Notes under the pieces: generated by a model
What the model was told of the DNA's origin: nothing
What the model saw: only the letters and a program-made list of their open reading frames with translations
The model's database searches: none
Translations under genes and position numbers: made by a program
Part shown: positions 1 to 64,000 of the stretch, piece by piece
Layout of the letters: each line of letters opens with the position of its first letter
Position numbering within the stretch: position 1 is the first letter of the stretch
From: Spirochaetia bacterium
Lineage (GTDB): Bacteria > Spirochaetota > UBA4802 > UBA5550
Assembly: GCA_009885955.1 (NCBI GenBank)
Contig: VFJS01000005.1
Span: 1 to 64,000 of the forward strand
Length of the DNA stretch: 64,000 nt
Reading direction: 5' to 3'

Positions 1-219
1 CTCCTTATGCAGCAAAACTGCTTTACTCCCGAACAGGAATAAGGGAGTATTCGGGCCTCTCACCCGATGGGTTTATTTTTATATACACACGCCTCTTGGC
101 GTACCGGCTACAATTCGCTCGCCGTCGTGGCTCGCTCAATGGTTATAGAAAATAATAATTTTTTCTACTCACCCCTCTCCGATTCGGAGAGGGGAAGGGG
201 GGGGGTCAATTTTTAGCAA
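1..219. repeat. structured, repeat-like intergenic DNA
   Basis: No gene is visible. The stretch is richer in G+C than most intergenic DNA here and full of short inverted repeats. GCAG at 9-12 pairs with CTGC at 18-21. ACTCCC at 25-30 pairs with GGGAGT at 43-48, while CCCGAA at 28-33 pairs with TTCGGG at 50-55, so these two stems exclude each other. A perfect 23-base palindrome with 11-base arms (CCCCTCTCCGA) lies at 172-194, followed by a G run to 206. C-rich/G-rich palindromes of this kind recur between genes in many bacterial genomes. The palindrome also lies just past the leftward gene ending at 220 and could act as its terminator, although no clean T tract follows it on that strand. Confidence 0.5.
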
Positions 220-930
220 TTAAAATGTCATGGTCAATCCGAGATTATACCGCTGCTCTTTATAGATATCATCATAGGCCGTATATGTATTGAGATATAT
301 CTTCTGGGTGCCAGAGGTTATTTTAAATTTTTCTTTTAGCATATCGTTATAATTATCTATCGAATAAAATCCATGGAGAACATCGACAAGTTTTATGCCA
401 AGCAATGCATAAATGGAATATACAGTATATTTTGCATATTTATCGGCCTTCTGCTTGTCACTGGGGTTTACAGTTGATTTATATGTATCATTGGCTTTGG
501 AAAATTTATTGGCATTAATAATCATCGATGTATATGCGCCGACAAAAAGTGTAAGGTACATTGTTCCGGTAACATATTCCTTTGCATAATAATGCTGGCC
601 CCCGGGAACAAAAAGTGTAAAAAGGCATCCCAACGCCTGGGACTTTTCCAGTTCATCATATAACATTTTATTAGCGTTTTTATCATCTTTTTTATCAATT
701 TTTTCTGTTTTTTGATTCTCTTCTTTTGTAAACTTTTCTATTTCCGAGTACTTAAAGACGAATATGCTCCCGTCCCTGGTCTTTATTTTAACCTTGTCGT
801 TGGGTACATTTTCGATGATTATTCCTTTGATAAGCCCGCCATTTTTCAGGTGTACCACATCGATATACTCCTGTGCCGGCAATGAGGATGTTACAAATAG
901 GATTAAAGCAGCCAGGACTAATTTTTTCAT
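220..930 (-). CDS. secreted protein with N-terminal sensor-like motif and DUF5683-like domain
   Basis: The 236-residue product starts with a cleavable signal peptide ending near SLPAQ. A short beta-rich motif follows (residues ~25-70: LKNGGLIKGIIIE, then DGSIFVFKYSEIEKFTKE) of a kind common in envelope proteins of spirochaetes and Bacteroidetes. A Lys/Asp-rich linker (70-88) leads to a part with a GGQHYYAKEY segment and a hydrophobic stretch at ~118-140, resembling DUF5683/TM2-like proteins. The start is supported by GGAGGG about nine bases upstream. It follows the flavoprotein gene by 56 bases on the same strand. A periplasmic or membrane location is likely; the function is unknown. Confidence 0.75.
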   Translation of the reverse strand: MKKLVLAALILFVTSSLPAQEYIDVVHLKNGGLIKGIIIENVPNDKVKIKTRDGSIFVFKYSEIEKFTKEENQKTEKIDKKDDKNANKMLYDELEKSQALGCLFTLFVPGGQHYYAKEYVTGTMYLTLFVGAYTSMIINANKFSKANDTYKSTVNPSDKQKADKYAKYTVYSIYALLGIKLVDVLHGFYSIDNYNDMLKEKFKITSGTQKIYLNTYTAYDDIYKEQRYNLGLTMTF

Positions 931-986
931 TTTTCAAAACCCTCCAGAATTTTTTTTATCTTTATTTTTCGGAATTACTATTAAAA

Positions 987-1580
987 TTACGCCGGGAACA
1001 GCTCCCCCACCCTCATTCGCACATCCTCCAGCCATGCCTGTCGCTCCTGCAGGGTGCTTGTCACGACAACCCGGTACATGGTACGGTGAAAATTTTTAAC
1101 GCCGCAGAATGCCAGTGTGTTCTTCCAATTTATCTCGAGAGGGTCGCCCAGTTCTTTTTCTTCCCGGTCACGGGGGGTGTCAGAGGTGTTTAGCACAAGA
1201 GCAGCCATAATTTTGAGCATCTCAATGGGCAGTCCGGCAGCGCCCTCGGGGCCTGGAGGGAAATCGTAGGCAACCCCGGCCCTCAATACCCTGTCCACCC
1301 ACCCTTTCAATATTGCCGGCGGCATCCCCCACCAGTTCGGGTGGACCAGTATTAGGCCCTCAGCCGCAGCAATTTCGTCGCAATGCTTTTTTATAAAGGC
1401 AGGGAGCTTTGCCCCTTTTGAGATTTCTTCGGCTGGTAGTACTGGATCAAATTTTTCTGAGTAGAGGTCGTGGAAAATGACATCATGCTGATTTTCCCTG
1501 AGTGTTTCCACCGCTGCGATTGCTATTGCATGATTAAGGCTCTTTTCCGAGGGATGGGCAAGGATGACTGAAACGTTCAT
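987..1580 (-). CDS. NAD(P)H dehydrogenase (quinone)-like flavodoxin-fold protein
   Basis: The product (about 197 residues) belongs to the flavodoxin_2 group (KefF, MdaB, NQO1 type), FMN or FAD proteins that pass two electrons from NAD(P)H to quinones. The N-terminus gives the first strand and flavin-binding turn (VSVILAHPSEKSLNHAIA); HPNWWGMPPAILKGWVDR at ~85-105 is the typical second flavin/substrate segment. I start it at the ATG at 1580 rather than a longer in-frame start at 1628, because GAGG lies just upstream and family members begin at this point. It begins four bases after the YhhN gene ends, so the two are probably cotranscribed. The physiological substrate is not evident. Confidence 0.85.
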   Translation of the reverse strand: MNVSVILAHPSEKSLNHAIAIAAVETLRENQHDVIFHDLYSEKFDPVLPAEEISKGAKLPAFIKKHCDEIAAAEGLILVHPNWWGMPPAILKGWVDRVLRAGVAYDFPPGPEGAAGLPIEMLKIMAALVLNTSDTPRDREEKELGDPLEINWKNTLAFCGVKNFHRTMYRVVVTSTLQERQAWLEDVRMRVGELFPA

Positions 1581-1584
1581 TATC

Positions 1585-2271
1585 TCATTCCTCAATCTTT
1601 TTCTTTTCAAATAAAAATCCTGTAACAATCAATAACTGGGCTCCATAATACAGGCTTATATTAAACAGGGTTGAATAAGGAATGTGATAAATAAATTTAT
1701 TCATCGCAAGGATGGTGTCGGAAATCATGAACATCACCGCTCCGATAAATATCATGTGGCTTCTGCTTCTCATGAACAGAGCAGTCATTGACATTAAAAA
1801 AATTACAAATACATACAGCATCACCGGGATCAGCATCCTCTGCGGTATCTCCCTTAACATATAGGCGGCAATTGATGAATATATGATTAAAAAAATTGCC
1901 GGGATAATTTTTTTCTTTATAAATGAATAATCCTTCACCATAGTCATTATATAAAAAATATGGGCCATGAGAAAGAATGCAAGCCCGGGAATGAAATATT
2001 TCACCCGGTCGAGGTCAAGGGTAATATCCCCGGCCGCCGAAAACAGAAGGCCTGCAAAAAGTAACTTCCCCTGGCTTCCTTTAATATTTTTAAACACCAG
2101 TACAGACAGCGAGAGAACGGGAATCGATTTTATGATAAAACTTCCGGAGTATGGATAATTCGCAGCCAGCAGGACAAGGAACATGAATGAAAAAAGGAAA
2201 AAATTCAGATAGCAGATAGAATTAACTTTATCCCCGCCATTCTTTATAACATGTATAAATGATTTCATCAT
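1585..2271 (-). CDS. YhhN family membrane protein (lysoplasmalogenase-like)
   Basis: A predicted inner-membrane protein of about 228 residues with roughly seven to eight hydrophobic helices. The family signature is visible: SAAGDITLDLD, with acidic residues inside helices, followed by FIPGLAFFLMAHIFYI. YhhN proteins are homologues of TMEM86 lysoplasmalogenases, which cleave the vinyl ether bond of lysoplasmalogens; most bacterial members are untested. Ether lipids would fit an anaerobic spirochaete, but that is inference. The start is uncertain: ATGs occur at 2310, 2271 and 2268, and none has a strong ribosome binding site. I chose 2271. Confidence 0.8.
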   Translation of the reverse strand: MMKSFIHVIKNGGDKVNSICYLNFFLFSFMFLVLLAANYPYSGSFIIKSIPVLSLSVLVFKNIKGSQGKLLFAGLLFSAAGDITLDLDRVKYFIPGLAFFLMAHIFYIMTMVKDYSFIKKKIIPAIFLIIYSSIAAYMLREIPQRMLIPVMLYVFVIFLMSMTALFMRSRSHMIFIGAVMFMISDTILAMNKFIYHIPYSTLFNISLYYGAQLLIVTGFLFEKKKIEE

Positions 2272-2497
2272 AATTATTTTCTCTATGTAACAATGCCGGT
2301 ATACCATCAATAATTAACTGCTGTCAACGAATTTATTCGTAATGAATATTTACAATTCCAGGAATCACCTGATGCCCTGTGGAGAAATTTTACAAGATGT
2401 TCCAGATCAAACAAAATTAGCGTATCATTGAAAAATAGTTGAAATATTAACTTTCAATATTATATTTAATGCAATAGGGATCGGATCTGGAGGAAAT

Positions 2498-2872
2498 TTG
2501 TATAAAATAGCGCTTGTATTCATAGGCGGCGGCCTGGGGTCCATTTCACGGTACGGGGTATCGCTGCTTTCAGTAAAGCTCTTTGGGGACAGGTTTCCGG
2601 CAGGGACGCTGTCCGTAAATCTGGCCGGGTGCCTGCTCATCGGTATCCTGTTTTCCATGGGAACTGAACGGAATTTCATCGGTCCATCTGCGCGGCTCTT
2701 TTTAATGACAGGGTTCATGGGTGGCCTCACAACCTTTTCATCCTTCGGCCTGGAAAGCGTTAACCTGGCCCGCACCGGATTGATGGATCTGTCCCTTATA
2801 AATATTGCGGCCAATAATCTGGGAGGCCTTGCCATGGTGCTCGCCGGAATTTTCATTGGAAGGTACCTTTAG
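2498..2872 (+). CDS. crcB: fluoride exporter CrcB (Fluc)
   Basis: A 124-residue, four-helix membrane protein of normal family length. Diagnostic features are GGGLGSISRYG at the N-terminus, the PAGTLSVNLAGCLLIG pore helix with its conserved Asn, and GFMGGLTTFSSFGLE, which holds the TM3 break and the Phe/Ser/Thr ion track. CrcB assembles as an antiparallel dimer and exports fluoride from the cytoplasm. The start codon is TTG with GGAGGAAA immediately upstream. I looked for a fluoride riboswitch in 2290-2490 and could not recognise one. The DNA just downstream holds a decayed CBS-domain reading frame that may once have been its partner. Confidence 0.93.
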   Translation: MYKIALVFIGGGLGSISRYGVSLLSVKLFGDRFPAGTLSVNLAGCLLIGILFSMGTERNFIGPSARLFLMTGFMGGLTTFSSFGLESVNLARTGLMDLSLINIAANNLGGLAMVLAGIFIGRYL

Positions 2873-2879
2873 GGGAAAT

Positions 2880-3065
2880 GCAGGATGTCGATAAGATATC
2901 ATATCAACGTCTGTACTAACCGTTCCGGGCAACATCCTCCTCGGCGAAGCAGTGGATAAAATGCTGGTAAATAATTTGAAGATGCTGCCAGTTACAGATA
3001 AAAATGGAATTTTCAAAGGTGTGGTAACCCGCGATTCCATCCTGAGGACAGGAATTATGAAATAA
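2880..3065 (+). pseudogene. remnant of a CBS-domain protein
   Basis: Read in the frame ending at the TAA at 3063-3065, the DNA encodes a clear C-terminal CBS half: a TSVLTVPGN strand, GEAVDKMLVNNLKMLPVTD, then NGIFKGVVTRDSIL. The frame has no ATG before residue M of DKML and is closed by TAA at 2892-2894. A short ATG-led frame just upstream (from about 2880) encodes MQDVDKIS, which would join the CBS frame if a one- or two-base shift lay near 2895. The rest of the expected protein is missing. CBS domains bind adenosyl ligands and are often found fused to transporters or to DUF190 proteins encoded next to crcB. I interpret it as a truncated, frameshifted remnant. Confidence 0.6.
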
Positions 3066-3082
3066 AAAATTGGAGGCCTCTC

Positions 3083-3973
3083 ATGAATTATGTCAACCGA
3101 CCATACAAATTGTTTTTTATCATCCTCATTTCAATATTTTATATTGCAAACAATGCCGGAAGTGCCGGGAAAACATACACCCTGTCTGGCGCAGTCACCG
3201 GACTTGTTGCCGGTTCCGGTATGGTAATTGTTAATAATGGAAAGGATGAATTGTCCATCAAGGCCAATGGGGGCTTCACGTTTAAAAATCCCGTCGCCGA
3301 TGGATCGGAATATGATATAACCATCCTGCTGCAGCCCGAAACGTTACGCTGCGTGGTTCTTGGCGGCCGCGGCACCATGAAAGGCATCAATGAAAAAAAA
3401 ATAACCATAACCTGCCCCATGGCCTACAGAAATTCCCTTGTCTGGATGCGCTGCGCCAGCGGGCAGGCCTGGAATGCTGCAGCCGGCGACTGCACCGGAA
3501 CGGGTAAGGCGAATTCCTTTGGCGCAGCGCAGGTTCGTTTCTGCGGCAGCAATGACAATGCCTGCAACGGGGGTTCGGATAGCGGGGCCCTGGCCAGCGG
3601 TGAAGCCTTTGACGCATGCAATGCGCTGAACAGGGAAAAGGGGACATACGGAATAACCACGTGGAGGCTCCCGGCAAAAGAGGAGCTGAAATCACTGGTG
3701 ATATGCACTGACGGGACCGCGGTGCCGCTCCAGGACTATGGCGCGGATCCCTATAAATGCGGATTAAAAGGTAAAAATTATACTACGGGAGGATGGAAGG
3801 CCCCGGCTCTTGACAATTCACTCTTTCCAAACTCATTATCCCTGGAATACTGGTCCGGGACCCCGAACAGTAAAAGCAGGTCCAGCGCCTGGTACACGGC
3901 TTTTCAGAACGGCTGGACTCATTCCGCAGTTAAAACAGGCCGCTCCTTTGTGCGCTGCGTAGCCGGGCAGTGA
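3083..3973 (+). CDS. secreted DUF1566 (Lcl C-terminal) domain protein
   Basis: The 296-residue product has an N-terminal signal segment (hydrophobic residues ~10-28). A beta-sandwich-like region follows (~30-115; TYTLSGAVTGL, GGFTFKNP), like prealbumin/carboxypeptidase-type repeats in secreted proteins. Residues ~125-296 form a DUF1566 domain: LVWMRCASGQAWN, TTWRLPAKEELKSL, then YWSGTPN and RSFVRCVAGQ, with many Cys in pairs. DUF1566 occurs in C-type-lectin-like surface proteins. The gene is noticeably richer in G+C than the following two genes. A GGAGG-containing site precedes the ATG. Its TGA overlaps the GTG of the next gene, so the two are translationally coupled. Confidence 0.8.
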   Translation: MNYVNRPYKLFFIILISIFYIANNAGSAGKTYTLSGAVTGLVAGSGMVIVNNGKDELSIKANGGFTFKNPVADGSEYDITILLQPETLRCVVLGGRGTMKGINEKKITITCPMAYRNSLVWMRCASGQAWNAAAGDCTGTGKANSFGAAQVRFCGSNDNACNGGSDSGALASGEAFDACNALNREKGTYGITTWRLPAKEELKSLVICTDGTAVPLQDYGADPYKCGLKGKNYTTGGWKAPALDNSLFPNSLSLEYWSGTPNSKSRSSAWYTAFQNGWTHSAVKTGRSFVRCVAGQ

Positions 3974-4947
3974 AAAAAATTATTTTCTCTCTCATCTTAT
4001 TGGTATCCATTGATTCCCCGGGCGATGAAATTCATTTATCGAATGGAAAATCCATTGATGCAGCGAATATTCAGATATTGCCGGAAACCATTGTTTATAA
4101 ACAAAAAAATTCTGACATAGCCTATGAAGTATCCCGGGAGATTGTCAGTTACATAAGTTTTGCAGACGGTACGGTCCATTCAATTGATAAACAGCCCGAT
4201 GGATTATTGTTCCCCTTCCCTCTGGCACTTAATTATACCCGATCCAGCGGAATAACCGATGTGGCCATCTACGGCAAAAATAACAGAAAGGTTGCGGAAG
4301 GATCTGCGGTAATTAAGCAGAATAAATTCAGTTTCTCCAGTGAACAGATAGGGACACGATTTTTTATAACACCCGAAACAGGCTACTTTTACCGTACTGT
4401 GGCAATAAAGGATTTCTCAAAAAAAGTTGATGAAAAAAACAACAGCATCATCAGCGGGCTTATAACAGATCCGCTGTCTGGTGAAGTAATTTCTAATGAA
4501 AATGTATATTCATTAAAATATAACGCCAGTTTTTATTCCTTTTTTTTGGATTTAAAAGCAGGCTACCAATATGCTACGAAGGGTGAATCTGTTATTTTTA
4601 TAATTAATCCCTACATTTCAGGAAATGCGTTGGAATACCGAAAGGCAATTTTCAGTTTTAAAACTTCAGGCAGAACCGAAAAATTTTCTGACCCTTACGG
4701 TTTTTCATATATAAGCTCATATGGATACGGATTAAGTATTGGTGTATATTTCCCAAAAAGCAGACTGGGTGTAAATATAAATTATGATAAAAGATATTTC
4801 ACAAAATTTGATCTCCCAGCAGAAATCAAATTTAAAGAATCCTATTATGATAATGCTTTCCAGACAACCAGGGCCCGGGAAGTTTCAGTAAAATATTCTA
4901 CTATTGAAGCCCATATATTAAATGTGATAATTTACTTTATTTTATAA
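3970..4947 (+). CDS. secreted or outer-membrane protein, function unknown
   Basis: The 325-residue product begins at a GTG inside the stop codon of the preceding gene (GTGA overlap). A signal peptide (residues 1-18) is followed by DEIHLSNGKSIDAANI and a Lys/Ser-rich beta segment, a motif like that of the protein encoded at 220-930. The C-terminal half shows alternating polar and aromatic strands (SFYSFFLDLKAGYQY, SSYGYGLSIGVYF, GVNINYDKRYF) and ends in a hydrophobic ILNVIIYFIL strand, consistent with an outer-membrane barrel. I do not recognise a named family. The gene lies between the DUF1566 gene and a lipoprotein gene. Confidence 0.65.
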   Translation: MKKIIFSLILLVSIDSPGDEIHLSNGKSIDAANIQILPETIVYKQKNSDIAYEVSREIVSYISFADGTVHSIDKQPDGLLFPFPLALNYTRSSGITDVAIYGKNNRKVAEGSAVIKQNKFSFSSEQIGTRFFITPETGYFYRTVAIKDFSKKVDEKNNSIISGLITDPLSGEVISNENVYSLKYNASFYSFFLDLKAGYQYATKGESVIFIINPYISGNALEYRKAIFSFKTSGRTEKFSDPYGFSYISSYGYGLSIGVYFPKSRLGVNINYDKRYFTKFDLPAEIKFKESYYDNAFQTTRAREVSVKYSTIEAHILNVIIYFIL

Positions 4948-4960
4948 GAAGGATGTATTA

Positions 4961-5374
4961 GTGAAAAATATTAAAATAAATTTAATTTTGATATTAACAC
5001 TTTTTTTAGGTTCACAATGTGCCGGAGAAAAGGAACCTGATAAAAAGTGCCTCCCCTGCGCCGATTTAATCATTACAAATTCCTCCGAATATACGATTAT
5101 TGAACTCTATGCCCACAGCAGCATTGACTACTACAGCGATACCACAAAGGTATTGATAGCCCAGAATATGTTGAATGGAGATTCCCTGGTTTATCCAGTA
5201 AATTATCAGGATAAAATATATTTTACATTTATTCGCAGGTATTTCTCATCATCCAATGTAAATATTGCCATCACTACAAATAATCCTGTTTACATTCAAG
5301 ATTGCTATAAGTTTTCGTTGTTTTTGCTTGAAGAAGATTTTTATCTGAGGAAAGAAGATAACTTTACGTATTAA
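4961..5374 (+). CDS. putative lipoprotein
   Basis: A 137-residue product starting at GTG, with AAGGATG upstream. The N-terminus has two Lys, a hydrophobic core and FLGSQC, which would be a loose lipobox (Gln at -1 is unusual but spirochaetal lipoboxes vary). Three more Cys follow closely (KKCLPC and later QDC). The remainder is beta-rich with no recognised domain. It lies 13 bases after the barrel-like gene in the same direction, so it is probably the third member of this secreted cluster. Confidence 0.6.
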   Translation: MKNIKINLILILTLFLGSQCAGEKEPDKKCLPCADLIITNSSEYTIIELYAHSSIDYYSDTTKVLIAQNMLNGDSLVYPVNYQDKIYFTFIRRYFSSSNVNIAITTNNPVYIQDCYKFSLFLLEEDFYLRKEDNFTY

Positions 5375-5414
5375 ACATATCTGACATATCACAGAAATAT
5401 TGAGGTCATTAACG

Positions 5415-6404
5415 TTGAATAAACGAATTTTAATAACCGGCGGCGCCGGATTTATCGGGTCACATCTTTCTGAAAGATTGCTTAACGATGGAAACAATGT
5501 CATATGCCTGGATAATTTCCATACAAGCAATAAAGCTAACATTGAGCATTTACTGGAAAACCCTTTGTTCAAGCTTGTACAACATGACGTAACTATCCCA
5601 TATTTTATTGAAGCCGATGAGATTTATAATCTGGCATGCCCGGCATCTCCCATCCATTATCAGAACAACCCGATTAAAACCATGAAAACATCCATTTTAG
5701 GATCAATCAACATGCTGGAGCTGGCGGAGAAACTGGGAATAAAAATATTGCAGGCATCGACAAGCGAGATCTACGGCGATCCGGAAATTCATCCTCAGCC
5801 CGAGAGCTACCGGGGAAACGTCAATCCCATTGGTACGCGTTCATGCTATGACGAAGGCAAGCGATGCGCTGAAACTATTTTTTTTGATTTTCACCGGCAG
5901 TATAAATTTCCCATTAAAGTTGTAAGAATATTTAATACCTACGGGCCCCGCATGCATCCCCGCGATGGAAGGGTTGTCAGTAATTTTATCGTCCAGGCGC
6001 TCCAAAACCAGGAAATAACCATTTATGGGAAGGGTCATCAGACACGAAGTTTCTGCTATATTGATGATTTAATAGATGGGATGATAAAAATGATGCAGAG
6101 CCCCGACGACTTTACCGGGCCCCTTAACCTGGGGAATCCGCAGGAATGTACAATCCTGGAACTCGCTGAAAAAATAATCGACTTAACCGGTTCCCAAAGC
6201 AAACTTATATTCAAACCATTACCCCCCGATGATCCCTGCCGGAGAAAGCCGTCAATTGACCTGGCCATAAAAAAACTGAAATGGGTGCCAGAGATACCAT
6301 TGGAACAGGGCCTCATGAAAACCATCGGCTATTTTCGAATACTCCTATCCAGGCCTTTGATACCAATAAATTTTTGCGTCAGTCATTCGAGCATCTTATC
6401 ATAA
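5415..6404 (+). CDS. UDP-glucuronate decarboxylase-like NAD-dependent sugar epimerase
   Basis: An extended short-chain dehydrogenase of about 329 residues. It has the NAD-binding GGAGFIGSH at the N-terminus, [12 protein letters not shown], the STSEIYG serine/threonine and the catalytic Tyr/Lys pair in [15 protein letters not shown]-like sugar contacts ([18 protein letters not shown]) are also present. ACPASP and the arrangement around the Tyr closely match UDP-glucuronate decarboxylases, which make UDP-xylose for surface glycans. I place the start at the TTG at 5415 because GAGG lies nine bases upstream; the in-frame TTG at 5400 would overlap that site. The last ~20 residues are unlike the family, which usually ends soon after the YFR motif. 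Confidence 0.87.
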
Positions 6405-6413
6405 AACCAGAAA

Positions 6414-7394
6414 TTACTTCACCACATCGAGCTCAATAACGCTGCTCTCCCATTCACTGCTCTTCAGGCCCTTGGATACGGCCTTAAGCCCCCTGGTCAA
6501 TGAAAGTTTCTGATCGTCCTTCACCTGTCTGAACCCGGTACCTTCAAGCATACCCCTGTCGGGCCAGTCAACCTTTGCGAGCGCGAAAAACGCCATAACG
6601 GTATCGCGGCCGGCAGGCTCCGCTATCCGTATCTCAAATGTGTCGTTAACCGCTGGTATTGAATACCACCTGCCCGCATCAATTTTTCCCGATGGAAACA
6701 TATCATTGGGGAACAGGATAACAACATCACCGCTGGGCTGGATATCAATGATGGTCAGGTAGCCGCTCTTATTTGACCTGGCCCTGAATGATGCAGTCTC
6801 GCCGATTTTAAGGCTCCCGTTTTTTGTCGCCTGGGTTATTTCTGTTAAACCCGAACCGGTATTTTTCGGATGCGCGATTCTGAAATCGAGTACTATATCC
6901 CTGGTGTCATTGCGCATTTTTTTCAGGTTCTCCCGGACAAGAAAAACCTCTATCCCCCTTGCAAGCGCCCCTGACAAATTCTCAGAACCTGAGACATAGG
7001 GAACAGAATGGTCGGCTATAATCTTCGATGTCCCGATATGTATGGCCCGGGCGGATATCATCCCGTCCCGCATAGACCCCGTGATGATCACCTGGGCTCC
7101 ATGAATTTTTCCTGCCCTCACTGCCGTGGATTCATCACCCGGGCCGGACATCCCGAACTCGATCTCATTAGCAATCTCTTCAAGCTTTGACCGGTCAACA
7201 AGCCTGATAAACCTGTATTTGCCAAGCCATGCTGATATCCCGGAAACCAGTAACCTCGATTTCTCAATGTCCTCTTTTTTGCCGCTGAAAGGGGTTATTC
7301 CAACAGTTATATATTCAGTTTCAGAATATAGATTCAGCGAAACTGATATCAATAGAATAATGCAGGCAGACAAGCTCCTCATTTGTGACTTCAA
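6414..7394 (-). CDS. secreted CsgG-like/DUF4384 protein
   Basis: I choose the TTG at 7394, seven bases after the MauE-like gene ends, because AAGGAG sits ten bases upstream and the product then begins with a normal signal peptide. ATG at 7382 is the alternative. Residues ~25-165 resemble the CsgG/FlgO-type fold (VGITPFSGKK, RLVDRSKLEEIANE, AGKIHGAQVIITGSM), found in periplasmic and outer-membrane assembly proteins. Residues ~185-300 match DUF4384 (LKIGETASFRARSNKSGYLTIID, then VVILFPND and FEIRIAEPAGRDTVMAFF). It is the last gene of a four-gene leftward operon. The cellular role is unknown. Confidence 0.75.
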   Translation of the reverse strand: MKSQMRSLSACIILLISVSLNLYSETEYITVGITPFSGKKEDIEKSRLLVSGISAWLGKYRFIRLVDRSKLEEIANEIEFGMSGPGDESTAVRAGKIHGAQVIITGSMRDGMISARAIHIGTSKIIADHSVPYVSGSENLSGALARGIEVFLVRENLKKMRNDTRDIVLDFRIAHPKNTGSGLTEITQATKNGSLKIGETASFRARSNKSGYLTIIDIQPSGDVVILFPNDMFPSGKIDAGRWYSIPAVNDTFEIRIAEPAGRDTVMAFFALAKVDWPDRGMLEGTGFRQVKDDQKLSLTRGLKAVSKGLKSSEWESSVIELDVVK

Positions 7395-7401
7395 ATAAAA
7401 A

Positions 7402-7881
7402 TCACTCCTTCCAGCAGTCGATTGAAAAGGGATAATTTTTTGCGGCAAATACAAGCAGTAAAATTCCTGTAAACAGAAGGTCCCGTATAACCAGGCTGAT
7501 ACTCACAGTTTCGCTGATGCCGAATATGTTAAGCTCAAAGCATCCGCAGTCGAAACTCCTGCCCCTTATGACATTAAGGGCTATGGCTGCAGTAAAGACC
7601 ATCATGAGCAATGTAAGTATCAATGATGCAGGTTTAATCTTCCAGCCGATGACAAGAAGAACGCCGGTTATCATCTCAATCCAGGGAATTATGAGAGCCG
7701 TATAAGGAACCATTGCCTCGCCGAGTATATCATAGTTATGAATTGCTATGGAGAAATTTTCAGGGTTTACCGCCTTGAATATTCCTGAATAGATAAAAAG
7801 CAGGCCCATGATGACGCGCAGCAGCAATGTAACCCGGTTGCCCTGCAGAATATCAGACATGATAGTATTTACTTTCCCCAT
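7402..7881 (-). CDS. MauE/DoxX-type redox-associated membrane protein
   Basis: A 159-residue, four-helix membrane protein. LLLRVIMGLLFIYSGIFKAVNPENF at the N-terminus and the IPWIEMITGVLLVIG second helix are typical of the DoxX/MauE superfamily, and FDCGCF in the loop after helix three is the MauE-type cysteine pair. MauE-like proteins are thought to feed reducing power to periplasmic maturation systems. AGGAGA precedes the ATG. It lies between the rhodanese and CsgG/DUF4384 genes with gaps below ten bases, which argues for one transcript. Confidence 0.82.
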   Translation of the reverse strand: MGKVNTIMSDILQGNRVTLLLRVIMGLLFIYSGIFKAVNPENFSIAIHNYDILGEAMVPYTALIIPWIEMITGVLLVIGWKIKPASLILTLLMMVFTAAIALNVIRGRSFDCGCFELNIFGISETVSISLVIRDLLFTGILLLVFAAKNYPFSIDCWKE

Positions 7882-7890
7882 ATTCTCCTG

Positions 7891-8385
7891 TTATTTCAAA
7901 CCATCCCTGTTTTTTACCGGATACCCCAGGCTTTCCCATTCCGGAAAACCCTTCTTTAAAATGTAAATATGCCTGCTGTAGCCAATGCTGAAAAGCTTTT
8001 TCGCCAGGTCCCTTGACGTACCGCATGACTCCCCGTTGCAGTATATTAAAAGCTCCACCGGTTCTTTCAGGAGCCCCAGATGTTCTTTGATTTTTTTGTT
8101 TGATATGGATTCAGGGCTTACGGGTATATTAATTGCCCCTTCAATGTGCCTATTTATGAATTCAGTTCCGTCTCTCGAATCAATGAAAACCGCTGATTTC
8201 CGGTCAAATTTAATCTTTGCTTCAATGCCGGATATAAAGGCAATTTTGCCGGCAGCATCCCTCTTGCTGATCAGGGAAAACCCTGAAGGATGAAAATAGT
8301 TGACCGCCATTGCCAGGGCAGCAGATATAAGGATGATGAACAGGGAATCTTTTATTATTTTTTTCATTTCCGCAATCATCATCAC
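7891..8385 (-). CDS. membrane-anchored rhodanese-like protein
   Basis: The 164-residue product has one N-terminal hydrophobic helix (~10-28), then a single rhodanese domain: AVFIDSRDGTEFINRHIEGAINIP, LLIYCNGESCGTSRDLAKKL, then ILKKGFPEWESLGYPV. The active-site Cys is the one in LIYCNGESCG, with a second Cys five residues on. Rhodaneses bind or transfer sulfane sulfur. The helix should anchor the domain in the periplasm, next to the MauE-like and phosphoesterase partners. It begins three bases after the phosphoesterase gene ends; several clustered ATGs make the exact start uncertain. Confidence 0.85.
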   Translation of the reverse strand: MMMIAEMKKIIKDSLFIILISAALAMAVNYFHPSGFSLISKRDAAGKIAFISGIEAKIKFDRKSAVFIDSRDGTEFINRHIEGAINIPVSPESISNKKIKEHLGLLKEPVELLIYCNGESCGTSRDLAKKLFSIGYSRHIYILKKGFPEWESLGYPVKNRDGLK

Positions 8386-8388
8386 CTA

Positions 8389-9336
8389 TTAATCCAACCT
8401 GATATTCTCAATATCTTTTTTTGATTTTGCCAGATATTCTTTAATCAGGCCGCGGATATACTCATCATCCGCTGGAGTATATTCCGTCGGGTGCCGGAAG
8501 CTGTTTTTTATAGATTTGATAATTCCATCAGCGGCTTTAATTCTGAGTATTCCAATCCTGGAGCCGTCAGCCCCTGCCTGGACGATCACACTGTTGTTTT
8601 CAACAACGGGCTCCTTTATCAGCGTCTGGGAGTGACCGCCGATTATTACATGGATCCCCTTAATGTTCCTCAAAAGTTCCCTGTCCCTATCAAATCCTGA
8701 ATGAGATAAAAGGACAATCAGATCCACACCCTTCCTCTTCAACTCTTCAGCATCCCTGTTTATTTCAGCAGCCTGGTCCAGGACCCTGATGTCCCTAATG
8801 ATTTTTTCCGGATAATATTTAAATGCCTCCGGAGCAACTGTCCCGATAATCCCGATCCTGAACCTCCCCTTTTCTATGATCTTGTACCTCGGGACTGCGG
8901 CAGGCCCGCTGCCGAGCCTGATATTATCTGCTACAAAGGGAAGGCTTCCCAGGTGCTTCATGAACTCATCCCTGCCGATGGTAAACTCCTGGTCTCCAAA
9001 AACCATTGCGTCATAACCGATATGCCGGTAGGCTTTCACAATATATCCCGCGAGAAGGGGATCCGGTTCATAGGAGAAAAAATCGCCTGTTTCAAAAAGG
9101 AATATCTCCCCGGCCTCCATCCGTATCTTTTTAATTTCAGTGGCCCTCTTTACCAGTCCGCCCCTGGGGTTTTCCCTGCAGCGGCAGTAGTCCAGATAGC
9201 CGTTGAGGGAATTTGTATAGACAATAATTATTTCATCCTCGCCGGCCCCATGGGCCCGGGGGATCTGTGTTGAAGGAAAAGAAAAAAGCATTGTGACTGA
9301 GGATACCAGAAGGGAGAGGAAAATTTTTTTTATCAT
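8389..9336 (-). CDS. secreted UshA/SoxB-like metallophosphoesterase with a CxC motif
   Basis: A 315-residue protein with a signal peptide followed by a calcineurin-like phosphoesterase domain: IIIVYTNSLNGYLDYCRC, FETGDFFSY, VFGDQEFT, LLSHSGFD and IIGGHSQT. The order of motifs is that of 5'-nucleotidase/UshA and SoxB, but the usual first motif (D-x-H-G) is replaced by N-S-L-N-G and carries a Cys-Arg-Cys. I recall UshA-like (seleno)protein families with such C-x-C or C-x-Sec motifs; whether this belongs to one needs a search. The C-terminal UshA domain is absent. It is the first gene of the operon with the rhodanese and MauE-like genes. Confidence 0.8.
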   Translation of the reverse strand: MIKKIFLSLLVSSVTMLFSFPSTQIPRAHGAGEDEIIIVYTNSLNGYLDYCRCRENPRGGLVKRATEIKKIRMEAGEIFLFETGDFFSYEPDPLLAGYIVKAYRHIGYDAMVFGDQEFTIGRDEFMKHLGSLPFVADNIRLGSGPAAVPRYKIIEKGRFRIGIIGTVAPEAFKYYPEKIIRDIRVLDQAAEINRDAEELKRKGVDLIVLLSHSGFDRDRELLRNIKGIHVIIGGHSQTLIKEPVVENNSVIVQAGADGSRIGILRIKAADGIIKSIKNSFRHPTEYTPADDEYIRGLIKEYLAKSKKDIENIRLD

Positions 9337-9414
9337 GCCTGTTAACCCGATTATTAATAATGTGCCGGAAGGACGCCTTTTAATATAGATGAAATATTAT
9401 CTGAATCTGCCGGT

Positions 9415-9939
9415 TCAGGCAAGATCGACTATATTCTTTTCATACTCATCCTGCAGCATCCCGAAACGGTAGGTGTCATAGTATTTTCCCGAATAATAAA
9501 TCTCCCTTCTGAACGTCCCTTCCAGCACAAAGCCCCTGTTCTCTGCCATGGAGAATACCCTTTTATTAAACTCCGCGGTATGAAGAAAAACCTTATTCAG
9601 ATTCAAAACATGAAATGAATATCTGAGAAGGTGGTCAAGGATCCTTGCGCCGAACCCCTTGCCGGCATTATGCGGATTCACAATAAAGGAGAGCTCGCTG
9701 CACCGGTTCTTAGAGTGGATATGGTGAACCATCCCCATGCCGGTTATTTTATCTTCGCTGATATACCTGAAAATATTCGCGTTGTTATATTTTTCATTTT
9801 CATACCACTCCACAAGCTCTTCAGTGTTCATGGGCCTGTAGAGGATATACATATTTTTATATACATCCTCGGAGCTGAGCCACTCTTTCAGGTCCTCAAT
9901 ATTTTCAATTTCAAATGGTTCAGCAAGGAGTGTTTTCAT
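9415..9939 (-). CDS. GNAT family N-acetyltransferase
   Basis: A 174-residue single-domain protein of the RimJ/RimL-like GNAT group. The acetyl-CoA pyrophosphate loop is visible as NPHNAGKGFGARILDHLL at ~90-107, and the C-terminal motif as FSMAENRGFVLEGTFRREIYY. These enzymes acetylate protein N-termini, amino sugars or antibiotics; the substrate here cannot be told. GGGGGA lies just upstream of the ATG. It appears to be a separate leftward unit, 78 bases before the phosphoesterase operon. Confidence 0.85.
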   Translation of the reverse strand: MKTLLAEPFEIENIEDLKEWLSSEDVYKNMYILYRPMNTEELVEWYENEKYNNANIFRYISEDKITGMGMVHHIHSKNRCSELSFIVNPHNAGKGFGARILDHLLRYSFHVLNLNKVFLHTAEFNKRVFSMAENRGFVLEGTFRREIYYSGKYYDTYRFGMLQDEYEKNIVDLA

Positions 9940-10284
9940 GGAATCCCCCGTAAACTGTTAATTTCCGTTAAAGTGATTACTTATGATATAACAGAATTAA
10001 AAGCTGAAAGTCAATAATTAATAAAAAAGTTACCCAAAATATTTAATAATCAGTATATTGTTATATGATAAGTACAGAAAATGTTGCTTTCGTCTTTATT
10101 TTCAGAAAATAATATTTTCATAAAATTTATATTGCATTAATATCCTGATTATATGTAAATCAATAGAATTTTTATTAGATCCTTAACACTAATAGTTAAA
10201 TTATATTAAAATTTAATATGGTAATCAGAATGATCTTCTTTTAAAAATACTGATTATTTACACTATTTATAACATAAAAGGAAC
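9940..10284. other. AT-rich divergent intergenic region with repeated TAATCAG words
   Basis: This 345-base gap separates the leftward acetyltransferase gene from the rightward repeat lipoprotein gene. It encodes no protein I can support. It contains several copies of TAATCAG or its complement (10047-10053, 10145-10151, 10222-10228 and 10250-10256), with a fifth just inside the next gene at 10299-10305. It probably holds the promoters of both flanking genes, but I could not single out a convincing promoter. Confidence 0.5.
10045..10258. repeat. 12-base inverted repeat pair AATAATCAGTAT
   Basis: AATAATCAGTAT at 10045-10056 and its exact complement ATACTGATTATT at 10247-10258 flank about 190 bases of AT-rich DNA. 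The match stops abruptly on both sides. The pair could be spaced operator half-sites or the termini of a small decayed element; no coding capacity or target duplication is visible between them. Confidence 0.4.
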
Positions 10285-12561
10285 ATGCAGATTAACCATA
10301 ATCAGGTTACATATTATAAGATGATGAATACTAATAAATCCTCAGCCCTTCAGTCACATAAAATAGAATTCCTTGTATTACTATTTGTATGTTCTCTATC
10401 ATTAATCTCATGTTTTAAAAGGGTTGATAATCCCCTCCTCGCCCTAAATAATAAAACGCCGGGCGTCACTATAATAATCATCTCATCACTTCTCGTTTCA
10501 GAGAGCGGGACTACGGATTCATTCTCAATTGTCCTTGATGCAGCCCCCAAGGATGATGTCACCCTCACTGCCACATCAACCCTCAGCGCCGAGGGTATAA
10601 TTATTGCACCAGCCTCGGGGATCATTACATTCACCCCCCAGAACTGGAGTCTTCCGCAGATCATTACCGTCAAGGGTGTGGATGATATCGTACCCGACGG
10701 AAACCAGCCTTTTTCCGTCACCTTCAGTACAACATCATCCCTGGACCCGTCTTATAACGGGACATTCCAGCCTGCAGACGTTGTTTTTACCAATGTGGAC
10801 AATGACACCGGGGGCGTCACGGTTACCGCATCGTCAACAATTATGATTTCAGAAAGCGGAACAACCGGTTCCTTTAGTATTGTCCTGAATACCATGCCGT
10901 CGGGAGATGTATCAATCGATCTGACTATTAATGATCCATTAGAAGGATTTTTTACCTTGACCAGTTATGCAACAAGTACACTGACATTCAATCCCCTGAA
11001 TTGGAACTCGCCGCAGACCGTCACAGTCCAGGGAGTGGATGACAACACTATCGACGGATTTAAAAACTTTAAAATTATCTTCGGCTATACTTCTTCCACC
11101 GATCCGAATTATAATGGAATATTCAAACCTGCTGATATCAATATAACAAATATTGACAACGACATCCCTGGATTAACCATCAGTAAAAGAACATTAATAA
11201 CAAAAGAACACCCCCTTGAAAACATTACTGATTTTTTCACAATAAATCTCAATACAAGTCCCTCATCACCTGTTACAGTAACTATAACCAGCACAAGTAC
11301 AGGTATAGAAATTTCATTGTCCACAACCACTTTGGTTTTTGACTCATCTGACTGGAATATACCCAAGACTGTTACAATATCCGGAAAAGATGATCTGATT
11401 TCTGACGGTATGCAGACGGCAACAGTAAACCTTTTATTTAACTCCGTGGATATATATTATAATTCATCCACTACAGTTACCGTATACAATCAGGATAATG
11501 AATCAAATTCCATTGTAGTAATCCCGCTGACAGACTTATTGACATCAGAATCGGAAACATTTGCCGATTTTAATGTCTTTTTATCATCAGCGCCATCAGG
11601 AACATCAACTGTGATGATTGGACCCATTACCACCTCAACTACCACTGAAGGAATACTACTATCCTCAAGCACACTGAGCTTTGATTTCTCCAACTGGAAT
11701 ATTCCTCAGCTGGTAAGAGTACAGGGCGCGGCCGATAATGGAGATGTTTCGTCAGCAAGCGGAACGCCTTATACGTTGTCAATGGGGTATGCATCAAGCA
11801 CCGATCCAGACTGGGATGGCTTATCGGGAGAAATTTTTCAATTGTATAATCTCGACGTTGGTTACATTCCAATAAATTTGTATAACAGGAGTATATCAAC
11901 ATCAACAACCTATACGAGTATAGCGCTTACGGGCCAGCCTATAAATTTTCTAAAAATTATTCCTACTACTCCTGCTTATGATGAAGGAGTAAAAAAAATA
12001 CCAATAGGATTTAACTTTTCATTTCTTGGGAATTACTATTCGGAAATAAAAGTTTACACAAATGGTTTTGCCAGCTTTGCTACAACAACTGCTGCCACCA
12101 CAACACCCTACAAGGACAGCAGCAATTTCTATGCTGCAGGAACCCCGATTCTTGCGCTGGCTCCATGGTGGGATGATTTATATTTTTCATCATCATTTAT
12201 AGGCCAGGACTCAAATATATATTTTGAACAATCAGGAATCATCCCTTCAAGGGTATTGACAATTGAATGGCACAATGTAATAGTTAAAAACGCAACATCC
12301 ACAGATTACTATTCCTTCCAGATCAAATTAAATGAACTGGACAGATCTATTGAATTTGTATATGGGACTTCTACAATCGGCAGTGATGTGGTCAATGCCA
12401 GATGCGGAATAAAAGATGAAACCGGCGGTTCTGACTTTACATTCATCGACTGTTATGGTATGAAAACATTCGCCTCAAGTACTGCTACATCCACCCCTTT
12501 AAAGGGAAATATTGATTTTTTTAATTTTCTTTCATATCCTTCTATTAAATTCACGCCATAA
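10285..12561 (+). CDS. large surface lipoprotein with Calx-beta-like repeats and nidogen-like C-terminus
   Basis: The 758-residue product has a hydrophobic N-terminus ending in a lipobox-like SLISC (residue ~43). About four imperfect repeats of ~110 residues follow (to ~510), each with an ESGTTxSFSIVL-like strand, a WNxPQxVTVxGVDD strand and, near the end, YNGxFxPAD/DNDxxG. They resemble Calx-beta or cadherin-like calcium-binding sandwiches. Residues ~530-758 look like a nidogen-type domain (IGFNFSFLGNYYSEIKVYTN, LAPWWDDLYF, LTIEWHNV). Ser and Thr are very abundant. AAAGGA precedes the chosen ATG; ATG at 10321 is possible. It probably forms a surface adhesin pair with the next gene, eight bases downstream. 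Confidence 0.75.
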   Translation: MQINHNQVTYYKMMNTNKSSALQSHKIEFLVLLFVCSLSLISCFKRVDNPLLALNNKTPGVTIIIISSLLVSESGTTDSFSIVLDAAPKDDVTLTATSTLSAEGIIIAPASGIITFTPQNWSLPQIITVKGVDDIVPDGNQPFSVTFSTTSSLDPSYNGTFQPADVVFTNVDNDTGGVTVTASSTIMISESGTTGSFSIVLNTMPSGDVSIDLTINDPLEGFFTLTSYATSTLTFNPLNWNSPQTVTVQGVDDNTIDGFKNFKIIFGYTSSTDPNYNGIFKPADINITNIDNDIPGLTISKRTLITKEHPLENITDFFTINLNTSPSSPVTVTITSTSTGIEISLSTTTLVFDSSDWNIPKTVTISGKDDLISDGMQTATVNLLFNSVDIYYNSSTTVTVYNQDNESNSIVVIPLTDLLTSESETFADFNVFLSSAPSGTSTVMIGPITTSTTTEGILLSSSTLSFDFSNWNIPQLVRVQGAADNGDVSSASGTPYTLSMGYASSTDPDWDGLSGEIFQLYNLDVGYIPINLYNRSISTSTTYTSIALTGQPINFLKIIPTTPAYDEGVKKIPIGFNFSFLGNYYSEIKVYTNGFASFATTTAATTTPYKDSSNFYAAGTPILALAPWWDDLYFSSSFIGQDSNIYFEQSGIIPSRVLTIEWHNVIVKNATSTDYYSFQIKLNELDRSIEFVYGTSTIGSDVVNARCGIKDETGGSDFTFIDCYGMKTFASSTATSTPLKGNIDFFNFLSYPSIKFTP

Positions 12562-12569
12562 TACCTATT

Positions 12570-13463
12570 ATGAAAATTTCGGGCATTGTCATTAAATTTT
12601 TTATGTCAGTTATAATTGTCATGGCAGCAGGTAAACTATTCTCAGCAGACCAACCCGAAGCAGAAAAAAAAATCAGTTTCAGCTGGGAGGCCCTGGACTG
12701 GGCAGTGAGATACAAAATTGAGATCAGGGACATCCATGATAAGACAGTTTTCCAGGAAGAGGTTGAAATCAGCACCGTTGAATTCAAACTCCCCCCGGGA
12801 AAATATAAAATAAGAATCGGGGTTATAAACAAATTTGAAAAGTTCGTCGGCTGGTCGGACTGGGCAGCCACTGAAATCCTGGAAAAAAAATCGGTAACCG
12901 GGTACCTGTTTAATTTGGGGATATCATTGTATGCGGGAATGCCCTACTACCAGTACCTCACTCCATGGAAGAGCCCCTTTAATGACAGTTTTGTGGGGTA
13001 TACTGCAAAAATCGGTTTTAACTTCGGCAATTTCATTTTTTTCAGGCCATCGGACACATTGAAATATACCGGCATCCTGAGCTATTTCGGCATGGAGATT
13101 GAAGGGGGGCAGACACTGTTTGCCGGGAAAAAATTTTCAAGTAAAATCAACATGGATAAAAATGAGGTACTCTTCGGCGGAAACTTCTTCGCGAGAACAA
13201 ACTTTAACTTCCCTATTAATTTCATCTATAGAATGGGAGGGGGGCTTGCCATGTCTGACTTCACCTATCATACAAAAGACCTCGTAGGCAGGAATATTAC
13301 CCTGACCACGAACGACCCCTATTACAAGACAGGGTTATCCGCTGAATATAATTTTTTAAGATTTTTCCTGGTTGAAGCAGGAGCCGAATACATGGTAATA
13401 CAATATATTTCAAAACCGTTAAAAAGCCTGCGGTATTTCCTCATGGCCGGTGTAAGGATATAA
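12570..13463 (+). CDS. outer-membrane protein with fibronectin-like N-terminus
   Basis: The 297-residue product has a signal peptide (to ~residue 24), then a fibronectin-like module (residues ~30-105: KKISFSWEALDWAVRYKIEI, LPPGKYKIRIGVIN) and a C-terminal part of alternating amphipathic strands (AKIGFNFGNFIFF, GILSYFGMEIEGG, RYFLMAGVRI) consistent with an eight- to ten-stranded outer-membrane barrel. It begins eight bases after the repeat lipoprotein gene and is almost certainly cotranscribed with it. The modules recall those in the FecR protein encoded convergently downstream. No catalytic motif is visible. Confidence 0.68.
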   Translation: MKISGIVIKFFMSVIIVMAAGKLFSADQPEAEKKISFSWEALDWAVRYKIEIRDIHDKTVFQEEVEISTVEFKLPPGKYKIRIGVINKFEKFVGWSDWAATEILEKKSVTGYLFNLGISLYAGMPYYQYLTPWKSPFNDSFVGYTAKIGFNFGNFIFFRPSDTLKYTGILSYFGMEIEGGQTLFAGKKFSSKINMDKNEVLFGGNFFARTNFNFPINFIYRMGGGLAMSDFTYHTKDLVGRNITLTTNDPYYKTGLSAEYNFLRFFLVEAGAEYMVIQYISKPLKSLRYFLMAGVRI

Positions 13464-13592
13464 TGAATATCAATCCCGCCGGGGGCCGGTTATCCTGCTA
13501 TCCTATCTGATCATTGCGGCATCGATTCTGGCAATCGTGATTCTCTTTTTTTTCCGGGGCTCCCTTCTTCCATCGAAACAGAAAGAAATCGG

Positions 13593-15752
13593 CTACTGCA
13601 TAATTATGATATCAGGCGCTTTCAGTTTTTTTATATCCTCGCTCACCGACTCACCGAGTTTTATTTTAAATAATGCTTTTGCCACAGGGCTTCTCCTCAA
13701 TACGCTGTTGGCATTTAAATTTGTATCTTTATTATTATCTATTGCCTGCACAGTCCATAGAAAAGTCCCTTCATCAAGCTTTTTCAGATTATCAAAAACA
13801 TATGAACTGTCTCCGGTGCTGGTTTCGGAAATAGAATAATTTTTACCGTCCTTTACCTGGTAAAGGTTGACTGAATATTCATCAGCGCCGTTTATCTTTT
13901 TCCATTTTAATGAAATCTGATTCTTTCTGGACATGTCAACAACTTCATTCGGGCCGGGTTCAACTATTTCCAGGGGGCCGAACCTGTCCAGCATCACAAT
14001 TGATCTGACGCCGCTTTTCATCATCATGATATTTTCGTCATCATAGAATTCAACTTTCCAGAAGTATATCCCCGGGTCAAGATTGTATGCTTCAGTTGTG
14101 AGCCCTGACACATCAAGCTGCTTATATATGCTGGTAAAGGTATCATTATTGGATATTATAATCCTGTATTTCCCGACCAGGCCTGATTTGTCCCATGAAA
14201 AAATTATTTTCGGGACACCACCGCTGTTATCTATGACAAAGATGCCGCCGTTAACCGGACCTATCAGGTTCAGGTTGTCCATCTTTGCAACGCTGAATCT
14301 CCATACCGGTGATAAAATGGGAACGGTGCTTTCCTTTAAAAATCCTGTGATTCTCCAGAAATAAATCCCTTCGGGAAGCTCCTTCTGAAGCCTGGAATAA
14401 TTATATCCGCTATCCTCTGAATGGACAATATCGGAAAAATTGCTGTCCTTTGCTACGATGAATCTTGATACGGCAATATCGGGATTTTTGTTCCAGGAAA
14501 AAATCAGGCTTTTTCTACTCAAGGCAAGCTGGTTGATTTTATAATTGTCCGCTGGAAACATGAGTTGAGGCGGGTCCACATTTGTATTCTGCTCAATGAC
14601 AAACCGGAATATCCCGCTTGTTGTGAGATGCTCATCCCCGCCAAGCCGGGCAGTTGTGCTTACGCTCCAGTAATAGTTCCCCTTCGCAAGCTCTGCAACT
14701 GAAAGTGTATTTGACTTCAGGTTGATGCTCCTGATGATGTTTTGCATCTCAGGGTCAGATGCAACCGAAAGGGTATATAATGAAGCATATTCGCTTTCTG
14801 TCCATCGGAAATCTATGACCGGCCTGTCCGATCTATAGGAGGCCGTGCTGTTGTTTCTGGGCGAAATAAGGCCGGCGGGACTGTCATTGACAATCACCAG
14901 GCGCCGTATTTCGCTGGAATTTACCTTCCTCGATTTTCTCTCAACAGCGCTCAGCCTCCAGTAATAATTTCCCCAGTCCAGACTGGCAGAACTGCCATTC
15001 TGTTCTACTTTCTTTCTTAAAATTGGCCTTCCAAAATCTCCTGAATTTGATACCTCTAAAAATACATCAAACCCTTCGATCAAATTTTCCCATGAAAAAT
15101 TGACGCTTGAATTTTTCGTCCTGGACAGAATATATCTGTCCCGCTCGGGACTTACCAGCCTGAGGGTAACCTCGTGTACATCAACCCTGCTTTTTGAGAG
15201 ATTGGCTTCCTGGTTCTCCCTCAACTCGGTCTTCTCATCTCCCCGGCTGATGCTTGCAGACCCCTTGTTAACAAGAACACTCAGGCCGCTGGTTCTGTCC
15301 TGGGAGAGGCTCAAATCGGCATCACCAATCTTTATAACAGTATCCTTTGATTTTATGCTCAGCTCCTTACTCCCTGCCTCCCTTTTTGCTGATACGGAGC
15401 CCTGTTTAAATTCAATGTCAAAGGCATCCTTTGAAAAGGCGAGGCGGATCAGACTGTTTGGTGATAATTTAATGAGGGTCCCGTCATTCAGTTTTATATG
15501 GGCATCGGATTTTTCTGCAGTCCGGATAGAGTCATTATTGTACACAGGGGTATTGACTTCAATTTCCTCCCAGACAACCTGTTCGGAATACTGTCTCTGG
15601 GCAACCGCCTGCCTGAAGGTTATGATGCCGACCTTTTCCTTATTCCCTGCATCGGCTTTTCTGTTTATATCAAAATAAAATAACGAGAGCGATGTGACGA
15701 GGGCTGATATGCAGACAAAAGGTGCAATGAAATCAGCTGTCAAGTATTTCAT
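13593..15752 (-). CDS. membrane-anchored FecR-domain protein with repeated beta-sandwich modules
   Basis: A 719-residue product. A single N-terminal transmembrane helix (residues ~8-28) leads to a FecR domain (~40-200): EVNTPVYNNDSIRTAEKSDA, IKLNDGTLIKLSPNSLIRL and FKQGSVSAKRE. The rest (~205-700) is a chain of about five fibronectin-like modules, each with a FSW/FRW strand and a YYW/YFWKV strand near its end (GNYYWRLSAVERKS, GIYFWRITGF, GIYFWKVEFYDD). FecR domains sense or bind at the envelope. The start lies inside the end of the adenylate cyclase gene (20-base overlap), with GAGGAAG upstream, so the two are translationally coupled. Confidence 0.83.
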   Translation of the reverse strand: MKYLTADFIAPFVCISALVTSLSLFYFDINRKADAGNKEKVGIITFRQAVAQRQYSEQVVWEEIEVNTPVYNNDSIRTAEKSDAHIKLNDGTLIKLSPNSLIRLAFSKDAFDIEFKQGSVSAKREAGSKELSIKSKDTVIKIGDADLSLSQDRTSGLSVLVNKGSASISRGDEKTELRENQEANLSKSRVDVHEVTLRLVSPERDRYILSRTKNSSVNFSWENLIEGFDVFLEVSNSGDFGRPILRKKVEQNGSSASLDWGNYYWRLSAVERKSRKVNSSEIRRLVIVNDSPAGLISPRNNSTASYRSDRPVIDFRWTESEYASLYTLSVASDPEMQNIIRSINLKSNTLSVAELAKGNYYWSVSTTARLGGDEHLTTSGIFRFVIEQNTNVDPPQLMFPADNYKINQLALSRKSLIFSWNKNPDIAVSRFIVAKDSNFSDIVHSEDSGYNYSRLQKELPEGIYFWRITGFLKESTVPILSPVWRFSVAKMDNLNLIGPVNGGIFVIDNSGGVPKIIFSWDKSGLVGKYRIIISNNDTFTSIYKQLDVSGLTTEAYNLDPGIYFWKVEFYDDENIMMMKSGVRSIVMLDRFGPLEIVEPGPNEVVDMSRKNQISLKWKKINGADEYSVNLYQVKDGKNYSISETSTGDSSYVFDNLKKLDEGTFLWTVQAIDNNKDTNLNANSVLRRSPVAKALFKIKLGESVSEDIKKLKAPDIIIMQ

Positions 15753-18552
15753 ACTTTACTTCCTCTTCCAGTGAGAGTTCCATGCCCTCTTTATATTTAA
15801 CATCCGTAATCCCGAGGAATTTTCTCAATTCATCAACATTTCTCAGCCTGCCGGGGTCATCGTTTCTCCCCAGCACCGCATAGATCTGCAGTTTATCCTC
15901 CTTTCCTTTGACTGTTATCGGGGCCATTTTTTCCACGGCAAAAATATCTTTAACGAGCAAGTAGGAATCTTCACTTATTAGAATATCCGTACCAAAGGGC
16001 TTGTTCAGCTGCTCAATCCTTGATGCAATGTTTACCGCATCCCCGATTACGGTGTATTCCATCCGGTCTTCCGATCCGATCTGCCCGGCCAGCACCGGCC
16101 CTGTATTGATGCCGCATCCTATTTTGATTACAGGCCTCTTAACCCCGCCCCTCCCTTCATTAAAACTAACCAGCTCCCTCCTCATATTCAAAGCTGCATT
16201 TACCGCATTCTCAGTATCATTCCCCTTGGATATGGGCACTCCCCATTCAGCCATAATTGCGTCGCCAATATATTTATCAACGACACCGTTTGAATCATTG
16301 ACGCATTTTACCATGCGGGTCATGTATTCATTCAGAAATTCAACAACCTCTTCAGGTTCAAGATTTTCCGAAATGGCGGTGAAGGACCTGATATCCGAGA
16401 AGAATACCGCTGCTATTTTTCTTTCGCCTCCGAGACGGATTTCGCCATGCAGTACCTGTTCTGCTATTTCCTTGTTTACAAATTTCCCGAAAGCGTTCTT
16501 CATCCTTTCCCTTTCCTCAAGGCCCCTGCCCATTTCTACGAAGGAAGCAGTTAACTGCCCTATTTCATCTTTTGAAGTCGATTGTATGTCAACAATGTAA
16601 TGCCCTTCCTTGATTAAATCAGTCGCTTTTACAAGCCTAGTAATGGGACTGGTAAGTGTTTTCGCAAAAAGAAATATTATCAGCACTGCTGCCGATAATA
16701 CTGAAACCATGAGATAGATGTTTCTTTTCTGTATGTTATAAACCTCCTGCAGGGCCAGTTCCTCTTCCGAAAATGCAATAACACCGCTCCCGCCGAATCC
16801 AATCTTCTTAAATGACCCGAGAAAAACAGTATTGCTTTCATCTTTAAAACGCGTCTGCCCGTTATCAAGGGGGCTCTGAATCATGGCAGAAACAATAGGA
16901 AGATTTGACATGTTTGCCCCGGACTGCATTAATTTTTTGTCCGAATGTATCAGAATCTCGCCCTTATCATTCACCATGTATGTTTTTGTAATACCCTTGG
17001 GGTTGAAAGTCTTCATGATATTGTCCAGCCTAATGAAAATCACGGCAATGGAATTGATTTTCCTGTCATTTCCAACCTGGTATGGAAAGCTGACAGCAAT
17101 GACCAGCTGGTTTTCCATTACTTTTGACAGATTGTAAATTAATTTTGCCCCGTCAAAGGATCTGTTAAAAACCTGGGTATTGATATTATATGCAGCTGCA
17201 ATATCTTTATCAAAAAGCTGCATCTTGTTGATTAACTGCCTGTTGTAAATAATAAACTGGGGATTCTGATTTTCAATTTTATCGGGCTTATCAATTATTC
17301 CCGTAAATATAATTTCATTGTCATCTGAGATAAGATCCTGGATATTGAGAGAGCCTCCACCCGCTCCTTTTGTGACAGAATTAAACAGAAATTTGGATTT
17401 TTCAATAACAGTATTGATATCAGTATTGACCTTTAACGCTATGACGTCTGAAATATTCAGGTTATTCTCCTGAACCCTGATTATATTATCTTTCTTAAAA
17501 AAATATGTTGCAAGAAAAATCATTCCAGTTAGTGAGCTGACTATTACCAGAGTAACAATGGAAACCAGTTTAAAGCGTATGGAAGAATAAAAATTACCTT
17601 TTCTTATAATTGTGGAGTCATCAATAGAAACCGCTTTTAACCCGCTCTTTTTATCATCAAAAACCCTTTTTACCGGTTCCATTTTCAGAGCTTCTGAGCC
17701 TCCTTCCTTACCCTTTGCATAGGAGCTCACCGGTTCAAATATTTTAACAGGAGAAATCTCGTCGGCTGCATCAGCTTTCATAGTATCAGAACTTTCTATC
17801 ACAGGGGCAGCATCACTTTTTTCCTTGTCGCCTATGGCTTCACTGCCGGGAGCCCCTTCATAACCCTTTCCACCCGGAAGAATTTTTTCATCTAATACCG
17901 GTGTATGTAATGAATCCCTTTCTTCAATTTCTACCCTGTCACTATCCTTTAATTCTGATATTTTACCGGTTCCCTCATCATCAATTTTAATATCCCCGGT
18001 ATCCTCTTTCTTTTGATATTCGCCTACCCTTACGATTACTTCACTTTTATAACCTGCATTCCCATCATGTTGAATAAAGTCTTCAAATGATTTGATATAC
18101 TGAATTTCACTTTCAGAGGGTTTGTTGTCATTGCTGATGAGATCTATCCCTTTAATTGTTTCATCGAAATTTCTGCCGGTAATAATAAAAAAACACCCTA
18201 AAAGAGTAAGGGCATAACTCCTCCCGTAGGACAAAATCAGACAACCCCCCTTTGAAAAGCTTGTATGGATATTTTCCACCTGGTATTTTAAAACAGGAAA
18301 ATTGTCAGGATCAAGACTATCCAGATGAATGGATTTTATTTCAAAACCATTCCTGGCAAAATCATTAATAATTTTAATATATGCAGCCGGATCAACCGGC
18401 TCAGAAGATATTAGAAATATTGTCCTGATATTATTATGCTGCAGCTTTTTTATTCTTTCATCGGATATTCCATGGAAAGGGGGGGCATTTGAACCCATGT
18501 CCGGTAAAAATTCGATGAGAAGCTTTCTCTTATTATTTTTTATATTGGCCAT
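15733..18552 (-). CDS. membrane-bound class III adenylate cyclase with an unusual N-terminal domain
   Basis: A 939-residue protein. Residues ~1-165 form a cytoplasmic domain resembling a dual-specificity phosphatase whose active loop is degenerate (GGCLILSYGRSYAL at ~103-117). An acidic linker follows (~166-320), then TM1 (~327-350), a periplasmic Cache-like sensor (~355-605), TM2 (~610-630), HAMP (~632-685) and a class III cyclase domain (~700-900). The cyclase keeps both metal-binding Asp (FFSDIRSFT, GDAIMAEWG) and the transition-state Asn/Arg (GDAVNIASRIE). DKYIGDA and EYTVIGD favour ATP over GTP. The product would be cAMP made in response to a periplasmic signal. It overlaps the FecR-domain gene. 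Confidence 0.9.
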   Translation of the reverse strand: MANIKNNKRKLLIEFLPDMGSNAPPFHGISDERIKKLQHNNIRTIFLISSEPVDPAAYIKIINDFARNGFEIKSIHLDSLDPDNFPVLKYQVENIHTSFSKGGCLILSYGRSYALTLLGCFFIITGRNFDETIKGIDLISNDNKPSESEIQYIKSFEDFIQHDGNAGYKSEVIVRVGEYQKKEDTGDIKIDDEGTGKISELKDSDRVEIEERDSLHTPVLDEKILPGGKGYEGAPGSEAIGDKEKSDAAPVIESSDTMKADAADEISPVKIFEPVSSYAKGKEGGSEALKMEPVKRVFDDKKSGLKAVSIDDSTIIRKGNFYSSIRFKLVSIVTLVIVSSLTGMIFLATYFFKKDNIIRVQENNLNISDVIALKVNTDINTVIEKSKFLFNSVTKGAGGGSLNIQDLISDDNEIIFTGIIDKPDKIENQNPQFIIYNRQLINKMQLFDKDIAAAYNINTQVFNRSFDGAKLIYNLSKVMENQLVIAVSFPYQVGNDRKINSIAVIFIRLDNIMKTFNPKGITKTYMVNDKGEILIHSDKKLMQSGANMSNLPIVSAMIQSPLDNGQTRFKDESNTVFLGSFKKIGFGGSGVIAFSEEELALQEVYNIQKRNIYLMVSVLSAAVLIIFLFAKTLTSPITRLVKATDLIKEGHYIVDIQSTSKDEIGQLTASFVEMGRGLEERERMKNAFGKFVNKEIAEQVLHGEIRLGGERKIAAVFFSDIRSFTAISENLEPEEVVEFLNEYMTRMVKCVNDSNGVVDKYIGDAIMAEWGVPISKGNDTENAVNAALNMRRELVSFNEGRGGVKRPVIKIGCGINTGPVLAGQIGSEDRMEYTVIGDAVNIASRIEQLNKPFGTDILISEDSYLLVKDIFAVEKMAPITVKGKEDKLQIYAVLGRNDDPGRLRNVDELRKFLGITDVKYKEGMELSLEEEVKYEILDS

Positions 18553-18722
18553 TTACTTTTTTAGCAAGAACAGGAATAGGCGGTGGAATTTATCTGAATT
18601 TTTAAAAAAAAAATTCTCGACATATTCCCCATATAAATAATTTTTATATTTATTGTCCCTTTTTATATAATCGGATAAAAAAATCATATAATTAATTGAT
18701 TGTTTAAAAAAGTCCTGAAATT

Positions 18723-19838
18723 ATGTTAAAAAGCAATATAAAAATATCCAGCCAAAAATTGAATGAAATCGCTGATTATTGCCATACTATCATCATCAAT
18801 TCAACATCAAAAGATGAATCCTTAAAAAAAATATCCCAGGTTGCCTTCAATAATTTCGGTGAATTCTTTGGGCCCTATATTCTTGAGGATATGTCGCATA
18901 TTTCAATTAATTTCATTGAAATACTTGACCAGATACTGTTTACAATAAATAATGGGGATTTTGAAGGCGATAATATTAAAAACTATATCATTGACGATCT
19001 CTATGCAAGAATTCAGATCTATCTTGAAATATTTAAAGGGACCGATTATTATAAAAAATCACTGTCAAACAGGATATTATCCTATGATGATACATTAATA
19101 ATTTCCCAGTACCAGATGTCTGAATATATCCCTGATTTAATGTCAGAATTCTACGACCAGCCCAACCTGAGAAAACCGATCCTCAATGCCCTCTTAAGAT
19201 TTGACGTGGAGGAGCTGATAAATTTTTACTATCAGATCATAAAAGATATATATTGCCTGGAATTAAAATGTCTTGCCCTGCTGGGCTTAAAGACTCTCAG
19301 TATAAAATTCAATAACTGGTATATTTTTAAAAACCATGATGAGGAATTATCTCAAATTATCAGTTACGGTGAATCTTTTGATACTGAAAACATTGAAAAT
19401 AGCCCTATACCGAATGATATTTACCGTTCATTATTTGCAGTAAAATTCATTGAAATTAATATCAATACATTTGATAATGAAAAGGCCTTTCAATGGATTT
19501 TCAAATTAAACCATTGTTTAATCGAACTAAATAATGAAAATCCTCTTTTCACCAGTATTATGCAGTCCATGTCCAATATAATAAATGTTATTGATCTTAA
19601 TCATTTAAAAACGGTACTAAGGGATAAGGATAATCTGGCTTTATTCATAAGGCTGCTTGATCTTCTCCCGGGAACATTTTTTAACAGAATTATAGGCAGA
19701 TTGAATATGCTTGGGATGGAATTCTTTGAATCAATACAATATCTCATAAATGCTAAAAAGATGAAATTTAAAGGAATTAATTCAAATATTCTGAATTTTA
19801 TTTACTGGGTATCGGCAAATAACTTCAGGGCTGGTTGA
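18723..19838 (+). CDS. alpha-helical protein of unknown function
   Basis: The 371-residue product is rich in Ile, Leu, Asn and acidic residues, has no signal peptide or membrane helix, and reads as repeated amphipathic helices, suggesting an alpha-solenoid. I recognise no family. It is divergent from the adenylate cyclase gene (170 bases between starts) and ends three bases before the convergent EAL gene. No strong ribosome binding site precedes the ATG, so the start is tentative. Coding is supported by the long uninterrupted frame and spirochaete-like codon use. Confidence 0.65.
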   Translation: MLKSNIKISSQKLNEIADYCHTIIINSTSKDESLKKISQVAFNNFGEFFGPYILEDMSHISINFIEILDQILFTINNGDFEGDNIKNYIIDDLYARIQIYLEIFKGTDYYKKSLSNRILSYDDTLIISQYQMSEYIPDLMSEFYDQPNLRKPILNALLRFDVEELINFYYQIIKDIYCLELKCLALLGLKTLSIKFNNWYIFKNHDEELSQIISYGESFDTENIENSPIPNDIYRSLFAVKFIEININTFDNEKAFQWIFKLNHCLIELNNENPLFTSIMQSMSNIINVIDLNHLKTVLRDKDNLALFIRLLDLLPGTFFNRIIGRLNMLGMEFFESIQYLINAKKMKFKGINSNILNFIYWVSANNFRAG

Positions 19839-19841
19839 TAA

Positions 19842-21215
19842 TTAGAGGAATTCAAGAAGCATCTTCCTGGCTGAGATACTATCCAGAGGCTTTGAACGTA
19901 AATATCCCTGCCAGTAATCGCACTTAATTTCCTTCAGAATATCCAGATGCTCTTCAAGCTCCACCCCTTCAGCTACCACAATCTTGTTCAGGTTGTGAGC
20001 CAGAGCGACGATCGATCGTACAATTTCTTCGCTTTCCCTGTCAAAGTGCATCCATTGAACAAATGATTTATCTATCTTCATCACATTAAAAGGAAAATGC
20101 AAAAGATAGCTGAGTGAAGAATAACCAGTACCAAAATCGTCCATGTAGAGATGAAAACCCCTGGATTTAAACTGGAGCAGAATATTATTTGCCGCTTCCA
20201 TATCCTCCATGATTACACTTTCAGTTATCTCAATACCAATGTTATCCGGTAAAATTCCATTTTTATTAATAATTTTAAAAATCTTTTCGCAGAGCTCAGG
20301 GTCGCCGAACTGTTTCGGTGAAAGGTTGATATTAATCTTGAGGATCCTTTTAAAATCAAATTCTTCCTGCCATATCTTTAACTGCCTGGAGGCCTCATAA
20401 GCTATCCAGTGCCCGATCCTGGCTATGAGCGGTGAATTCTCTATATGAACAATAAATTCGTCAGGTGGAATTATTACATTATTTTTTTCCCATCTTATTA
20501 AAGCTTCAAAACCATAAATTGTGTTTTCCTTAACAGATATAACAGGCTGATAAAATAATCTGAGTTCATTTTTATCAATTGCTCCCTGGAGGGAATCCAT
20601 ATCAAAATCACTGTCTGTGAGACTAATATATTTATCATCCAGTGTATCGCTGTACTTGCTTACATTGGAAATTTTCATGTTATTATAAACAATATTTTTG
20701 AGAATCTTATTCTGATGAACAGCATTTTCTACTACAGATACAAGATGGTTTTCAAGTTTATCTGTTGAAATATTAATATTATATTCATTCGCTTTATATT
20801 TGAGCTGTAAATGATGAAGTGTATTTTTTTCTTCAACTTTATCCAGATTATTAATTATTTTTTCAAGGCTGGTTTTAAGGTAATCATTGCTGCAGGGTGT
20901 GATGATATGATATAATATATTGGATTCAAGTTCCTTGAAATAAAATTCCGGATTATTTAACGGAGAAATAAATACCACAGTAATTTTATTATCTATATTA
21001 ATTCTTTTTATCAATTCAATGATGTCATAATTAGCCAGATTATCGATTCTATGCCGGCAAAGAATTAAATCAACATCAGAAATTTCAAAAGTTTCATCGA
21101 AAATTTCCTTTTCATTTACTGTAACCAGTTTATGATGTTCACTTGACAGAAACTTTTCGATGTTTTCATCCCTGCCAATATAATAATTTATCAATAATAA
21201 ATTTTTAATATCCAT
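19842..21215 (-). CDS. c-di-GMP phosphodiesterase with EAL domain and receiver-like N-terminus
   Basis: The 457-residue product ends in a full EAL domain (~205-457): GFEALIRWE, INLSPKQF, IEITESV, MDDFGTGYSSLSYL, MKIDKSFV and VVAEGVELEEH. The Glu, Asn and Asp residues needed for metal binding and hydrolysis are all present, so it should cleave c-di-GMP to pGpG. The N-terminal ~125 residues look like a response-regulator receiver, but the usual phospho-Asp strand reads DLILCRHR and the conserved Lys is missing, so phosphorylation is unlikely. A helical segment (~130-190) joins them. Its ATG overlaps the stop codon of the VWA gene by one base, indicating coupling. Confidence 0.9.
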   Translation of the reverse strand: MDIKNLLLINYYIGRDENIEKFLSSEHHKLVTVNEKEIFDETFEISDVDLILCRHRIDNLANYDIIELIKRINIDNKITVVFISPLNNPEFYFKELESNILYHIITPCSNDYLKTSLEKIINNLDKVEEKNTLHHLQLKYKANEYNINISTDKLENHLVSVVENAVHQNKILKNIVYNNMKISNVSKYSDTLDDKYISLTDSDFDMDSLQGAIDKNELRLFYQPVISVKENTIYGFEALIRWEKNNVIIPPDEFIVHIENSPLIARIGHWIAYEASRQLKIWQEEFDFKRILKININLSPKQFGDPELCEKIFKIINKNGILPDNIGIEITESVIMEDMEAANNILLQFKSRGFHLYMDDFGTGYSSLSYLLHFPFNVMKIDKSFVQWMHFDRESEEIVRSIVALAHNLNKIVVAEGVELEEHLDILKEIKCDYWQGYLRSKPLDSISARKMLLEFL

Positions 21216-22876
21216 TATTCTCTGATATCCCTGGCCCTGGAAAATAGTTCAATATTTTCAATTTTAACATCAATGAACCAAAGAGGCGGATGAAACAGGC
21301 CGTTTTCCATGAAATACTTTTTCCTTTTTACAATATCAGTAAGTTCAGCTTTGAGCAAGGATGGAACAAAATCAGAAGTAATTTTATAGGACATTGGCAA
21401 TAACGATATCCCATAGGCGTTGGCCTGATCCTCCTTAATCATAACACCCAGCGGCATAACATAACCCTGTCTGTATTTATCATTCAAAAAATTATATAAG
21501 CCTGAATCATAAATCTGAATCCAGAACGATATTTTACCGTCTGAAATCAGGGCTTTCCCGACAGGTGAATAGGATGTTCCTTTCACATTATAAAAACCGG
21601 AAAAAATTGAGTTCAAAACCTCATGGAGATTATTTTCCAGTTTCTCCTTGTTGATAATCCGTTCGCCTGTTATATTTGAAAATTCTTCAGCAATTTTACC
21701 CGGCTCAATGATATACTTTTTTTCATCATAAAATATTTCATTCAGATAACTTTTTGGTTTTCCAAAACCGGTGTACTGATTCTTATTGTCGATTATTCCA
21801 TCCATCCATGAAATATCATAAACCCTGGATTGAAAAACACGGTTTCCCTCAAGATACAATTCAATCATAGAACCGTTGACGTCAAAAACCTTCTGGTGGT
21901 AGGATACTTCTCTGTAATTACCCTTTGTATTTGAAGATAGCCTTTTTATTATCTCATGCTCGTCAGCTTTAAAACTGCTAAGGGAAATAGAATTTATTTT
22001 AATCCCCTTTTGTTCAGAAATAATACCATATTTTTCATTATATCCGGTTCGTCCAATATTAGAATTGGCAATTACCATTATCAATTTGGTAGCATCCCGT
22101 CTCCATTTCACATTTTCAACAGAATGCTTCAAGGAATTGAAAAAATTTCCTGAATTCATGCCTCCTGATGGCTGGATTACGTCAAGTATTTTACGGAGCG
22201 ATGTTATTGAATTTAATGACACAGAACCGTAATCATAGGATGTTTTGGATGAAAAGGGGATAATATATATTCTTGTATCTATCCTGAGGCTGTCTATGAT
22301 ATACCCTGATAAACGCAAGATTGCATCTTTGACAGAGGTCCATTCAAGGCTCATTTTATATGACGTATCAATCAGAAATACCAAATCCAGCGGGGGTTTG
22401 TCCATACTCTTTTTAATATCTTTAAAATTATAGAAAATTTCCCTGACCTCTTTTTGCGCCAGCTCAATGAGGCTATTCCCGGAAAATTTCATATTAATTA
22501 CAGCTTTTTTTTCCTTAACTGAATAAAGGACACTGCTGGATAAATATTTTCTTCCTGATTTTGATAGTGTCCCCAGAAGAATGTAGTCGAGAAACCTTGC
22601 CCTGCCAATCATGTCAAGGTCTTCACCTGTAAGAGTTTTTTCAGGATCCAGGCCGAAACGCCTGAGATCCATTTCAATATCCCTAGGAGCAGCTACATCA
22701 AGATCCTTCTTATAAACAGCGCCTAATGAGATTAATTTGGAATACTCAGAACCTGTTTCTGCCTTAAAATACTCCGATGGATTATTAACTTTGTATGGTA
22801 AAATAGCAATTTCAGAAAATGATGACAGTTCGAAAAAATATAATAGGATGATAATAAATACAATTTTTTTAATCAT
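21215..22876 (-). CDS. secreted von Willebrand A domain protein
   Basis: The 553-residue product begins with a signal peptide (residues 1-20). Residues ~22-150 resemble CsgG-like or TolB-like envelope modules (AILPYKVNNPSEYF, YILLGTLSKSGRKYL). A VWA domain occupies ~160-340 with the MIDAS start DLVFLIDTSYKMS, a later GGMNSG turn, and LIMVIANSNIGR. The MIDAS is slightly atypical (D-T-S-Y-K-M-S). The C-terminal ~200 residues are not recognised. VWA domains bind protein ligands through a divalent metal. It is the first gene of a two-gene operon with the EAL phosphodiesterase, suggesting periplasmic sensing tied to c-di-GMP turnover; that link is inference. Confidence 0.8.
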   Translation of the reverse strand: MIKKIVFIIILLYFFELSSFSEIAILPYKVNNPSEYFKAETGSEYSKLISLGAVYKKDLDVAAPRDIEMDLRRFGLDPEKTLTGEDLDMIGRARFLDYILLGTLSKSGRKYLSSSVLYSVKEKKAVINMKFSGNSLIELAQKEVREIFYNFKDIKKSMDKPPLDLVFLIDTSYKMSLEWTSVKDAILRLSGYIIDSLRIDTRIYIIPFSSKTSYDYGSVSLNSITSLRKILDVIQPSGGMNSGNFFNSLKHSVENVKWRRDATKLIMVIANSNIGRTGYNEKYGIISEQKGIKINSISLSSFKADEHEIIKRLSSNTKGNYREVSYHQKVFDVNGSMIELYLEGNRVFQSRVYDISWMDGIIDNKNQYTGFGKPKSYLNEIFYDEKKYIIEPGKIAEEFSNITGERIINKEKLENNLHEVLNSIFSGFYNVKGTSYSPVGKALISDGKISFWIQIYDSGLYNFLNDKYRQGYVMPLGVMIKEDQANAYGISLLPMSYKITSDFVPSLLKAELTDIVKRKKYFMENGLFHPPLWFIDVKIENIELFSRARDIRE

Positions 22877-23133
22877 AATTATGTACTACAGGCATTTCAA
22901 TATACTATACCTATCGGCAATAGAACACCTAAATTCTACTATCTTCTCCATAAATATTATTTTTGAGAATTATTTAATAATAATTACTTCTGCTTCTGAG
23001 TCAAGCTACAATAATAATTTATTCTTGACATCCTTATATTTAACTGTTAAAATAAAATAAATTGTATTTTTATTGAAATGTCTAAATAACATATCAACTT
23101 ATTAAAGCAGTATTGAAATAAACTGGAGGCATT

Positions 23134-23430
23134 ATGAAATTTATTATATTTCTGATAACATTAATAACACTTTCCGGCCTGCTGATATTATGTAATCCGC
23201 CAAAAAAAGATATATCCATTCATGATTTTATGAAAATTGATATGGAAATAACTGCAACCGATCAAAAACCTGAATCCAAGAGTGCGATAGCGAAAAAATA
23301 TGGATACACATTAGAACAATATGAAGATTTCGCAAAAAAAGTCGAAAAAGATCCTAAATTGAAAGAACAAATAGGTGATTTAATCCTTAAAAACCAATTA
23401 GAAAAATCAAAAAATATCAAAAAAAAATAA
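23134..23430 (+). CDS. small putative lipoprotein
   Basis: A 98-residue product. The N-terminus has one Lys and a hydrophobic core ending in LLILCNPP, a plausible lipobox with Cys at ~20. The mature part is a charged helical segment (YGYTLEQYEDFAKKVEKDPK at ~55-75) ending in a Lys-rich tail. CTGGAGGC lies at a good distance before the ATG. The next gene starts on the base after its stop codon, so the two are surely cotranscribed. No family is recognised. Confidence 0.72.
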   Translation: MKFIIFLITLITLSGLLILCNPPKKDISIHDFMKIDMEITATDQKPESKSAIAKKYGYTLEQYEDFAKKVEKDPKLKEQIGDLILKNQLEKSKNIKKK

Positions 23431-24588
23431 ATGGATTTAAACTGTAAAAAGTGTACCCAAAAGTATCACATCCCTGATGATCAAATATCAAACAGGAGAA
23501 TATACTTCAATTGTGAAAAATGCGGCTATAAAATTATCATTGATCTCAGGGGTGAAAGCTGGCTTTCCTATAAAGGTTTTGATTCCAAAACCTTTTCTTC
23601 CAGGGACATTCTTGAAGGAATATTTTTTTCATTCAATTTAAAAAATATTCTCATAACCTTTTTTCTTTTGCTTACTTATTCTTTCTTTGGGATAATATTC
23701 TTTTTATTATTCACAAAAAACAGTGACTTTTTTTCATCATATCCTATAGCTTCCATAATGTTTATTCTTATCATTTCTTTAATTATGATATACATATACG
23801 ACATTCACCTTTACCTGTTATCAAGGAACACCTATAACAGGATTAAATTAAGCCGTAACATTCAATTCTCCACAATTACTCATGAAATATATGATGATAT
23901 TGTTCCCATCTTCATGATATCCACAGGATTGATAATCATTTTTGTAATCTTTTTTTCCCCGGTATATCTGATGAAAAATAACTATGCCCCGGTTTATGAA
24001 GGAATTTTTCATTCTTTCAACTTAATTCTTGTTTCAATAATAATTTTTATATTTTTTTTCAAAAATATTCTCTATTCTTTTATCGCTTTCAGAAACAGAA
24101 ATTTCCATGATACTTTTTCAGGAATTTTCAGGTTCCTTGCAATAGAAAATATTAATGTACCGGTTTTCCTGTTTCTCATCTGCTCGATAACTTGTTGCGT
24201 CTTTTTATTTATTCATTCAATTGTCATACTGGGATTATCTTTCATAATCTTTCTTCTTGCCCCGGCTATATCCGGAAATATCGGATTTTCAGCAACAGGC
24301 ATATCCCCATCTGCATCTGCAGGTAAATTTGGTAAATTAACTGAGGTATTGGTAAAATTCGCAGGCCCATTGAATGATGGCGCACCATTAATTATTTTTT
24401 CAACATTTCTGGTTTTTATCTTTATCTTATCTTATATAATAAACCTTAATCAGACACTATCATCCGTCGCTGTCATGATAATGGAATCAAATCCGGGACG
24501 ATCAATTAACAAAAAAGTTATTCTTTTTATCATTGGCATCATCTTTATATCTTTTATGAGTCTCGTATATTTTCTTTCCTTATTTTAA
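23431..24588 (+). CDS. zinc-ribbon and Yip1-like polytopic membrane protein
   Basis: The 385-residue product opens with an MJ0042-type zinc ribbon (residues 4-40: NCKKCTQKYHIPDDQ, then FNCEKCGYKI), with four Cys in two CxxC pairs. Six or seven hydrophobic helices follow, in the pattern of Yip1/DUF1282-like proteins, including FLLAPAISGNIGFSATG and a final helix at the C-terminus. The role is unknown; the same fusion of zinc ribbon and membrane domain occurs in other bacteria. It follows the small lipoprotein with no gap and its 3' end overlaps the convergent amidohydrolase gene by nine bases. Confidence 0.78.
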   Translation: MDLNCKKCTQKYHIPDDQISNRRIYFNCEKCGYKIIIDLRGESWLSYKGFDSKTFSSRDILEGIFFSFNLKNILITFFLLLTYSFFGIIFFLLFTKNSDFFSSYPIASIMFILIISLIMIYIYDIHLYLLSRNTYNRIKLSRNIQFSTITHEIYDDIVPIFMISTGLIIIFVIFFSPVYLMKNNYAPVYEGIFHSFNLILVSIIIFIFFFKNILYSFIAFRNRNFHDTFSGIFRFLAIENINVPVFLFLICSITCCVFLFIHSIVILGLSFIIFLLAPAISGNIGFSATGISPSASAGKFGKLTEVLVKFAGPLNDGAPLIIFSTFLVFIFILSYIINLNQTLSSVAVMIMESNPGRSINKKVILFIIGIIFISFMSLVYFLSLF

Positions 24589-25419
24589 ACCAAACAAACT
24601 TGCGGCGTTAAGCCCCAGAATATTATTTTTCGCTGTTTCATCCAGTTTAAGTTTATCAATTGAATCGATATATTTGGAAAATTTAATCAGGGGAAAATCA
24701 CTGCCAAACAGGATCTTTTCTGAACCGAGAATGTCTATTGCAACCCTGTATATTTTATCATTATATAAATATGGCGACGCAGCTGTATCATAATAAAAAT
24801 TATTGAATTTCTTCCCGATTTCCGGCATCAATTCATAAAAAAGAAGACCGCCTCCCCAGTGGGCAAAAATTATTGTGACTTCAGAATACCTGCTGAGTAT
24901 TTTATATAACTCTGAAAAATTAGGATTGTATTTGCCCGTATAGGGATGTCCAACAGGTTCATTTAAATGCAGAGATACAGGCAAAGAATACATTTGCGCC
25001 GATTTAAAAATTTCTTCAAGATAATTCAGCGATTCTTCTCCCATACCATCAGCATAAAATCCGATTTCACTGATTCCAAACAATTTTTTTTCCTTAATAT
25101 CCTTAACCCACCCCTTAATATCTTCTTTCTCATCCAGCGGAACCGAACCAAAAGGGAGCACCCTCCCTTCGGTCAAATCATACACTCTGCTGAAATATTC
25201 ATTCTGCTCTTCACAGAATTTTTTTCCAAACCATGGGAATCCCATACCCACCGCATAATCAATGCCGCCATCCTTCATGGATGAATAGAGGGAAGAGTGA
25301 TTGATAACCTTTGATTTTTTATCGCTATAGAGTGCCATGAAATTTTTATCTGAGAGATATCCCTCTCTGTCAGTGCAGATATTGTCTTTAAATATATGAG
25401 TATGAATATCAATTATCAT
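24580..25419 (-). CDS. amidohydrolase family metal-dependent hydrolase
   Basis: A 279-residue TIM-barrel hydrolase of the amidohydrolase_2 group (ACMSD/TatD-like). Metal ligands are visible: DIHTHIF at the N-terminus, VSLHLNEPVGHP (~150), FAHWGGG (~185), and GSDFPL (~242) with the final Asp. Members act as decarboxylases or hydrolases on cyclic or carboxylated compounds; the substrate here is unknown. It is a single leftward gene, with a long AT-rich gap on its 5' side and a convergent overlap with the zinc-ribbon gene at its 3' end. Confidence 0.87.
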   Translation of the reverse strand: MIIDIHTHIFKDNICTDREGYLSDKNFMALYSDKKSKVINHSSLYSSMKDGGIDYAVGMGFPWFGKKFCEEQNEYFSRVYDLTEGRVLPFGSVPLDEKEDIKGWVKDIKEKKLFGISEIGFYADGMGEESLNYLEEIFKSAQMYSLPVSLHLNEPVGHPYTGKYNPNFSELYKILSRYSEVTIIFAHWGGGLLFYELMPEIGKKFNNFYYDTAASPYLYNDKIYRVAIDILGSEKILFGSDFPLIKFSKYIDSIDKLKLDETAKNNILGLNAASLFGLK

Positions 25420-25508
25420 ATCACCCCCGTTGTATTTACAAACTTATGCTGAAAAAATAAATTTGAATTAAACAATTTATTTTTTTTACTTGATATCAAT
25501 GTATTTTT

Positions 25509-25537
25509 TTATCATAATGTAATAAATTTACTATAAT
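25509..25537 (+). promoter_or_regulatory. candidate sigma-70-type promoter
   Basis: TTATCA (25509-25514) and TATAAT (25532-25537) are separated by 17 bases. This is the best promoter-like pair upstream of the PilZ-like gene. A second TATAAT at 25551-25556 lies inside the stem-loop that follows and also has a -35-like TTTACT at 25527-25532. The start of transcription would fall within or just before the stem-loop. Confidence 0.45.
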
Positions 25538-25538
25538 T

Positions 25539-25575
25539 TGCCCTGAATGGTATAATTTAAGTACTATTTGGGGCA
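25539..25575 (+). promoter_or_regulatory. stem-loop overlapping a -10 element
   Basis: TGCCC (25539-25543) pairs with GGGCA (25571-25575) and, after a 3x3 internal loop, ATGGTA (25547-25552) pairs with TACTAT (25562-25567) with one G-U pair. It could act as a 5' leader hairpin or, as DNA, as an operator over the second TATAAT. Confidence 0.4.
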
Positions 25576-25627
25576 GGTATTATTAAATTACAATTAAATT
25601 TCCGGATTATTATTTGTTTTCATTATT

Positions 25628-25655
25628 TTATAAGAATAGATGTATATTCTTATAA
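25628..25655. promoter_or_regulatory. 11-base perfect inverted repeat, candidate operator
   Basis: TTATAAGAATA (25628-25638) and TATTCTTATAA (25645-25655) are exact complements separated by six bases. The right arm contains the palindrome TCTTATAAGA (25648-25657), which recurs upstream of the large activase gene at 50029-50038. The site lies ~80 bases before the PilZ-like gene, a sensible position for a repressor. Confidence 0.5.
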
Positions 25656-25733
25656 GATACTCTGACAATTCGAATGAATACAATTTCGTAATGACTCTGA
25701 ACTATTAAAGCCCGTTTTTATGGAGGATCATAT

Positions 25734-26741
25734 ATGGAAATATTCGATAAAAAAATGTGGCTTCCCAATTATACCGAATTCATTATCTTTCTTATAGTGG
25801 TATTGATAGCATTTATAGTGTTATTGTCATTTAAATATTATGACAAAATCAAGCAGCTTGAAATTCATGACTATGAACTCTTTCTTTTTAGAATGAAACG
25901 CCTGGGATTTTCAAAATTACAGATAAAAATTGTAAATGAAATGATAGGCACTTTAAGGCTTACTAACCAGTTAAGGTTTATAAAAGAACCGGCGCTTTTT
26001 GAATCTATCCTGGAAAAATATTATAATACCTATATTAAGACTAAACTGGAAAAAAATGCCCAGGTAGCAATCTCCAGTGATATTATAACAATTTATGATA
26101 AGCTATTTTTTACTGCAGAATATAAGAAACCACTGAACAATTTATCAGAAATTGAAATAAATAGAATGCTCTACTTTGCCACTGAAAATAAAGATATTTT
26201 CTTCGGTAAAATAATAGGGAGAACTTCAAAAGATCTGACTATTAAATTATTTAGAAATGAAGATGAGCTGAAAGATCTTGTAAAATATAAAACAATAGAT
26301 GCTTTTTTCATAAGATCAGGTGATGCTGAATATTCATTTTCAACAGAGGTTATTGATCTTTTAAAAAATATTATTTCCTTAAAAATACCGGATAATTTTA
26401 AAATTGAAAAGGAATTCCGCCATCCCTATGTTGATACAATAATCCCATGTTCAATAGAGTCTATCGAATCAAATCCTGAAATTGAGCCAATTCCAATCAA
26501 CGGTACGATATTTAAAATAAATGAAAATGAGGTAATAATAAGGATTACTGATAAGTTAAATTATAAAAAGAAGTATAATATATACTTCGAACTGATGGAT
26601 TATAAATTCTCGGTAAATTTGCTGGTTATTGCAAACAGAACTATTGAAGATAAGAATATCTACTACTATACCTTTAAATTTGAAGATATGTCTGAAGCTT
26701 CGAAAAATGTAATCAAAAAATTCATAGCGGAACATCTTTAA
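25734..26741 (+). CDS. membrane-anchored PilZ-like protein
   Basis: A 335-residue protein with one N-terminal transmembrane helix (~15-35) and a large cytoplasmic part. Residues ~40-220 resemble the N-terminal module found in spirochaetal PlzA/YcgR-like proteins (YELFLFRMKRLGFSKLQIK). Residues ~225-335 have the strand order of a PilZ domain, ending in a helix (ASKNVIKKFIAEHL). The two PilZ c-di-GMP motifs are incomplete: a lone Arg in KEFRHPYVD replaces RxxxR, and no DxSxxG is seen. It may therefore not bind c-di-GMP. TGGAGG precedes the ATG. Its 3' end overlaps mtnP by four bases. Confidence 0.65.
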   Translation: MEIFDKKMWLPNYTEFIIFLIVVLIAFIVLLSFKYYDKIKQLEIHDYELFLFRMKRLGFSKLQIKIVNEMIGTLRLTNQLRFIKEPALFESILEKYYNTYIKTKLEKNAQVAISSDIITIYDKLFFTAEYKKPLNNLSEIEINRMLYFATENKDIFFGKIIGRTSKDLTIKLFRNEDELKDLVKYKTIDAFFIRSGDAEYSFSTEVIDLLKNIISLKIPDNFKIEKEFRHPYVDTIIPCSIESIESNPEIEPIPINGTIFKINENEVIIRITDKLNYKKKYNIYFELMDYKFSVNLLVIANRTIEDKNIYYYTFKFEDMSEASKNVIKKFIAEHL

Positions 26742-27598
26742 AAATATTCCGGGAATATTTTTCTCAACTTTTCTTTTTGTTCGATGCTTCTCATATTTTC
26801 GGCTGTGATAATTGCATATTTTGATGCTGTTGGGCATTCACAATCCCTTTCCTTACCAATTTCAATAAGTAGGGATTTTAGCAGGCGTTTTGCGTTTGCC
26901 GAGTTTTTCATTAAATTGCCTATAATTAATTCAACAGAAACATGCTCTTCATCGACTCTCCAGCAATCGTAATCCGTGCTCATACATACTACAGAATAAC
27001 ATATTTCAGCCTCCCGTGCCAGTTGTGCCTCAGGAACTGCTGTCATGTTTATTATTCCTGCTCCCCAGGATCTGTAGAGGTTACTTTCTGCTCGGGTTGA
27101 AAAAGCAGGTCCTTCCATGCAAATCAGAGTTTCGTCAATATGTAAGTTAATTCCGAGATTTTCAGCAACAGGAATAATTAATTTTTTCAATCTCTGACAG
27201 AAGGGATGTGCAAAGGATATATGACCCGCAATACCATTCCCGAAAAACGTGCTGGTCCGGGATTTTGTTCTGTCAATTATCTGGTCTGGAATTATGAAAT
27301 CAAGGGGTTTTATCTCCTCTTTGAGGCTGCCGCATGCAGAAAATGCTATAATGTCCTCGACTCCAAGCATCTTCAAAGCCGCAATATTTGCAGTATAATT
27401 GACTTCATGAGGAAGCATTCTGTGCCCCTTTCCATGTCTGGGTAAAAATGCGACATGTATTCCATTTACATCAACAATTGTAACATTATCAGAAGGGCTT
27501 CCCCAGGGAGTATCAATTGAAAGATTATCAATAACTTTCACCCCTTCAATCTCATAAAGTCCAGAACCGCCAATGACCCCAATCTTTGCTTTTTTCAA
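26738..27598 (-). CDS. mtnP: S-methyl-5'-thioadenosine phosphorylase
   Basis: A trimeric-type purine nucleoside phosphorylase that cleaves methylthioadenosine to adenine and methylthioribose-1-phosphate in methionine salvage. Evidence: GVIGGSGLYEIEG (phosphate site), PRHGKGHRMLPHEVNY, FSACGSLKE, MEGPAFSTRAES, INMTAVPEAQLAREAE and STDYDCW. The last Asp-Tyr-Asp motif marks methylthioadenosine rather than inosine/guanosine enzymes. I start it at the TTG at 27598, with AAGAGG six bases upstream, giving MKKAKIGVIGG, the usual family N-terminus; the ATG at 27631 would include that ribosome site. The C-terminus (~25 residues past the core) is normal. Confidence 0.93.
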   Translation of the reverse strand: MKKAKIGVIGGSGLYEIEGVKVIDNLSIDTPWGSPSDNVTIVDVNGIHVAFLPRHGKGHRMLPHEVNYTANIAALKMLGVEDIIAFSACGSLKEEIKPLDFIIPDQIIDRTKSRTSTFFGNGIAGHISFAHPFCQRLKKLIIPVAENLGINLHIDETLICMEGPAFSTRAESNLYRSWGAGIINMTAVPEAQLAREAEICYSVVCMSTDYDCWRVDEEHVSVELIIGNLMKNSANAKRLLKSLLIEIGKERDCECPTASKYAIITAENMRSIEQKEKLRKIFPEYF

Positions 27599-27668
27599 AA
27601 TAAACCTCTTTAATCCAAAATTATTGCACATTTAATTTCTTATACTACCGTTTTTCAAGAATAAAATA

Positions 27669-27697
27669 TTGACATGGATTTTTCTTTTCAGTAAGTT
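27669..27697 (+). promoter_or_regulatory. promoter of the tmRNA gene
   Basis: TTGACA at 27669-27674 and TAAGTT at 27692-27697 are 17 bases apart, and the mature 5' end of the tmRNA (27706) is eight bases beyond the -10. The -35 is perfect, the -10 weak. Confidence 0.6.
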
Positions 27698-27705
27698 AGG
27701 TCTCT

Positions 27706-28059
27706 GGGGACGATATTGGTTTCGACTGCAATATCTGATCTATGGTTGCATGCCGAGTGTGCTGTCATCTCGTAAATAATGGCAGGCTAAACATAACTGC
27801 AAACGATAACTTTGCTCTAGCAGCTTAGACTGTTGGCGTGCTTTAATTGTCTTCTTCTCTGGGGCATTAAAGGGCGTAAAATTACAGAGAATATTCCTTG
27901 CTGAAACTTACTAAGCGAAGAAGAAAACAAAAGAAAGTAAAGCTTACAGAAGAGGCTCCCGTACCCTTGACTGAAAGCTAAAATTTTAAAGTACAGGAAA
28001 AGCATGTTGAGGCTGTAGTGATTTTTTGCAGGACGCGGGTTCGACCCCCGCCGTCTCCA
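27706..28059 (+). ncRNA. ssrA: transfer-messenger RNA (tmRNA)
   Basis: tmRNA rescues stalled ribosomes and tags the nascent chain. The 5' end GGGGACG (27706-27712) pairs with CGTCTCC (28052-28058) to form the acceptor stem with one G-U pair; A at 28059 is the discriminator, and CCA is not encoded. The T arm (GCGGG, TTCGACC loop, CCCGC) directly precedes the acceptor 3' strand. The resume codon GCA is at 27799 and the open frame to TAG at 27826-27828 encodes the tag ANDNFALAA, ending in the canonical LAA recognised by ClpXP-type proteases. Length 354 bases, typical for one-piece tmRNA. Confidence 0.97.
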
Positions 28060-28080
28060 ATAAAAAAGATTGAATATGTA

Positions 28081-28764
28081 CTATTGTATATAATTCAGAT
28101 CATCCAGTTTATTTAATAACCTTTCAGTGACTTTATCAAAAAATAAATTCTTTAATTCTTCATTATTAAAATAATCAATATCATCCCTTACATCGCCATA
28201 GGCGATTAAATCCCAGGTAGTCCTTCTTTCCGGATATGCATTTTTCTGATGATCCATAAATATAATGTTAAAGTTTCTATCAATGATAAATATAATTGAT
28301 TTAAAATCCATCATACGCATTTCAATTGAAAGGGTAGAGTCTATTTCATAAAAAATCAGGTTATCAATATTTTTTTCCGCAAATATTTTTTTCAGCTCAT
28401 CCTCATTGCTGCTCAGGTATTGATTGATTTGCCCTAATGATTTAAACTCTAAAAAATCTAAATTTTCTGATAGATGATAAAATCTATCATAAGCGGATTC
28501 GTAAATTTTAATTTTGTCGCTTGCATCATCTATAACCTGAAGTTTAACATTCAGTTTTAAGCCTCGAAGCCAGTTTGATACATTTGTATTGATTTTTGTA
28601 AAATCTATATGGCTGTCTTTTGAAAGCCTGATTATTACACCGCCTGATTTAAGGCTTGAAAGATTAGATTTTTTTTTTATGATTGTTTTGGTATAATATT
28701 TAGAGCAGGCGCCAAATGTAAAGATTAACAATAAATATAATACACAAGCAACATATCTCTTCAT
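28081..28764 (-). CDS. putative lipoprotein of unknown function
   Basis: A 227-residue product with a lipoprotein signal (hydrophobic core, then TFGACSKYY, Cys at ~20). The mature part alternates helices and strands (residues ~40-220); FIIDRNFNIIFMDHQKN and the Lys/Glu-rich C-terminus suggest a soluble mixed fold facing the periplasm. No family is recognised. It begins two bases after the stop codon of the upstream gene, so the two form an operon. Its 3' end runs towards the tmRNA gene on the opposite strand. Confidence 0.7.
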   Translation of the reverse strand: MKRYVACVLYLLLIFTFGACSKYYTKTIIKKKSNLSSLKSGGVIIRLSKDSHIDFTKINTNVSNWLRGLKLNVKLQVIDDASDKIKIYESAYDRFYHLSENLDFLEFKSLGQINQYLSSNEDELKKIFAEKNIDNLIFYEIDSTLSIEMRMMDFKSIIFIIDRNFNIIFMDHQKNAYPERRTTWDLIAYGDVRDDIDYFNNEELKNLFFDKVTERLLNKLDDLNYIQ

Positions 28765-28766
28765 CT

Positions 28767-29585
28767 CTAACCTGCCAGTGTTAAAATTTTTCTTCCATTG
28801 TTTGTGAGTTCAATATAAACAGGTTGGTTACGGGATTTTTTCAAATAATTCAAAATTCCAAAATTCTTTAACCAGGAAAACAGATAAAAATCAATAAAGG
28901 AGATAAAAAAAATATCATTTTCTGCTGCGAAACCTGTCAACTCAAAAAACTGATTTACAACTATATCAATCCTGAACTTTTCTGAATTTTTTAAAATACA
29001 ATCTTTAATCAGGTTTCTGTCCCTTCTCAACTCCCTGGCGGCATCGGGATCTGATGGGAACAAATCCTCCCATTTAGTTTTATTCCAGAATGTATTAAAT
29101 AATTCTGAGAAAAGGGCTGCGTCAGAATAATTTTCAGCCGCTATTACTGCATTTCCGTTTTCATTGATTAAAATACCGCTTTTCTTTAATAAATGTATTA
29201 ATTGCTTTAAGTGAATTATTAATATTTCTTCCTCTTCATAATCGTAATAAAAATTTTCTGCTGATATAATATTTATACTGATTTTATAAAACTCATCTTC
29301 AAAATAACCCGATTTGTTGAATGTAAAGGTGTTTTTTGATATGAGCCCTATTAAAAATCTTGCCAGCCGCAGAGCAAAACAATCATATTTTATATTTGCA
29401 TTCTCTGAGTCTTCATGATTTAAAAGTAAAGAATAATACCCTTCAATTGCGCTGTCAGATATTTTTGCCAGGTTAGTGCCTTGATTAGTTAAGGCATTAT
29501 AATGTGAAGTGCGGTATGCCGGAATTATTGCTAATGATTTGATATGCAAAGACTTTCTATTTTTTCTATCTATCTTATTTATCAT
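28767..29585 (-). CDS. cytoplasmic protein of unknown function with winged-helix-like C-terminus
   Basis: The 272-residue product has no signal peptide. Residues ~60-200 are mostly helical (LRLARFLIGLISKN, ILIIHLKQLIHLLKKSGILI). The C-terminus (WLKNFGILNYLKKS, then PVYIELTNNGRKILTLAG) looks like the wing and recognition region of a winged-helix fold, as in archaeal and spirochaetal DNA-binding or plant-homology proteins. This is weak evidence for DNA binding. It is the first gene of a two-gene unit with the lipoprotein at 28081. Confidence 0.65.
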   Translation of the reverse strand: MINKIDRKNRKSLHIKSLAIIPAYRTSHYNALTNQGTNLAKISDSAIEGYYSLLLNHEDSENANIKYDCFALRLARFLIGLISKNTFTFNKSGYFEDEFYKISINIISAENFYYDYEEEEILIIHLKQLIHLLKKSGILINENGNAVIAAENYSDAALFSELFNTFWNKTKWEDLFPSDPDAARELRRDRNLIKDCILKNSEKFRIDIVVNQFFELTGFAAENDIFFISFIDFYLFSWLKNFGILNYLKKSRNQPVYIELTNNGRKILTLAG

Positions 29586-30128
29586 TTTAAAATATAAAAT
29601 AAAGTATAATTCATAAACAGGTTAAATAGTAATTAAAAAAAAACGAAGTTAATAACATCGTTTTAATTTTTAAAGATTTTCCACATCAGAATGATTTTCT
29701 GTCTGATATCTTATAATCTTCATATCATTGCTTAATTTGCCTGCATATTTCTTTGTAACATTTTTATAAAAAATTAATTAAAAGTCAAGATAAATCTTAA
29801 AAATATTAAATTTTATTTGATTTTGTTAATAAAATTTTAATATTCTAATAACACTCTTCGCTCTCCATTTTAATGAGAACCATCAAGCATTGAATTAATA
29901 GCAGATACATTTTCTGCCGTCCCGCGCCTGTCACTTTCGTAATTTCTGTTTTGCAAAATTACTTTTCTTTAATTTTTTTTGTTTGACATTTAATATTTGA
30001 TATAATAAAAGCAGTTAGTAATAAAAATAGTATCAATTATTGAATATTCTTGACTTTTCTCTTAATGATTTATTTTTATACACACAGTATATAATTCTGA
30101 TAGCCATATAATCGATGGAGGTACTTTT
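29586..30128. other. long divergent intergenic region
   Basis: A 543-base gap between two divergent genes. It contains the stem at 29640-29664 listed separately and a short region of higher G+C (about 29850-29935). A 7-base hairpin at 29939-29962 (GTAATTT/AAATTAC) follows, then a T-rich stretch. TTGACA at 29983-29988 and TATAAT at 30001-30006 are only 12 bases apart, too close for a standard promoter. A small RNA is possible but not supported by a recognised family. Confidence 0.45.
29640..29664 (-). terminator. possible intrinsic terminator or leader hairpin
   Basis: AAAACGA at 29640-29646 pairs with TCGTTTT at 29658-29664. Read leftwards the stem is followed by at least seven T. It lies 55 bases before the start of the leftward gene at 29585, so it could attenuate that transcript or end antisense transcription. 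The stem is short and AT-rich. Confidence 0.35.
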
Positions 30129-31256
30129 ATGGGGAAAAAAATATTATCATTTTTCATTTCATTATTTGTAATAGTTACGCTAAATTCACTCGTATATTCA
30201 CAGGATGCTACCGTTGATAAAAAATCAACAACAGATACAACCAAAACTGAAACTAAAACTACTGATGTTTCAGGAAACATGAAGGATGTTAAAGAAGACG
30301 GTAATACAAAAAATCCGGGCGGCATAACAAAAACAGATGTTACAAAGGAAGAAACTGCCCAGCTTCCGAAACAGAACCCAAAAGTATATTTTGACGGATA
30401 TGTAACATTCGTTAATACTCTTGTAATGTTCAAACTTTCATCAAAAGATAATATCTTGGAAGATAAGATATTTTACAGAATCGATAAAACTGATTTTGTT
30501 ATTTACAATGGGCCGTTTGCGGTAAAAGAAGAGGGGAATCACTCAATATCATATTACAGCATTGATAAAATGGGTAATAAAGAAGCGACGAATAAAATAT
30601 TGAACTTTATTACCGATAATACCCCTCCTTCAGTAATAGTCACAACAAATTATCCTGTATTAAAGGATAAACTTTACGCATCTGATAACTTGCTATTTAC
30701 AATTGCAGCAAAAGATGATTTATCAGGGGTTGGGCAAATTGAATATTCAACGGATGGCACCAACTTTGTGAACTATGACAAACCGTTCAGCATAAAAGCC
30801 GAAACCCCCCTTGATCTTAAAGTTCGCGTAAAAGATAATGTTGATAATGCTTCTGAAAAATACACATTCATGGCAACTGATGAAAATGGCCAGATGAAAG
30901 AAATTTCTGTTGGTTCTTTGAAAGTGCATGTTGATAAGAAAGCACCTGTCGTCACCATCGCATCTGACAAGAATTTTGAAGTAAAAGATGGAAAAAATAT
31001 CGCATCTATGTCCTATAAATATATAGTATCAGCGACTGATGAAGATTCCGGTGTTAAAGAAATATTAGTAAAAGTTGACGGAATTGGCGATTATCAGCTA
31101 TATAAAAGGCCGATAGAGTTTTCAGAGAACGGCGAGCACAAAATTGAAGCAATTGCTAAAGATAAAGTTGGCAATGTAAGCCAACCGGTTATTTTAAACA
31201 TATTTGTTGATACAACACCTCCGGATTCTGAAATAAAGTTAATTACTGAAAAATAA
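30129..31256 (+). CDS. secreted OmpL47-type repeat protein
   Basis: A 375-residue product with a signal peptide (residues 1-25, ending VYSQD), then a Thr/Lys-rich linker (~28-80). At least three repeats of ~95 residues follow (FYRIDKTDFVIYNGPFAVKE, IEYSTDGTNFVNYDKPFSIK, VKVDGIGDYQLYKRPIEF), each ending near a DNVDNASE/DKVGNVSQP motif and an xDTTPPS or DKKAP start of the next. This is the OmpL47-type repeat of Leptospira outer-membrane and surface proteins. GGAGG precedes the ATG and a strong terminator follows. Surface exposure is likely, partner unknown. Confidence 0.83.
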   Translation: MGKKILSFFISLFVIVTLNSLVYSQDATVDKKSTTDTTKTETKTTDVSGNMKDVKEDGNTKNPGGITKTDVTKEETAQLPKQNPKVYFDGYVTFVNTLVMFKLSSKDNILEDKIFYRIDKTDFVIYNGPFAVKEEGNHSISYYSIDKMGNKEATNKILNFITDNTPPSVIVTTNYPVLKDKLYASDNLLFTIAAKDDLSGVGQIEYSTDGTNFVNYDKPFSIKAETPLDLKVRVKDNVDNASEKYTFMATDENGQMKEISVGSLKVHVDKKAPVVTIASDKNFEVKDGKNIASMSYKYIVSATDEDSGVKEILVKVDGIGDYQLYKRPIEFSENGEHKIEAIAKDKVGNVSQPVILNIFVDTTPPDSEIKLITEK

Positions 31257-31275
31257 ACAACGGCTCTGATTTGAG

Positions 31276-31313
31276 AAAAAAAGGCTGACAGATACTATGT
31301 CAGCCTTTTTTTT
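31276..31313 (+). terminator. intrinsic terminator
   Basis: AGGCTGACA (31282-31290) pairs with TGTCAGCCT (31298-31306) over a seven-base loop and is followed by eight T. It closes the OmpL47-type gene about 25 bases after its stop codon. The A run before the stem makes it usable in both directions. Confidence 0.9.
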
Positions 31314-31537
31314 ATGTATTAATCCCTGGAGATACCAATTTTATCAGTATATTAACAATTCCGTTAATAAAATAAACTGAAAAAATGTTTGACAAATTTA
31401 TTTTATTGCATATTCCTTCTATTCATGGGACATTCTTTCTACAAATTATTGTATGCCCCAGGAAATAATAAGTAATTAGTTCTGCGAATAATGTATATTA
31501 TTTCAATATTTTATAAATCGTTTGTATGGAGGATTAT

Positions 31538-32146
31538 ATGAAAAAGCTTTTAATTCTGCAGCTCTTATTAATAGTAGCATATTTGGGATGTGAAACAACA
31601 AAACAAACACAGAAAGGATGTGTTGAGGGAGACTGTAGCAAGGGAAAAGGGAAATTGGAAGTTGAAGGAAAAGGCGTCTATGTTGGCGAATTTAAAGACG
31701 GAAAAAAGGAAGGGGACGGAAAGTTAGAATGGAAAAGCGGCACAGTATACCAGGGAACTTTTAAGGATAACAAAAGAGAAGGGAAAGGTGAATTAGCCTG
31801 GAAAAGCGGCGCTAAATTCAGCGGTGCTTTTAAAGAAAACATGAAAGAAGGTTCAGGCTCTTATGTTTTTCCAAATGGGGATACATATACAGGTGAATTT
31901 AAAAGTGATATAAAAAATGGGAAGGGGTCATATATCTGGAAAAATGGAGATAAGTATACCGGTGATTGGAAAGATGGAGAAATGAACGGAGCTGGAGTCT
32001 ACATCTGGAAAAACGGGGAAAAATATGAAGGTGAATGGGTTAATGGAAAAATGAATGGGAAAGGGACTTTCTATTGGCCAGATGGAACAATGGCTTCAGG
32101 CATATATAAAGAAGGACAGTTCATGGGCAGGGAACAGAAAAAATAG
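31538..32146 (+). CDS. lipoprotein with MORN repeats
   Basis: The product (202 residues) has a lipobox VAYLGC (Cys at ~18) and about seven MORN repeats of ~23 residues between ~40 and ~195: YVGEFKDGKKEGDGKL, YQGTFKDNKREGKGEL, YTGEFKSDIKNGKGSY, YEGEWVNGKMNGKGTF and others. MORN repeats form beta-hairpin ladders that bind lipids or proteins. I start at the ATG at 31538, since GGAGG sits between it and the ATG at 31526, so the earlier ATG would overlap the ribosome site. As a lipoprotein, it would be in the periplasm or on the surface. Confidence 0.88.
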   Translation: MKKLLILQLLLIVAYLGCETTKQTQKGCVEGDCSKGKGKLEVEGKGVYVGEFKDGKKEGDGKLEWKSGTVYQGTFKDNKREGKGELAWKSGAKFSGAFKENMKEGSGSYVFPNGDTYTGEFKSDIKNGKGSYIWKNGDKYTGDWKDGEMNGAGVYIWKNGEKYEGEWVNGKMNGKGTFYWPDGTMASGIYKEGQFMGREQKK

Positions 32147-32164
32147 TTGAAAATTTCTATTTTA

Positions 32165-32202
32165 TTAAAAAAAGGAGCCAATCATAAAGGCTCCTTTTTT
32201 TC
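32165..32202. terminator. bidirectional intrinsic terminator
   Basis: AAAGGAGCC (32171-32179) pairs with GGCTCCTTT (32189-32197), with A and T runs on either side. It lies between the rightward MORN gene and the leftward RelA/SpoT-TPR gene and serves both. Confidence 0.9.
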
Positions 32203-32204
32203 TT

Positions 32205-33443
32205 CTATTTTTGAAATATTTTAGATTGAATAATGGACTTCAATCTCTGTGCAGGCACAAAATCCGGTTTTATATTTAATACTTTTAAACAGTCTTCAAG
32301 GGCCATCATATAATCATCAATATCAATATAAATAAGGGCCCTATTATAATATCCTTCCAATTGAAAAGGATTTATTTGAATTGACTGGTTAAAATCATCC
32401 AATGCCTTATCATACTTATGCTGTATTTTGTATGCCATACCCCTATTATTTTTTGCCCTGAAATTATTTGGATTATATTTAAGGGCTGAAGTAAAATCTC
32501 TTAATGAATTTTTGTAATTTGATAATACAAAATAAGCCATGCCCCTATGATTATATATGATTGATTTAACTTCATCATTTAACTTCTTAGTTAATATGGC
32601 TGAATAAATTTCAATGGCTCTATCAAAATGATTTTGGGAATGCGCATCCAGCGCTTCAAATAACAATTTATCCATACTACTTTTCGGCTTAACATCACTC
32701 TTTCCCTCATCCGCACTACAGGAACGGTTTAATGGTTCGATTAATAATAAATGATCTTCTATTGTTACTTTATTATGAAGACTATCTCTGCGCCTTTCAT
32801 CAAGAATCTGTATTTCTTTCTGATAATCCCTTATCTCCTGAAAAATTATATCGGAAAGGGACAAAGTTGCATTGAGAGATGCCAGTTTCTTTTTTAAGGA
32901 ATTATTTAATAGGGAAAAATTAGCCTTATAGATCAATTCATGTTCAATTTCAGCCCACGCCTCCTGTAAAATAGTCCTAATCTGTATTTCACACACTTTT
33001 CCAGTAAATGGTATTGAGTCATGAAGAGAATTATTGGGAAGTGAAATCAAAATATGTATTGAATTATAACCAAACTCTGCAAGGGAATTTTGAGAGCCCT
33101 TCCTTTCAATCTCAACAACATCAAAATTATCAGAAATCATATTTTCAACATTATCAATATCTTCAATAAAAGGGCATATTATTCTGATTCCTAATATATC
33201 ATTAATCTTATAACAATTTTTTTTTGTCGTTTGGATTCTAAGGGCTTTATTAAAATAACTATCGAATGTTTTTAATCTATGTTTAAGTTCTGCATTTAAA
33301 TTTGCATGATTTAAAAGTTTTTTAATTTTCAGTGCAAGTTTTCTTAATGATGCATTATATTGGGGTTTGTAGAGATTGTATAATATTAAAGCTTTTTCTC
33401 TTTCCGGTATCCGGCTGGAAGATCCATTGAATTTTGAATTCAA
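32205..33443 (-). CDS. RelA/SpoT-domain protein with C-terminal TPR repeats
   Basis: The 412-residue product has a RelA_SpoT nucleotidyltransferase domain at ~30-230: IKKLLNHANLNAELKHRL, NDILGIRIICPF, EFGYNSIHILISLP and VCEIQIRTILQEAWAEIEHELIY. The last motif is the classical (p)ppGpp-synthetase signature. No hydrolase (HD) domain is present. Residues ~265-405 hold about four TPR repeats (YNHRGMAYFVLSNYKNSLRD, KNNRGMAYKIQHKYDKALDD, YYNRALIYIDIDDYMMALED). Such small alarmone synthetases exist, but the TPR tail is unusual and suggests control by a protein partner. It could also make other pyrophosphorylated nucleotides. Confidence 0.85.
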   Translation of the reverse strand: MNSKFNGSSSRIPEREKALILYNLYKPQYNASLRKLALKIKKLLNHANLNAELKHRLKTFDSYFNKALRIQTTKKNCYKINDILGIRIICPFIEDIDNVENMISDNFDVVEIERKGSQNSLAEFGYNSIHILISLPNNSLHDSIPFTGKVCEIQIRTILQEAWAEIEHELIYKANFSLLNNSLKKKLASLNATLSLSDIIFQEIRDYQKEIQILDERRRDSLHNKVTIEDHLLLIEPLNRSCSADEGKSDVKPKSSMDKLLFEALDAHSQNHFDRAIEIYSAILTKKLNDEVKSIIYNHRGMAYFVLSNYKNSLRDFTSALKYNPNNFRAKNNRGMAYKIQHKYDKALDDFNQSIQINPFQLEGYYNRALIYIDIDDYMMALEDCLKVLNIKPDFVPAQRLKSIIQSKIFQK

Positions 33444-33765
33444 ATTATATACCCGTTATTTATTTTAGTAATTCATTATAATAAATATATATTAATGCAA
33501 AAAGCAATATAAAATTATATATTTAGTAAATGTTCGTCAATGAAATTAAACAAAAAATGAAAAAAATCTTATTTTATTATTTTTTTAAAGGGTTAATGTT
33601 AAAATTTCATTGCTATAAAACAGGATTAGGTTAGTTTTTGGTGTAATCAATTTATACTATTTTAAATATTAAATTCGTTTGCATTACAACTTGGCGCATT
33701 ATATAGACTAATATTTTAGCTTTTTACGAACAATATTCTATCTAAATATATAACCCAAAATAAAT
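33444..33765. other. divergent intergenic region, nothing recognised
   Basis: A 322-base, very AT-rich gap between the RelA/SpoT-TPR gene and the glycosyltransferase gene. I see no coding frame, RNA or strong dyad. A weak promoter-like pair (TTGCAT, 17 bases, TATAGA) lies near 33680-33710 for the rightward gene. Confidence 0.4.
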
Positions 33766-34935
33766 ATGAATAGTAAATATTTTAAAATATTAATTATTAA
33801 TTATGAATTCCCGCCACTGGGAGGGGGTGGTGGCATTGCAACATATGATCTTGCAATAGAGTGGGCTAAACATGGACAGGTTGATGTTCTGACATCGTCA
33901 TTTACAGGATTAAAAGCCGAAGAAAAAGTTGGTGATTTAAATGTGTATAGAGTCAAAATATTGTTCAGAAAATCTCGAGACGTTGCATCTTTTATTTCAA
34001 TGCTCACATATCTGCCAGGTGCCTTTTTAAAAGGAATAAGTCTCATAAGAAAGAATAAATATGATGTAATTAATACTCATTTTGCCGTACCGTCAGGGCC
34101 CATTGGATACCTCCTGGGAAAAATTTTTCATATACCAAATGTTCTTTCATTACATGGCGGAGATATATATGATCCAAGTAAAAAGATGTCGCCACACAAA
34201 AGTCCCGTATTTAAACGGATTGTTAAATTTATTTTAAACAGGGCAGATTGTATAGTAGCACAATCAAGCAATACAAAAGAAAATGCAGAAAAATATTACT
34301 CCCCAAAACAATCAATATCAATAATCCCACTTGCTTTCCACCCTCAAGTCATTCCTCATGTATCCAGAAAAATTTTTAATATAGATAAAAAAGATTTTAT
34401 TCTTATCAGCATTGGACGTTTGATTAAAAGAAAATCACTTGAAATTGCAATAAAGTCGTTATCGTTAATAAAAAATGAAAATATTAAGCTTTATATTCTG
34501 GGTGAAGGGCCGGAAAGAGAATTTTTAGAGCAATTATCAGTAGATTTACATTTACATGACAGAGTCAGGTTCATCGGATTTGTTAATGATGACGACAAGT
34601 TTAAATATATATCACTTTCGGATCTATATGTGTCAACATCAATGCATGAGGGATTCGGAATTGTTTTTATGGAAGCCATGCATATGAAACTGCCTATTGT
34701 GTGCACGAATAATGGCGGCCAGGTGGATTTTATCAAAAATGAAGAAAATGGTATTTTAATTGATGTCGGTGATTATAAAGCATGCGCAGATGCTATTTTA
34801 CGTTTTTTTAAAGACAAAAAATTATATACTAAATGCTCAAAAAATAATTCAATCAGGATAAAAAGTTTTTATGCTGAAAATATCGCAGAAAACTATTTAA
34901 CAATTTTTAATAAATTTTATTCATCAAGTAAATAA
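33766..34935 (+). CDS. GT4 family glycosyltransferase
   Basis: A 389-residue GT-B glycosyltransferase. The N-terminus has the Gly-rich acceptor-domain motif (YEFPPLGGGGGIATYDLA); the middle keeps LSLHGGDIYDP; the C-terminal half has ISIGRLIKRKSLEIAIKSL, LYILGEGPE, and the EX7E motif in MHEGFGIVFMEAM. These enzymes transfer sugars from nucleotide-activated donors (retaining) to polysaccharides, lipids or proteins. It is the first of four rightward genes with short gaps (regulator, RNA-binding, methyltransferase). No transmembrane helix is visible, so a cytoplasmic face of the membrane is likely. Confidence 0.9.
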   Translation: MNSKYFKILIINYEFPPLGGGGGIATYDLAIEWAKHGQVDVLTSSFTGLKAEEKVGDLNVYRVKILFRKSRDVASFISMLTYLPGAFLKGISLIRKNKYDVINTHFAVPSGPIGYLLGKIFHIPNVLSLHGGDIYDPSKKMSPHKSPVFKRIVKFILNRADCIVAQSSNTKENAEKYYSPKQSISIIPLAFHPQVIPHVSRKIFNIDKKDFILISIGRLIKRKSLEIAIKSLSLIKNENIKLYILGEGPEREFLEQLSVDLHLHDRVRFIGFVNDDDKFKYISLSDLYVSTSMHEGFGIVFMEAMHMKLPIVCTNNGGQVDFIKNEENGILIDVGDYKACADAILRFFKDKKLYTKCSKNNSIRIKSFYAENIAENYLTIFNKFYSSSK

Positions 34936-34951
34936 TACATATGGCTTTAAA

Positions 34952-35599
34952 GTGAAGCTTAACGCAGGATTAGTAACTAACAATAAAGATTTGTATGAAG
35001 AAATTTTACAAAAGTTTCAAGATATTGGGCTGTACTTATATTCTAACATTGACACTTTAAAAGGGGATGAATATTCAATACTTATCATTGACTTTGATTT
35101 CTTTGAAACTTCCGATGTTGTTCAATTTTATCTTTCAAAAATTAGAAAAAAAATTCAAACAATTCCGGTTATTCTGATCATCAATATATCCCGGATTAAA
35201 AGCATCAACCCAAATTGGTTCTTTGATGATTTTATTATTTATCCATTCAGGGACTATGAATTCTTAATAAGGATAGAAAATCTTTTATATGAAAATGAAA
35301 TCGATGATAATAGTGTTACAATAGGTCACTTAAAAATTAATTTCAAGGAATATATTGTTTACCTCAATAATGAAAAGCTTGATCTGACTTATAAAGAATT
35401 TGAAATATTAAGGTTATTAATCCAGAATAAAGGTACCGTTTTCACAAGGAAAGAGATGCTCAATAAAATCTGGGGTATAGAATACATTGGTGGTACAAGA
35501 ACAGTTGATGTTCATATAAGAAGACTTAGAAGCAAACTTGGTGATGAATTTAATTCTATAATTGAAACGGTTAGGAACGTAGGTTATAAATGTAAATAA
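34952..35599 (+). CDS. OmpR-type winged-helix regulator with atypical receiver
   Basis: The 215-residue product starts at a GTG 17 bases after the glycosyltransferase stop codon. Residues ~1-115 have the length and strand order of a receiver; an Asp pair sits in the right place (LIIDFDF), but the acidic pair after strand one and the Lys before helix five (here IIYPFRD) are missing. Residues ~125-215 are a full Trans_reg_C domain (NNEKLDLTYKEFEILRLL, VFTRKEMLNKIWG, RTVDVHIRRLRSKL, ETVRNVGYKCK). It should bind direct-repeat DNA, possibly without classical phosphorylation. Targets are unknown; the neighbours suggest envelope genes. Confidence 0.85.
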   Translation: MKLNAGLVTNNKDLYEEILQKFQDIGLYLYSNIDTLKGDEYSILIIDFDFFETSDVVQFYLSKIRKKIQTIPVILIINISRIKSINPNWFFDDFIIYPFRDYEFLIRIENLLYENEIDDNSVTIGHLKINFKEYIVYLNNEKLDLTYKEFEILRLLIQNKGTVFTRKEMLNKIWGIEYIGGTRTVDVHIRRLRSKLGDEFNSIIETVRNVGYKCK

Positions 35600-35789
35600 G
35601 ACATAAATAAATTCGATAATTATCCAAAAAACTGCCAAATATTAGATACACAATACGCCAATAATATTTGTTTCAAATTTGAATATACGATATTTTATGG
35701 GAATGCCTTTGTTTTTAATTTGACATAAAATTACATTATTTTTTGATATAAAGACATTTAACATTTTTGACTCAATTGCGAGGTTATGA

Positions 35790-36290
35790 ATGAATCAGGA
35801 AAAAAAGCTGGAAAAAATACTGGATTATGCACTAAATTACGATCTGGATGATTATGAAAAATTAGTTAAGGTGCTAAAGAAAAAGCTCCCTTTTTTTAAC
35901 GGTTCAAAGAGAATTGCAGCCGCCCTTCTAAAGGATCTTCTTGGAGATATATCTAAGCTTGAATTAGAACCTGAGAAAATGCTCAACAGAACAACGGAAA
36001 CTGGTAAAATAGTCTTTGAAGATATAAAAGATGGGAGAGCGAGACTTTTTATAAATATCGGTAAAAACCATTATATTTCCACTGGTGATTTAATCAGGGA
36101 GATAGTTAAAAGATCTGGAATTGACGGGAAATTAATAGGGAAAATTGATATTCATTCAACATACTCTTTTTTTGAAGTACCCGAGTCCAGCGCAGAAATT
36201 GTATATCATTCATTTGATAATGCAAAAATTAAAGGTGTTCCGGTAGTTGTTGAGCCGGCTAAAAGAAGAAAAAAGGAGAATAGTATTTAA
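35790..36290 (+). CDS. stand-alone DbpA-type RNA-binding domain protein
   Basis: The 166-residue product has a helical N-terminus (~1-60: EKKLEKILDYALNYDLDDYE) and a C-terminal DbpA RNA-binding domain (~75-155): ARLFINIGKNHYISTGDLIRE, IGKIDIHSTYSFFEVP, KIKGVPVVVEPAK. In DbpA this domain follows a DEAD-box helicase and binds 23S rRNA; here no helicase domain is present. It may target RNA helicases or ribosomal RNA on its own. GCGAGG lies six bases before the ATG. It precedes the methyltransferase gene by 14 bases. Confidence 0.82.
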   Translation: MNQEKKLEKILDYALNYDLDDYEKLVKVLKKKLPFFNGSKRIAAALLKDLLGDISKLELEPEKMLNRTTETGKIVFEDIKDGRARLFINIGKNHYISTGDLIREIVKRSGIDGKLIGKIDIHSTYSFFEVPESSAEIVYHSFDNAKIKGVPVVVEPAKRRKKENSI

Positions 36291-36304
36291 TTTAAGATTT
36301 TTTT

Positions 36305-37129
36305 ATGCCCTCTATATCCAGCTGCCCTATATGTTCATTTATAAAAAAAAAATCTATTTATGAAAATCTTTATAAATGTCTGAATTGTAAGGTGATATAT
36401 AATACAGGTTATATCCCTGTATTATATAATGAAAATTATTTTACCGATCAGTATAAATTTCAATATGGGGTTACCTACGCTGAAGATTTTGAAACAATAA
36501 ATAGAATCTCTAAAAAAAGATTGGATGTTATAATAAAATTATTAAGTAAAATAAGTTCCCTATCAGAAATCAAAATCCTTGATATAGGAGCCGCAATGGG
36601 GTTTTTTTTAAATGCTGCGAAAAATCTTGGCTTTAACAATGTGACAGGATGTGAGATTTCAAAATTTGCCTGTGAAAAATCAAAAACAGAATTTGGTCTT
36701 GATATTGCAAACTCATCTTTTGATGATTTTAATGCCGAACATTCATTTGATATAATAACTGCATGGTTTTTTATCGAACATACTGAAATTCCGGCTGAAA
36801 CAATAAAAAAAATTTATTCTATGCTGAATAAGGATGGAATTTTTGCATTTTCCGTACCATCTTATTTCGGGCCTCAATATTTGTTTAATAAAAAATTATG
36901 GGGTGAATCCTTTCCATTGGATCATAAAGTTGAATTTTCCCCATTATCAGTAAAAAAAATATTAAAAGCAGAAGGATTTAAAAGAATTATTGTAAAACCT
37001 GCAGGATTTCATCCGGAACGGATTGTATCAAAAAACTCATTAATATTTCCATTATTTTCCATTCTCTATAAATGCTTCACAAATATTACAGCATTCTCCG
37101 ATACAATCGAAGTTTATGCTGTAAAGTAA
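36305..37129 (+). CDS. class I SAM-dependent methyltransferase with zinc-ribbon N-terminus
   Basis: The 274-residue product begins with a four-Cys zinc ribbon (SSCPICSF, then KCLNCKVIYN). Residues ~85-210 are a Methyltransf_23 domain: ILDIGAAMGFFLNAAKN (SAM-binding), VTGCEISKFA (acidic residue for the ribose), DIITAWFFIEHTEIP and LNKDGIFAFSVPSYFGP. Such proteins modify O-antigen sugars or lipids in glycan clusters. It ends ten bases before the convergent ftsK gene. It probably belongs with the glycosyltransferase and DbpA-domain genes. Confidence 0.86.
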   Translation: MPSISSCPICSFIKKKSIYENLYKCLNCKVIYNTGYIPVLYNENYFTDQYKFQYGVTYAEDFETINRISKKRLDVIIKLLSKISSLSEIKILDIGAAMGFFLNAAKNLGFNNVTGCEISKFACEKSKTEFGLDIANSSFDDFNAEHSFDIITAWFFIEHTEIPAETIKKIYSMLNKDGIFAFSVPSYFGPQYLFNKKLWGESFPLDHKVEFSPLSVKKILKAEGFKRIIVKPAGFHPERIVSKNSLIFPLFSILYKCFTNITAFSDTIEVYAVK

Positions 37130-37139
37130 ACTAAAAATT

Positions 37140-39644
37140 TTAAAGAAATACCTCCCTTGGTTTGCTCCCATGCTGAGGACCGATATATCCTTTTTCCTCC
37201 ATCATCTCAATAATTCTGGCAGCCCTGTTGTAGCCTATGCTGAGCCTTCTTTGGAGATATGATGCAGAAGCTTTCCTTGTCTCTTCAACAATTTTCAAAG
37301 CTTCATTGAAAAGCTCATCCCCGTCAGCTTCATCAAGGATCATTTCCTCTTCTTCCTGAACATACCCTTCAATATCAATATAGCTTGTTGGGCAAATAGT
37401 TCTAAGAAAACTTACAATTTTGATGATTTCATCCTCGGATAGATATGATCCCTGGATCCTGATTGGAAATGAACACATTGGAGACTGATATAGCATATCC
37501 CCCTTACCAAGCAGTTTTTCTGCGCCATTCTGATCAAGGATAGTTCTTGAATCGGTCTTCTGGGCAACCTGGAAAGCAATCCTTGCAGGGAAATTTGCTT
37601 TAATTACACCAGTTATAACATCAACCGATGGCCTCTGAGTTGCAAGAACCAGGTGGATTCCTACAGCTCTGGCTTTCTGGGCTATTCTCGTTATATACCC
37701 CTCAATTTCCTTCGTTGATGACATCATCAAGTCCGCCAGTTCGTCTATTATTGTAATAATATAAGGAAGTTTCTCATCAATATTCCCATCGAAATTATTT
37801 ATATGATTATATTTTTCTATATCCCTGCAATTTTTTTCTGAGAGGAGTCTGTATCTCCTGTCCATTTCAAATAATACCCATTTTAAAGCCGTCTGTGCCT
37901 TTAATGATTCAGTTATTACAGGTGTAAGCAGGTGGGGAGAACCATTGTATATCTGAAGCTCAACCATTTTTGGATCTATAAGAAGAAATCTCAAATATTC
38001 CGGTTTGTAATTATACATGAGGCTCGTAATGATTGAATTAACACAGACAGATTTTCCTGAACCGGTAGCGCCGGCTATCAGAAGGTGCGGCAGCCTTCGG
38101 ATATCAAGCGTTATTGGATTACCAAGGATGTCTTTCCCCAGGCCTACTTTCAGCAAACCGGTCTGTTTCTGATATTCCTTTGATTTTATAACATCACCAA
38201 GTGTTACATTTTCCCTTTCTTTATTCGGAATTTCGACGCCAATTGCCGATTTCCCGGGAATTGGAGCTACTATTCTAACTCTTAGTGCGGCCAGTGCCAT
38301 GGCAATATCATCTGCCAGTCCTGCAATTTTATTTACTTTAATTCCAGGTGCAATCTGGATCTCATAGAGGGTTATAACAGGCCCCCTGCTTACATTGATT
38401 ACTTTGGATTCGATACCAAAATCAGCCAGTGTATTTACAAGGAGCTCTGAATTCTTTTTGATCTCAATCTTCCAGTTTTCCTGGTCTATATGTATAGTTG
38501 AATTTAAAAAATCAAAAGGGATTGTATATTCTGAAACATTATCAATTACATTATTAATTTCTGATTTTAGACTTGCCGCCGGATAATCATCCATTACTCG
38601 TTTCCTATTCACAGGAGCTTCATATAAAGATGATACGCTCTCTGATACATCCTGGTCCTCAATTATTTTTATGTTTGGCACTGTTACATAGGCGAGTTCT
38701 TGTTCAGGATTAATAAAATCTTCATGAAAAACGGAAATTTCTTCATTTTCATTTTGTTGAAAATCATTTATATCAATGCCATTGAAACCAGTTTGCACAA
38801 TTATAATATCTTCATCATTATAACCAAAAATTTCTGCCGATGCTATTGGGGATTTTTTTTCTGATAAAATAAAACTTTCCTTATGTACAATGGAATCAGA
38901 GTTCCCATCGGGAAAGCCAATAGTATCAGGCATTTGCAGATATTTAATCTGATTATTTTTTTCAACTCCGGGTTCAATATTTCCATTATGCAGCCTGATT
39001 CTTTTTTTTATAATCCATGGTAATTTATAGTCACTGGTATGAAGGTCTTCATCAATTGAATTGAGGGGAATATATTTGTCTTTTATTCCTCTGAACCTTT
39101 TTGAAAAAAAATTACTGATTTTTACTCCAATATTTTTATTCAGAAAATCAAATGTTCCAGTAATGGAAACAATACCGATTAGAATTAAACATATCAAATT
39201 GAATATTAATAATATAAGGAAAGCTCCTGTATTCCCTAGGGTATATTTACAAAATTTCGCTGAGTAAAATCCCAGAAGTCCCCCGGAAAAAAGAAATCCT
39301 CTATCGCTGATAAATGCAATCATTGCTGAAGCAGCTATTATAAGTAGAATAAAGGAAAAAATGGTTTCAGCGAGGTTCGATGTTGTATCCCTTATTAATC
39401 GATATCCGGCAATTGCTGATATAACTGCAAAAATATATGAAGAGAGCCCGAATAGAATCCGGAGATAATAGCTTAAAAATGAACCAAATATACCAATGAG
39501 ATTTGATGCCTTATTCACATTTTGGGTTGTATAATCATTTTGATTAAAGCTTACCAGTGATAGTACGATTAATATTGACAGAAGAATTAGCAGAATACCT
39601 GCCGTTTCCTGATAGCGTTTATCCTTAAACAATTGTCCCTCCAT
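37140..39644 (-). CDS. ftsK: DNA translocase FtsK/SpoIIIE
   Basis: An 834-residue chromosome-segregation ATPase. Four N-terminal transmembrane helices (~15-185) are followed by a poorly conserved linker (~190-390), an FtsK-alpha domain (~395-480: NTLADFGIESKVINVSRGPV), a RecA-like motor (~490-730) with Walker A GATGSGKS near 520 and Walker B IIDELADLMM, and a C-terminal gamma winged helix (~770-834: RRLSIGYNRAARIIEMMEEKG). It pumps the chromosome through the septum and directs dimer resolution. The ATG at 39644 is followed by GGAGGG, so a downstream TTG could be the true start. Confidence 0.95.
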   Translation of the reverse strand: MEGQLFKDKRYQETAGILLILLSILIVLSLVSFNQNDYTTQNVNKASNLIGIFGSFLSYYLRILFGLSSYIFAVISAIAGYRLIRDTTSNLAETIFSFILLIIAASAMIAFISDRGFLFSGGLLGFYSAKFCKYTLGNTGAFLILLIFNLICLILIGIVSITGTFDFLNKNIGVKISNFFSKRFRGIKDKYIPLNSIDEDLHTSDYKLPWIIKKRIRLHNGNIEPGVEKNNQIKYLQMPDTIGFPDGNSDSIVHKESFILSEKKSPIASAEIFGYNDEDIIIVQTGFNGIDINDFQQNENEEISVFHEDFINPEQELAYVTVPNIKIIEDQDVSESVSSLYEAPVNRKRVMDDYPAASLKSEINNVIDNVSEYTIPFDFLNSTIHIDQENWKIEIKKNSELLVNTLADFGIESKVINVSRGPVITLYEIQIAPGIKVNKIAGLADDIAMALAALRVRIVAPIPGKSAIGVEIPNKERENVTLGDVIKSKEYQKQTGLLKVGLGKDILGNPITLDIRRLPHLLIAGATGSGKSVCVNSIITSLMYNYKPEYLRFLLIDPKMVELQIYNGSPHLLTPVITESLKAQTALKWVLFEMDRRYRLLSEKNCRDIEKYNHINNFDGNIDEKLPYIITIIDELADLMMSSTKEIEGYITRIAQKARAVGIHLVLATQRPSVDVITGVIKANFPARIAFQVAQKTDSRTILDQNGAEKLLGKGDMLYQSPMCSFPIRIQGSYLSEDEIIKIVSFLRTICPTSYIDIEGYVQEEEEMILDEADGDELFNEALKIVEETRKASASYLQRRLSIGYNRAARIIEMMEEKGYIGPQHGSKPREVFL

Positions 39645-39881
39645 GTCTCTATCAGGGAGTTATTTCATGAAAAAATCATAAAATAATCTATTTTCCCGAA
39701 ATAATAGCGCTTCAATATAATTTCGGCTTAAAACAGCAGGATTTAAAGGATATTGTTTTATAATTGAAAATAAAAAAATCGATTTTTTAATTCAATCATT
39801 AATAAAATGATAAAAGCAAGTTTTTGTAACCGGCATTGTTAAAATTTATATGTTGGGAAATAGAAGATTAACGATAAAATA

Positions 39882-41537
39882 TCAAATTTCAATTATTTGA
39901 ATTTCTATCAAGGTATTCCTTTTACTGTTTTTGAATATATACTTCTTAATATCTTTTTTAAGCTCCATTTCAATATTGCCATAGGAAATTTTTTCACTTA
40001 ACATTTTATTCGTCCAGTTAAGAATTTCCTTCTTGAGATAATCTATTATCTTTGTACTATATTCAATAAATCCTTTTGTAATAATCCTGGGTTCATTGAT
40101 AAGCATTCCTTCACCTATAATTAGTGTCACAATTAGAATTCCTTCAGTAGACATTAATTGTCGATCTTTAATCACACTGCTGTCAACATTTCCAATCTCA
40201 TTGCCATCCACATAAATTTGTGAAAGATTAAGTGACTTGGTCTTTACAAAAGATTTCTTGGATAGTTCAAGAACATCTCCACTTGATGCAATCAATATAC
40301 TATTAGATCTAACCTTTAGCAATTCTGCAATTTTTGCGTGAGCCTTCATGTGCTTATATTCCCCATGGATTGGCATAAAAAATTTTGGTTTCGTAATAGA
40401 AATCATAAGTTTCAGTTCTTTGGCTGAGCCATGTCCTGATACATGGATGTCTGAATCCCTGTCATAATAAACTTCAGCACCCAGTTTCATTAATAAATTT
40501 ATGACATTTGTCACAAGCCTCTCATTCCCCGGGATTACTGATGCGGTGATTATAACCGTATCACCCTTTTCAATCGTAAAATTCCTGTGTGTACCATTGG
40601 CCATTCTATATATGGCTGACATAGGCTCTCCCTGAGAGCCTGTTCCGATGATAACAAACTTCTTGTTCTGAAATTTATGGGCATCATCAACATTAACCAT
40701 CATATCTTCATTAATATTCAAATAACCCAGGGTTTTTGAAATTTCAACATTTTTTAAAAGGCTGTAGCCCGATAGGACAACCTTCCTGTTAAACCGCCTG
40801 GAGACATCCAAAACCTGCTGTATCCTGTTTATATTGGAGGCAAAAGTAACAATTATTATCCTCCCTTTTGAAGATGAAAAAATATCTATTAATTTATTAT
40901 CAATTATTGATTCAGACTGTGTGAAGCCCTGACGTTCGGCATTGGTACTGTCAGACATTAATAACAGTACCCCTTTTTCACCATACTCCGAAAACCGGTG
41001 AATATCTGTTATATCCCCATCAACAGGGGAAAAATCAATTTTAAAATCTCCTGTATGGATGATTACTCCGACATCAGTTTTTATTGCCAGACCTATACTG
41101 TCTACAATTGAATGCGTGACTCTTATGAACTCAATTGTAAAGACACCGATTTTTTCTACATCTCTCGGTTTAATCTCCCTGTAAACAGGTTTTGATTTTG
41201 GGGGACGCTCTAATAGCCTGCTCTGAATAAGACCTATTGTAAGCTTGGTTGCATATATGGGGGCATTTATTTTTTGCAGTAAAAATGGGATAGCTCCAAT
41301 ATGATCCTCGTGCCCATGCGTTATTATGATAGCCCTTATTTTATCCTTATTTTTTACAATATAGGAGAAATCAGGAATAATAAAATCTATTCCAGGGGTC
41401 TCATAGCTCGGAAACATTATTCCGCAATCAACAATAATAATATCATCCTTATATTCAAAAAGGGTTATATTTTTACCGATTGCCCCAAGTCCGCCAATTG
41501 GGATAATTTTTATTTTTTTTTCCTCTTTTTCTTTCAT
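39882..41537 (-). CDS. rnj: ribonuclease J
   Basis: A 551-residue metallo-beta-lactamase/beta-CASP ribonuclease that acts as 5'-exo- and endonuclease in RNA turnover. The metal motif is THGHEDHIGA (~75); other ligands lie in HTGDFKID and HGSAKELKL with the beta-CASP part (~200-370: LLMSDSTNAERQGFT, GTGSQGEP) and a C-terminal domain. Its start overlaps the dut stop codon by four bases (ATGA), so translation is coupled. FtsK follows at a 237-base gap. Confidence 0.95.
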   Translation of the reverse strand: MKEKEEKKIKIIPIGGLGAIGKNITLFEYKDDIIIVDCGIMFPSYETPGIDFIIPDFSYIVKNKDKIRAIIITHGHEDHIGAIPFLLQKINAPIYATKLTIGLIQSRLLERPPKSKPVYREIKPRDVEKIGVFTIEFIRVTHSIVDSIGLAIKTDVGVIIHTGDFKIDFSPVDGDITDIHRFSEYGEKGVLLLMSDSTNAERQGFTQSESIIDNKLIDIFSSSKGRIIIVTFASNINRIQQVLDVSRRFNRKVVLSGYSLLKNVEISKTLGYLNINEDMMVNVDDAHKFQNKKFVIIGTGSQGEPMSAIYRMANGTHRNFTIEKGDTVIITASVIPGNERLVTNVINLLMKLGAEVYYDRDSDIHVSGHGSAKELKLMISITKPKFFMPIHGEYKHMKAHAKIAELLKVRSNSILIASSGDVLELSKKSFVKTKSLNLSQIYVDGNEIGNVDSSVIKDRQLMSTEGILIVTLIIGEGMLINEPRIITKGFIEYSTKIIDYLKKEILNWTNKMLSEKISYGNIEMELKKDIKKYIFKNSKRNTLIEIQIIEI

Positions 41538-41968
41538 AATCCGGTATGCCCGAATCCTCCTTTTCCCCGTTGTGTATTGTTCAGATCATTTACGGAAATG
41601 AATTTACCCTTGTAAACCCTTGCAAAAATAATCTGCGCAATTCTCATATCATTTTCAATAACAAATTCACTGGAACCAAAATTTGTCAGTATTATTTTTA
41701 TTTCTCCCCGATAATCAGAATCTATTGTCCCTGGCGAGTTCAATATGGAAATCCCGTGTTCCAGGGCTAGGCCGCTCCTTGGCCGTATCTGCGCTTCATA
41801 CCCTGGTGGCAATTCAATTGATACGCCTGTGGGAATTAATGCCGTACAACCTGGCTTCATGATCACAGGAGAATCAAGAAATGCAAATAAATCCGCTCCT
41901 GCCGATCCATCACTCTTGTATTCAGGTTCTCTTGCTCCTGATTTTTTTATATAATTAACATTTATCAT
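41534..41968 (-). CDS. dut: dUTP diphosphatase
   Basis: A 144-residue trimeric dUTPase, of standard length. The five conserved motifs can be read: SAGADLFAF, RPRSGLAL, NSPGTIDSDYRGEIKI, RIAQIIFA and RGKGGFGHTG (motif 5, closing over the active site). It hydrolyses dUTP to dUMP and pyrophosphate. It is coupled to rnj through a four-base overlap. A rhomboid gene precedes it by 43 bases on the same strand. Confidence 0.96.
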   Translation of the reverse strand: MINVNYIKKSGAREPEYKSDGSAGADLFAFLDSPVIMKPGCTALIPTGVSIELPPGYEAQIRPRSGLALEHGISILNSPGTIDSDYRGEIKIILTNFGSSEFVIENDMRIAQIIFARVYKGKFISVNDLNNTQRGKGGFGHTGL

Positions 41969-42011
41969 TATTACCGGGATAATAAATCATTAAAAATTTA
42001 AAATGTCAATA

Positions 42012-42929
42012 CTATATATACTTGTTTATTGCTTTTATTATACAGGCCTCATAGTCTTCACATTTAGCGCAGTAATCGTCTTCTATATTAAAGTCATCAT
42101 CAATGCATGTATTTGCTCTATCTTTAATAATGGATAAAAGCTTGATATTCTGATATTCATCATCCGTAAGGGACTGCGCTCCCGATGTCTTGACTTTATT
42201 CAGAATTTGCAGAAGGCTCATGCTGCTGCCGGAGATATTCTCTTTTGCATTGATATCCCGATTTTTAATTTCTTTGAAATATTTTGATTTAAGCTTTGAC
42301 GACTTAAATCGAATTTCATGCCTCCTGGTAAATAGAAAATATACAATTCCGAAAAATAATCCGCCCAGATGGCCAATATGCGATATCGGAGATGACCCCA
42401 TGGTATTAATCATAGAATAAATTTCAATCCCTCCATACAAAATAACCAGATATTTTGCCTTAATTGGTACAACAAAAAACAATAAAATCTGAGAGTTAGG
42501 AAAGAGTATTCCAAAGGCCAGCAGAATTCCAAATACTGCTCCTGAAGCGCCTATGGTCGGGATTAGTAAGGCCTCTCCTCCCAGGATTAAATTTAATATA
42601 AATATTGAAAGCCCGGCTCCGATCCCGGTAAATATATAGTAAATAATAAATTTTTTACTCCCCCATACCTCTTCAATAGGTACTCCAAATAGCAGAAGGG
42701 CATACATATTAAAAAATATGTGCATCCAATTTCCATGTAAGAACATATAGGAGAATAGCTGCCATATAAATCCTTCTTTTACCAGAATTGGATATAGGGC
42801 GAAATAATGTGTAATCAAACCCTTGCTTTCTCCCAGAAATAAAAATTCCTGGCTTAAATATACGGCAACATTTATTATAATTAATCTGAAAGCCCAGCTG
42901 TCAGATATTGTTCCGGTTTTGTTCATCAT
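42012..42929 (-). CDS. rhomboid family intramembrane serine protease
   Basis: A 305-residue protein with six hydrophobic helices. The catalytic Ser is in TIGASGAVFGILLAFG and the His in SHIGHLGGLFFG, with the HGNWMHIFFNMYALLLFG loop and helix two in their normal place. Rhomboids cleave membrane proteins within helices. Residues ~205-305 form a cytoplasmic tail with a Cys cluster near the end (DDYCAKCEDYEACI) that looks like a metal or redox site. ATGGAG lies before the ATG. The substrate is unknown. Confidence 0.9.
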   Translation of the reverse strand: MMNKTGTISDSWAFRLIIINVAVYLSQEFLFLGESKGLITHYFALYPILVKEGFIWQLFSYMFLHGNWMHIFFNMYALLLFGVPIEEVWGSKKFIIYYIFTGIGAGLSIFILNLILGGEALLIPTIGASGAVFGILLAFGILFPNSQILLFFVVPIKAKYLVILYGGIEIYSMINTMGSSPISHIGHLGGLFFGIVYFLFTRRHEIRFKSSKLKSKYFKEIKNRDINAKENISGSSMSLLQILNKVKTSGAQSLTDDEYQNIKLLSIIKDRANTCIDDDFNIEDDYCAKCEDYEACIIKAINKYI

Positions 42930-43050
42930 ACTCCATGAATATTAATATAGTTGATCATAGAAAAAAAAGCATAAATTTTTTTGAGTATAGACATTATTAT
43001 TGAATTACTTTAATTTACAAGAAGAATATTTGAAATAAAAAACAATGAAT

Positions 43051-43965
43051 TTATAAATCTATAATGAATCTGTAAAAATTATTAAGCCCCTCATCAATTT
43101 TTGATGAAACCAAATCAGGATTAATTTCAGGAAAAGAACAGGTTTGAAGGATGTTTTCAACTGAATTCAATACCCTCTCTTCATCAAAATCATCATACAG
43201 TCCAAGATTTGAAATATTCATGGTGTCAATTACCATTTCGGTCAGTTCAGAGTGGTACACTGTTGGATTTATTGCCATCGGCCGGCATCCGCAGATATAT
43301 GACTCATAAAGGGTTATTCCGAAATGAGTAATAACAATTTTGCCGGACAAAAGTAATTCTGCACTGGTTTTTTCAGAATAAAAATCCGGATATCTTCCTT
43401 TGATTGATGAATCCCTATTATCTGATAATATTAAAATTGAAATATTTTCAGGGAAAATTGATAATAATTTTTTTAAATATTCTTCATGAATTTTGAATCC
43501 GGGATATATTATTAAATCGATATTCTTTTTAATATTCATACCTGAAAAACTTTTCACCGCTTTGGAAAAATTATAACCGAATAAAAACATATCCTTAAAT
43601 GAATTTGTATTTTTTTGATAATGAACAAGATTGGGAAGGAGGTCAATGGTATAATCTGCCCTATATCTCCCTTCTCCCAAATCATCTATTACTAAAACTT
43701 TTCCGGTTCTTTTTAACTTGTCTATCTCATCTTGTTCTGAATCCCGCATATCCCTTATGATAAGGTCTGAATCAGGATGGATCTCAGGGATACTAAACCT
43801 CCTTAATTCTTCAGGGATATATTCGGTATCCCCCATTAATTTTAAAAAGGCATGAATATTACTATTTTCTTTGAGGTACCAAAGAAAATTGAGCATCCTC
43901 TGAAAGTGGCCGGCCCCGAGATTCGGACTTAAACCTGTTACTATAGTAATAGTCTTATTAGCCAT
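43051..43965 (-). CDS. PseG/SpsG-like nucleotide-sugar hydrolase or GT-B protein
   Basis: A 304-residue product with a GT-B-like fold. The N-terminus reads GLSPNLGAGHFQRMLNFLWY, equivalent to the GxGHxxR motif of PseG/SpsG UDP-sugar hydrolases and MurG-like enzymes; KVLVIDDLGEGRYRADYTID resembles the PseG segment after the inter-domain link. The C-terminal half (FGITLYESYICGCRPMAINP) aligns with the nucleotide-binding region of GT28. It overlaps the SpsF-like gene by eight bases and should act in the same pathway, likely nonulosonic-acid or related sugar activation. Confidence 0.75.
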   Translation of the reverse strand: MANKTITIVTGLSPNLGAGHFQRMLNFLWYLKENSNIHAFLKLMGDTEYIPEELRRFSIPEIHPDSDLIIRDMRDSEQDEIDKLKRTGKVLVIDDLGEGRYRADYTIDLLPNLVHYQKNTNSFKDMFLFGYNFSKAVKSFSGMNIKKNIDLIIYPGFKIHEEYLKKLLSIFPENISILILSDNRDSSIKGRYPDFYSEKTSAELLLSGKIVITHFGITLYESYICGCRPMAINPTVYHSELTEMVIDTMNISNLGLYDDFDEERVLNSVENILQTCSFPEINPDLVSSKIDEGLNNFYRFIIDL

Positions 43966-44716
43966 TACTCGAATGTGTCATTGGTCTCTGATGTACACCG
44001 CTGTTGATATCAGCAAGATGCGGATTTTCAATAAAAAAATCAATTATAGATTGGAGGGGGATTGGAAATCCCTTATACAGATCATCATAGATTATTTTTG
44101 CCAGGGTATAATCTTCCCCGGTATCAACGGTTAGCCTTAATGTTTCAAAGGGATTATTCAATGATACAGCATGCCTGACAATCTTAAACATATCAGGATT
44201 TTCTTTTATATATGGAGAAACATGCTCCAGCTGGTGCTGCATTCTGCTCATTGTATAAGCTTTTTCCAGAGCCTCTTTTTTTATAATTTCAACTGCAACT
44301 CCCAAAGGAAGATCCTTAATTGAGCAAAGATCGGCCTTTGTTTCCTCAGCAATTTTCGCAGCAACTGATGCATACACAGGATCGGTAAAGGGATTGTCAC
44401 CTGTTATCCTGATTATGTAATCCCCTCCGAATTTTTCTGCTGCCATATAATATCTCTCGAGAACATTTTCAGATGAACCGACAAACGTTCCGATTTTCAT
44501 TGAGTCAGCAAGTTCAATCATCGACGCATTTTCGTCACCAGGGCATGTAGCCAGAACAATTATTCCTGCTTCATGTATTGCCCTGGCCCTTTCAATTACA
44601 TGATATAGCATTGGCTTGCCTTTTAAAGGAAGCATTGCCTTCCCTGGCAGCCGCGAAGAATCCATTCTGGCCTGAATAATAGCAGTAAAGGTTGGCTTGT
44701 TTTTTTTAGCGCCCAT
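43958..44716 (-). CDS. SpsF-like cytidylyltransferase family protein
   Basis: A 252-residue nucleotidyltransferase. AIIQARMDSSRLPGKAMLPL (residues ~11-30) is the classical signature of SpsF and CMP-sugar synthetases and binds the nucleotide; RITGDNPFTDP (~100-110) supplies the metal-binding Asp, followed by LPLGVAVEIIKKEALEKA. SpsF-type enzymes activate sugars such as legionaminic or related acids with CTP in surface or spore coat polysaccharides. It overlaps the PseG-like gene (8 bases) and follows the radical SAM gene by 17 bases. Confidence 0.85.
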   Translation of the reverse strand: MGAKKNKPTFTAIIQARMDSSRLPGKAMLPLKGKPMLYHVIERARAIHEAGIIVLATCPGDENASMIELADSMKIGTFVGSSENVLERYYMAAEKFGGDYIIRITGDNPFTDPVYASVAAKIAEETKADLCSIKDLPLGVAVEIIKKEALEKAYTMSRMQHQLEHVSPYIKENPDMFKIVRHAVSLNNPFETLRLTVDTGEDYTLAKIIYDDLYKGFPIPLQSIIDFFIENPHLADINSGVHQRPMTHSSNG

Positions 44717-44733
44717 AATTCTTTTACGAAAAT

Positions 44734-46212
44734 CTACAGGTTAAAGGTATACCACTCATCACATTCACCGCAATCCGGGGCATGTGCCAGATTGCCCTTG
44801 TAGTTATCGGCAAACATTTTTTTTCTCTTTTCCCATTGCAGTTTTATGGATTCCTCTTTGACATTTCCGGTTGAAAAAATCCCGTCAACATCTTCCCGGC
44901 AGTAAGTGATTGTCCCGTCAGATAGTATATACAGGTCTCTCTGAAGATGCCAGCATGGAATCCTTTCAATGGGTGACAGGTCAGAATATCTTCGATCTTC
45001 TATGCGTTTCAGGAACATATTCTGTTTTTGGAGAATGATGGTTACTTTATGCTGCTCCCAGATGTCATAATATTTATCGAGTAACGGCTCCGTTTCATTA
45101 ATTTTCATTATCTGAAGAAACAAATTATCTTTATCCTTCATTCCATCTTTCAGCATTTTGATATTTTCAAAAACCCTGCTGTACAAATCCTTGCCATGAA
45201 GGGCGGTGTACGATTCCGAATCAATTCCATTTACATTAATGATGACTTTAATCAGCGGATTCTTCATATCATTAATGAATGTAACAAAATTCATATCTGC
45301 ATAAAGACCATTGGTCTCTATCAGAACCTCTGATACAAGGGACTCCTTTGAGATTAATTCCATGAACAGATAAAAGTTCGAATGCAATAACGGCTCTCCT
45401 GATCCGCCCAGGCATATATTATAGGGAAGATTGAATTCTCTCATATCACTAAGAATTTTCCTGAAAACAGCCTCATCGATATCATCATGCTCCGTTTTGA
45501 ATGTATTTCTAAAACAGAAAATGCAGTCCAGATCGCACCTGCCTGTCAATTCTATTTCTATATATGACGGGCCGATATAAAGAATTTCGGGAGATGCATT
45601 AAAAATATCTTTCAGCTCACCATAATGAGGGACAGAACCTGAAAGATTGTATAACCTTTCCATTATCATTTTATCACGCCGATTCCCTGATCTGAAAGAT
45701 ATCCGCTTATCCCGTATATCGGGATCCTTGTAATAGAGTTCTATGTCAAACTGATTTATATTGTTCCGTATGACTTTGCTCAGCTGAAGTGTCTGCTTTT
45801 CCGGCTCGGGAATGGATTCAATGAGTTCCCTGGATATTATTTCGCATGATAAGCCGCTCGGGAGATTCTCTGAATAAGAAAATTCAGCGAGATATTCAAG
45901 ATGCTGCTCAAGCATTTCATTTATTATATCTGGATCAATAAATGGGGAATCTAAAAATATTTTGATGATGTTATCGGAACCGGTTTTTATAAAAATATCT
46001 TTCCAGAATATTATATCATCAATTCCGATTCTGATAAAAACCTGGCCCAGTTCCTTTACTCTCCCTGAATATGATTCAGGTATTGAATAATAAATATGTT
46101 CAAACCCGCTTTTAAGCTTAACATTTAAAAAATCAGGAATATAGAAATCAGGAAATGTCAGATCACTGTCAGAAATAGCAGTATCCAGAAACAGCAGTAT
46201 ATCATTTTTCAA
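44734..46212 (-). CDS. spiro-SPASM radical SAM protein
   Basis: The 492-residue product has an N-terminal region (~1-190), a radical SAM core (~210-400) with CDLDCIFC near 222 (the CxxxCxxC that binds the SAM [4Fe-4S] cluster), GGSGEPLLH, and a SPASM-type C-terminus with many Cys (PCWHLQRDL, TITYCRED, HAPDCGECDEW) for extra clusters. This order fits the spiro-SPASM family known from spirochaetes, whose substrate I do not know. The N-terminal region resembles the neighbouring SpsF-like protein (FLDSPFIDPD, LPSGLSCEIISRELIES). Its start overlaps the ppiC-type gene by four bases. Confidence 0.88.
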   Translation of the reverse strand: MKNDILLFLDTAISDSDLTFPDFYIPDFLNVKLKSGFEHIYYSIPESYSGRVKELGQVFIRIGIDDIIFWKDIFIKTGSDNIIKIFLDSPFIDPDIINEMLEQHLEYLAEFSYSENLPSGLSCEIISRELIESIPEPEKQTLQLSKVIRNNINQFDIELYYKDPDIRDKRISFRSGNRRDKMIMERLYNLSGSVPHYGELKDIFNASPEILYIGPSYIEIELTGRCDLDCIFCFRNTFKTEHDDIDEAVFRKILSDMREFNLPYNICLGGSGEPLLHSNFYLFMELISKESLVSEVLIETNGLYADMNFVTFINDMKNPLIKVIINVNGIDSESYTALHGKDLYSRVFENIKMLKDGMKDKDNLFLQIMKINETEPLLDKYYDIWEQHKVTIILQKQNMFLKRIEDRRYSDLSPIERIPCWHLQRDLYILSDGTITYCREDVDGIFSTGNVKEESIKLQWEKRKKMFADNYKGNLAHAPDCGECDEWYTFNL

Positions 46213-47306
46213 AAATTTTCACCTTCACTTTTAATATAATTTTCCATATATATTTTAATTGAAGATTCCTTTTTTCTCTGGAGTACCCATTTATTGAACT
46301 GTTCCATGATTTTCTCACTATGAAGTTTCATTGATATGAGACGTTCAACTTTATCAAGAGTTATATCGCGCTTTCCGAGATATAATACTATATGATAACC
46401 AAAATTTGATTTGAAAACTTCGGATATTTCTCCTATCCTGTTCATCTGGAATACATAATTAGCAAAATAAGGATCCAGCGTGCCAATATGAACCCAGCCG
46501 ATATCGCCTCCATTAATAGACGATGATCTGTCTTCGGAAAACTGCCTTGCCAGAGTATCAAAGGATTCGCCTGAACGAATCCTTCTTAATAATTCAAGAA
46601 TATTTGTATTGGCATTTCTTTCTTCGGCAATAGTTGCATCTTTTGGCCTGATTAATATGTGTTTAACTCTGACTTCCAAACCCAGAACTTTCTGATTTTT
46701 ATTATACCAATCGGTTATTTCCTGTTTTGTAGGGGGGGAAACACCAATCGTAAGATTAATAATCAGATCCCTTTTCATTTGAATTGTCAATTCATTTACT
46801 ATTGTATTAAAATCGATCTGTTCAATCAATTCGATATATTTGATGAATTCATTTAGTTTTTCATCAAGCTCTGATTTCTTTGCAGTGATATTTTCTCCAT
46901 TGAGTTTATTCTTAAGCTTGGGGGATAATTTTGTTAAAAAGGAGTCCAAATCCTTTGTATTTTCAAATTTATTCCTGAAATATTGCCTCATCATGTTTTC
47001 CAGTTCCAGAAGCAGCTTCGTCTGACTGATAAGAATTGACTCATTATCCGCTGTTTCATTAACAAGTACATTCTCAATAAACTTGTCTAAAACCCTGCTC
47101 TTATCATAAATGATATTCTTATTCTGAAGCCTCTTCAGTTTTCTCAACTGGTTCAATTTAATAATTACTTCACTTTCCACGATGGGCTTAGTATTGACTA
47201 TGGCAATCACCCTGTCAAAGAGGTCCCATGCCGGTAAAGGATCTGCAGGGATCAGTAATAGAAAAGAGAAAAGAAGCAATCTGGGAACGTTATATTTTAT
47301 TTTCAT
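46209..47306 (-). CDS. periplasmic PpiC/SurA-type peptidyl-prolyl isomerase
   Basis: A 365-residue exported protein. A signal peptide (~1-26) precedes a SurA-like helical N-domain (~30-205) and one parvulin domain (~210-310: VKHILIRPKDATI, GESFDTLARQFSED, GGDIGWVHIG, SNFGYHIVLYLGKRD). SurA-type chaperones escort outer-membrane proteins through the periplasm. It starts four bases after murI and overlaps the radical SAM gene (ATGA), so it is translationally coupled on both sides. Confidence 0.9.
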   Translation of the reverse strand: MKIKYNVPRLLLFSFLLLIPADPLPAWDLFDRVIAIVNTKPIVESEVIIKLNQLRKLKRLQNKNIIYDKSRVLDKFIENVLVNETADNESILISQTKLLLELENMMRQYFRNKFENTKDLDSFLTKLSPKLKNKLNGENITAKKSELDEKLNEFIKYIELIEQIDFNTIVNELTIQMKRDLIINLTIGVSPPTKQEITDWYNKNQKVLGLEVRVKHILIRPKDATIAEERNANTNILELLRRIRSGESFDTLARQFSEDRSSSINGGDIGWVHIGTLDPYFANYVFQMNRIGEISEVFKSNFGYHIVLYLGKRDITLDKVERLISMKLHSEKIMEQFNKWVLQRKKESSIKIYMENYIKSEGENF

Positions 47307-47310
47307 TTAT

Positions 47311-48117
47311 TCACCCGTTAATTATCAACTCGGATATCGACGTATCCACCCGGCAGAAAAATATATCCTTAAGCCTTCGATAGTTTTCTGTGATATCTGA
47401 AGCATACAGCTCTATATTTCCGACCCTGTCAGAACTCCCCTTTATTTCAAGGTTTTTTTCCTTTAAAGTTTTCTGAACTTCATAAGCAATTTCCATTCCG
47501 GTATCTACAAGATCGAGGTCCATATATATTTCACTAATAGTTTTTTTCAATAAAGGAAAATGAGTACATCCGAGAATTAAAGTTTTTACCCCTTTGTCAT
47601 ACATATCCTGAATATATTCCCTTGCGGCATGCCTTGCAATATCGCTGTCGATTAAACCTTCTTCTGCTATTGGAACAAAAAGAGTCGCCTGCTGCTGATA
47701 TATTTTTACCGATGGATTTATCTTTCTAATTTCCTTAATATAAGACCCGCTCGTTACAGTAGCTCTAGTTGCGATTACTCCAATTGAATCGCCCCGGAGC
47801 CTTTTACATGCCGCTTTTGCCCCTGGTTCGATTACACCAATTACCGGAATATTGTAGTTATTTTGTATAGTATCAAGCGCTGCCGAAGAAGCCGTATTGC
47901 ATGCAATAACAATCATCTTGACATTTCTTGAAATAAGATAATCGGTTATCTCCCTTGAATACCTGATGATCGTTTCTTTTGATCTAGTCCCATAGGGAAA
48001 TCGTGCAGTATCGCCAAAATATATAATGTTTTCCTGGGGCATGAGATCATTGATCGATTTGCAGACAGTAAGCCCGCCAACTCCGGAATCGAATATGCCG
48101 ATAGGTCTATCTGACAT
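47311..48117 (-). CDS. murI: glutamate racemase
   Basis: A 268-residue enzyme giving D-glutamate for peptidoglycan. All key parts are present: IGIFDSGVGGLTV, YFGDTARFPYGTRS, VIACNTASSAA with the first catalytic Cys, VIGVIEPGAKAA, and LILGCTHFPLLK with the second Cys. Length is normal. It sits between cimA (54-base gap) and the isomerase (4-base gap). Confidence 0.96.
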   Translation of the reverse strand: MSDRPIGIFDSGVGGLTVCKSINDLMPQENIIYFGDTARFPYGTRSKETIIRYSREITDYLISRNVKMIVIACNTASSAALDTIQNNYNIPVIGVIEPGAKAACKRLRGDSIGVIATRATVTSGSYIKEIRKINPSVKIYQQQATLFVPIAEEGLIDSDIARHAAREYIQDMYDKGVKTLILGCTHFPLLKKTISEIYMDLDLVDTGMEIAYEVQKTLKEKNLEIKGSSDRVGNIELYASDITENYRRLKDIFFCRVDTSISELIING

Positions 48118-48171
48118 TTTTATTACCTGAAATATAAATGGTTGTATGAAAGGGATCCTTGAATATTGAAA

Positions 48172-49773
48172 TCAGACGGTTCCTTTTTTATTTTTGCCCG
48201 AATATTTCTTGAATAGCATATATTCTATACCATCAACAAGGGCCTGCCACGAGGCATCAATGATATTTGTGGAAACTCCCATGGTTCCCCAATGTTCGGT
48301 CCCGATTTTCTGGTCAATGATTACACGAACTGACGCTGCAGTGCCTGCTTTCTCATCAAGAACCCTTACCTTATAGTCGGTTAAATGAATCTGGCTGATT
48401 TCCGGATAGAATTTAATCAGGGCTTTTCTCAAGGCATTATCCAGGGCATCCACGGGGCCCTGTCCATTGGCTGCAGTATGCTCTATTTTACCGTTGACTT
48501 CAACTTTTATTGTCCCTTCGCACTCAAGCATCTCACTTTCATTCATCTCTGAAATAACCCTGAAACCTTTAAGTTTAAAAAAAGGCTCATATTCCCCTGT
48601 TGCCTCCCTGATGAGTAATTCAAGCGAACCTTCAGCTGATTCAAAATGAAATCCCTGGTCCTCAAGAGTTTTGATTTTTTCAAGAATGTTCTTCTTAAGA
48701 TGATCCTTCTCAAGCAGGTTTATTCCAAGTTCTTCGGATTTAATTTCAATGGTACTTTTTCCGGATAATTCAGATATTGTGATTTTTCTGCTGTTTCCTA
48801 CAATTTCAGGGTTAATGTGTTCATATGTTCTTGAGTCTTTCCTGATTGCCGAGATATGTATACCGCCTTTATGCGCGAATGAATTATCTCCGACATAGGG
48901 GACTCTTTCATTATGCGCAAGATTTGCTATTTCGCTCACAAACCTGCTCGCTTCTGTAAGATAATTAAGCTGATTTTTTGCGCTGCATTCATACCCCATT
49001 TTCAGCACCAGATTCGGAATCAGCGTCGTGAGGTCACAATTGCCGCAACGTTCACCGTAGCCATTCATGGTCCCCTGGACAGAAACTGCGCCGGAGATAA
49101 CTGCATATTGAGAATTCGCCACTGCAAGTCCAGTGTCATTATGAAAATGCACTCCTATTTTGCAGCCCAGTTCATTGACTATTGTTTTTGTAATATTCTC
49201 CACGTCATTCGGCATAGTCCCGCCGTTTGTATCGCAGAGGACAATCATATCAGCCCCTGCCTCTTTTCCTTTCATCAGGCACTTCAGGGTATAATCAGGA
49301 TTGGATTTGAATCCATCATAAAAATGTTCCGCGTCAAGAATAACTTCAAATCCAAGGTCTTTCAGATAGGCAACAGTATCGTAAATAAGGATAAAATTAT
49401 CATTGAGTTCAATATTCAAGGCATGGGTGACCTGAAAATCCCATGTTTTGGCCACAATGGTAAGGGTGTCGGATTTTGATGAAACCAGCGACTGAAGCAG
49501 TATATCATCTTTTAGACTTACATTCGGCCTTTTTGTTGACCCGAAGGAGGCAATTTTGGAATGCTGAAGGCCGGATTTTCGTATTTCCTTAAAGAATAGA
49601 TCATCCTTTGGATTAGAACCCGGCCATCCGCCTTCAATATAGTCGACTTTCAACCTGTCAAGAACCTGCGCGATTTTTATTTTATCCTGAAGTGAGAACG
49701 AAATCCCTACAGTTTGTGCGCCGTCACGGAGAGTTGTATCATATATTGAAATTATCTTCTTATTTTCATTCAT
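48172..49773 (-). CDS. cimA: (R)-citramalate synthase
   Basis: The 533-residue product joins acetyl-CoA and pyruvate to citramalate in the pyruvate pathway of isoleucine synthesis. It has the HMGL-like barrel (YDTTLRDGAQTVGISFSLQDK, GVHFHNDTGLAVAN with the metal His pair, GYGERCGNCDLTTLIPNL), then a regulatory LeuA dimer domain at the C-terminus (~385-520; GPVDALDNALRKAL). Length and EGGWPGSNPKD near residue 50 mark the CimA type rather than isopropylmalate synthase (LeuA). It is the first gene of the leftward series. Confidence 0.93.
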   Translation of the reverse strand: MNENKKIISIYDTTLRDGAQTVGISFSLQDKIKIAQVLDRLKVDYIEGGWPGSNPKDDLFFKEIRKSGLQHSKIASFGSTKRPNVSLKDDILLQSLVSSKSDTLTIVAKTWDFQVTHALNIELNDNFILIYDTVAYLKDLGFEVILDAEHFYDGFKSNPDYTLKCLMKGKEAGADMIVLCDTNGGTMPNDVENITKTIVNELGCKIGVHFHNDTGLAVANSQYAVISGAVSVQGTMNGYGERCGNCDLTTLIPNLVLKMGYECSAKNQLNYLTEASRFVSEIANLAHNERVPYVGDNSFAHKGGIHISAIRKDSRTYEHINPEIVGNSRKITISELSGKSTIEIKSEELGINLLEKDHLKKNILEKIKTLEDQGFHFESAEGSLELLIREATGEYEPFFKLKGFRVISEMNESEMLECEGTIKVEVNGKIEHTAANGQGPVDALDNALRKALIKFYPEISQIHLTDYKVRVLDEKAGTAASVRVIIDQKIGTEHWGTMGVSTNIIDASWQALVDGIEYMLFKKYSGKNKKGTV

Positions 49774-50021
49774 TAAATTAATTTGATAATATGTGAAAAA
49801 TTTATTGTAATATAAATATTAATTATATATATGAGAGAAGTTGGCATTTTTATATCATTTTTATAATTTTCAAGTACTATTTTATTTATTGAATAAATAT
49901 GGGGGGACTTTAAGGGGTAAATCTGTTTTTTACCTGTATTTGTGACTTCAGGGGAACCACAAAGTTTAATTATTCAAAGTACCTTATAATAAAATGATAG
50001 ACAAAAAGAGGTATGAAAAAA

Positions 50022-50044
50022 AATATTTTCTTATAAGAAATATT
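50022..50044. promoter_or_regulatory. inverted repeat before the activase gene, candidate operator
   Basis: AATATTTTCTTATAAGAAATATT is a palindrome apart from one extra T. It ends at the ribosome binding site (GAGGTG) of the activase gene and shares the core TCTTATAAGA (50029-50038) with the repeat near 25648. Binding of a repressor here would block both transcription and translation. Confidence 0.5.
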
Positions 50045-50056
50045 GAGGTGTAAATA

Positions 50057-53000
50057 ATGGAAAGTCTTGGCATTAATATAGGTTCTTCAAGCATAAAAAT
50101 AGTCTTACTCGATGGAAATACTATCAAATCGAGCAGAGTTATAGCGCATGATGGCAACTTCATTGATACTCTAAAACATGTCCTGACCGGATATACTATC
50201 CCTGCGAATATACTCTCCCTTGCAACAGGAACTGAAGGGAGATTCCTTCTAAAGATGAACAATGTCGTTGAATCAGTATGCATTGAAGAGGCATTAAAAC
50301 AGCTGGATTACAAAGTGAATGCTGTTGTTTCCCTGGGCGGAGAAAATTCTGTAGTATATTCCATTGATTCTGATGGGAAAATAATCAATAACTTTTCAGG
50401 GAATAAATGCGCCTCAGGAACGGGAGAATTTTTAAAACAGCAGCTTGGCAGGATGAACATGTCTCTGGAGGACATTAATGATGTTCCTGACAGCTCAAAG
50501 GTTCATCCACTATCGTCAAGGTGTTCCGTATTCATGAAAAGCGACTGCACCCATAAGCTGAACAAGGGTGAGGCAACAAAGGATGATATTGTACTGTCAC
50601 TGAGCAATGTAATGGCAACGAAAGTTGTTGATTTTCTTCATAAGGCAAGAATAAATAATGGTAAAGTACTGCTTTCGGGTGGAGTGACGAAAAACCGTTT
50701 CCTTGTAAAGTTTGTCAGGGAAATGATGCCCAGTGTAGAATTTATTGTTCCTGAAATAGCCCCATATTTTGAAGCCTATGGAGCTGCATTAATGGCGCGC
50801 AAGGCAGGAAGCCAGTACCCTCCGATTAATGAACTGTTTAAATCACATAGTATAGATTTCGGCAAATATAAAAACCTGATTTCTGCAAAAGACAGGGTGA
50901 AATATCTGGACCCGATAAGGGGTAAATTAAAAGCCGGCGGAGAATATATACTCGGCGTTGATGGGGGATCTACTACAACAAAAGCCGTCCTCATTGATAT
51001 TGATACAAATGAAATTGTTGCATCCCATTACGGCAGGACACATGGCGATCCGGTCAAAGCATTGAAAAATTGCCTGCTGGAACTGAAAAAACAGATAAAA
51101 AATGAAATCGGCGAAGAAAAAATAAATATTTCCCTTGCTTCGACAACAGGGTCCTCCAGGGAAATTCTCGGAGTATTTCTTGAAACACCGGCTGTATATA
51201 ATGAAATCATTGCCCATGCGGTTGGAACAACCTATTTCAAAGAGGACATCGATACAATTTTTGAGATAGGGGGCCAGGATGCTAAATATGTCTTATTAAA
51301 AAACAAGGTACCTATTGACTATGCAATGAATGAAGCCTGTTCAGCCGGGACGGGCTCTTTTCTTGAGGAGTCTGCATCAGGGGATCTTAACATTCGGAAT
51401 GTATGGGAAATTGGCGAATATGCCCTGAAAGCTGAAGACCCTTTAAAATTTGGTGAACATTGTTCTGCATTTATAAATTCAGATATACGCAAAGCCATCC
51501 AATTCGGCGCATCCAGGGAGGATATAACCGCTGGTATTATAACATCAATAGTTTCAAATTATTTGAACAGGGTCGTAGGAAACAGGACCATAGGACAGGG
51601 TATCGTTCTCCAGGGGGGGGTAGCAAAAAACAGGGCCGTACCGCTTGCCTTTGCAATGCTCCTTGACAAGGATATTACCATTCCTCCCGATCCCGAACTC
51701 CTTGGATGTTTTGGCGTAGGGCTTCTCGCAAAAGAAAAATTACATGATGGTTTTATTAAAAAGGGCTCTTTTGATCTTGATCATATTATGGGGACTGAAA
51801 TAATATATGAAAGAGTATTTACATGCAAGAGCTGTGATAACTTTTGTCCAATCCGTGTCATAAATGTCAACAGTCATAAATACCTCTTCGGAGGCAGATG
51901 CAATAAATATGCAAATATCAGGAAGAAAAAACTGTTTGATGAGAGCAGGATCTTTAATTATATTGAAATGAGGGAAGACCTCATGTTTAAAGAATGCGCG
52001 CCGGATCCTGCTGCGTTAATGAAAAAAAGGGAATACGTAATTGGAATACCACGGGCTTTTTCCATATATACATTGTGGCCCTTTTATTCATGGTTTTTCC
52101 ATACACTTGGCATTGAAATCAAGCTGTCGAAAGATATATGCCATGAAGGAATAGCCAGAACCGAAGGTTCCTACTGCTTCCCTGCCGAGATTGCCCATGG
52201 GGCGGTGCAGGATATTGTTAACAGCAATGTGGATTACATCTTTGTTCCTCACTACAGGGATATGAAGGGTTATGAAGACCACGGACATGCGAATTTCTGC
52301 CCAATTACACAGGCACTCCCCTATTATATAAGAAAAGCCTTTCCAGAAATAAGTGAAGAGCGATTCATAACGCCTGTTATCAGCTTTAAATATGGTTTGG
52401 AAAAGGCTCTTGAATCATTTATTGAAATGGGAAATCTTCTCGGGATAAACAAAAGCGAAATTGAAAACGCCTTTAAAGTTGCAAATGAAAAACAGGAGGA
52501 ATTTTTTCAGAAATACAAAAAGCTCGGTGTTGAAGCGCTGGAAAGAGCGGAAAAGGCTGACCATCCTGTAATCGCTGTACTGGGAAGGCCCTATAATGCC
52601 TTTACCCGGGATGCAAACATGGGGATTCCTCTGAAATTCACGAGCCGGGGTTATTCTGTTATTCCTTATGATATGCTCCCCTATGAAAAGGAAAATATAT
52701 TTGATAATATGTACTGGTATTACGGGCAGCAGGACATGAAAGCTGCGGTATTGATAAAAAATGTAAAAAATTTGTTCATTACCTACATAACAAACTTTTC
52801 CTGCGCCCCCGATTCATTTATCCTTCACTATATCAAATGGACCATGGGGACAAAACCATTCCTGATACTTGAGCTTGATTCCCATTCTGCAGATGCCGGT
52901 ATTGACACCAGGATAGAAGCCTTCCTCGATATTATTGACGGATACAAACTTAAATATTCGGGCCTTGATGAAGCACGTTATGATAACGGATTAAAATTTA

Positions 53001-54397
53001 TTAATAATGGCGTAGATAAAATTCATGTTAAAAATATTTTAACAGGGGACCGTATTGAAATTTATAACAACAAAAAAGTAAAGCTCCTGTTATCCAACAT
53101 GGGGCAGCTTTCCTCAGAACTGATTGCGGCCACAATAAGACAAATCGGGATACATGCTGAAGCAATGCCATTACCTGATATTTATACTCTCCAGATAGCG
53201 CGCAGCTACATGTCAGGGAAGGAGTGTCTCCCATCACAGCTTGTACTTGGAAGTGCGTTAAAATATTTCATATCCGAAAAGTTTAAAAAAGATGAAATAT
53301 ATCTTGTATTTGTCCCTTCAACAACAGGCCCATGCCGAACCGGGCAGTATTATATTTTCTATGAAAATCTTTTCAGGGATTTAAGACTGGAAAATGTTCT
53401 TGTCGTGGTTGTTGATTCTGATAATTCATATAATGAGCTTGGGCCCTCGTTTTCAAAAAATGCATGGTGGGGGCTAATGATTGCCGACTACATGAAGGAT
53501 ATTGAAACTTCACTAAGGACATGCGCTATAGACCCTGCCGTCGCCATTGCCAGATATGATGAATTGTGGCATGAATTGATCACTATAGCAGAAAAAGACA
53601 TAACGAATATTATTCCCACTCTTAAAAGAATAGCTGCTGAAATTGAAAAAATTCCATTAAAAAAGAAAATGGAGGATTGTCCAAAAGTCCTTATTGTGGG
53701 AGAAATTTATGTGAGAAGGGATGATTTTGCAGTTGATGAAATGATAAGGCTTCTCAGCAAAAAAGGGATAATAGGCAAAGTTTCCGGAGTATCTGAATGG
53801 ATCTATTATTGTGACCATACCAGGAAACATGAAATTAAAAAACTGCTGAAACTTGTCCCATGGTATAAAAAACTTTTTTCCACGGAACTCAAAAAATTTA
53901 TATCATGGAAAATAGAACAGATTTTCAAACACGGAGTTGAGAAAAAAATCAAAAATTCTTTAAAAGTCACCAAGCTGCTCCCTAAAACACCTCATAACAT
54001 GAATGAAATAATGAAAAATGCTGAAGAGCATTTTGTATCCGATGAACTCCATTCGGAAATATCAATATCCAGCGGCGTTGCATCAACTGCAATGTTTGAC
54101 GATTATTCAGGGATCATAAACATATCACCCTTCGCATGTCTCATTGGAAGAGTTATTGAAGGTCTTCTTACACCATGGTCAAGGAATAGAAAATTCCCGG
54201 TTATATCTGTTGAAATTGACGGGAACATCCTCCCTCCAAGCATTGTAAATAACCTGGAAATTTTCATGCTGAACGTTCTCAGATTCAGGAATAATATCGA
54301 TGAAATGGATTTAATCGAAAAAGATGGATATATTGACAATTCTCTGACAAGGAAAACTGTCAAAAATAAAATTAATGCCGATGAATTAAAAAATTAA
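50057..54397 (+). CDS. two-headed 2-hydroxyacyl-CoA dehydratase activase-like protein
   Basis: A 1446-residue cytoplasmic protein. Two BcrAD/BadF/HgdC ATPase domains occur in tandem, at ~3-245 (NIGSSSIKIVLLDG, NKCASGTGEF) and ~293-560 (GVDGGSTTTKAVLID, NEACSAGTGSF). Each keeps two Cys near those that bridge the [4Fe-4S] cluster in HgdC. A CxxC-rich segment (~592-620: CKSCDNFC, RCNKY), a DUF2229 domain (~650-880: IGIPRAFSIYTLWPFY, GSYCFPAEIAHG) and a long C-terminal part (~985-1440) with further HgdB-like segments follow. Such fusions occur in anaerobes; the partner dehydratase is unknown. An operator-like repeat lies just upstream and a terminator downstream. Confidence 0.9.
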   Translation: MESLGINIGSSSIKIVLLDGNTIKSSRVIAHDGNFIDTLKHVLTGYTIPANILSLATGTEGRFLLKMNNVVESVCIEEALKQLDYKVNAVVSLGGENSVVYSIDSDGKIINNFSGNKCASGTGEFLKQQLGRMNMSLEDINDVPDSSKVHPLSSRCSVFMKSDCTHKLNKGEATKDDIVLSLSNVMATKVVDFLHKARINNGKVLLSGGVTKNRFLVKFVREMMPSVEFIVPEIAPYFEAYGAALMARKAGSQYPPINELFKSHSIDFGKYKNLISAKDRVKYLDPIRGKLKAGGEYILGVDGGSTTTKAVLIDIDTNEIVASHYGRTHGDPVKALKNCLLELKKQIKNEIGEEKINISLASTTGSSREILGVFLETPAVYNEIIAHAVGTTYFKEDIDTIFEIGGQDAKYVLLKNKVPIDYAMNEACSAGTGSFLEESASGDLNIRNVWEIGEYALKAEDPLKFGEHCSAFINSDIRKAIQFGASREDITAGIITSIVSNYLNRVVGNRTIGQGIVLQGGVAKNRAVPLAFAMLLDKDITIPPDPELLGCFGVGLLAKEKLHDGFIKKGSFDLDHIMGTEIIYERVFTCKSCDNFCPIRVINVNSHKYLFGGRCNKYANIRKKKLFDESRIFNYIEMREDLMFKECAPDPAALMKKREYVIGIPRAFSIYTLWPFYSWFFHTLGIEIKLSKDICHEGIARTEGSYCFPAEIAHGAVQDIVNSNVDYIFVPHYRDMKGYEDHGHANFCPITQALPYYIRKAFPEISEERFITPVISFKYGLEKALESFIEMGNLLGINKSEIENAFKVANEKQEEFFQKYKKLGVEALERAEKADHPVIAVLGRPYNAFTRDANMGIPLKFTSRGYSVIPYDMLPYEKENIFDNMYWYYGQQDMKAAVLIKNVKNLFITYITNFSCAPDSFILHYIKWTMGTKPFLILELDSHSADAGIDTRIEAFLDIIDGYKLKYSGLDEARYDNGLKFINNGVDKIHVKNILTGDRIEIYNNKKVKLLLSNMGQLSSELIAATIRQIGIHAEAMPLPDIYTLQIARSYMSGKECLPSQLVLGSALKYFISEKFKKDEIYLVFVPSTTGPCRTGQYYIFYENLFRDLRLENVLVVVVDSDNSYNELGPSFSKNAWWGLMIADYMKDIETSLRTCAIDPAVAIARYDELWHELITIAEKDITNIIPTLKRIAAEIEKIPLKKKMEDCPKVLIVGEIYVRRDDFAVDEMIRLLSKKGIIGKVSGVSEWIYYCDHTRKHEIKKLLKLVPWYKKLFSTELKKFISWKIEQIFKHGVEKKIKNSLKVTKLLPKTPHNMNEIMKNAEEHFVSDELHSEISISSGVASTAMFDDYSGIINISPFACLIGRVIEGLLTPWSRNRKFPVISVEIDGNILPPSIVNNLEIFMLNVLRFRNNIDEMDLIEKDGYIDNSLTRKTVKNKINADELKN

Positions 54398-54406
54398 ACA
54401 GTAAAT

Positions 54407-54453
54407 AAAAACCGGATATTATAATTTAATATAAATTTCAATATCCGGTTTTT
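54407..54453 (+). terminator. intrinsic terminator
   Basis: AAAAACCGGATATT (54407-54420) pairs with AATATCCGGTTTTT (54440-54453) over a 19-base loop. It ends the activase transcript ten bases after the stop codon and separates it from alaS. Confidence 0.88.
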
Positions 54454-54546
54454 ATTACAAAACATCATAATATTAATTATTCTTGATAAAATAATTACCT
54501 TCTGGACAATGCCTCAAAATTGGACTAATCTGTCATGAGGTAATAC

Positions 54547-57177
54547 ATGCTTACTGTTAAGGATTTAAGAAAATCATTCATTAATTTTTTTCAGGAAAGG
54601 GACCACAGGATAGTACCATCCAGCTCTCTTCTACCGAAAGACGACCCCTCACTTCTCTTCACAACAGCCGGGATGGTCCAGTTCAAACCCATGTTTACAG
54701 GTGCCATACCTCTGGAATATACAAGGGCATCTACAATTCAGAAATGCCTGCGCACCAGTGACCTCGAACAGGTAGGCAAAACCAAAAGACATCTCACTTT
54801 TTTTGAAATGCTCGGCAATTTCTCTTTCGGAGATTATTTCAAAAAGGAGGCGATTGAATTTGCCTGGGACTATTCAACCAATGTTATAAAATTTCCTAAA
54901 GAAAAATTATGGATTTCCATTTTTGAAAAGGACGATGAGGCATTTGATTTATGGAATAAAAGGATTGGCATTCCTGACAATAAAATTATAAGACTTGGGA
55001 AAAAGGATAATTTCTGGGGCCCTGCAGGGGAAACAGGCGCATGCGGCCCATGCTCTGAACTCTATCTTGACCGTGGAGAAAACTATGGTTGCCGGTCAAA
55101 AGACTGTAAACCGGGTTGCGACTGTGAAAGATTTCTTGAATATTGGAATCTGGTTTTTGTACAATATAACAAGGACATCCATGATAATTTTAATCCACTT
55201 CCGAAAACAGGAATTGATACAGGGATGGGGCTGGAGAGGCTCGCCCTTTTAGTGCAGAATGCTGATTCAATTTATGAGACTGATGAAATAAAAAGCCTGG
55301 TAAACTTTGTAAGCATGCATACCGGTACAAAATATGAAAAAAATAATAAAATCCCATTAAAGGTTATAGTTGAACATGCAAGGGCTTTAACTTTTGCAAT
55401 GTCTGATGGAGTATTCCCTTCAAATGAAGGCCGTGGATATGTTCTCAGAAGAATTTTAAGGAGAGCCCTTCGTTTTACCCGCCAGATTGGTGTTTCTGAA
55501 CCATTTATATATAAGGTAGTTGATCCAATTGTAGAAATAATGGGAGAATTTTATCCTGGGATTAAGGATTCCTCAATCCATGTAAAAAGGGTTATTGAGT
55601 CTGAAGAAAAACGATTCCTCGAGACACTTGAAAACGGGATGGATAGGCTTGAAGAAATCATGAAATCAAATGAAAAGTCCGGGTCAAATACAATTTCAGG
55701 CAAAGATGCTTTTATTCTGTATGATACATTCGGTTTCCCGCTGGAAATGACAAATGAAATGGCCCATGAAAAAGAAATGAATGTAGATATTAGTGAATTT
55801 GAAATTGAGATGAATAAACAGAGGGAAAGGGGGAAACAGAGCTGGAAAGGAGGTGATTCATTACCTGGCATTATATTCGAAGATATATCAAAACAAATCG
55901 GTGAAACAGTTTTTACTGGTTATGAACAAAATAAAGGTTCTTCAATTATAAAATTTCTATATAATGATAATGTAAAGGTTGACAGGCTTTCAATAGGCGA
56001 TAAAGGAATATTAATCCTTGATAAAACCCCTTTCTATGGGGAATCCGGCGGACAAATTGGAGATACGGGAAGTATTAAGACCGGCTCCGGATTTATATTC
56101 AAAGTAAATGACACTAAAAAACATAACCGGATTACAATTCATATTGGAGAAGTTGTCAAAGGTGAATTTAAAATTAACGATAAAGTAGACACTGCAATTG
56201 ATATAGTAAAAAGAAATTGTATTCAGGCAAATCACTCCGCGACACACCTTTTGCATAGCGCCTTGAAAATTGTTCTTGGCAATCATGTGAAACAGGCCGG
56301 TTCCCTTGTTTCAGAGGAGAGATTCAGGTTCGATTTTTCTCATTTCAGCGCAATGACACAAGATGAAATATATAAGGTTGAAACGATTGTTAATGAAAAA
56401 ATATGGCAAAATATCCCTGTAAAAACAGAAATATCAAAATTAGAAGACGCCATGCGTAATGGAGCTACAGCATTATTTGATGAAAAATATGATAATGAAG
56501 TCCGTGTAATTAAAATGGGCGATTTCAGTATGGAACTCTGCGGAGGGACTCATGTTGCAAGTACAAGTGAAATAGGTGTATTTAGAATTATAAAGGAAGC
56601 CTCGCCAGGTGCTGGGATGAGGCGTATTGAAGCTTTGACTTTGAAAGGTATTTATGACAGATTATCAGAACAGGATGAAATCTTAACCAGCCTTGAAAAA
56701 ACCCTTAATATTACTCCCGATGAATTAGTAAAAAAAATTCATGACATATTTGAAAAAAACCGTTCACTTGAAAAAGAAATAAGTAAAATAAAAAAGGGGA
56801 ACCTTGTTGCTGATATCGGTTCAATAATAGAAAAGGGGATCGATATAAATGGAATAAAATTTATTTCACACCTATTTACAAATATGAGCATTGACCAGCT
56901 TCGGGAAATTTCGGATAAGATAAGATCAATGGAACAGAATTCGGTAGCCTGTCTTGCATCTGAATTTGAAGGAAAAGCGATATTATTATGCGCTGCTACT
57001 AACAATTCTGTGAAACAGGGAGTTGACTGCGGTAAAATAATTAAAAATATTTCCGGGATTATTGATGGTGGCGGTGGAGGTAGAAAAGATATGGCTCAGG
57101 CAGGAGGGAAGGCGCCGGAATTTCTCGGAAAAGCATTAGATGAAGGAATAAATCTTGCCAAAAAAATGATTCAATAA
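54547..57177 (+). CDS. alaS: alanyl-tRNA synthetase
   Basis: An 876-residue class II synthetase of full length. The aminoacylation domain starts with RKSFINFFQERDH, motif 2 lies in QKCLRTSDLEQVG, and motif 3 in GIDTGMGLERLA. The editing domain has HSATHLLHSAL and the zinc-binding CGGTH (near 660). The C-terminal C-Ala domain ends GGGGGRKDMAQAGG. ATGAGG precedes the ATG. I see no T-box in the short leader. Confidence 0.97.
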   Translation: MLTVKDLRKSFINFFQERDHRIVPSSSLLPKDDPSLLFTTAGMVQFKPMFTGAIPLEYTRASTIQKCLRTSDLEQVGKTKRHLTFFEMLGNFSFGDYFKKEAIEFAWDYSTNVIKFPKEKLWISIFEKDDEAFDLWNKRIGIPDNKIIRLGKKDNFWGPAGETGACGPCSELYLDRGENYGCRSKDCKPGCDCERFLEYWNLVFVQYNKDIHDNFNPLPKTGIDTGMGLERLALLVQNADSIYETDEIKSLVNFVSMHTGTKYEKNNKIPLKVIVEHARALTFAMSDGVFPSNEGRGYVLRRILRRALRFTRQIGVSEPFIYKVVDPIVEIMGEFYPGIKDSSIHVKRVIESEEKRFLETLENGMDRLEEIMKSNEKSGSNTISGKDAFILYDTFGFPLEMTNEMAHEKEMNVDISEFEIEMNKQRERGKQSWKGGDSLPGIIFEDISKQIGETVFTGYEQNKGSSIIKFLYNDNVKVDRLSIGDKGILILDKTPFYGESGGQIGDTGSIKTGSGFIFKVNDTKKHNRITIHIGEVVKGEFKINDKVDTAIDIVKRNCIQANHSATHLLHSALKIVLGNHVKQAGSLVSEERFRFDFSHFSAMTQDEIYKVETIVNEKIWQNIPVKTEISKLEDAMRNGATALFDEKYDNEVRVIKMGDFSMELCGGTHVASTSEIGVFRIIKEASPGAGMRRIEALTLKGIYDRLSEQDEILTSLEKTLNITPDELVKKIHDIFEKNRSLEKEISKIKKGNLVADIGSIIEKGIDINGIKFISHLFTNMSIDQLREISDKIRSMEQNSVACLASEFEGKAILLCAATNNSVKQGVDCGKIIKNISGIIDGGGGGRKDMAQAGGKAPEFLGKALDEGINLAKKMIQ

Positions 57178-57193
57178 AATAAATTTTTAAATA

Positions 57194-58084
57194 TTATTTA
57201 GTTGCGATTTTTAATTTTTTTTCTTTTATTTCAATAAATAATTCCCTGCCCATGATTTCGGATTCTCCATCATAATGAATCACACCTTCATTTTCCCTGA
57301 GGACTTTAATTTTCCGGCCTGAGAAGGTTTCAACAAATCTTGATTTATGAATCGTTCTATTGAATAATCTATAAATAAGCCCGAATGCATCCCAGAAGCC
57401 AAAAGGCTTCAATACGGTAATTTCAATAATCCCATCCCTAATATCAGCATTTGGCGCAATTACTGCATTATTGCCATATTGTGATGCATTTGCAAAACTT
57501 ATTTGGAAAGCATAAAATTTTTTTTCTATTCCATCTATTGAAAGTAAATAATTTTCTGCTTTATATTTTTTAAATTCTTTCATTGTAATTCTGGCATAAG
57601 TCAACAAACCCCTTTTCTTTGAATTTGCAAATAATTTTCCTACATGGGCATCGAAACCGATTCCTGCAGTGCAAAAAAAAGGGATCTCATTAATATAACA
57701 GCAATCAATCTCCGTATAGTTATCTGAGCAGCTGTTTATGATAGAATTTTTAATATCCATCGGGATTCTCATTTCCCTGGCCAATCCATTGCCTGATCCT
57801 ATTGGCAAAATTCCTAATACAAATTCAGACCCGATAAGTAAAGATGCAACACTGTTAACGGTTCCATCGCCACCAACAGCTACAACTGTATTGAATTTTC
57901 CATTATTCAATTTTTTGCTGATTTCTATCTTGCTTTCATCTTTGGAATCACCAAGATATAGAATATCATGATTAATATTTTCCTTAAGAATTTCTTTGAT
58001 TTTTATTTCAATAATACGAATCCCTCTAGTTCCAGCTTTAGGATTTATTATAAACAGAATGCTTTTTTTTATTTTTGCCTGCAT
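57194..58084 (-). CDS. diacylglycerol kinase family lipid kinase
   Basis: A 296-residue protein of the DagK/YegS/LCB5 group. It has the N-terminal FIINPKAGTRG, the catalytic GGDGTVNSVAS, the PIGSGNGLARE nucleotide segment and ACINDIPFFCTAG-like EIPFFCTAGIGFDAHVG. It would phosphorylate diacylglycerol or a related lipid at the membrane. It is a lone leftward gene, 16 bases from the end of alaS. Confidence 0.9.
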   Translation of the reverse strand: MQAKIKKSILFIINPKAGTRGIRIIEIKIKEILKENINHDILYLGDSKDESKIEISKKLNNGKFNTVVAVGGDGTVNSVASLLIGSEFVLGILPIGSGNGLAREMRIPMDIKNSIINSCSDNYTEIDCCYINEIPFFCTAGIGFDAHVGKLFANSKKRGLLTYARITMKEFKKYKAENYLLSIDGIEKKFYAFQISFANASQYGNNAVIAPNADIRDGIIEITVLKPFGFWDAFGLIYRLFNRTIHKSRFVETFSGRKIKVLRENEGVIHYDGESEIMGRELFIEIKEKKLKIATK

Positions 58085-58355
58085 ACTTTATATTACTCAA
58101 TAGACTTGAAAAATTTCAAGATAAATTTTTTTCTTTACAATTATTATGATAATACATATGGATTAATTGCATCATTACACAAATCATTAATAACTCTTTC
58201 TATAATTGATTTTTAAATCAATGTATAATGATAAATAGAAAATGTTGATAATTGTTTGATAATATAATTTCCATAAAATAATTGATATGTATGATAAAAT
58301 GTTAACTTCAATACTTAAGCAGATTATTAAGTAATTGTAAAGTACCGTATAATTA

Positions 58356-59936
58356 ATGAAAATTCAAATTGATAATATCATCCTAACCCCCGATGAACCA
58401 GAATCCAATATTAAAACATTTATCTTTGATAACTATAATCTACGCATTACTCAATATGTGATATTAAAAAAATCACTTGATGCTCGAAAAAAGAATAATA
58501 TCCATTATAAATACAGAATAACAACAGATATCCCCGAGGAGAACTTCAAAATTCTAGTTAAACATAAAAATATAACGGAATACTCTCAAGGTTTTGAAGA
58601 ACCCCGAATAATACAGGTTACTAAAAAAAATTCAAATAAAATTGTTATAGTGGGATGCGGGCCATCGGGACTTTTTTCCGCCTTAAGGTTAATATCAGCC
58701 GGATATAAAGTTACGCTTTTTGAAAGGGGTAAAAAAATTGAAGAAAGGATACATGATATTCAAATTCTTGAAAAATCAGGAATACTGAATTTAGAAAGCA
58801 ATGTCCTATTTGGTGAAGGAGGAGCCGGAACTTATTCTGATGGGAAGCTTACAACCAGGACAAACCGTTCTGAAATTTTCTGGTTCTATGAAAAACTGAT
58901 ACAATTCGGCGCCCCTGAATCTATAAAATTTGAAATACGTCCCCATTTAGGGACTGATCATTTGAGATCAATCATAAAAAATATCAGATATGAAATTTTA
59001 TCATCAGGATCTGAGATTTTTTTTAATGAAAAGGTTGATGATATCCTGATTAGTGATTCAAAAATTTTCGGTTTAAGAACCTCCAGTGGAAATGAATATG
59101 CCGCTGATATAATAATCCAAGCAACTGGTCACTCGGCAAGGGACATGTATGAACTCATTGATAAAAAGAATATTTTAATTGAAAAAAAAAATTTTGCTAT
59201 AGGTATGCGGATCGAGCATCCAGCAGAATTAATAAATACAATACAGTATGGCAATAGCAGATATAAAAACAACCTGCCCGTTGCTGATTACTTTCTTACC
59301 TTTAATAATAAAAAAACCGGACGTGGAGTATATACTTTCTGCATGTGCCCTGGAGGATTTGTCATAAATTCATCATCTGAAAATAACCGGCTTTGTACAA
59401 ATGGAATGAGTTTTTCAAAACGTAATTCTGAATTTTCAAATTCAGCAATTATTGTAACTGTAGAAAAAAATGATACTCCGGCCGGCAATCTTGGAGGTAT
59501 CAACTTCCAGCAAATGCTGGAAGAAACAGCATTTGCTGCAGGTGAAGGACAATATCAAGCTCCCGCACAGAGGGTAACATCATTCCTGAATAATAAAATT
59601 GATTCTATTCTGCCGGAAGTATCATATACAAATGGGGTTATCCCCTGTAGAATGGATACATTGCTTCCATCATGGATATCTGATGAGATTAAAAACGCAC
59701 TTCTAATCTTTAATAATAAAATGAAAGGATTTACATCTGAAAACGGAATACTCATAGGAATTGAAACAAGATCATCGTCACCTGTCAGGATTTTACGCAA
59801 TGATGATTTTGAATCGGTTACTATCAAGGGATTATATCCGGTTGGGGAGGGTTCAGGATATGCTGGAGGCATTGTAAGCTCTGCCGTTGACGGTATCAGG
59901 GCTGCAGATAAAATTATATTAAAATTTTCAAATTAA
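58356..59936 (+). CDS. FAD-dependent oxidoreductase (COG2509 type)
   Basis: A 526-residue flavoprotein. The dinucleotide-binding motif VIVGCGPSGLFSALRLISAG starts near 95; FGEGGAGTYSDGKLTTRT and FAIGMRIEHP (~280) are typical of the uncharacterised FAD-dependent dehydrogenase group COG2509. The C-terminus closes the FAD site (YPVGEGSGYAGGIVSSAVDG). The N-terminal ~90 residues form a small ferredoxin-like cap, also seen in the group. The substrate is unknown. The gene stands alone between two leftward genes. Confidence 0.88.
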   Translation: MKIQIDNIILTPDEPESNIKTFIFDNYNLRITQYVILKKSLDARKKNNIHYKYRITTDIPEENFKILVKHKNITEYSQGFEEPRIIQVTKKNSNKIVIVGCGPSGLFSALRLISAGYKVTLFERGKKIEERIHDIQILEKSGILNLESNVLFGEGGAGTYSDGKLTTRTNRSEIFWFYEKLIQFGAPESIKFEIRPHLGTDHLRSIIKNIRYEILSSGSEIFFNEKVDDILISDSKIFGLRTSSGNEYAADIIIQATGHSARDMYELIDKKNILIEKKNFAIGMRIEHPAELINTIQYGNSRYKNNLPVADYFLTFNNKKTGRGVYTFCMCPGGFVINSSSENNRLCTNGMSFSKRNSEFSNSAIIVTVEKNDTPAGNLGGINFQQMLEETAFAAGEGQYQAPAQRVTSFLNNKIDSILPEVSYTNGVIPCRMDTLLPSWISDEIKNALLIFNNKMKGFTSENGILIGIETRSSSPVRILRNDDFESVTIKGLYPVGEGSGYAGGIVSSAVDGIRAADKIILKFSN

Positions 59937-59978
59937 GAAACGCGGTATTATCATTTATTAAAAAAAATGAACAATAGG

Positions 59979-60377
59979 TTATTTTGCAGTAGATGTTGTT
60001 GTTTCCTCCCCATAGTTATAGGTTAATTCAACAGAAACTTGTGCGGAATCAACACTAGGATAATTTCCACTAAGTGTTACTTTTTTTACCTGTGTATGCT
60101 TTCTATAGATAAAAATTGAAATATACGATGGCCCTGTACTTTTGGTTGCTAATATATACAGTGAGTCAAGATCCTTGAATATCGTCTCAAATAAAAAACT
60201 TGAAGCGGATGATTGAGTGGATACAATTGTTTCAGTCACACCCCCATTATAAATATAATTTCCATCGAAAGCACTACTGCAAATAATTTTTACACTTATT
60301 TCATCTTTTGAGTCAGTATTACATGAAATACTGATTAAAATAAATAAAAGTAAAATTAATATTAATTTCGATTTCAT
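59979..60377 (-). CDS. putative lipoprotein
   Basis: About 132 residues. The N-terminus (MKSKLILILLLFILISISCN) is a lipoprotein signal with Cys at ~19. The mature part is beta-rich, Ser/Thr-rich and ends in a TTTSTAK tail; no domain is recognised. I prefer the ATG at 60377 because it gives a normal signal length; the ATG at 60398 is equally possible on ribosome-site evidence. It is alone between the FAD enzyme (convergent) and purM. Confidence 0.65.
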   Translation of the reverse strand: MKSKLILILLLFILISISCNTDSKDEISVKIICSSAFDGNYIYNGGVTETIVSTQSSASSFLFETIFKDLDSLYILATKSTGPSYISIFIYRKHTQVKKVTLSGNYPSVDSAQVSVELTYNYGEETTTSTAK

Positions 60378-60450
60378 ATTTTCAACATTCATAAACATAT
60401 ATTAATATCAGCAAATATTCATCTCAGACATCTGTCAAGGAAATATTCAA

Positions 60451-61482
60451 TTATATACTTACTTTACAATCCCTAAAATCATCAATATAACCTATTAATT
60501 TTGGATTCTCCATAGAATCCTTCAGGGATTGAACTATCTTATCTTCGTCATTTTTGTCAGCTACTATCATCAAACCGATACCCATGTTGAAAGTCGTAAA
60601 CATCTCCCTGTCATCAATTTTCCCTTCCCTTTCTATGATTCTGAAAATTTCAGGAATTTCAAATGAATTTCTGTCAATTTTAGCCGAACACTTTTCCGGA
60701 AGAATTCTGGGAATATTTTCATAAAATCCTCCTCCGGTTATATGAACAATCCCTTTTATTTTGTTTCCAGAATTAATGCATTCCAGGATGCTTTTTACAT
60801 AAATTCTTGTTGGGGTAAGAAGAACACTGCCAAGAGATTCATTCAATCCGGGAATTTTTGTATTACAATCAAACTTTTTGATTTCAAAAAAAAGTTTTCT
60901 TATGAGAGAAAAACCATTTGAATGAACTCCTGAGGAAGGAAGCCCGATTATAACATCCCCTTTTTTAATTGTGCTTCCATCAATGATCTGCCCCCTGTCA
61001 ACAACACCCACGGCAAATCCGGCAATATCATAATCTTCAGCAGACATAAGATTGGGATGTTCAGCCGTTTCCCCGCCAATGAGAGAGCAACCGGCCTGCC
61101 GGCATCCATCCACCATCCCTTTAATCACATCAACCAAAACAGGCTCTATAAGCTTTCCGCATGAAATATAATCGAGAAAAAAAAGCGGCCTGGCTCCAGA
61201 AACAATGATATCATTAACACACATGGCAACAGCATCTATACCTATTGTGTCATGTTTATTCATCATTCTGGCAATATTACTTTTCGTCCCAACACCGTCA
61301 GTTCCCGATACCAGGACAGGTTCCCTGTATTCAGGAAAAGATCCCGAAAATAATGCGCCAAATCCTCCTAAATCAGTGATAACCTTATCACTAAATGTCG
61401 TCTTGACAAGCGGAGCAATTTTTTTTACAAAACTGCCTCCGCCATCAACATCAACACCGGAATCTTTATATGTAATTCCCAT
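60451..61482 (-). CDS. purM: phosphoribosylformylglycinamidine cyclo-ligase
   Basis: The 343-residue purine enzyme forms aminoimidazole ribotide. It has YKDSGVDVDGGG at the N-terminus, DGVGTKSNIA (ATP/metal), GGETAEHPNLMS, GLPSSGVHSNGFSLIRK and HITGGGFYENIPRIL. Length is normal for the family. TGAGG lies just before the ATG. It is the only purine gene in the window. Confidence 0.96.
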   Translation of the reverse strand: MGITYKDSGVDVDGGGSFVKKIAPLVKTTFSDKVITDLGGFGALFSGSFPEYREPVLVSGTDGVGTKSNIARMMNKHDTIGIDAVAMCVNDIIVSGARPLFFLDYISCGKLIEPVLVDVIKGMVDGCRQAGCSLIGGETAEHPNLMSAEDYDIAGFAVGVVDRGQIIDGSTIKKGDVIIGLPSSGVHSNGFSLIRKLFFEIKKFDCNTKIPGLNESLGSVLLTPTRIYVKSILECINSGNKIKGIVHITGGGFYENIPRILPEKCSAKIDRNSFEIPEIFRIIEREGKIDDREMFTTFNMGIGLMIVADKNDEDKIVQSLKDSMENPKLIGYIDDFRDCKVSI

Positions 61483-61853
61483 ATATACCTCAGAATGGAA
61501 TAGGCGTCTTTTTTAAAAAGAAACCACTAATAATAATTATACGAAGTTCCCATATTTTAACAACAAATTTGATGTTAATATAATTTTAAGCAAGTAAACT
61601 TTATAAAAACAATAAATAATTTACATTCCAGGAAATCCTCATAATAATTGAACTAATGAATTGCTGAAATTATTTTATAATTCAGTATTATGTTTGACAA
61701 TTCATTCTTTATTTGCCAATATTATATTGTGGTCGTTACTATAAATTATCTTTATCAATAATAAAATATGGTTTTTCTTATTAATTATTCCTTAATTAGG
61801 AACAACCAGATTTAATTTTTTTAAAAATTTTATAATTAGTATTCAATGCTCCT
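61483..61853. other. divergent intergenic region, nothing recognised
   Basis: A 371-base AT-rich gap between purM and the long unknown gene. TTGACA at 61694-61699 could serve the rightward gene, but the best -10 candidate (TATTAT at 61720) is 20 bases away. No coding frame or strong dyad is seen. Confidence 0.4.
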
Positions 61854-63653
61854 ATGGATAAAAAAATAGATAAAATTAAAGAAAAAATTGGCGTTTCCAA
61901 ACTTGACTCAAAGGACAGGGAAAAGCTCTACACCAAATTTGTAGATGCCGGCGGCAAGGTCCTTGACGAACAGAATAAAAATAAAAATCTTACAATTGAC
62001 AGGGAAAGGCAAAGGAATCTCAGGGAAAAAATTGAAATAAAAAAAGAAAAAAACATCAAGGCTCCTATAAATAAAACCCCCCTCAAAAAAACCTATAAAG
62101 ACAAAATTGATCTTCAGCAAAATGAAAGCGCCTTTATTAGATTTTTCCACAGAATGAAAATAAAGCTTTATTTAAAATTCATGGGCGTCATTCAATTTAA
62201 TGGGCTGTATTTTGATATTAAATTCCTCCGTAAAATTAATACCACCTATAAACCTGCTTTGATGGAAATTCAGATGATATTTTTCGATATTTTTAAAAGC
62301 GACCCATCAACCGGCAGAAAAGTAGTTGAAACCATGAATACATTGAGGCCATTATATTATGAGATCATAGAAATGACCGGAAAAATTTATGACCAGGTTG
62401 ATTTAAGAGAGATTTATGATCATTATTCCAGTTTTCCTGATGTCCCGCAAAGAATATCTGAATTAAAAAAACCATTAATGGATCTTTATAAAAAATTACA
62501 TGTCCTTAAAATTTATGAAAATACAGTATTAAATTCTTTCGAAAAAGCCCTGTCATACAGAATTTCAATTGATAATACTAAAAAATCAACCTATTCAACA
62601 GAATGGAAAAAACTAAAAAATGATCTTCATGATCTATTCCAAAAACTTTACCCCAGACTGTTATGGCTATTCTGCTTTTATGAGGGCAGAATATTTGAAT
62701 CCGACGATCCTGTAATTGAATCAATTTTATCAATAAAACCGGAAGATAAGCCAGGCTCAAAAGTTTTTTTAAAAAAGAAATCGGATTCTGAAAAATCTGA
62801 AAGTGAACAGGATGCTATTGATAATGAAAAAAGTCAGGAAGAAAACGATGATGATTCAAATAGCAATATAGATGATGCTGTAAAAAGAGGGCTCGATATA
62901 TTATTTAAATTAGATTATAGAAAATTGAAACAGGAATATGATGCCTCAGAAGAATACCGCAATATAAGTATTAAGGATAAAATACTATTGGCCAATCTCA
63001 TTTTTATTGAATTTGACAAGGAGTATTCCAGTATCCTTACAACCAATAAAATTAAGTATAAAAAAGATTACGATTTAAAAGGATTAAAAGATTACAAGGG
63101 TTTAATGCAGGATTTCTATGACCAAATCAGAAAATGTCAAGGGGCATTTAAAAATTACATGGAAATCACAATGGATTACATTAAGGCAAGTGAAGATAAG
63201 CCCGTTTCAAATGCCCAGTACCTTCAATATTCAAAAAGAATCACTGAAATACAATCCAAAAGAACTCACACAGCTCAGAATACAAGAAGTTTTATAAGAT
63301 CATTTATGGAGAAACTCAGCATAGATTTAAAGGAATTATATGATGATATAAAAAATCAGAGACGATTTGTTGATAATCCCGATGATATCCTTGAATTTTC
63401 GGCCGAGATTGAAGGTAATAACAAATTGAATGGTAAAACAATTTCAGAGGCTATTTTTATGGTCTACTGCTATTGCGGGGCTTATGCATACAGGCTTGGA
63501 TTTAACGGGGATCTCTCAGGAAATCTTGAATTCAAGGATGAAGATATTATTGATAAACCGCCAGTCATAAATATTAAGAATGAACCTGAAAAACAACCTG
63601 AAAAAAATAGTGAAGGGAAATCTATTCTTGATGAACTCGAAGACATTCTTTAG
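61854..63653 (+). CDS. long charged protein of unknown function, spirochaetal type
   Basis: A 599-residue cytoplasmic product with no signal peptide. Residues ~1-90 are a Lys-rich coiled-coil-like helix. Residues ~100-310 and ~350-575 are mainly helical, separated by an acidic, Ser/Asn-rich linker (~305-345). The C-terminus is charged and flexible (PEKQPEKNSEGKSILDELED). I recognise no family; long helical proteins of this kind are common in spirochaete genomes. Its 3' end overlaps the convergent MnmC-like gene by 32 bases. Confidence 0.72.
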   Translation: MDKKIDKIKEKIGVSKLDSKDREKLYTKFVDAGGKVLDEQNKNKNLTIDRERQRNLREKIEIKKEKNIKAPINKTPLKKTYKDKIDLQQNESAFIRFFHRMKIKLYLKFMGVIQFNGLYFDIKFLRKINTTYKPALMEIQMIFFDIFKSDPSTGRKVVETMNTLRPLYYEIIEMTGKIYDQVDLREIYDHYSSFPDVPQRISELKKPLMDLYKKLHVLKIYENTVLNSFEKALSYRISIDNTKKSTYSTEWKKLKNDLHDLFQKLYPRLLWLFCFYEGRIFESDDPVIESILSIKPEDKPGSKVFLKKKSDSEKSESEQDAIDNEKSQEENDDDSNSNIDDAVKRGLDILFKLDYRKLKQEYDASEEYRNISIKDKILLANLIFIEFDKEYSSILTTNKIKYKKDYDLKGLKDYKGLMQDFYDQIRKCQGAFKNYMEITMDYIKASEDKPVSNAQYLQYSKRITEIQSKRTHTAQNTRSFIRSFMEKLSIDLKELYDDIKNQRRFVDNPDDILEFSAEIEGNNKLNGKTISEAIFMVYCYCGAYAYRLGFNGDLSGNLEFKDEDIIDKPPVINIKNEPEKQPEKNSEGKSILDELEDIL

Positions 63654-64000
63654 ATAATATATCCAACTCCCATCTCTCAAGAATTAATTTCCTGCTATCC
63701 ATTAAATGGAAGTCATGATATGGGACTGAATGGCGATGTTCATTCAAATATTTTATCTCATCACTGTTCAAAGGTTTCATTATTCTTTTTTTTGAAGCGA
63801 TCGTAGATCCTTTTTTGTTCCCATATGCCGGGCCTTTCCCTAAAAAAAATCCAGCCTTGATAAGTCCTGTCCGGACCTGGGGAGCAGATGAATAGGTTGT
63901 TAAGATTCCAAGGTCGTCAAGCAGCCTGTATTCCTCCTGAAAAAATTCAACACTCCATAATTCAGGATTTTTTCTATGAGAAAAGGGGTCATGAAAAACC
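63622..64000 (-). CDS. MnmC/MnmD-like tRNA methyltransferase, 3' part only
   Basis: The 5' part lies beyond the window edge; 125 codons remain, ending at TAG 63622-63624. They encode VFHDPFSHRKNPELWSVEFF, GILTTYSSAPQVRTGLIKAG and GPAYGNKKGSTIASK, which match the C-terminal half of DUF752/MnmC methyltransferase domains, with the Asp-x-Phe, NPELW and GF signatures. These enzymes methylate the wobble uridine of tRNA. The C-terminus (~60 residues past this, HRHSVPYHDFHLMDS) is typical of the stand-alone form. Its end overlaps the convergent gene by 32 bases. Confidence 0.85.
   Translation of the reverse strand, partial: VFHDPFSHRKNPELWSVEFFQEEYRLLDDLGILTTYSSAPQVRTGLIKAGFFLGKGPAYGNKKGSTIASKKRIMKPLNSDEIKYLNEHRHSVPYHDFHLMDSRKLILERWELDILSKECLRVHQE

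Follow-up and report, generated by a model that had tools for sequence, protein, structure and literature searches.

The N-terminal domain of spiro-SPASM (TIGR04321), a radical-SAM/SPASM protein of spirochaetes, belongs to the CMP-sugar synthetase family, specifically to its SpsF branch, but has lost catalysis; in many spirochaetes the radical-SAM half, judged by its missing cluster motif, is without its catalytic centre too, while the protein is otherwise strictly kept. The best overall explanation, in our view an evenly balanced one, is that the non-catalytic SpsF-type domain binds a sugar or SpsF in the synthesis of the flagellin glycan, with the radical step being optional. What was assumed to be a radical enzyme would thereby become a protein whose role in flagellar glycan synthesis, as binder or scaffold, can be tested. 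In the literature searched, no mention of spiro-SPASM, TIGR04321 or a pseudo-radical-SAM protein of this kind was found; neither a role for the family, as had been said in the preliminary description of this DNA, nor the identity of its N-terminal domain or the recurrent motif loss was found described there.

The window, that is, the whole stretch of 64,000 nucleotides of contig VFJS01000005.1 that was analyzed, encodes spiro-SPASM at 44734..46212 on the reverse strand, on which all features of the window named below are located. The protein has 492 aa, starts with a TTG codon overlapping the end of an upstream ppiC-like gene and scores 378.6 bits against TIGR04321 (curated cut-off 250). The pseudo-cytidylyltransferase (SpsF-type) domain (residues 1-204, 45601..46212) is followed by a radical SAM domain (PF04055, residues 220-360, 45133..45555; 56.1 bits vs. 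29.5), in which the cluster motif C226-DLD-C230-IF-C233 is present (45514..45537), and by a SPASM region (residues 420-484, 44761..44955; PF13186, 28.0 bits vs. 21.5) with the near-invariant cysteines C420, C438, C481, and C484. The gene of an SpsF-like cytidylyltransferase with intact catalytic residues (43958..44716, 252 aa; PF02348, E 4e-28) starts 17 bp downstream, and a gene for an SpsG/PseG-like protein (43051..43965) is the third of a conserved trio.

Homology, fold and origin of the N-terminal domain

The relationship between the N-terminal domain and the adjacent SpsF-like protein had initially been proposed from short motifs shared by the two proteins. Both reading frames and these motifs were recovered at the coordinates given here and in matching order: D88-SPFIDP and L117-PSGLSCEII in spiro-SPASM, G106-DNPFTDP and L136-PLGVAVEII in the SpsF-like protein. 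Thus, D88-S-P-F-I-D93 (45934..45951) corresponds to D-N-P-F-T-D, the metal/acceptor motif in SpsF, and L117-P-S-G-L-S-C-E-I125 (45838..45864) to LPLGVAVEI. The proposed relationship is borne out by BLASTP, profile-profile comparison and fold alike. A single BLASTP comparison of residues 1-204 with the neighboring SpsF gave 32% identity over 85 aa (E 6e-9). Profiles of the domain and of SpsF, built from up to ~60 spirochaete homologs, matched each other over ~200 columns with a probability of 98-99% (E 9e-15 to 5e-18); the controls rSAM, SpsG, PpiC, MurI, CimA, and rhomboid all stayed below 2%. When an SpsF profile was run over the whole genome, the pseudo-domain came up unprompted as the third match (C53:45646-45987, E 8e-10). 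The Pfam family CTP_transf_3 reaches the domain only below its cut-off (E 0.025-0.05), which is why the domain carries no such Pfam annotation.

Searches of the PDB with the profiles of the domain and of SpsF yielded the same top match, 6oew, a cytidylyltransferase from Leptospira borgpetersenii (E 1.6e-6 and E 1.3e-51, respectively). AlphaFold2 predicted the full-length protein with a pLDDT of 93.9 and a pTM of 0.90, and residues 1-204 alone with a pLDDT of 95.4 and a pTM of 0.91. In a Foldseek search with the domain model, 6oew ranked first (TM 0.79 on the query, E 3e-9), and the next matches, GlmU, IspD, MobA, TarI, and KdsB, were all nucleotidyltransferases; the full model matched 6oew via its N-terminus and BtrN, SuiB, SkfB, DesII, and anSME via its barrel. 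Matches of the domain in a viral structure library were generic nucleotidyltransferases and glycosyltransferases only. The GT-A-like nucleotidyltransferase fold anticipated for the N-terminus is therefore the one predicted for it, and no competing confident fold was found. That the similarity reflects convergence or a generic Rossmann-like resemblance is extremely improbable and was rejected: distant members do show low sequence identity, but the single-pair BLASTP is already significant, the profile match spans the full length with nil controls, an SpsF-type enzyme is the best PDB match by sequence as well as by fold, and on the tree the domain falls on the SpsF side, away from KdsB and NeuA.

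All pseudo-domains form one clade (support 100/100) with a long stem, and SpsF and the domain together are split from KdsB and NeuA with 100/99 support. In line with this, the domain reaches profile scores of 100-120 with SpsF, compared to 47 with KdsB and 40 with NeuA, and both of the latter are disfavored as parent by scores and tree. AU tests of SpsF-family parent placements gave p-values of 0.25-0.27, rejecting neither the domain as sister of all SpsF (p 0.27) nor its grouping with spirochaete SpsF alone (p 0.26), and the domain matches SpsF of other phyla as well as it matches the SpsF of its own operon. The domain thus goes back to a single ancient event inside the SpsF family, and it was fused to a radical-SAM/SPASM protein a single time, no later than in the common ancestor of those spirochaetes that carry the protein. 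Of the duplication and fusion suggested earlier, the fusion stands, whereas a recent duplication of the neighboring gene in this genome is rejected by the single clade and its long stem; a copy of the adjacent SpsF gene as the ancient source is possible but unproven.

Twelve residues are invariant in 37 spirochaete SpsF proteins (alignment A2), namely Q15, R17, S20, R22, K26, G80, R88, R103, E164, H165, D198, and D202, and the same twelve are found in 34-38 of the 38 sequences of a wider SpsF sample. None of them is conserved among the 24 pseudo-domains compared. In these 24 domains the nucleotide-binding loop QARxxSxRLPGK is unconserved, with its RLPGK part deleted or replaced; in the window, the loop R17-MDSSRLPGK26 of SpsF (44639..44668) has no counterpart in the pseudo-domain, in agreement with the early remark that the N-terminus of the radical SAM protein is missing this motif. 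Counterparts of the metal-binding aspartate pair, D107 and D198, are kept in 19 and 7 of the 24 domains, respectively; that of D202 is kept in 3, and E164 and H165 are lost. With the nucleotide-handling residues of SpsF unconserved, the loss of catalysis suggested initially is upheld.

Other positions are well preserved. P109, P137, G139, and R194 of SpsF are kept in 23-24 of the 24 pseudo-domains; P90 is kept in most spiro-SPASM members and D88 in about three quarters. G120, D165, and R170 are invariant in all 122 proteins (D165..R170, 45703..45720), with R170 aligning with the conserved R194 of SpsF. Moreover, H104, N153, E158, D165, and R167 are near-invariant and specific to the domain, having no fixed counterpart in SpsF, which indicates a site that was remodeled rather than merely eroded. 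Part of the pocket is retained in the dead domain; the kept residues could serve folding only, and it is plausible that the dead fold still binds a sugar or a partner, as had been proposed. Fold, full-length homology and the DxPFxD, PxG, and R motifs are thus common to the pseudo-domain and SpsF/COG1861-type enzymes (PF02348; PDB 6oew; B. subtilis SpsF), from which it differs by the missing nucleotide-loop residues and second metal aspartate and by its fusion to a radical SAM/SPASM protein. With KdsB and the CMP-sugar synthetases NeuA/PseF it shares the superfamily fold, but here the profile match is much weaker and the position on the tree separate.

Repeated loss of the radical-SAM motif

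The motif CxxxCxxC is present in 84 and absent in 38 of 122 dereplicated spiro-SPASM proteins, and all three of its cysteines are gone in 33 of the 38 cluster-less members. On a tree built with the motif columns left out, its state changed at least 15 times (~33 for shuffled labels), or 18 losses are counted if regain is excluded. The losses include Turneriella and Brevinema MAGs (L148, L137), the family f15 (L058-L060), L068, and L006, and divergent members below the TIGR04321 cut-off (f32, f37) are likewise without the radical motif. Owing to this repeated loss, many members have a pseudoenzyme in their second half too, a feature that had been missed in the preliminary description.

Apart from the three cysteines, the columns conserved in the intact set are largely conserved in the cluster-less set too, pN/pS is below 0.5 in all three domains for cluster-less pairs, and 121 of the 122 proteins have all four SPASM cysteines. 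A search of the cluster-less members for a replacement Fe-S motif or substitute cysteine pattern found none. Most of them still have GEP, the motif of the SAM site, so SAM or another ligand could still be used.

Barrel, CxxxCxxC motif (84 of 122) and a four-cysteine auxiliary site are shared with radical SAM/SPASM or Twitch enzymes such as BtrN, DesII, and anSME, from which spiro-SPASM differs by losing the cluster motif many times and by adding an N-terminal pseudo-cytidylyltransferase. Its one four-cysteine site is fewer than in two-cluster SPASM proteins. The NCBIfam "Pseudo-rSAM/SPASM" families comprise SPASM proteins without radical-SAM cysteines, in which the motif is generally absent family-wide, whereas in spiro-SPASM it disappeared repeatedly among the orthologs of a single family. 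The family therefore offers a natural series for how radical-SAM proteins outlive their chemistry.

Two unusual forms of the protein were seen. L209 and L210 (f32), below the NCBIfam cut-off and without radical-SAM cysteines, have an altered C-terminal motif, CKDCxIWDQ. L205 (G005:C27) is a spiro-SPASM of 621 aa with an insert of ~130 residues between N-terminal domain and barrel, about 40 of which align with the SPASM section of the profile.

Operon context and distribution

Across 61 loci, the gene order spiro-SPASM, SpsF, SpsG/PseG-like is conserved. The gene following spiro-SPASM starts within ~100 bp or overlaps it in most loci, and in the majority of loci SpsF is found no farther than ~1.1 kb downstream, frequently with overlap. 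Three families (f15, f44, f53) have an SpsF that is unlinked, and the radical motif is gone from two of these, a sample too small to tie cluster loss to loss of SpsF linkage. No fusion of spiro-SPASM with SpsF was found among the 61 loci. SpsF relatives of other phyla adjoin pseG or pseI.

Treponema-type loci additionally contain methyltransferase, GT2-like, ATP-grasp ligase and amidase genes, with the GT2-like gene positioned between spiro-SPASM and SpsF in 23 of them. In these 23 loci, L089:7505-8464 among them, the gene and the end of spiro-SPASM overlap. Its only Pfam match is weak (E 0.03); a relationship of its product to the pseudo-domain was rejected (probability below 2%). SpsF, SpsG/PseG-like protein and SAM-methyltransferase are fused into one protein of ~850 aa in L067 (8554-11085), L066, L068, L086, L087, L089, and L090, all from Treponema-type genomes, and a fusion of SpsG and methyltransferase (~590 aa) occurs in others; in many spirochaetes other than that of the window, SpsG is joined to a methyltransferase. 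Two SpsF profile matches contain in-frame stops, G009:C1:124475-125152 (one TAA) and G143:C28:10436-11137 (one TGA, two TAA), possibly due to the profile running beyond the gene's own stop.

TIGR04321 is above cut-off in 227 of 296 spirochaete genomes and flagellin is present in 281. All 15 flagellin-less genomes (f45, f49) are without a spiro-SPASM above cut-off. Borreliaceae (f39, an assignment confirmed for two members by plasmid matches) have flagellin and are without spiro-SPASM; in the five tested, NeuB and SpsF were not found either. A strong NeuB match accompanies spiro-SPASM in all tested genomes except three fragmented ones. Spiro-SPASM hence tracks flagellin and nonulosonic acid synthesis, a pattern based on a small number of independent losses (Borreliaceae and one or two clades without flagellin); it is nearly universal in flagellated spirochaetes except Borreliaceae and is kept even in a genome of 1.14 Mb. 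Two flagellin-less genomes of f49, G226 and G249, have kept a strong NeuB and are without spiro-SPASM and the SpsF ortholog, suggesting that their NeuB serves another glycan.

Possible roles of spiro-SPASM

In T. denticola, flagellins are decorated with a pseudaminic acid that bears a methoxy-trihydroxyhexanoyl group at N7, and the methyltransferase and ATP-grasp ligase would suit such an N7-modified pseudaminic acid. The flagellins of this species need the PseI protein TDE0960 (PMC9862357), and SpsG and SpsF of B. subtilis act in the synthesis and use of CMP-legionaminic acid (PMC7439481). We propose that spiro-SPASM belongs to a pathway in which a nonulosonic acid of the pseudaminic or legionaminic type is activated with CMP and used to glycosylate flagellin. 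In this pathway, the dead domain would bind the nonulosonic acid or the CMP-sugar handled by SpsF or, alternatively, pair with SpsF by replacing an SpsF subunit, and the bound sugar or SpsF would be kept in place for the barrel and the SPASM site with its four cysteines, the core common to all members. In lineages bearing the radical-SAM motif, including that of the window, a radical step may tailor the sugar. Since losses of the motif are numerous and the remainder of the protein is under purifying selection, this step appears to be dispensable, and binding or docking, not radical chemistry, would consequently be what all members have in common. A more far-reaching form of this proposal is a doubly non-catalytic scaffold, ancestral to spirochaetes, that binds a nonulosonic-acid sugar or docks SpsF and whose ancestral or accessory radical chemistry was discarded at least 15 times; in our estimation it falls a little short of an even chance.

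It is rather unlikely that spiro-SPASM is an ordinary radical-SAM sugar-tailoring enzyme. In that case the dead domain would only recognize the substrate (CMP-sugar or sugar), the barrel would catalyze a radical reaction like BtrN or DesII, and the members without a cluster would be relaxed leftovers. The window protein does retain CxxxCxxC, and two of the proteins matched by the barrel (BtrN, SuiB, SkfB, DesII, anSME) act on sugars or cyclitols, a likeness to BtrN and DesII that is generic for the superfamily and carries no weight on the substrate. A leftover would decay, but at least 15 motif losses occurred without loss of the gene, and the other conserved residues and purifying selection were retained, which counts against the relaxed-leftover view.

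A regulatory partnership, in which the dead domain forms a heterodimer with SpsF, stabilizing or activating it, and the SPASM cluster senses iron or redox state, is likewise considered improbable. CMP-sugar synthetases are typically dimers, and the tight conserved linkage and frequent gene overlap with SpsF, the homologous fold and the invariant residues outside the lost nucleotide site are all consistent with such a pairing; the unlinked SpsF of three families and the missing SpsF fusions among 61 loci speak against it.

Finally, a peptide or metalloenzyme maturase that is merely encoded beside sugar genes, its N-terminal domain being recruited for peptide binding like RiPP recognition domains, is very unlikely: SPASM proteins often modify peptides and there are weak generic matches to maturase families, but the N-terminal fold is that of a cytidylyltransferase and not of a RiPP recognition element, the operon is of carbohydrate type, and the co-occurrence of spiro-SPASM follows NeuB and SpsF.
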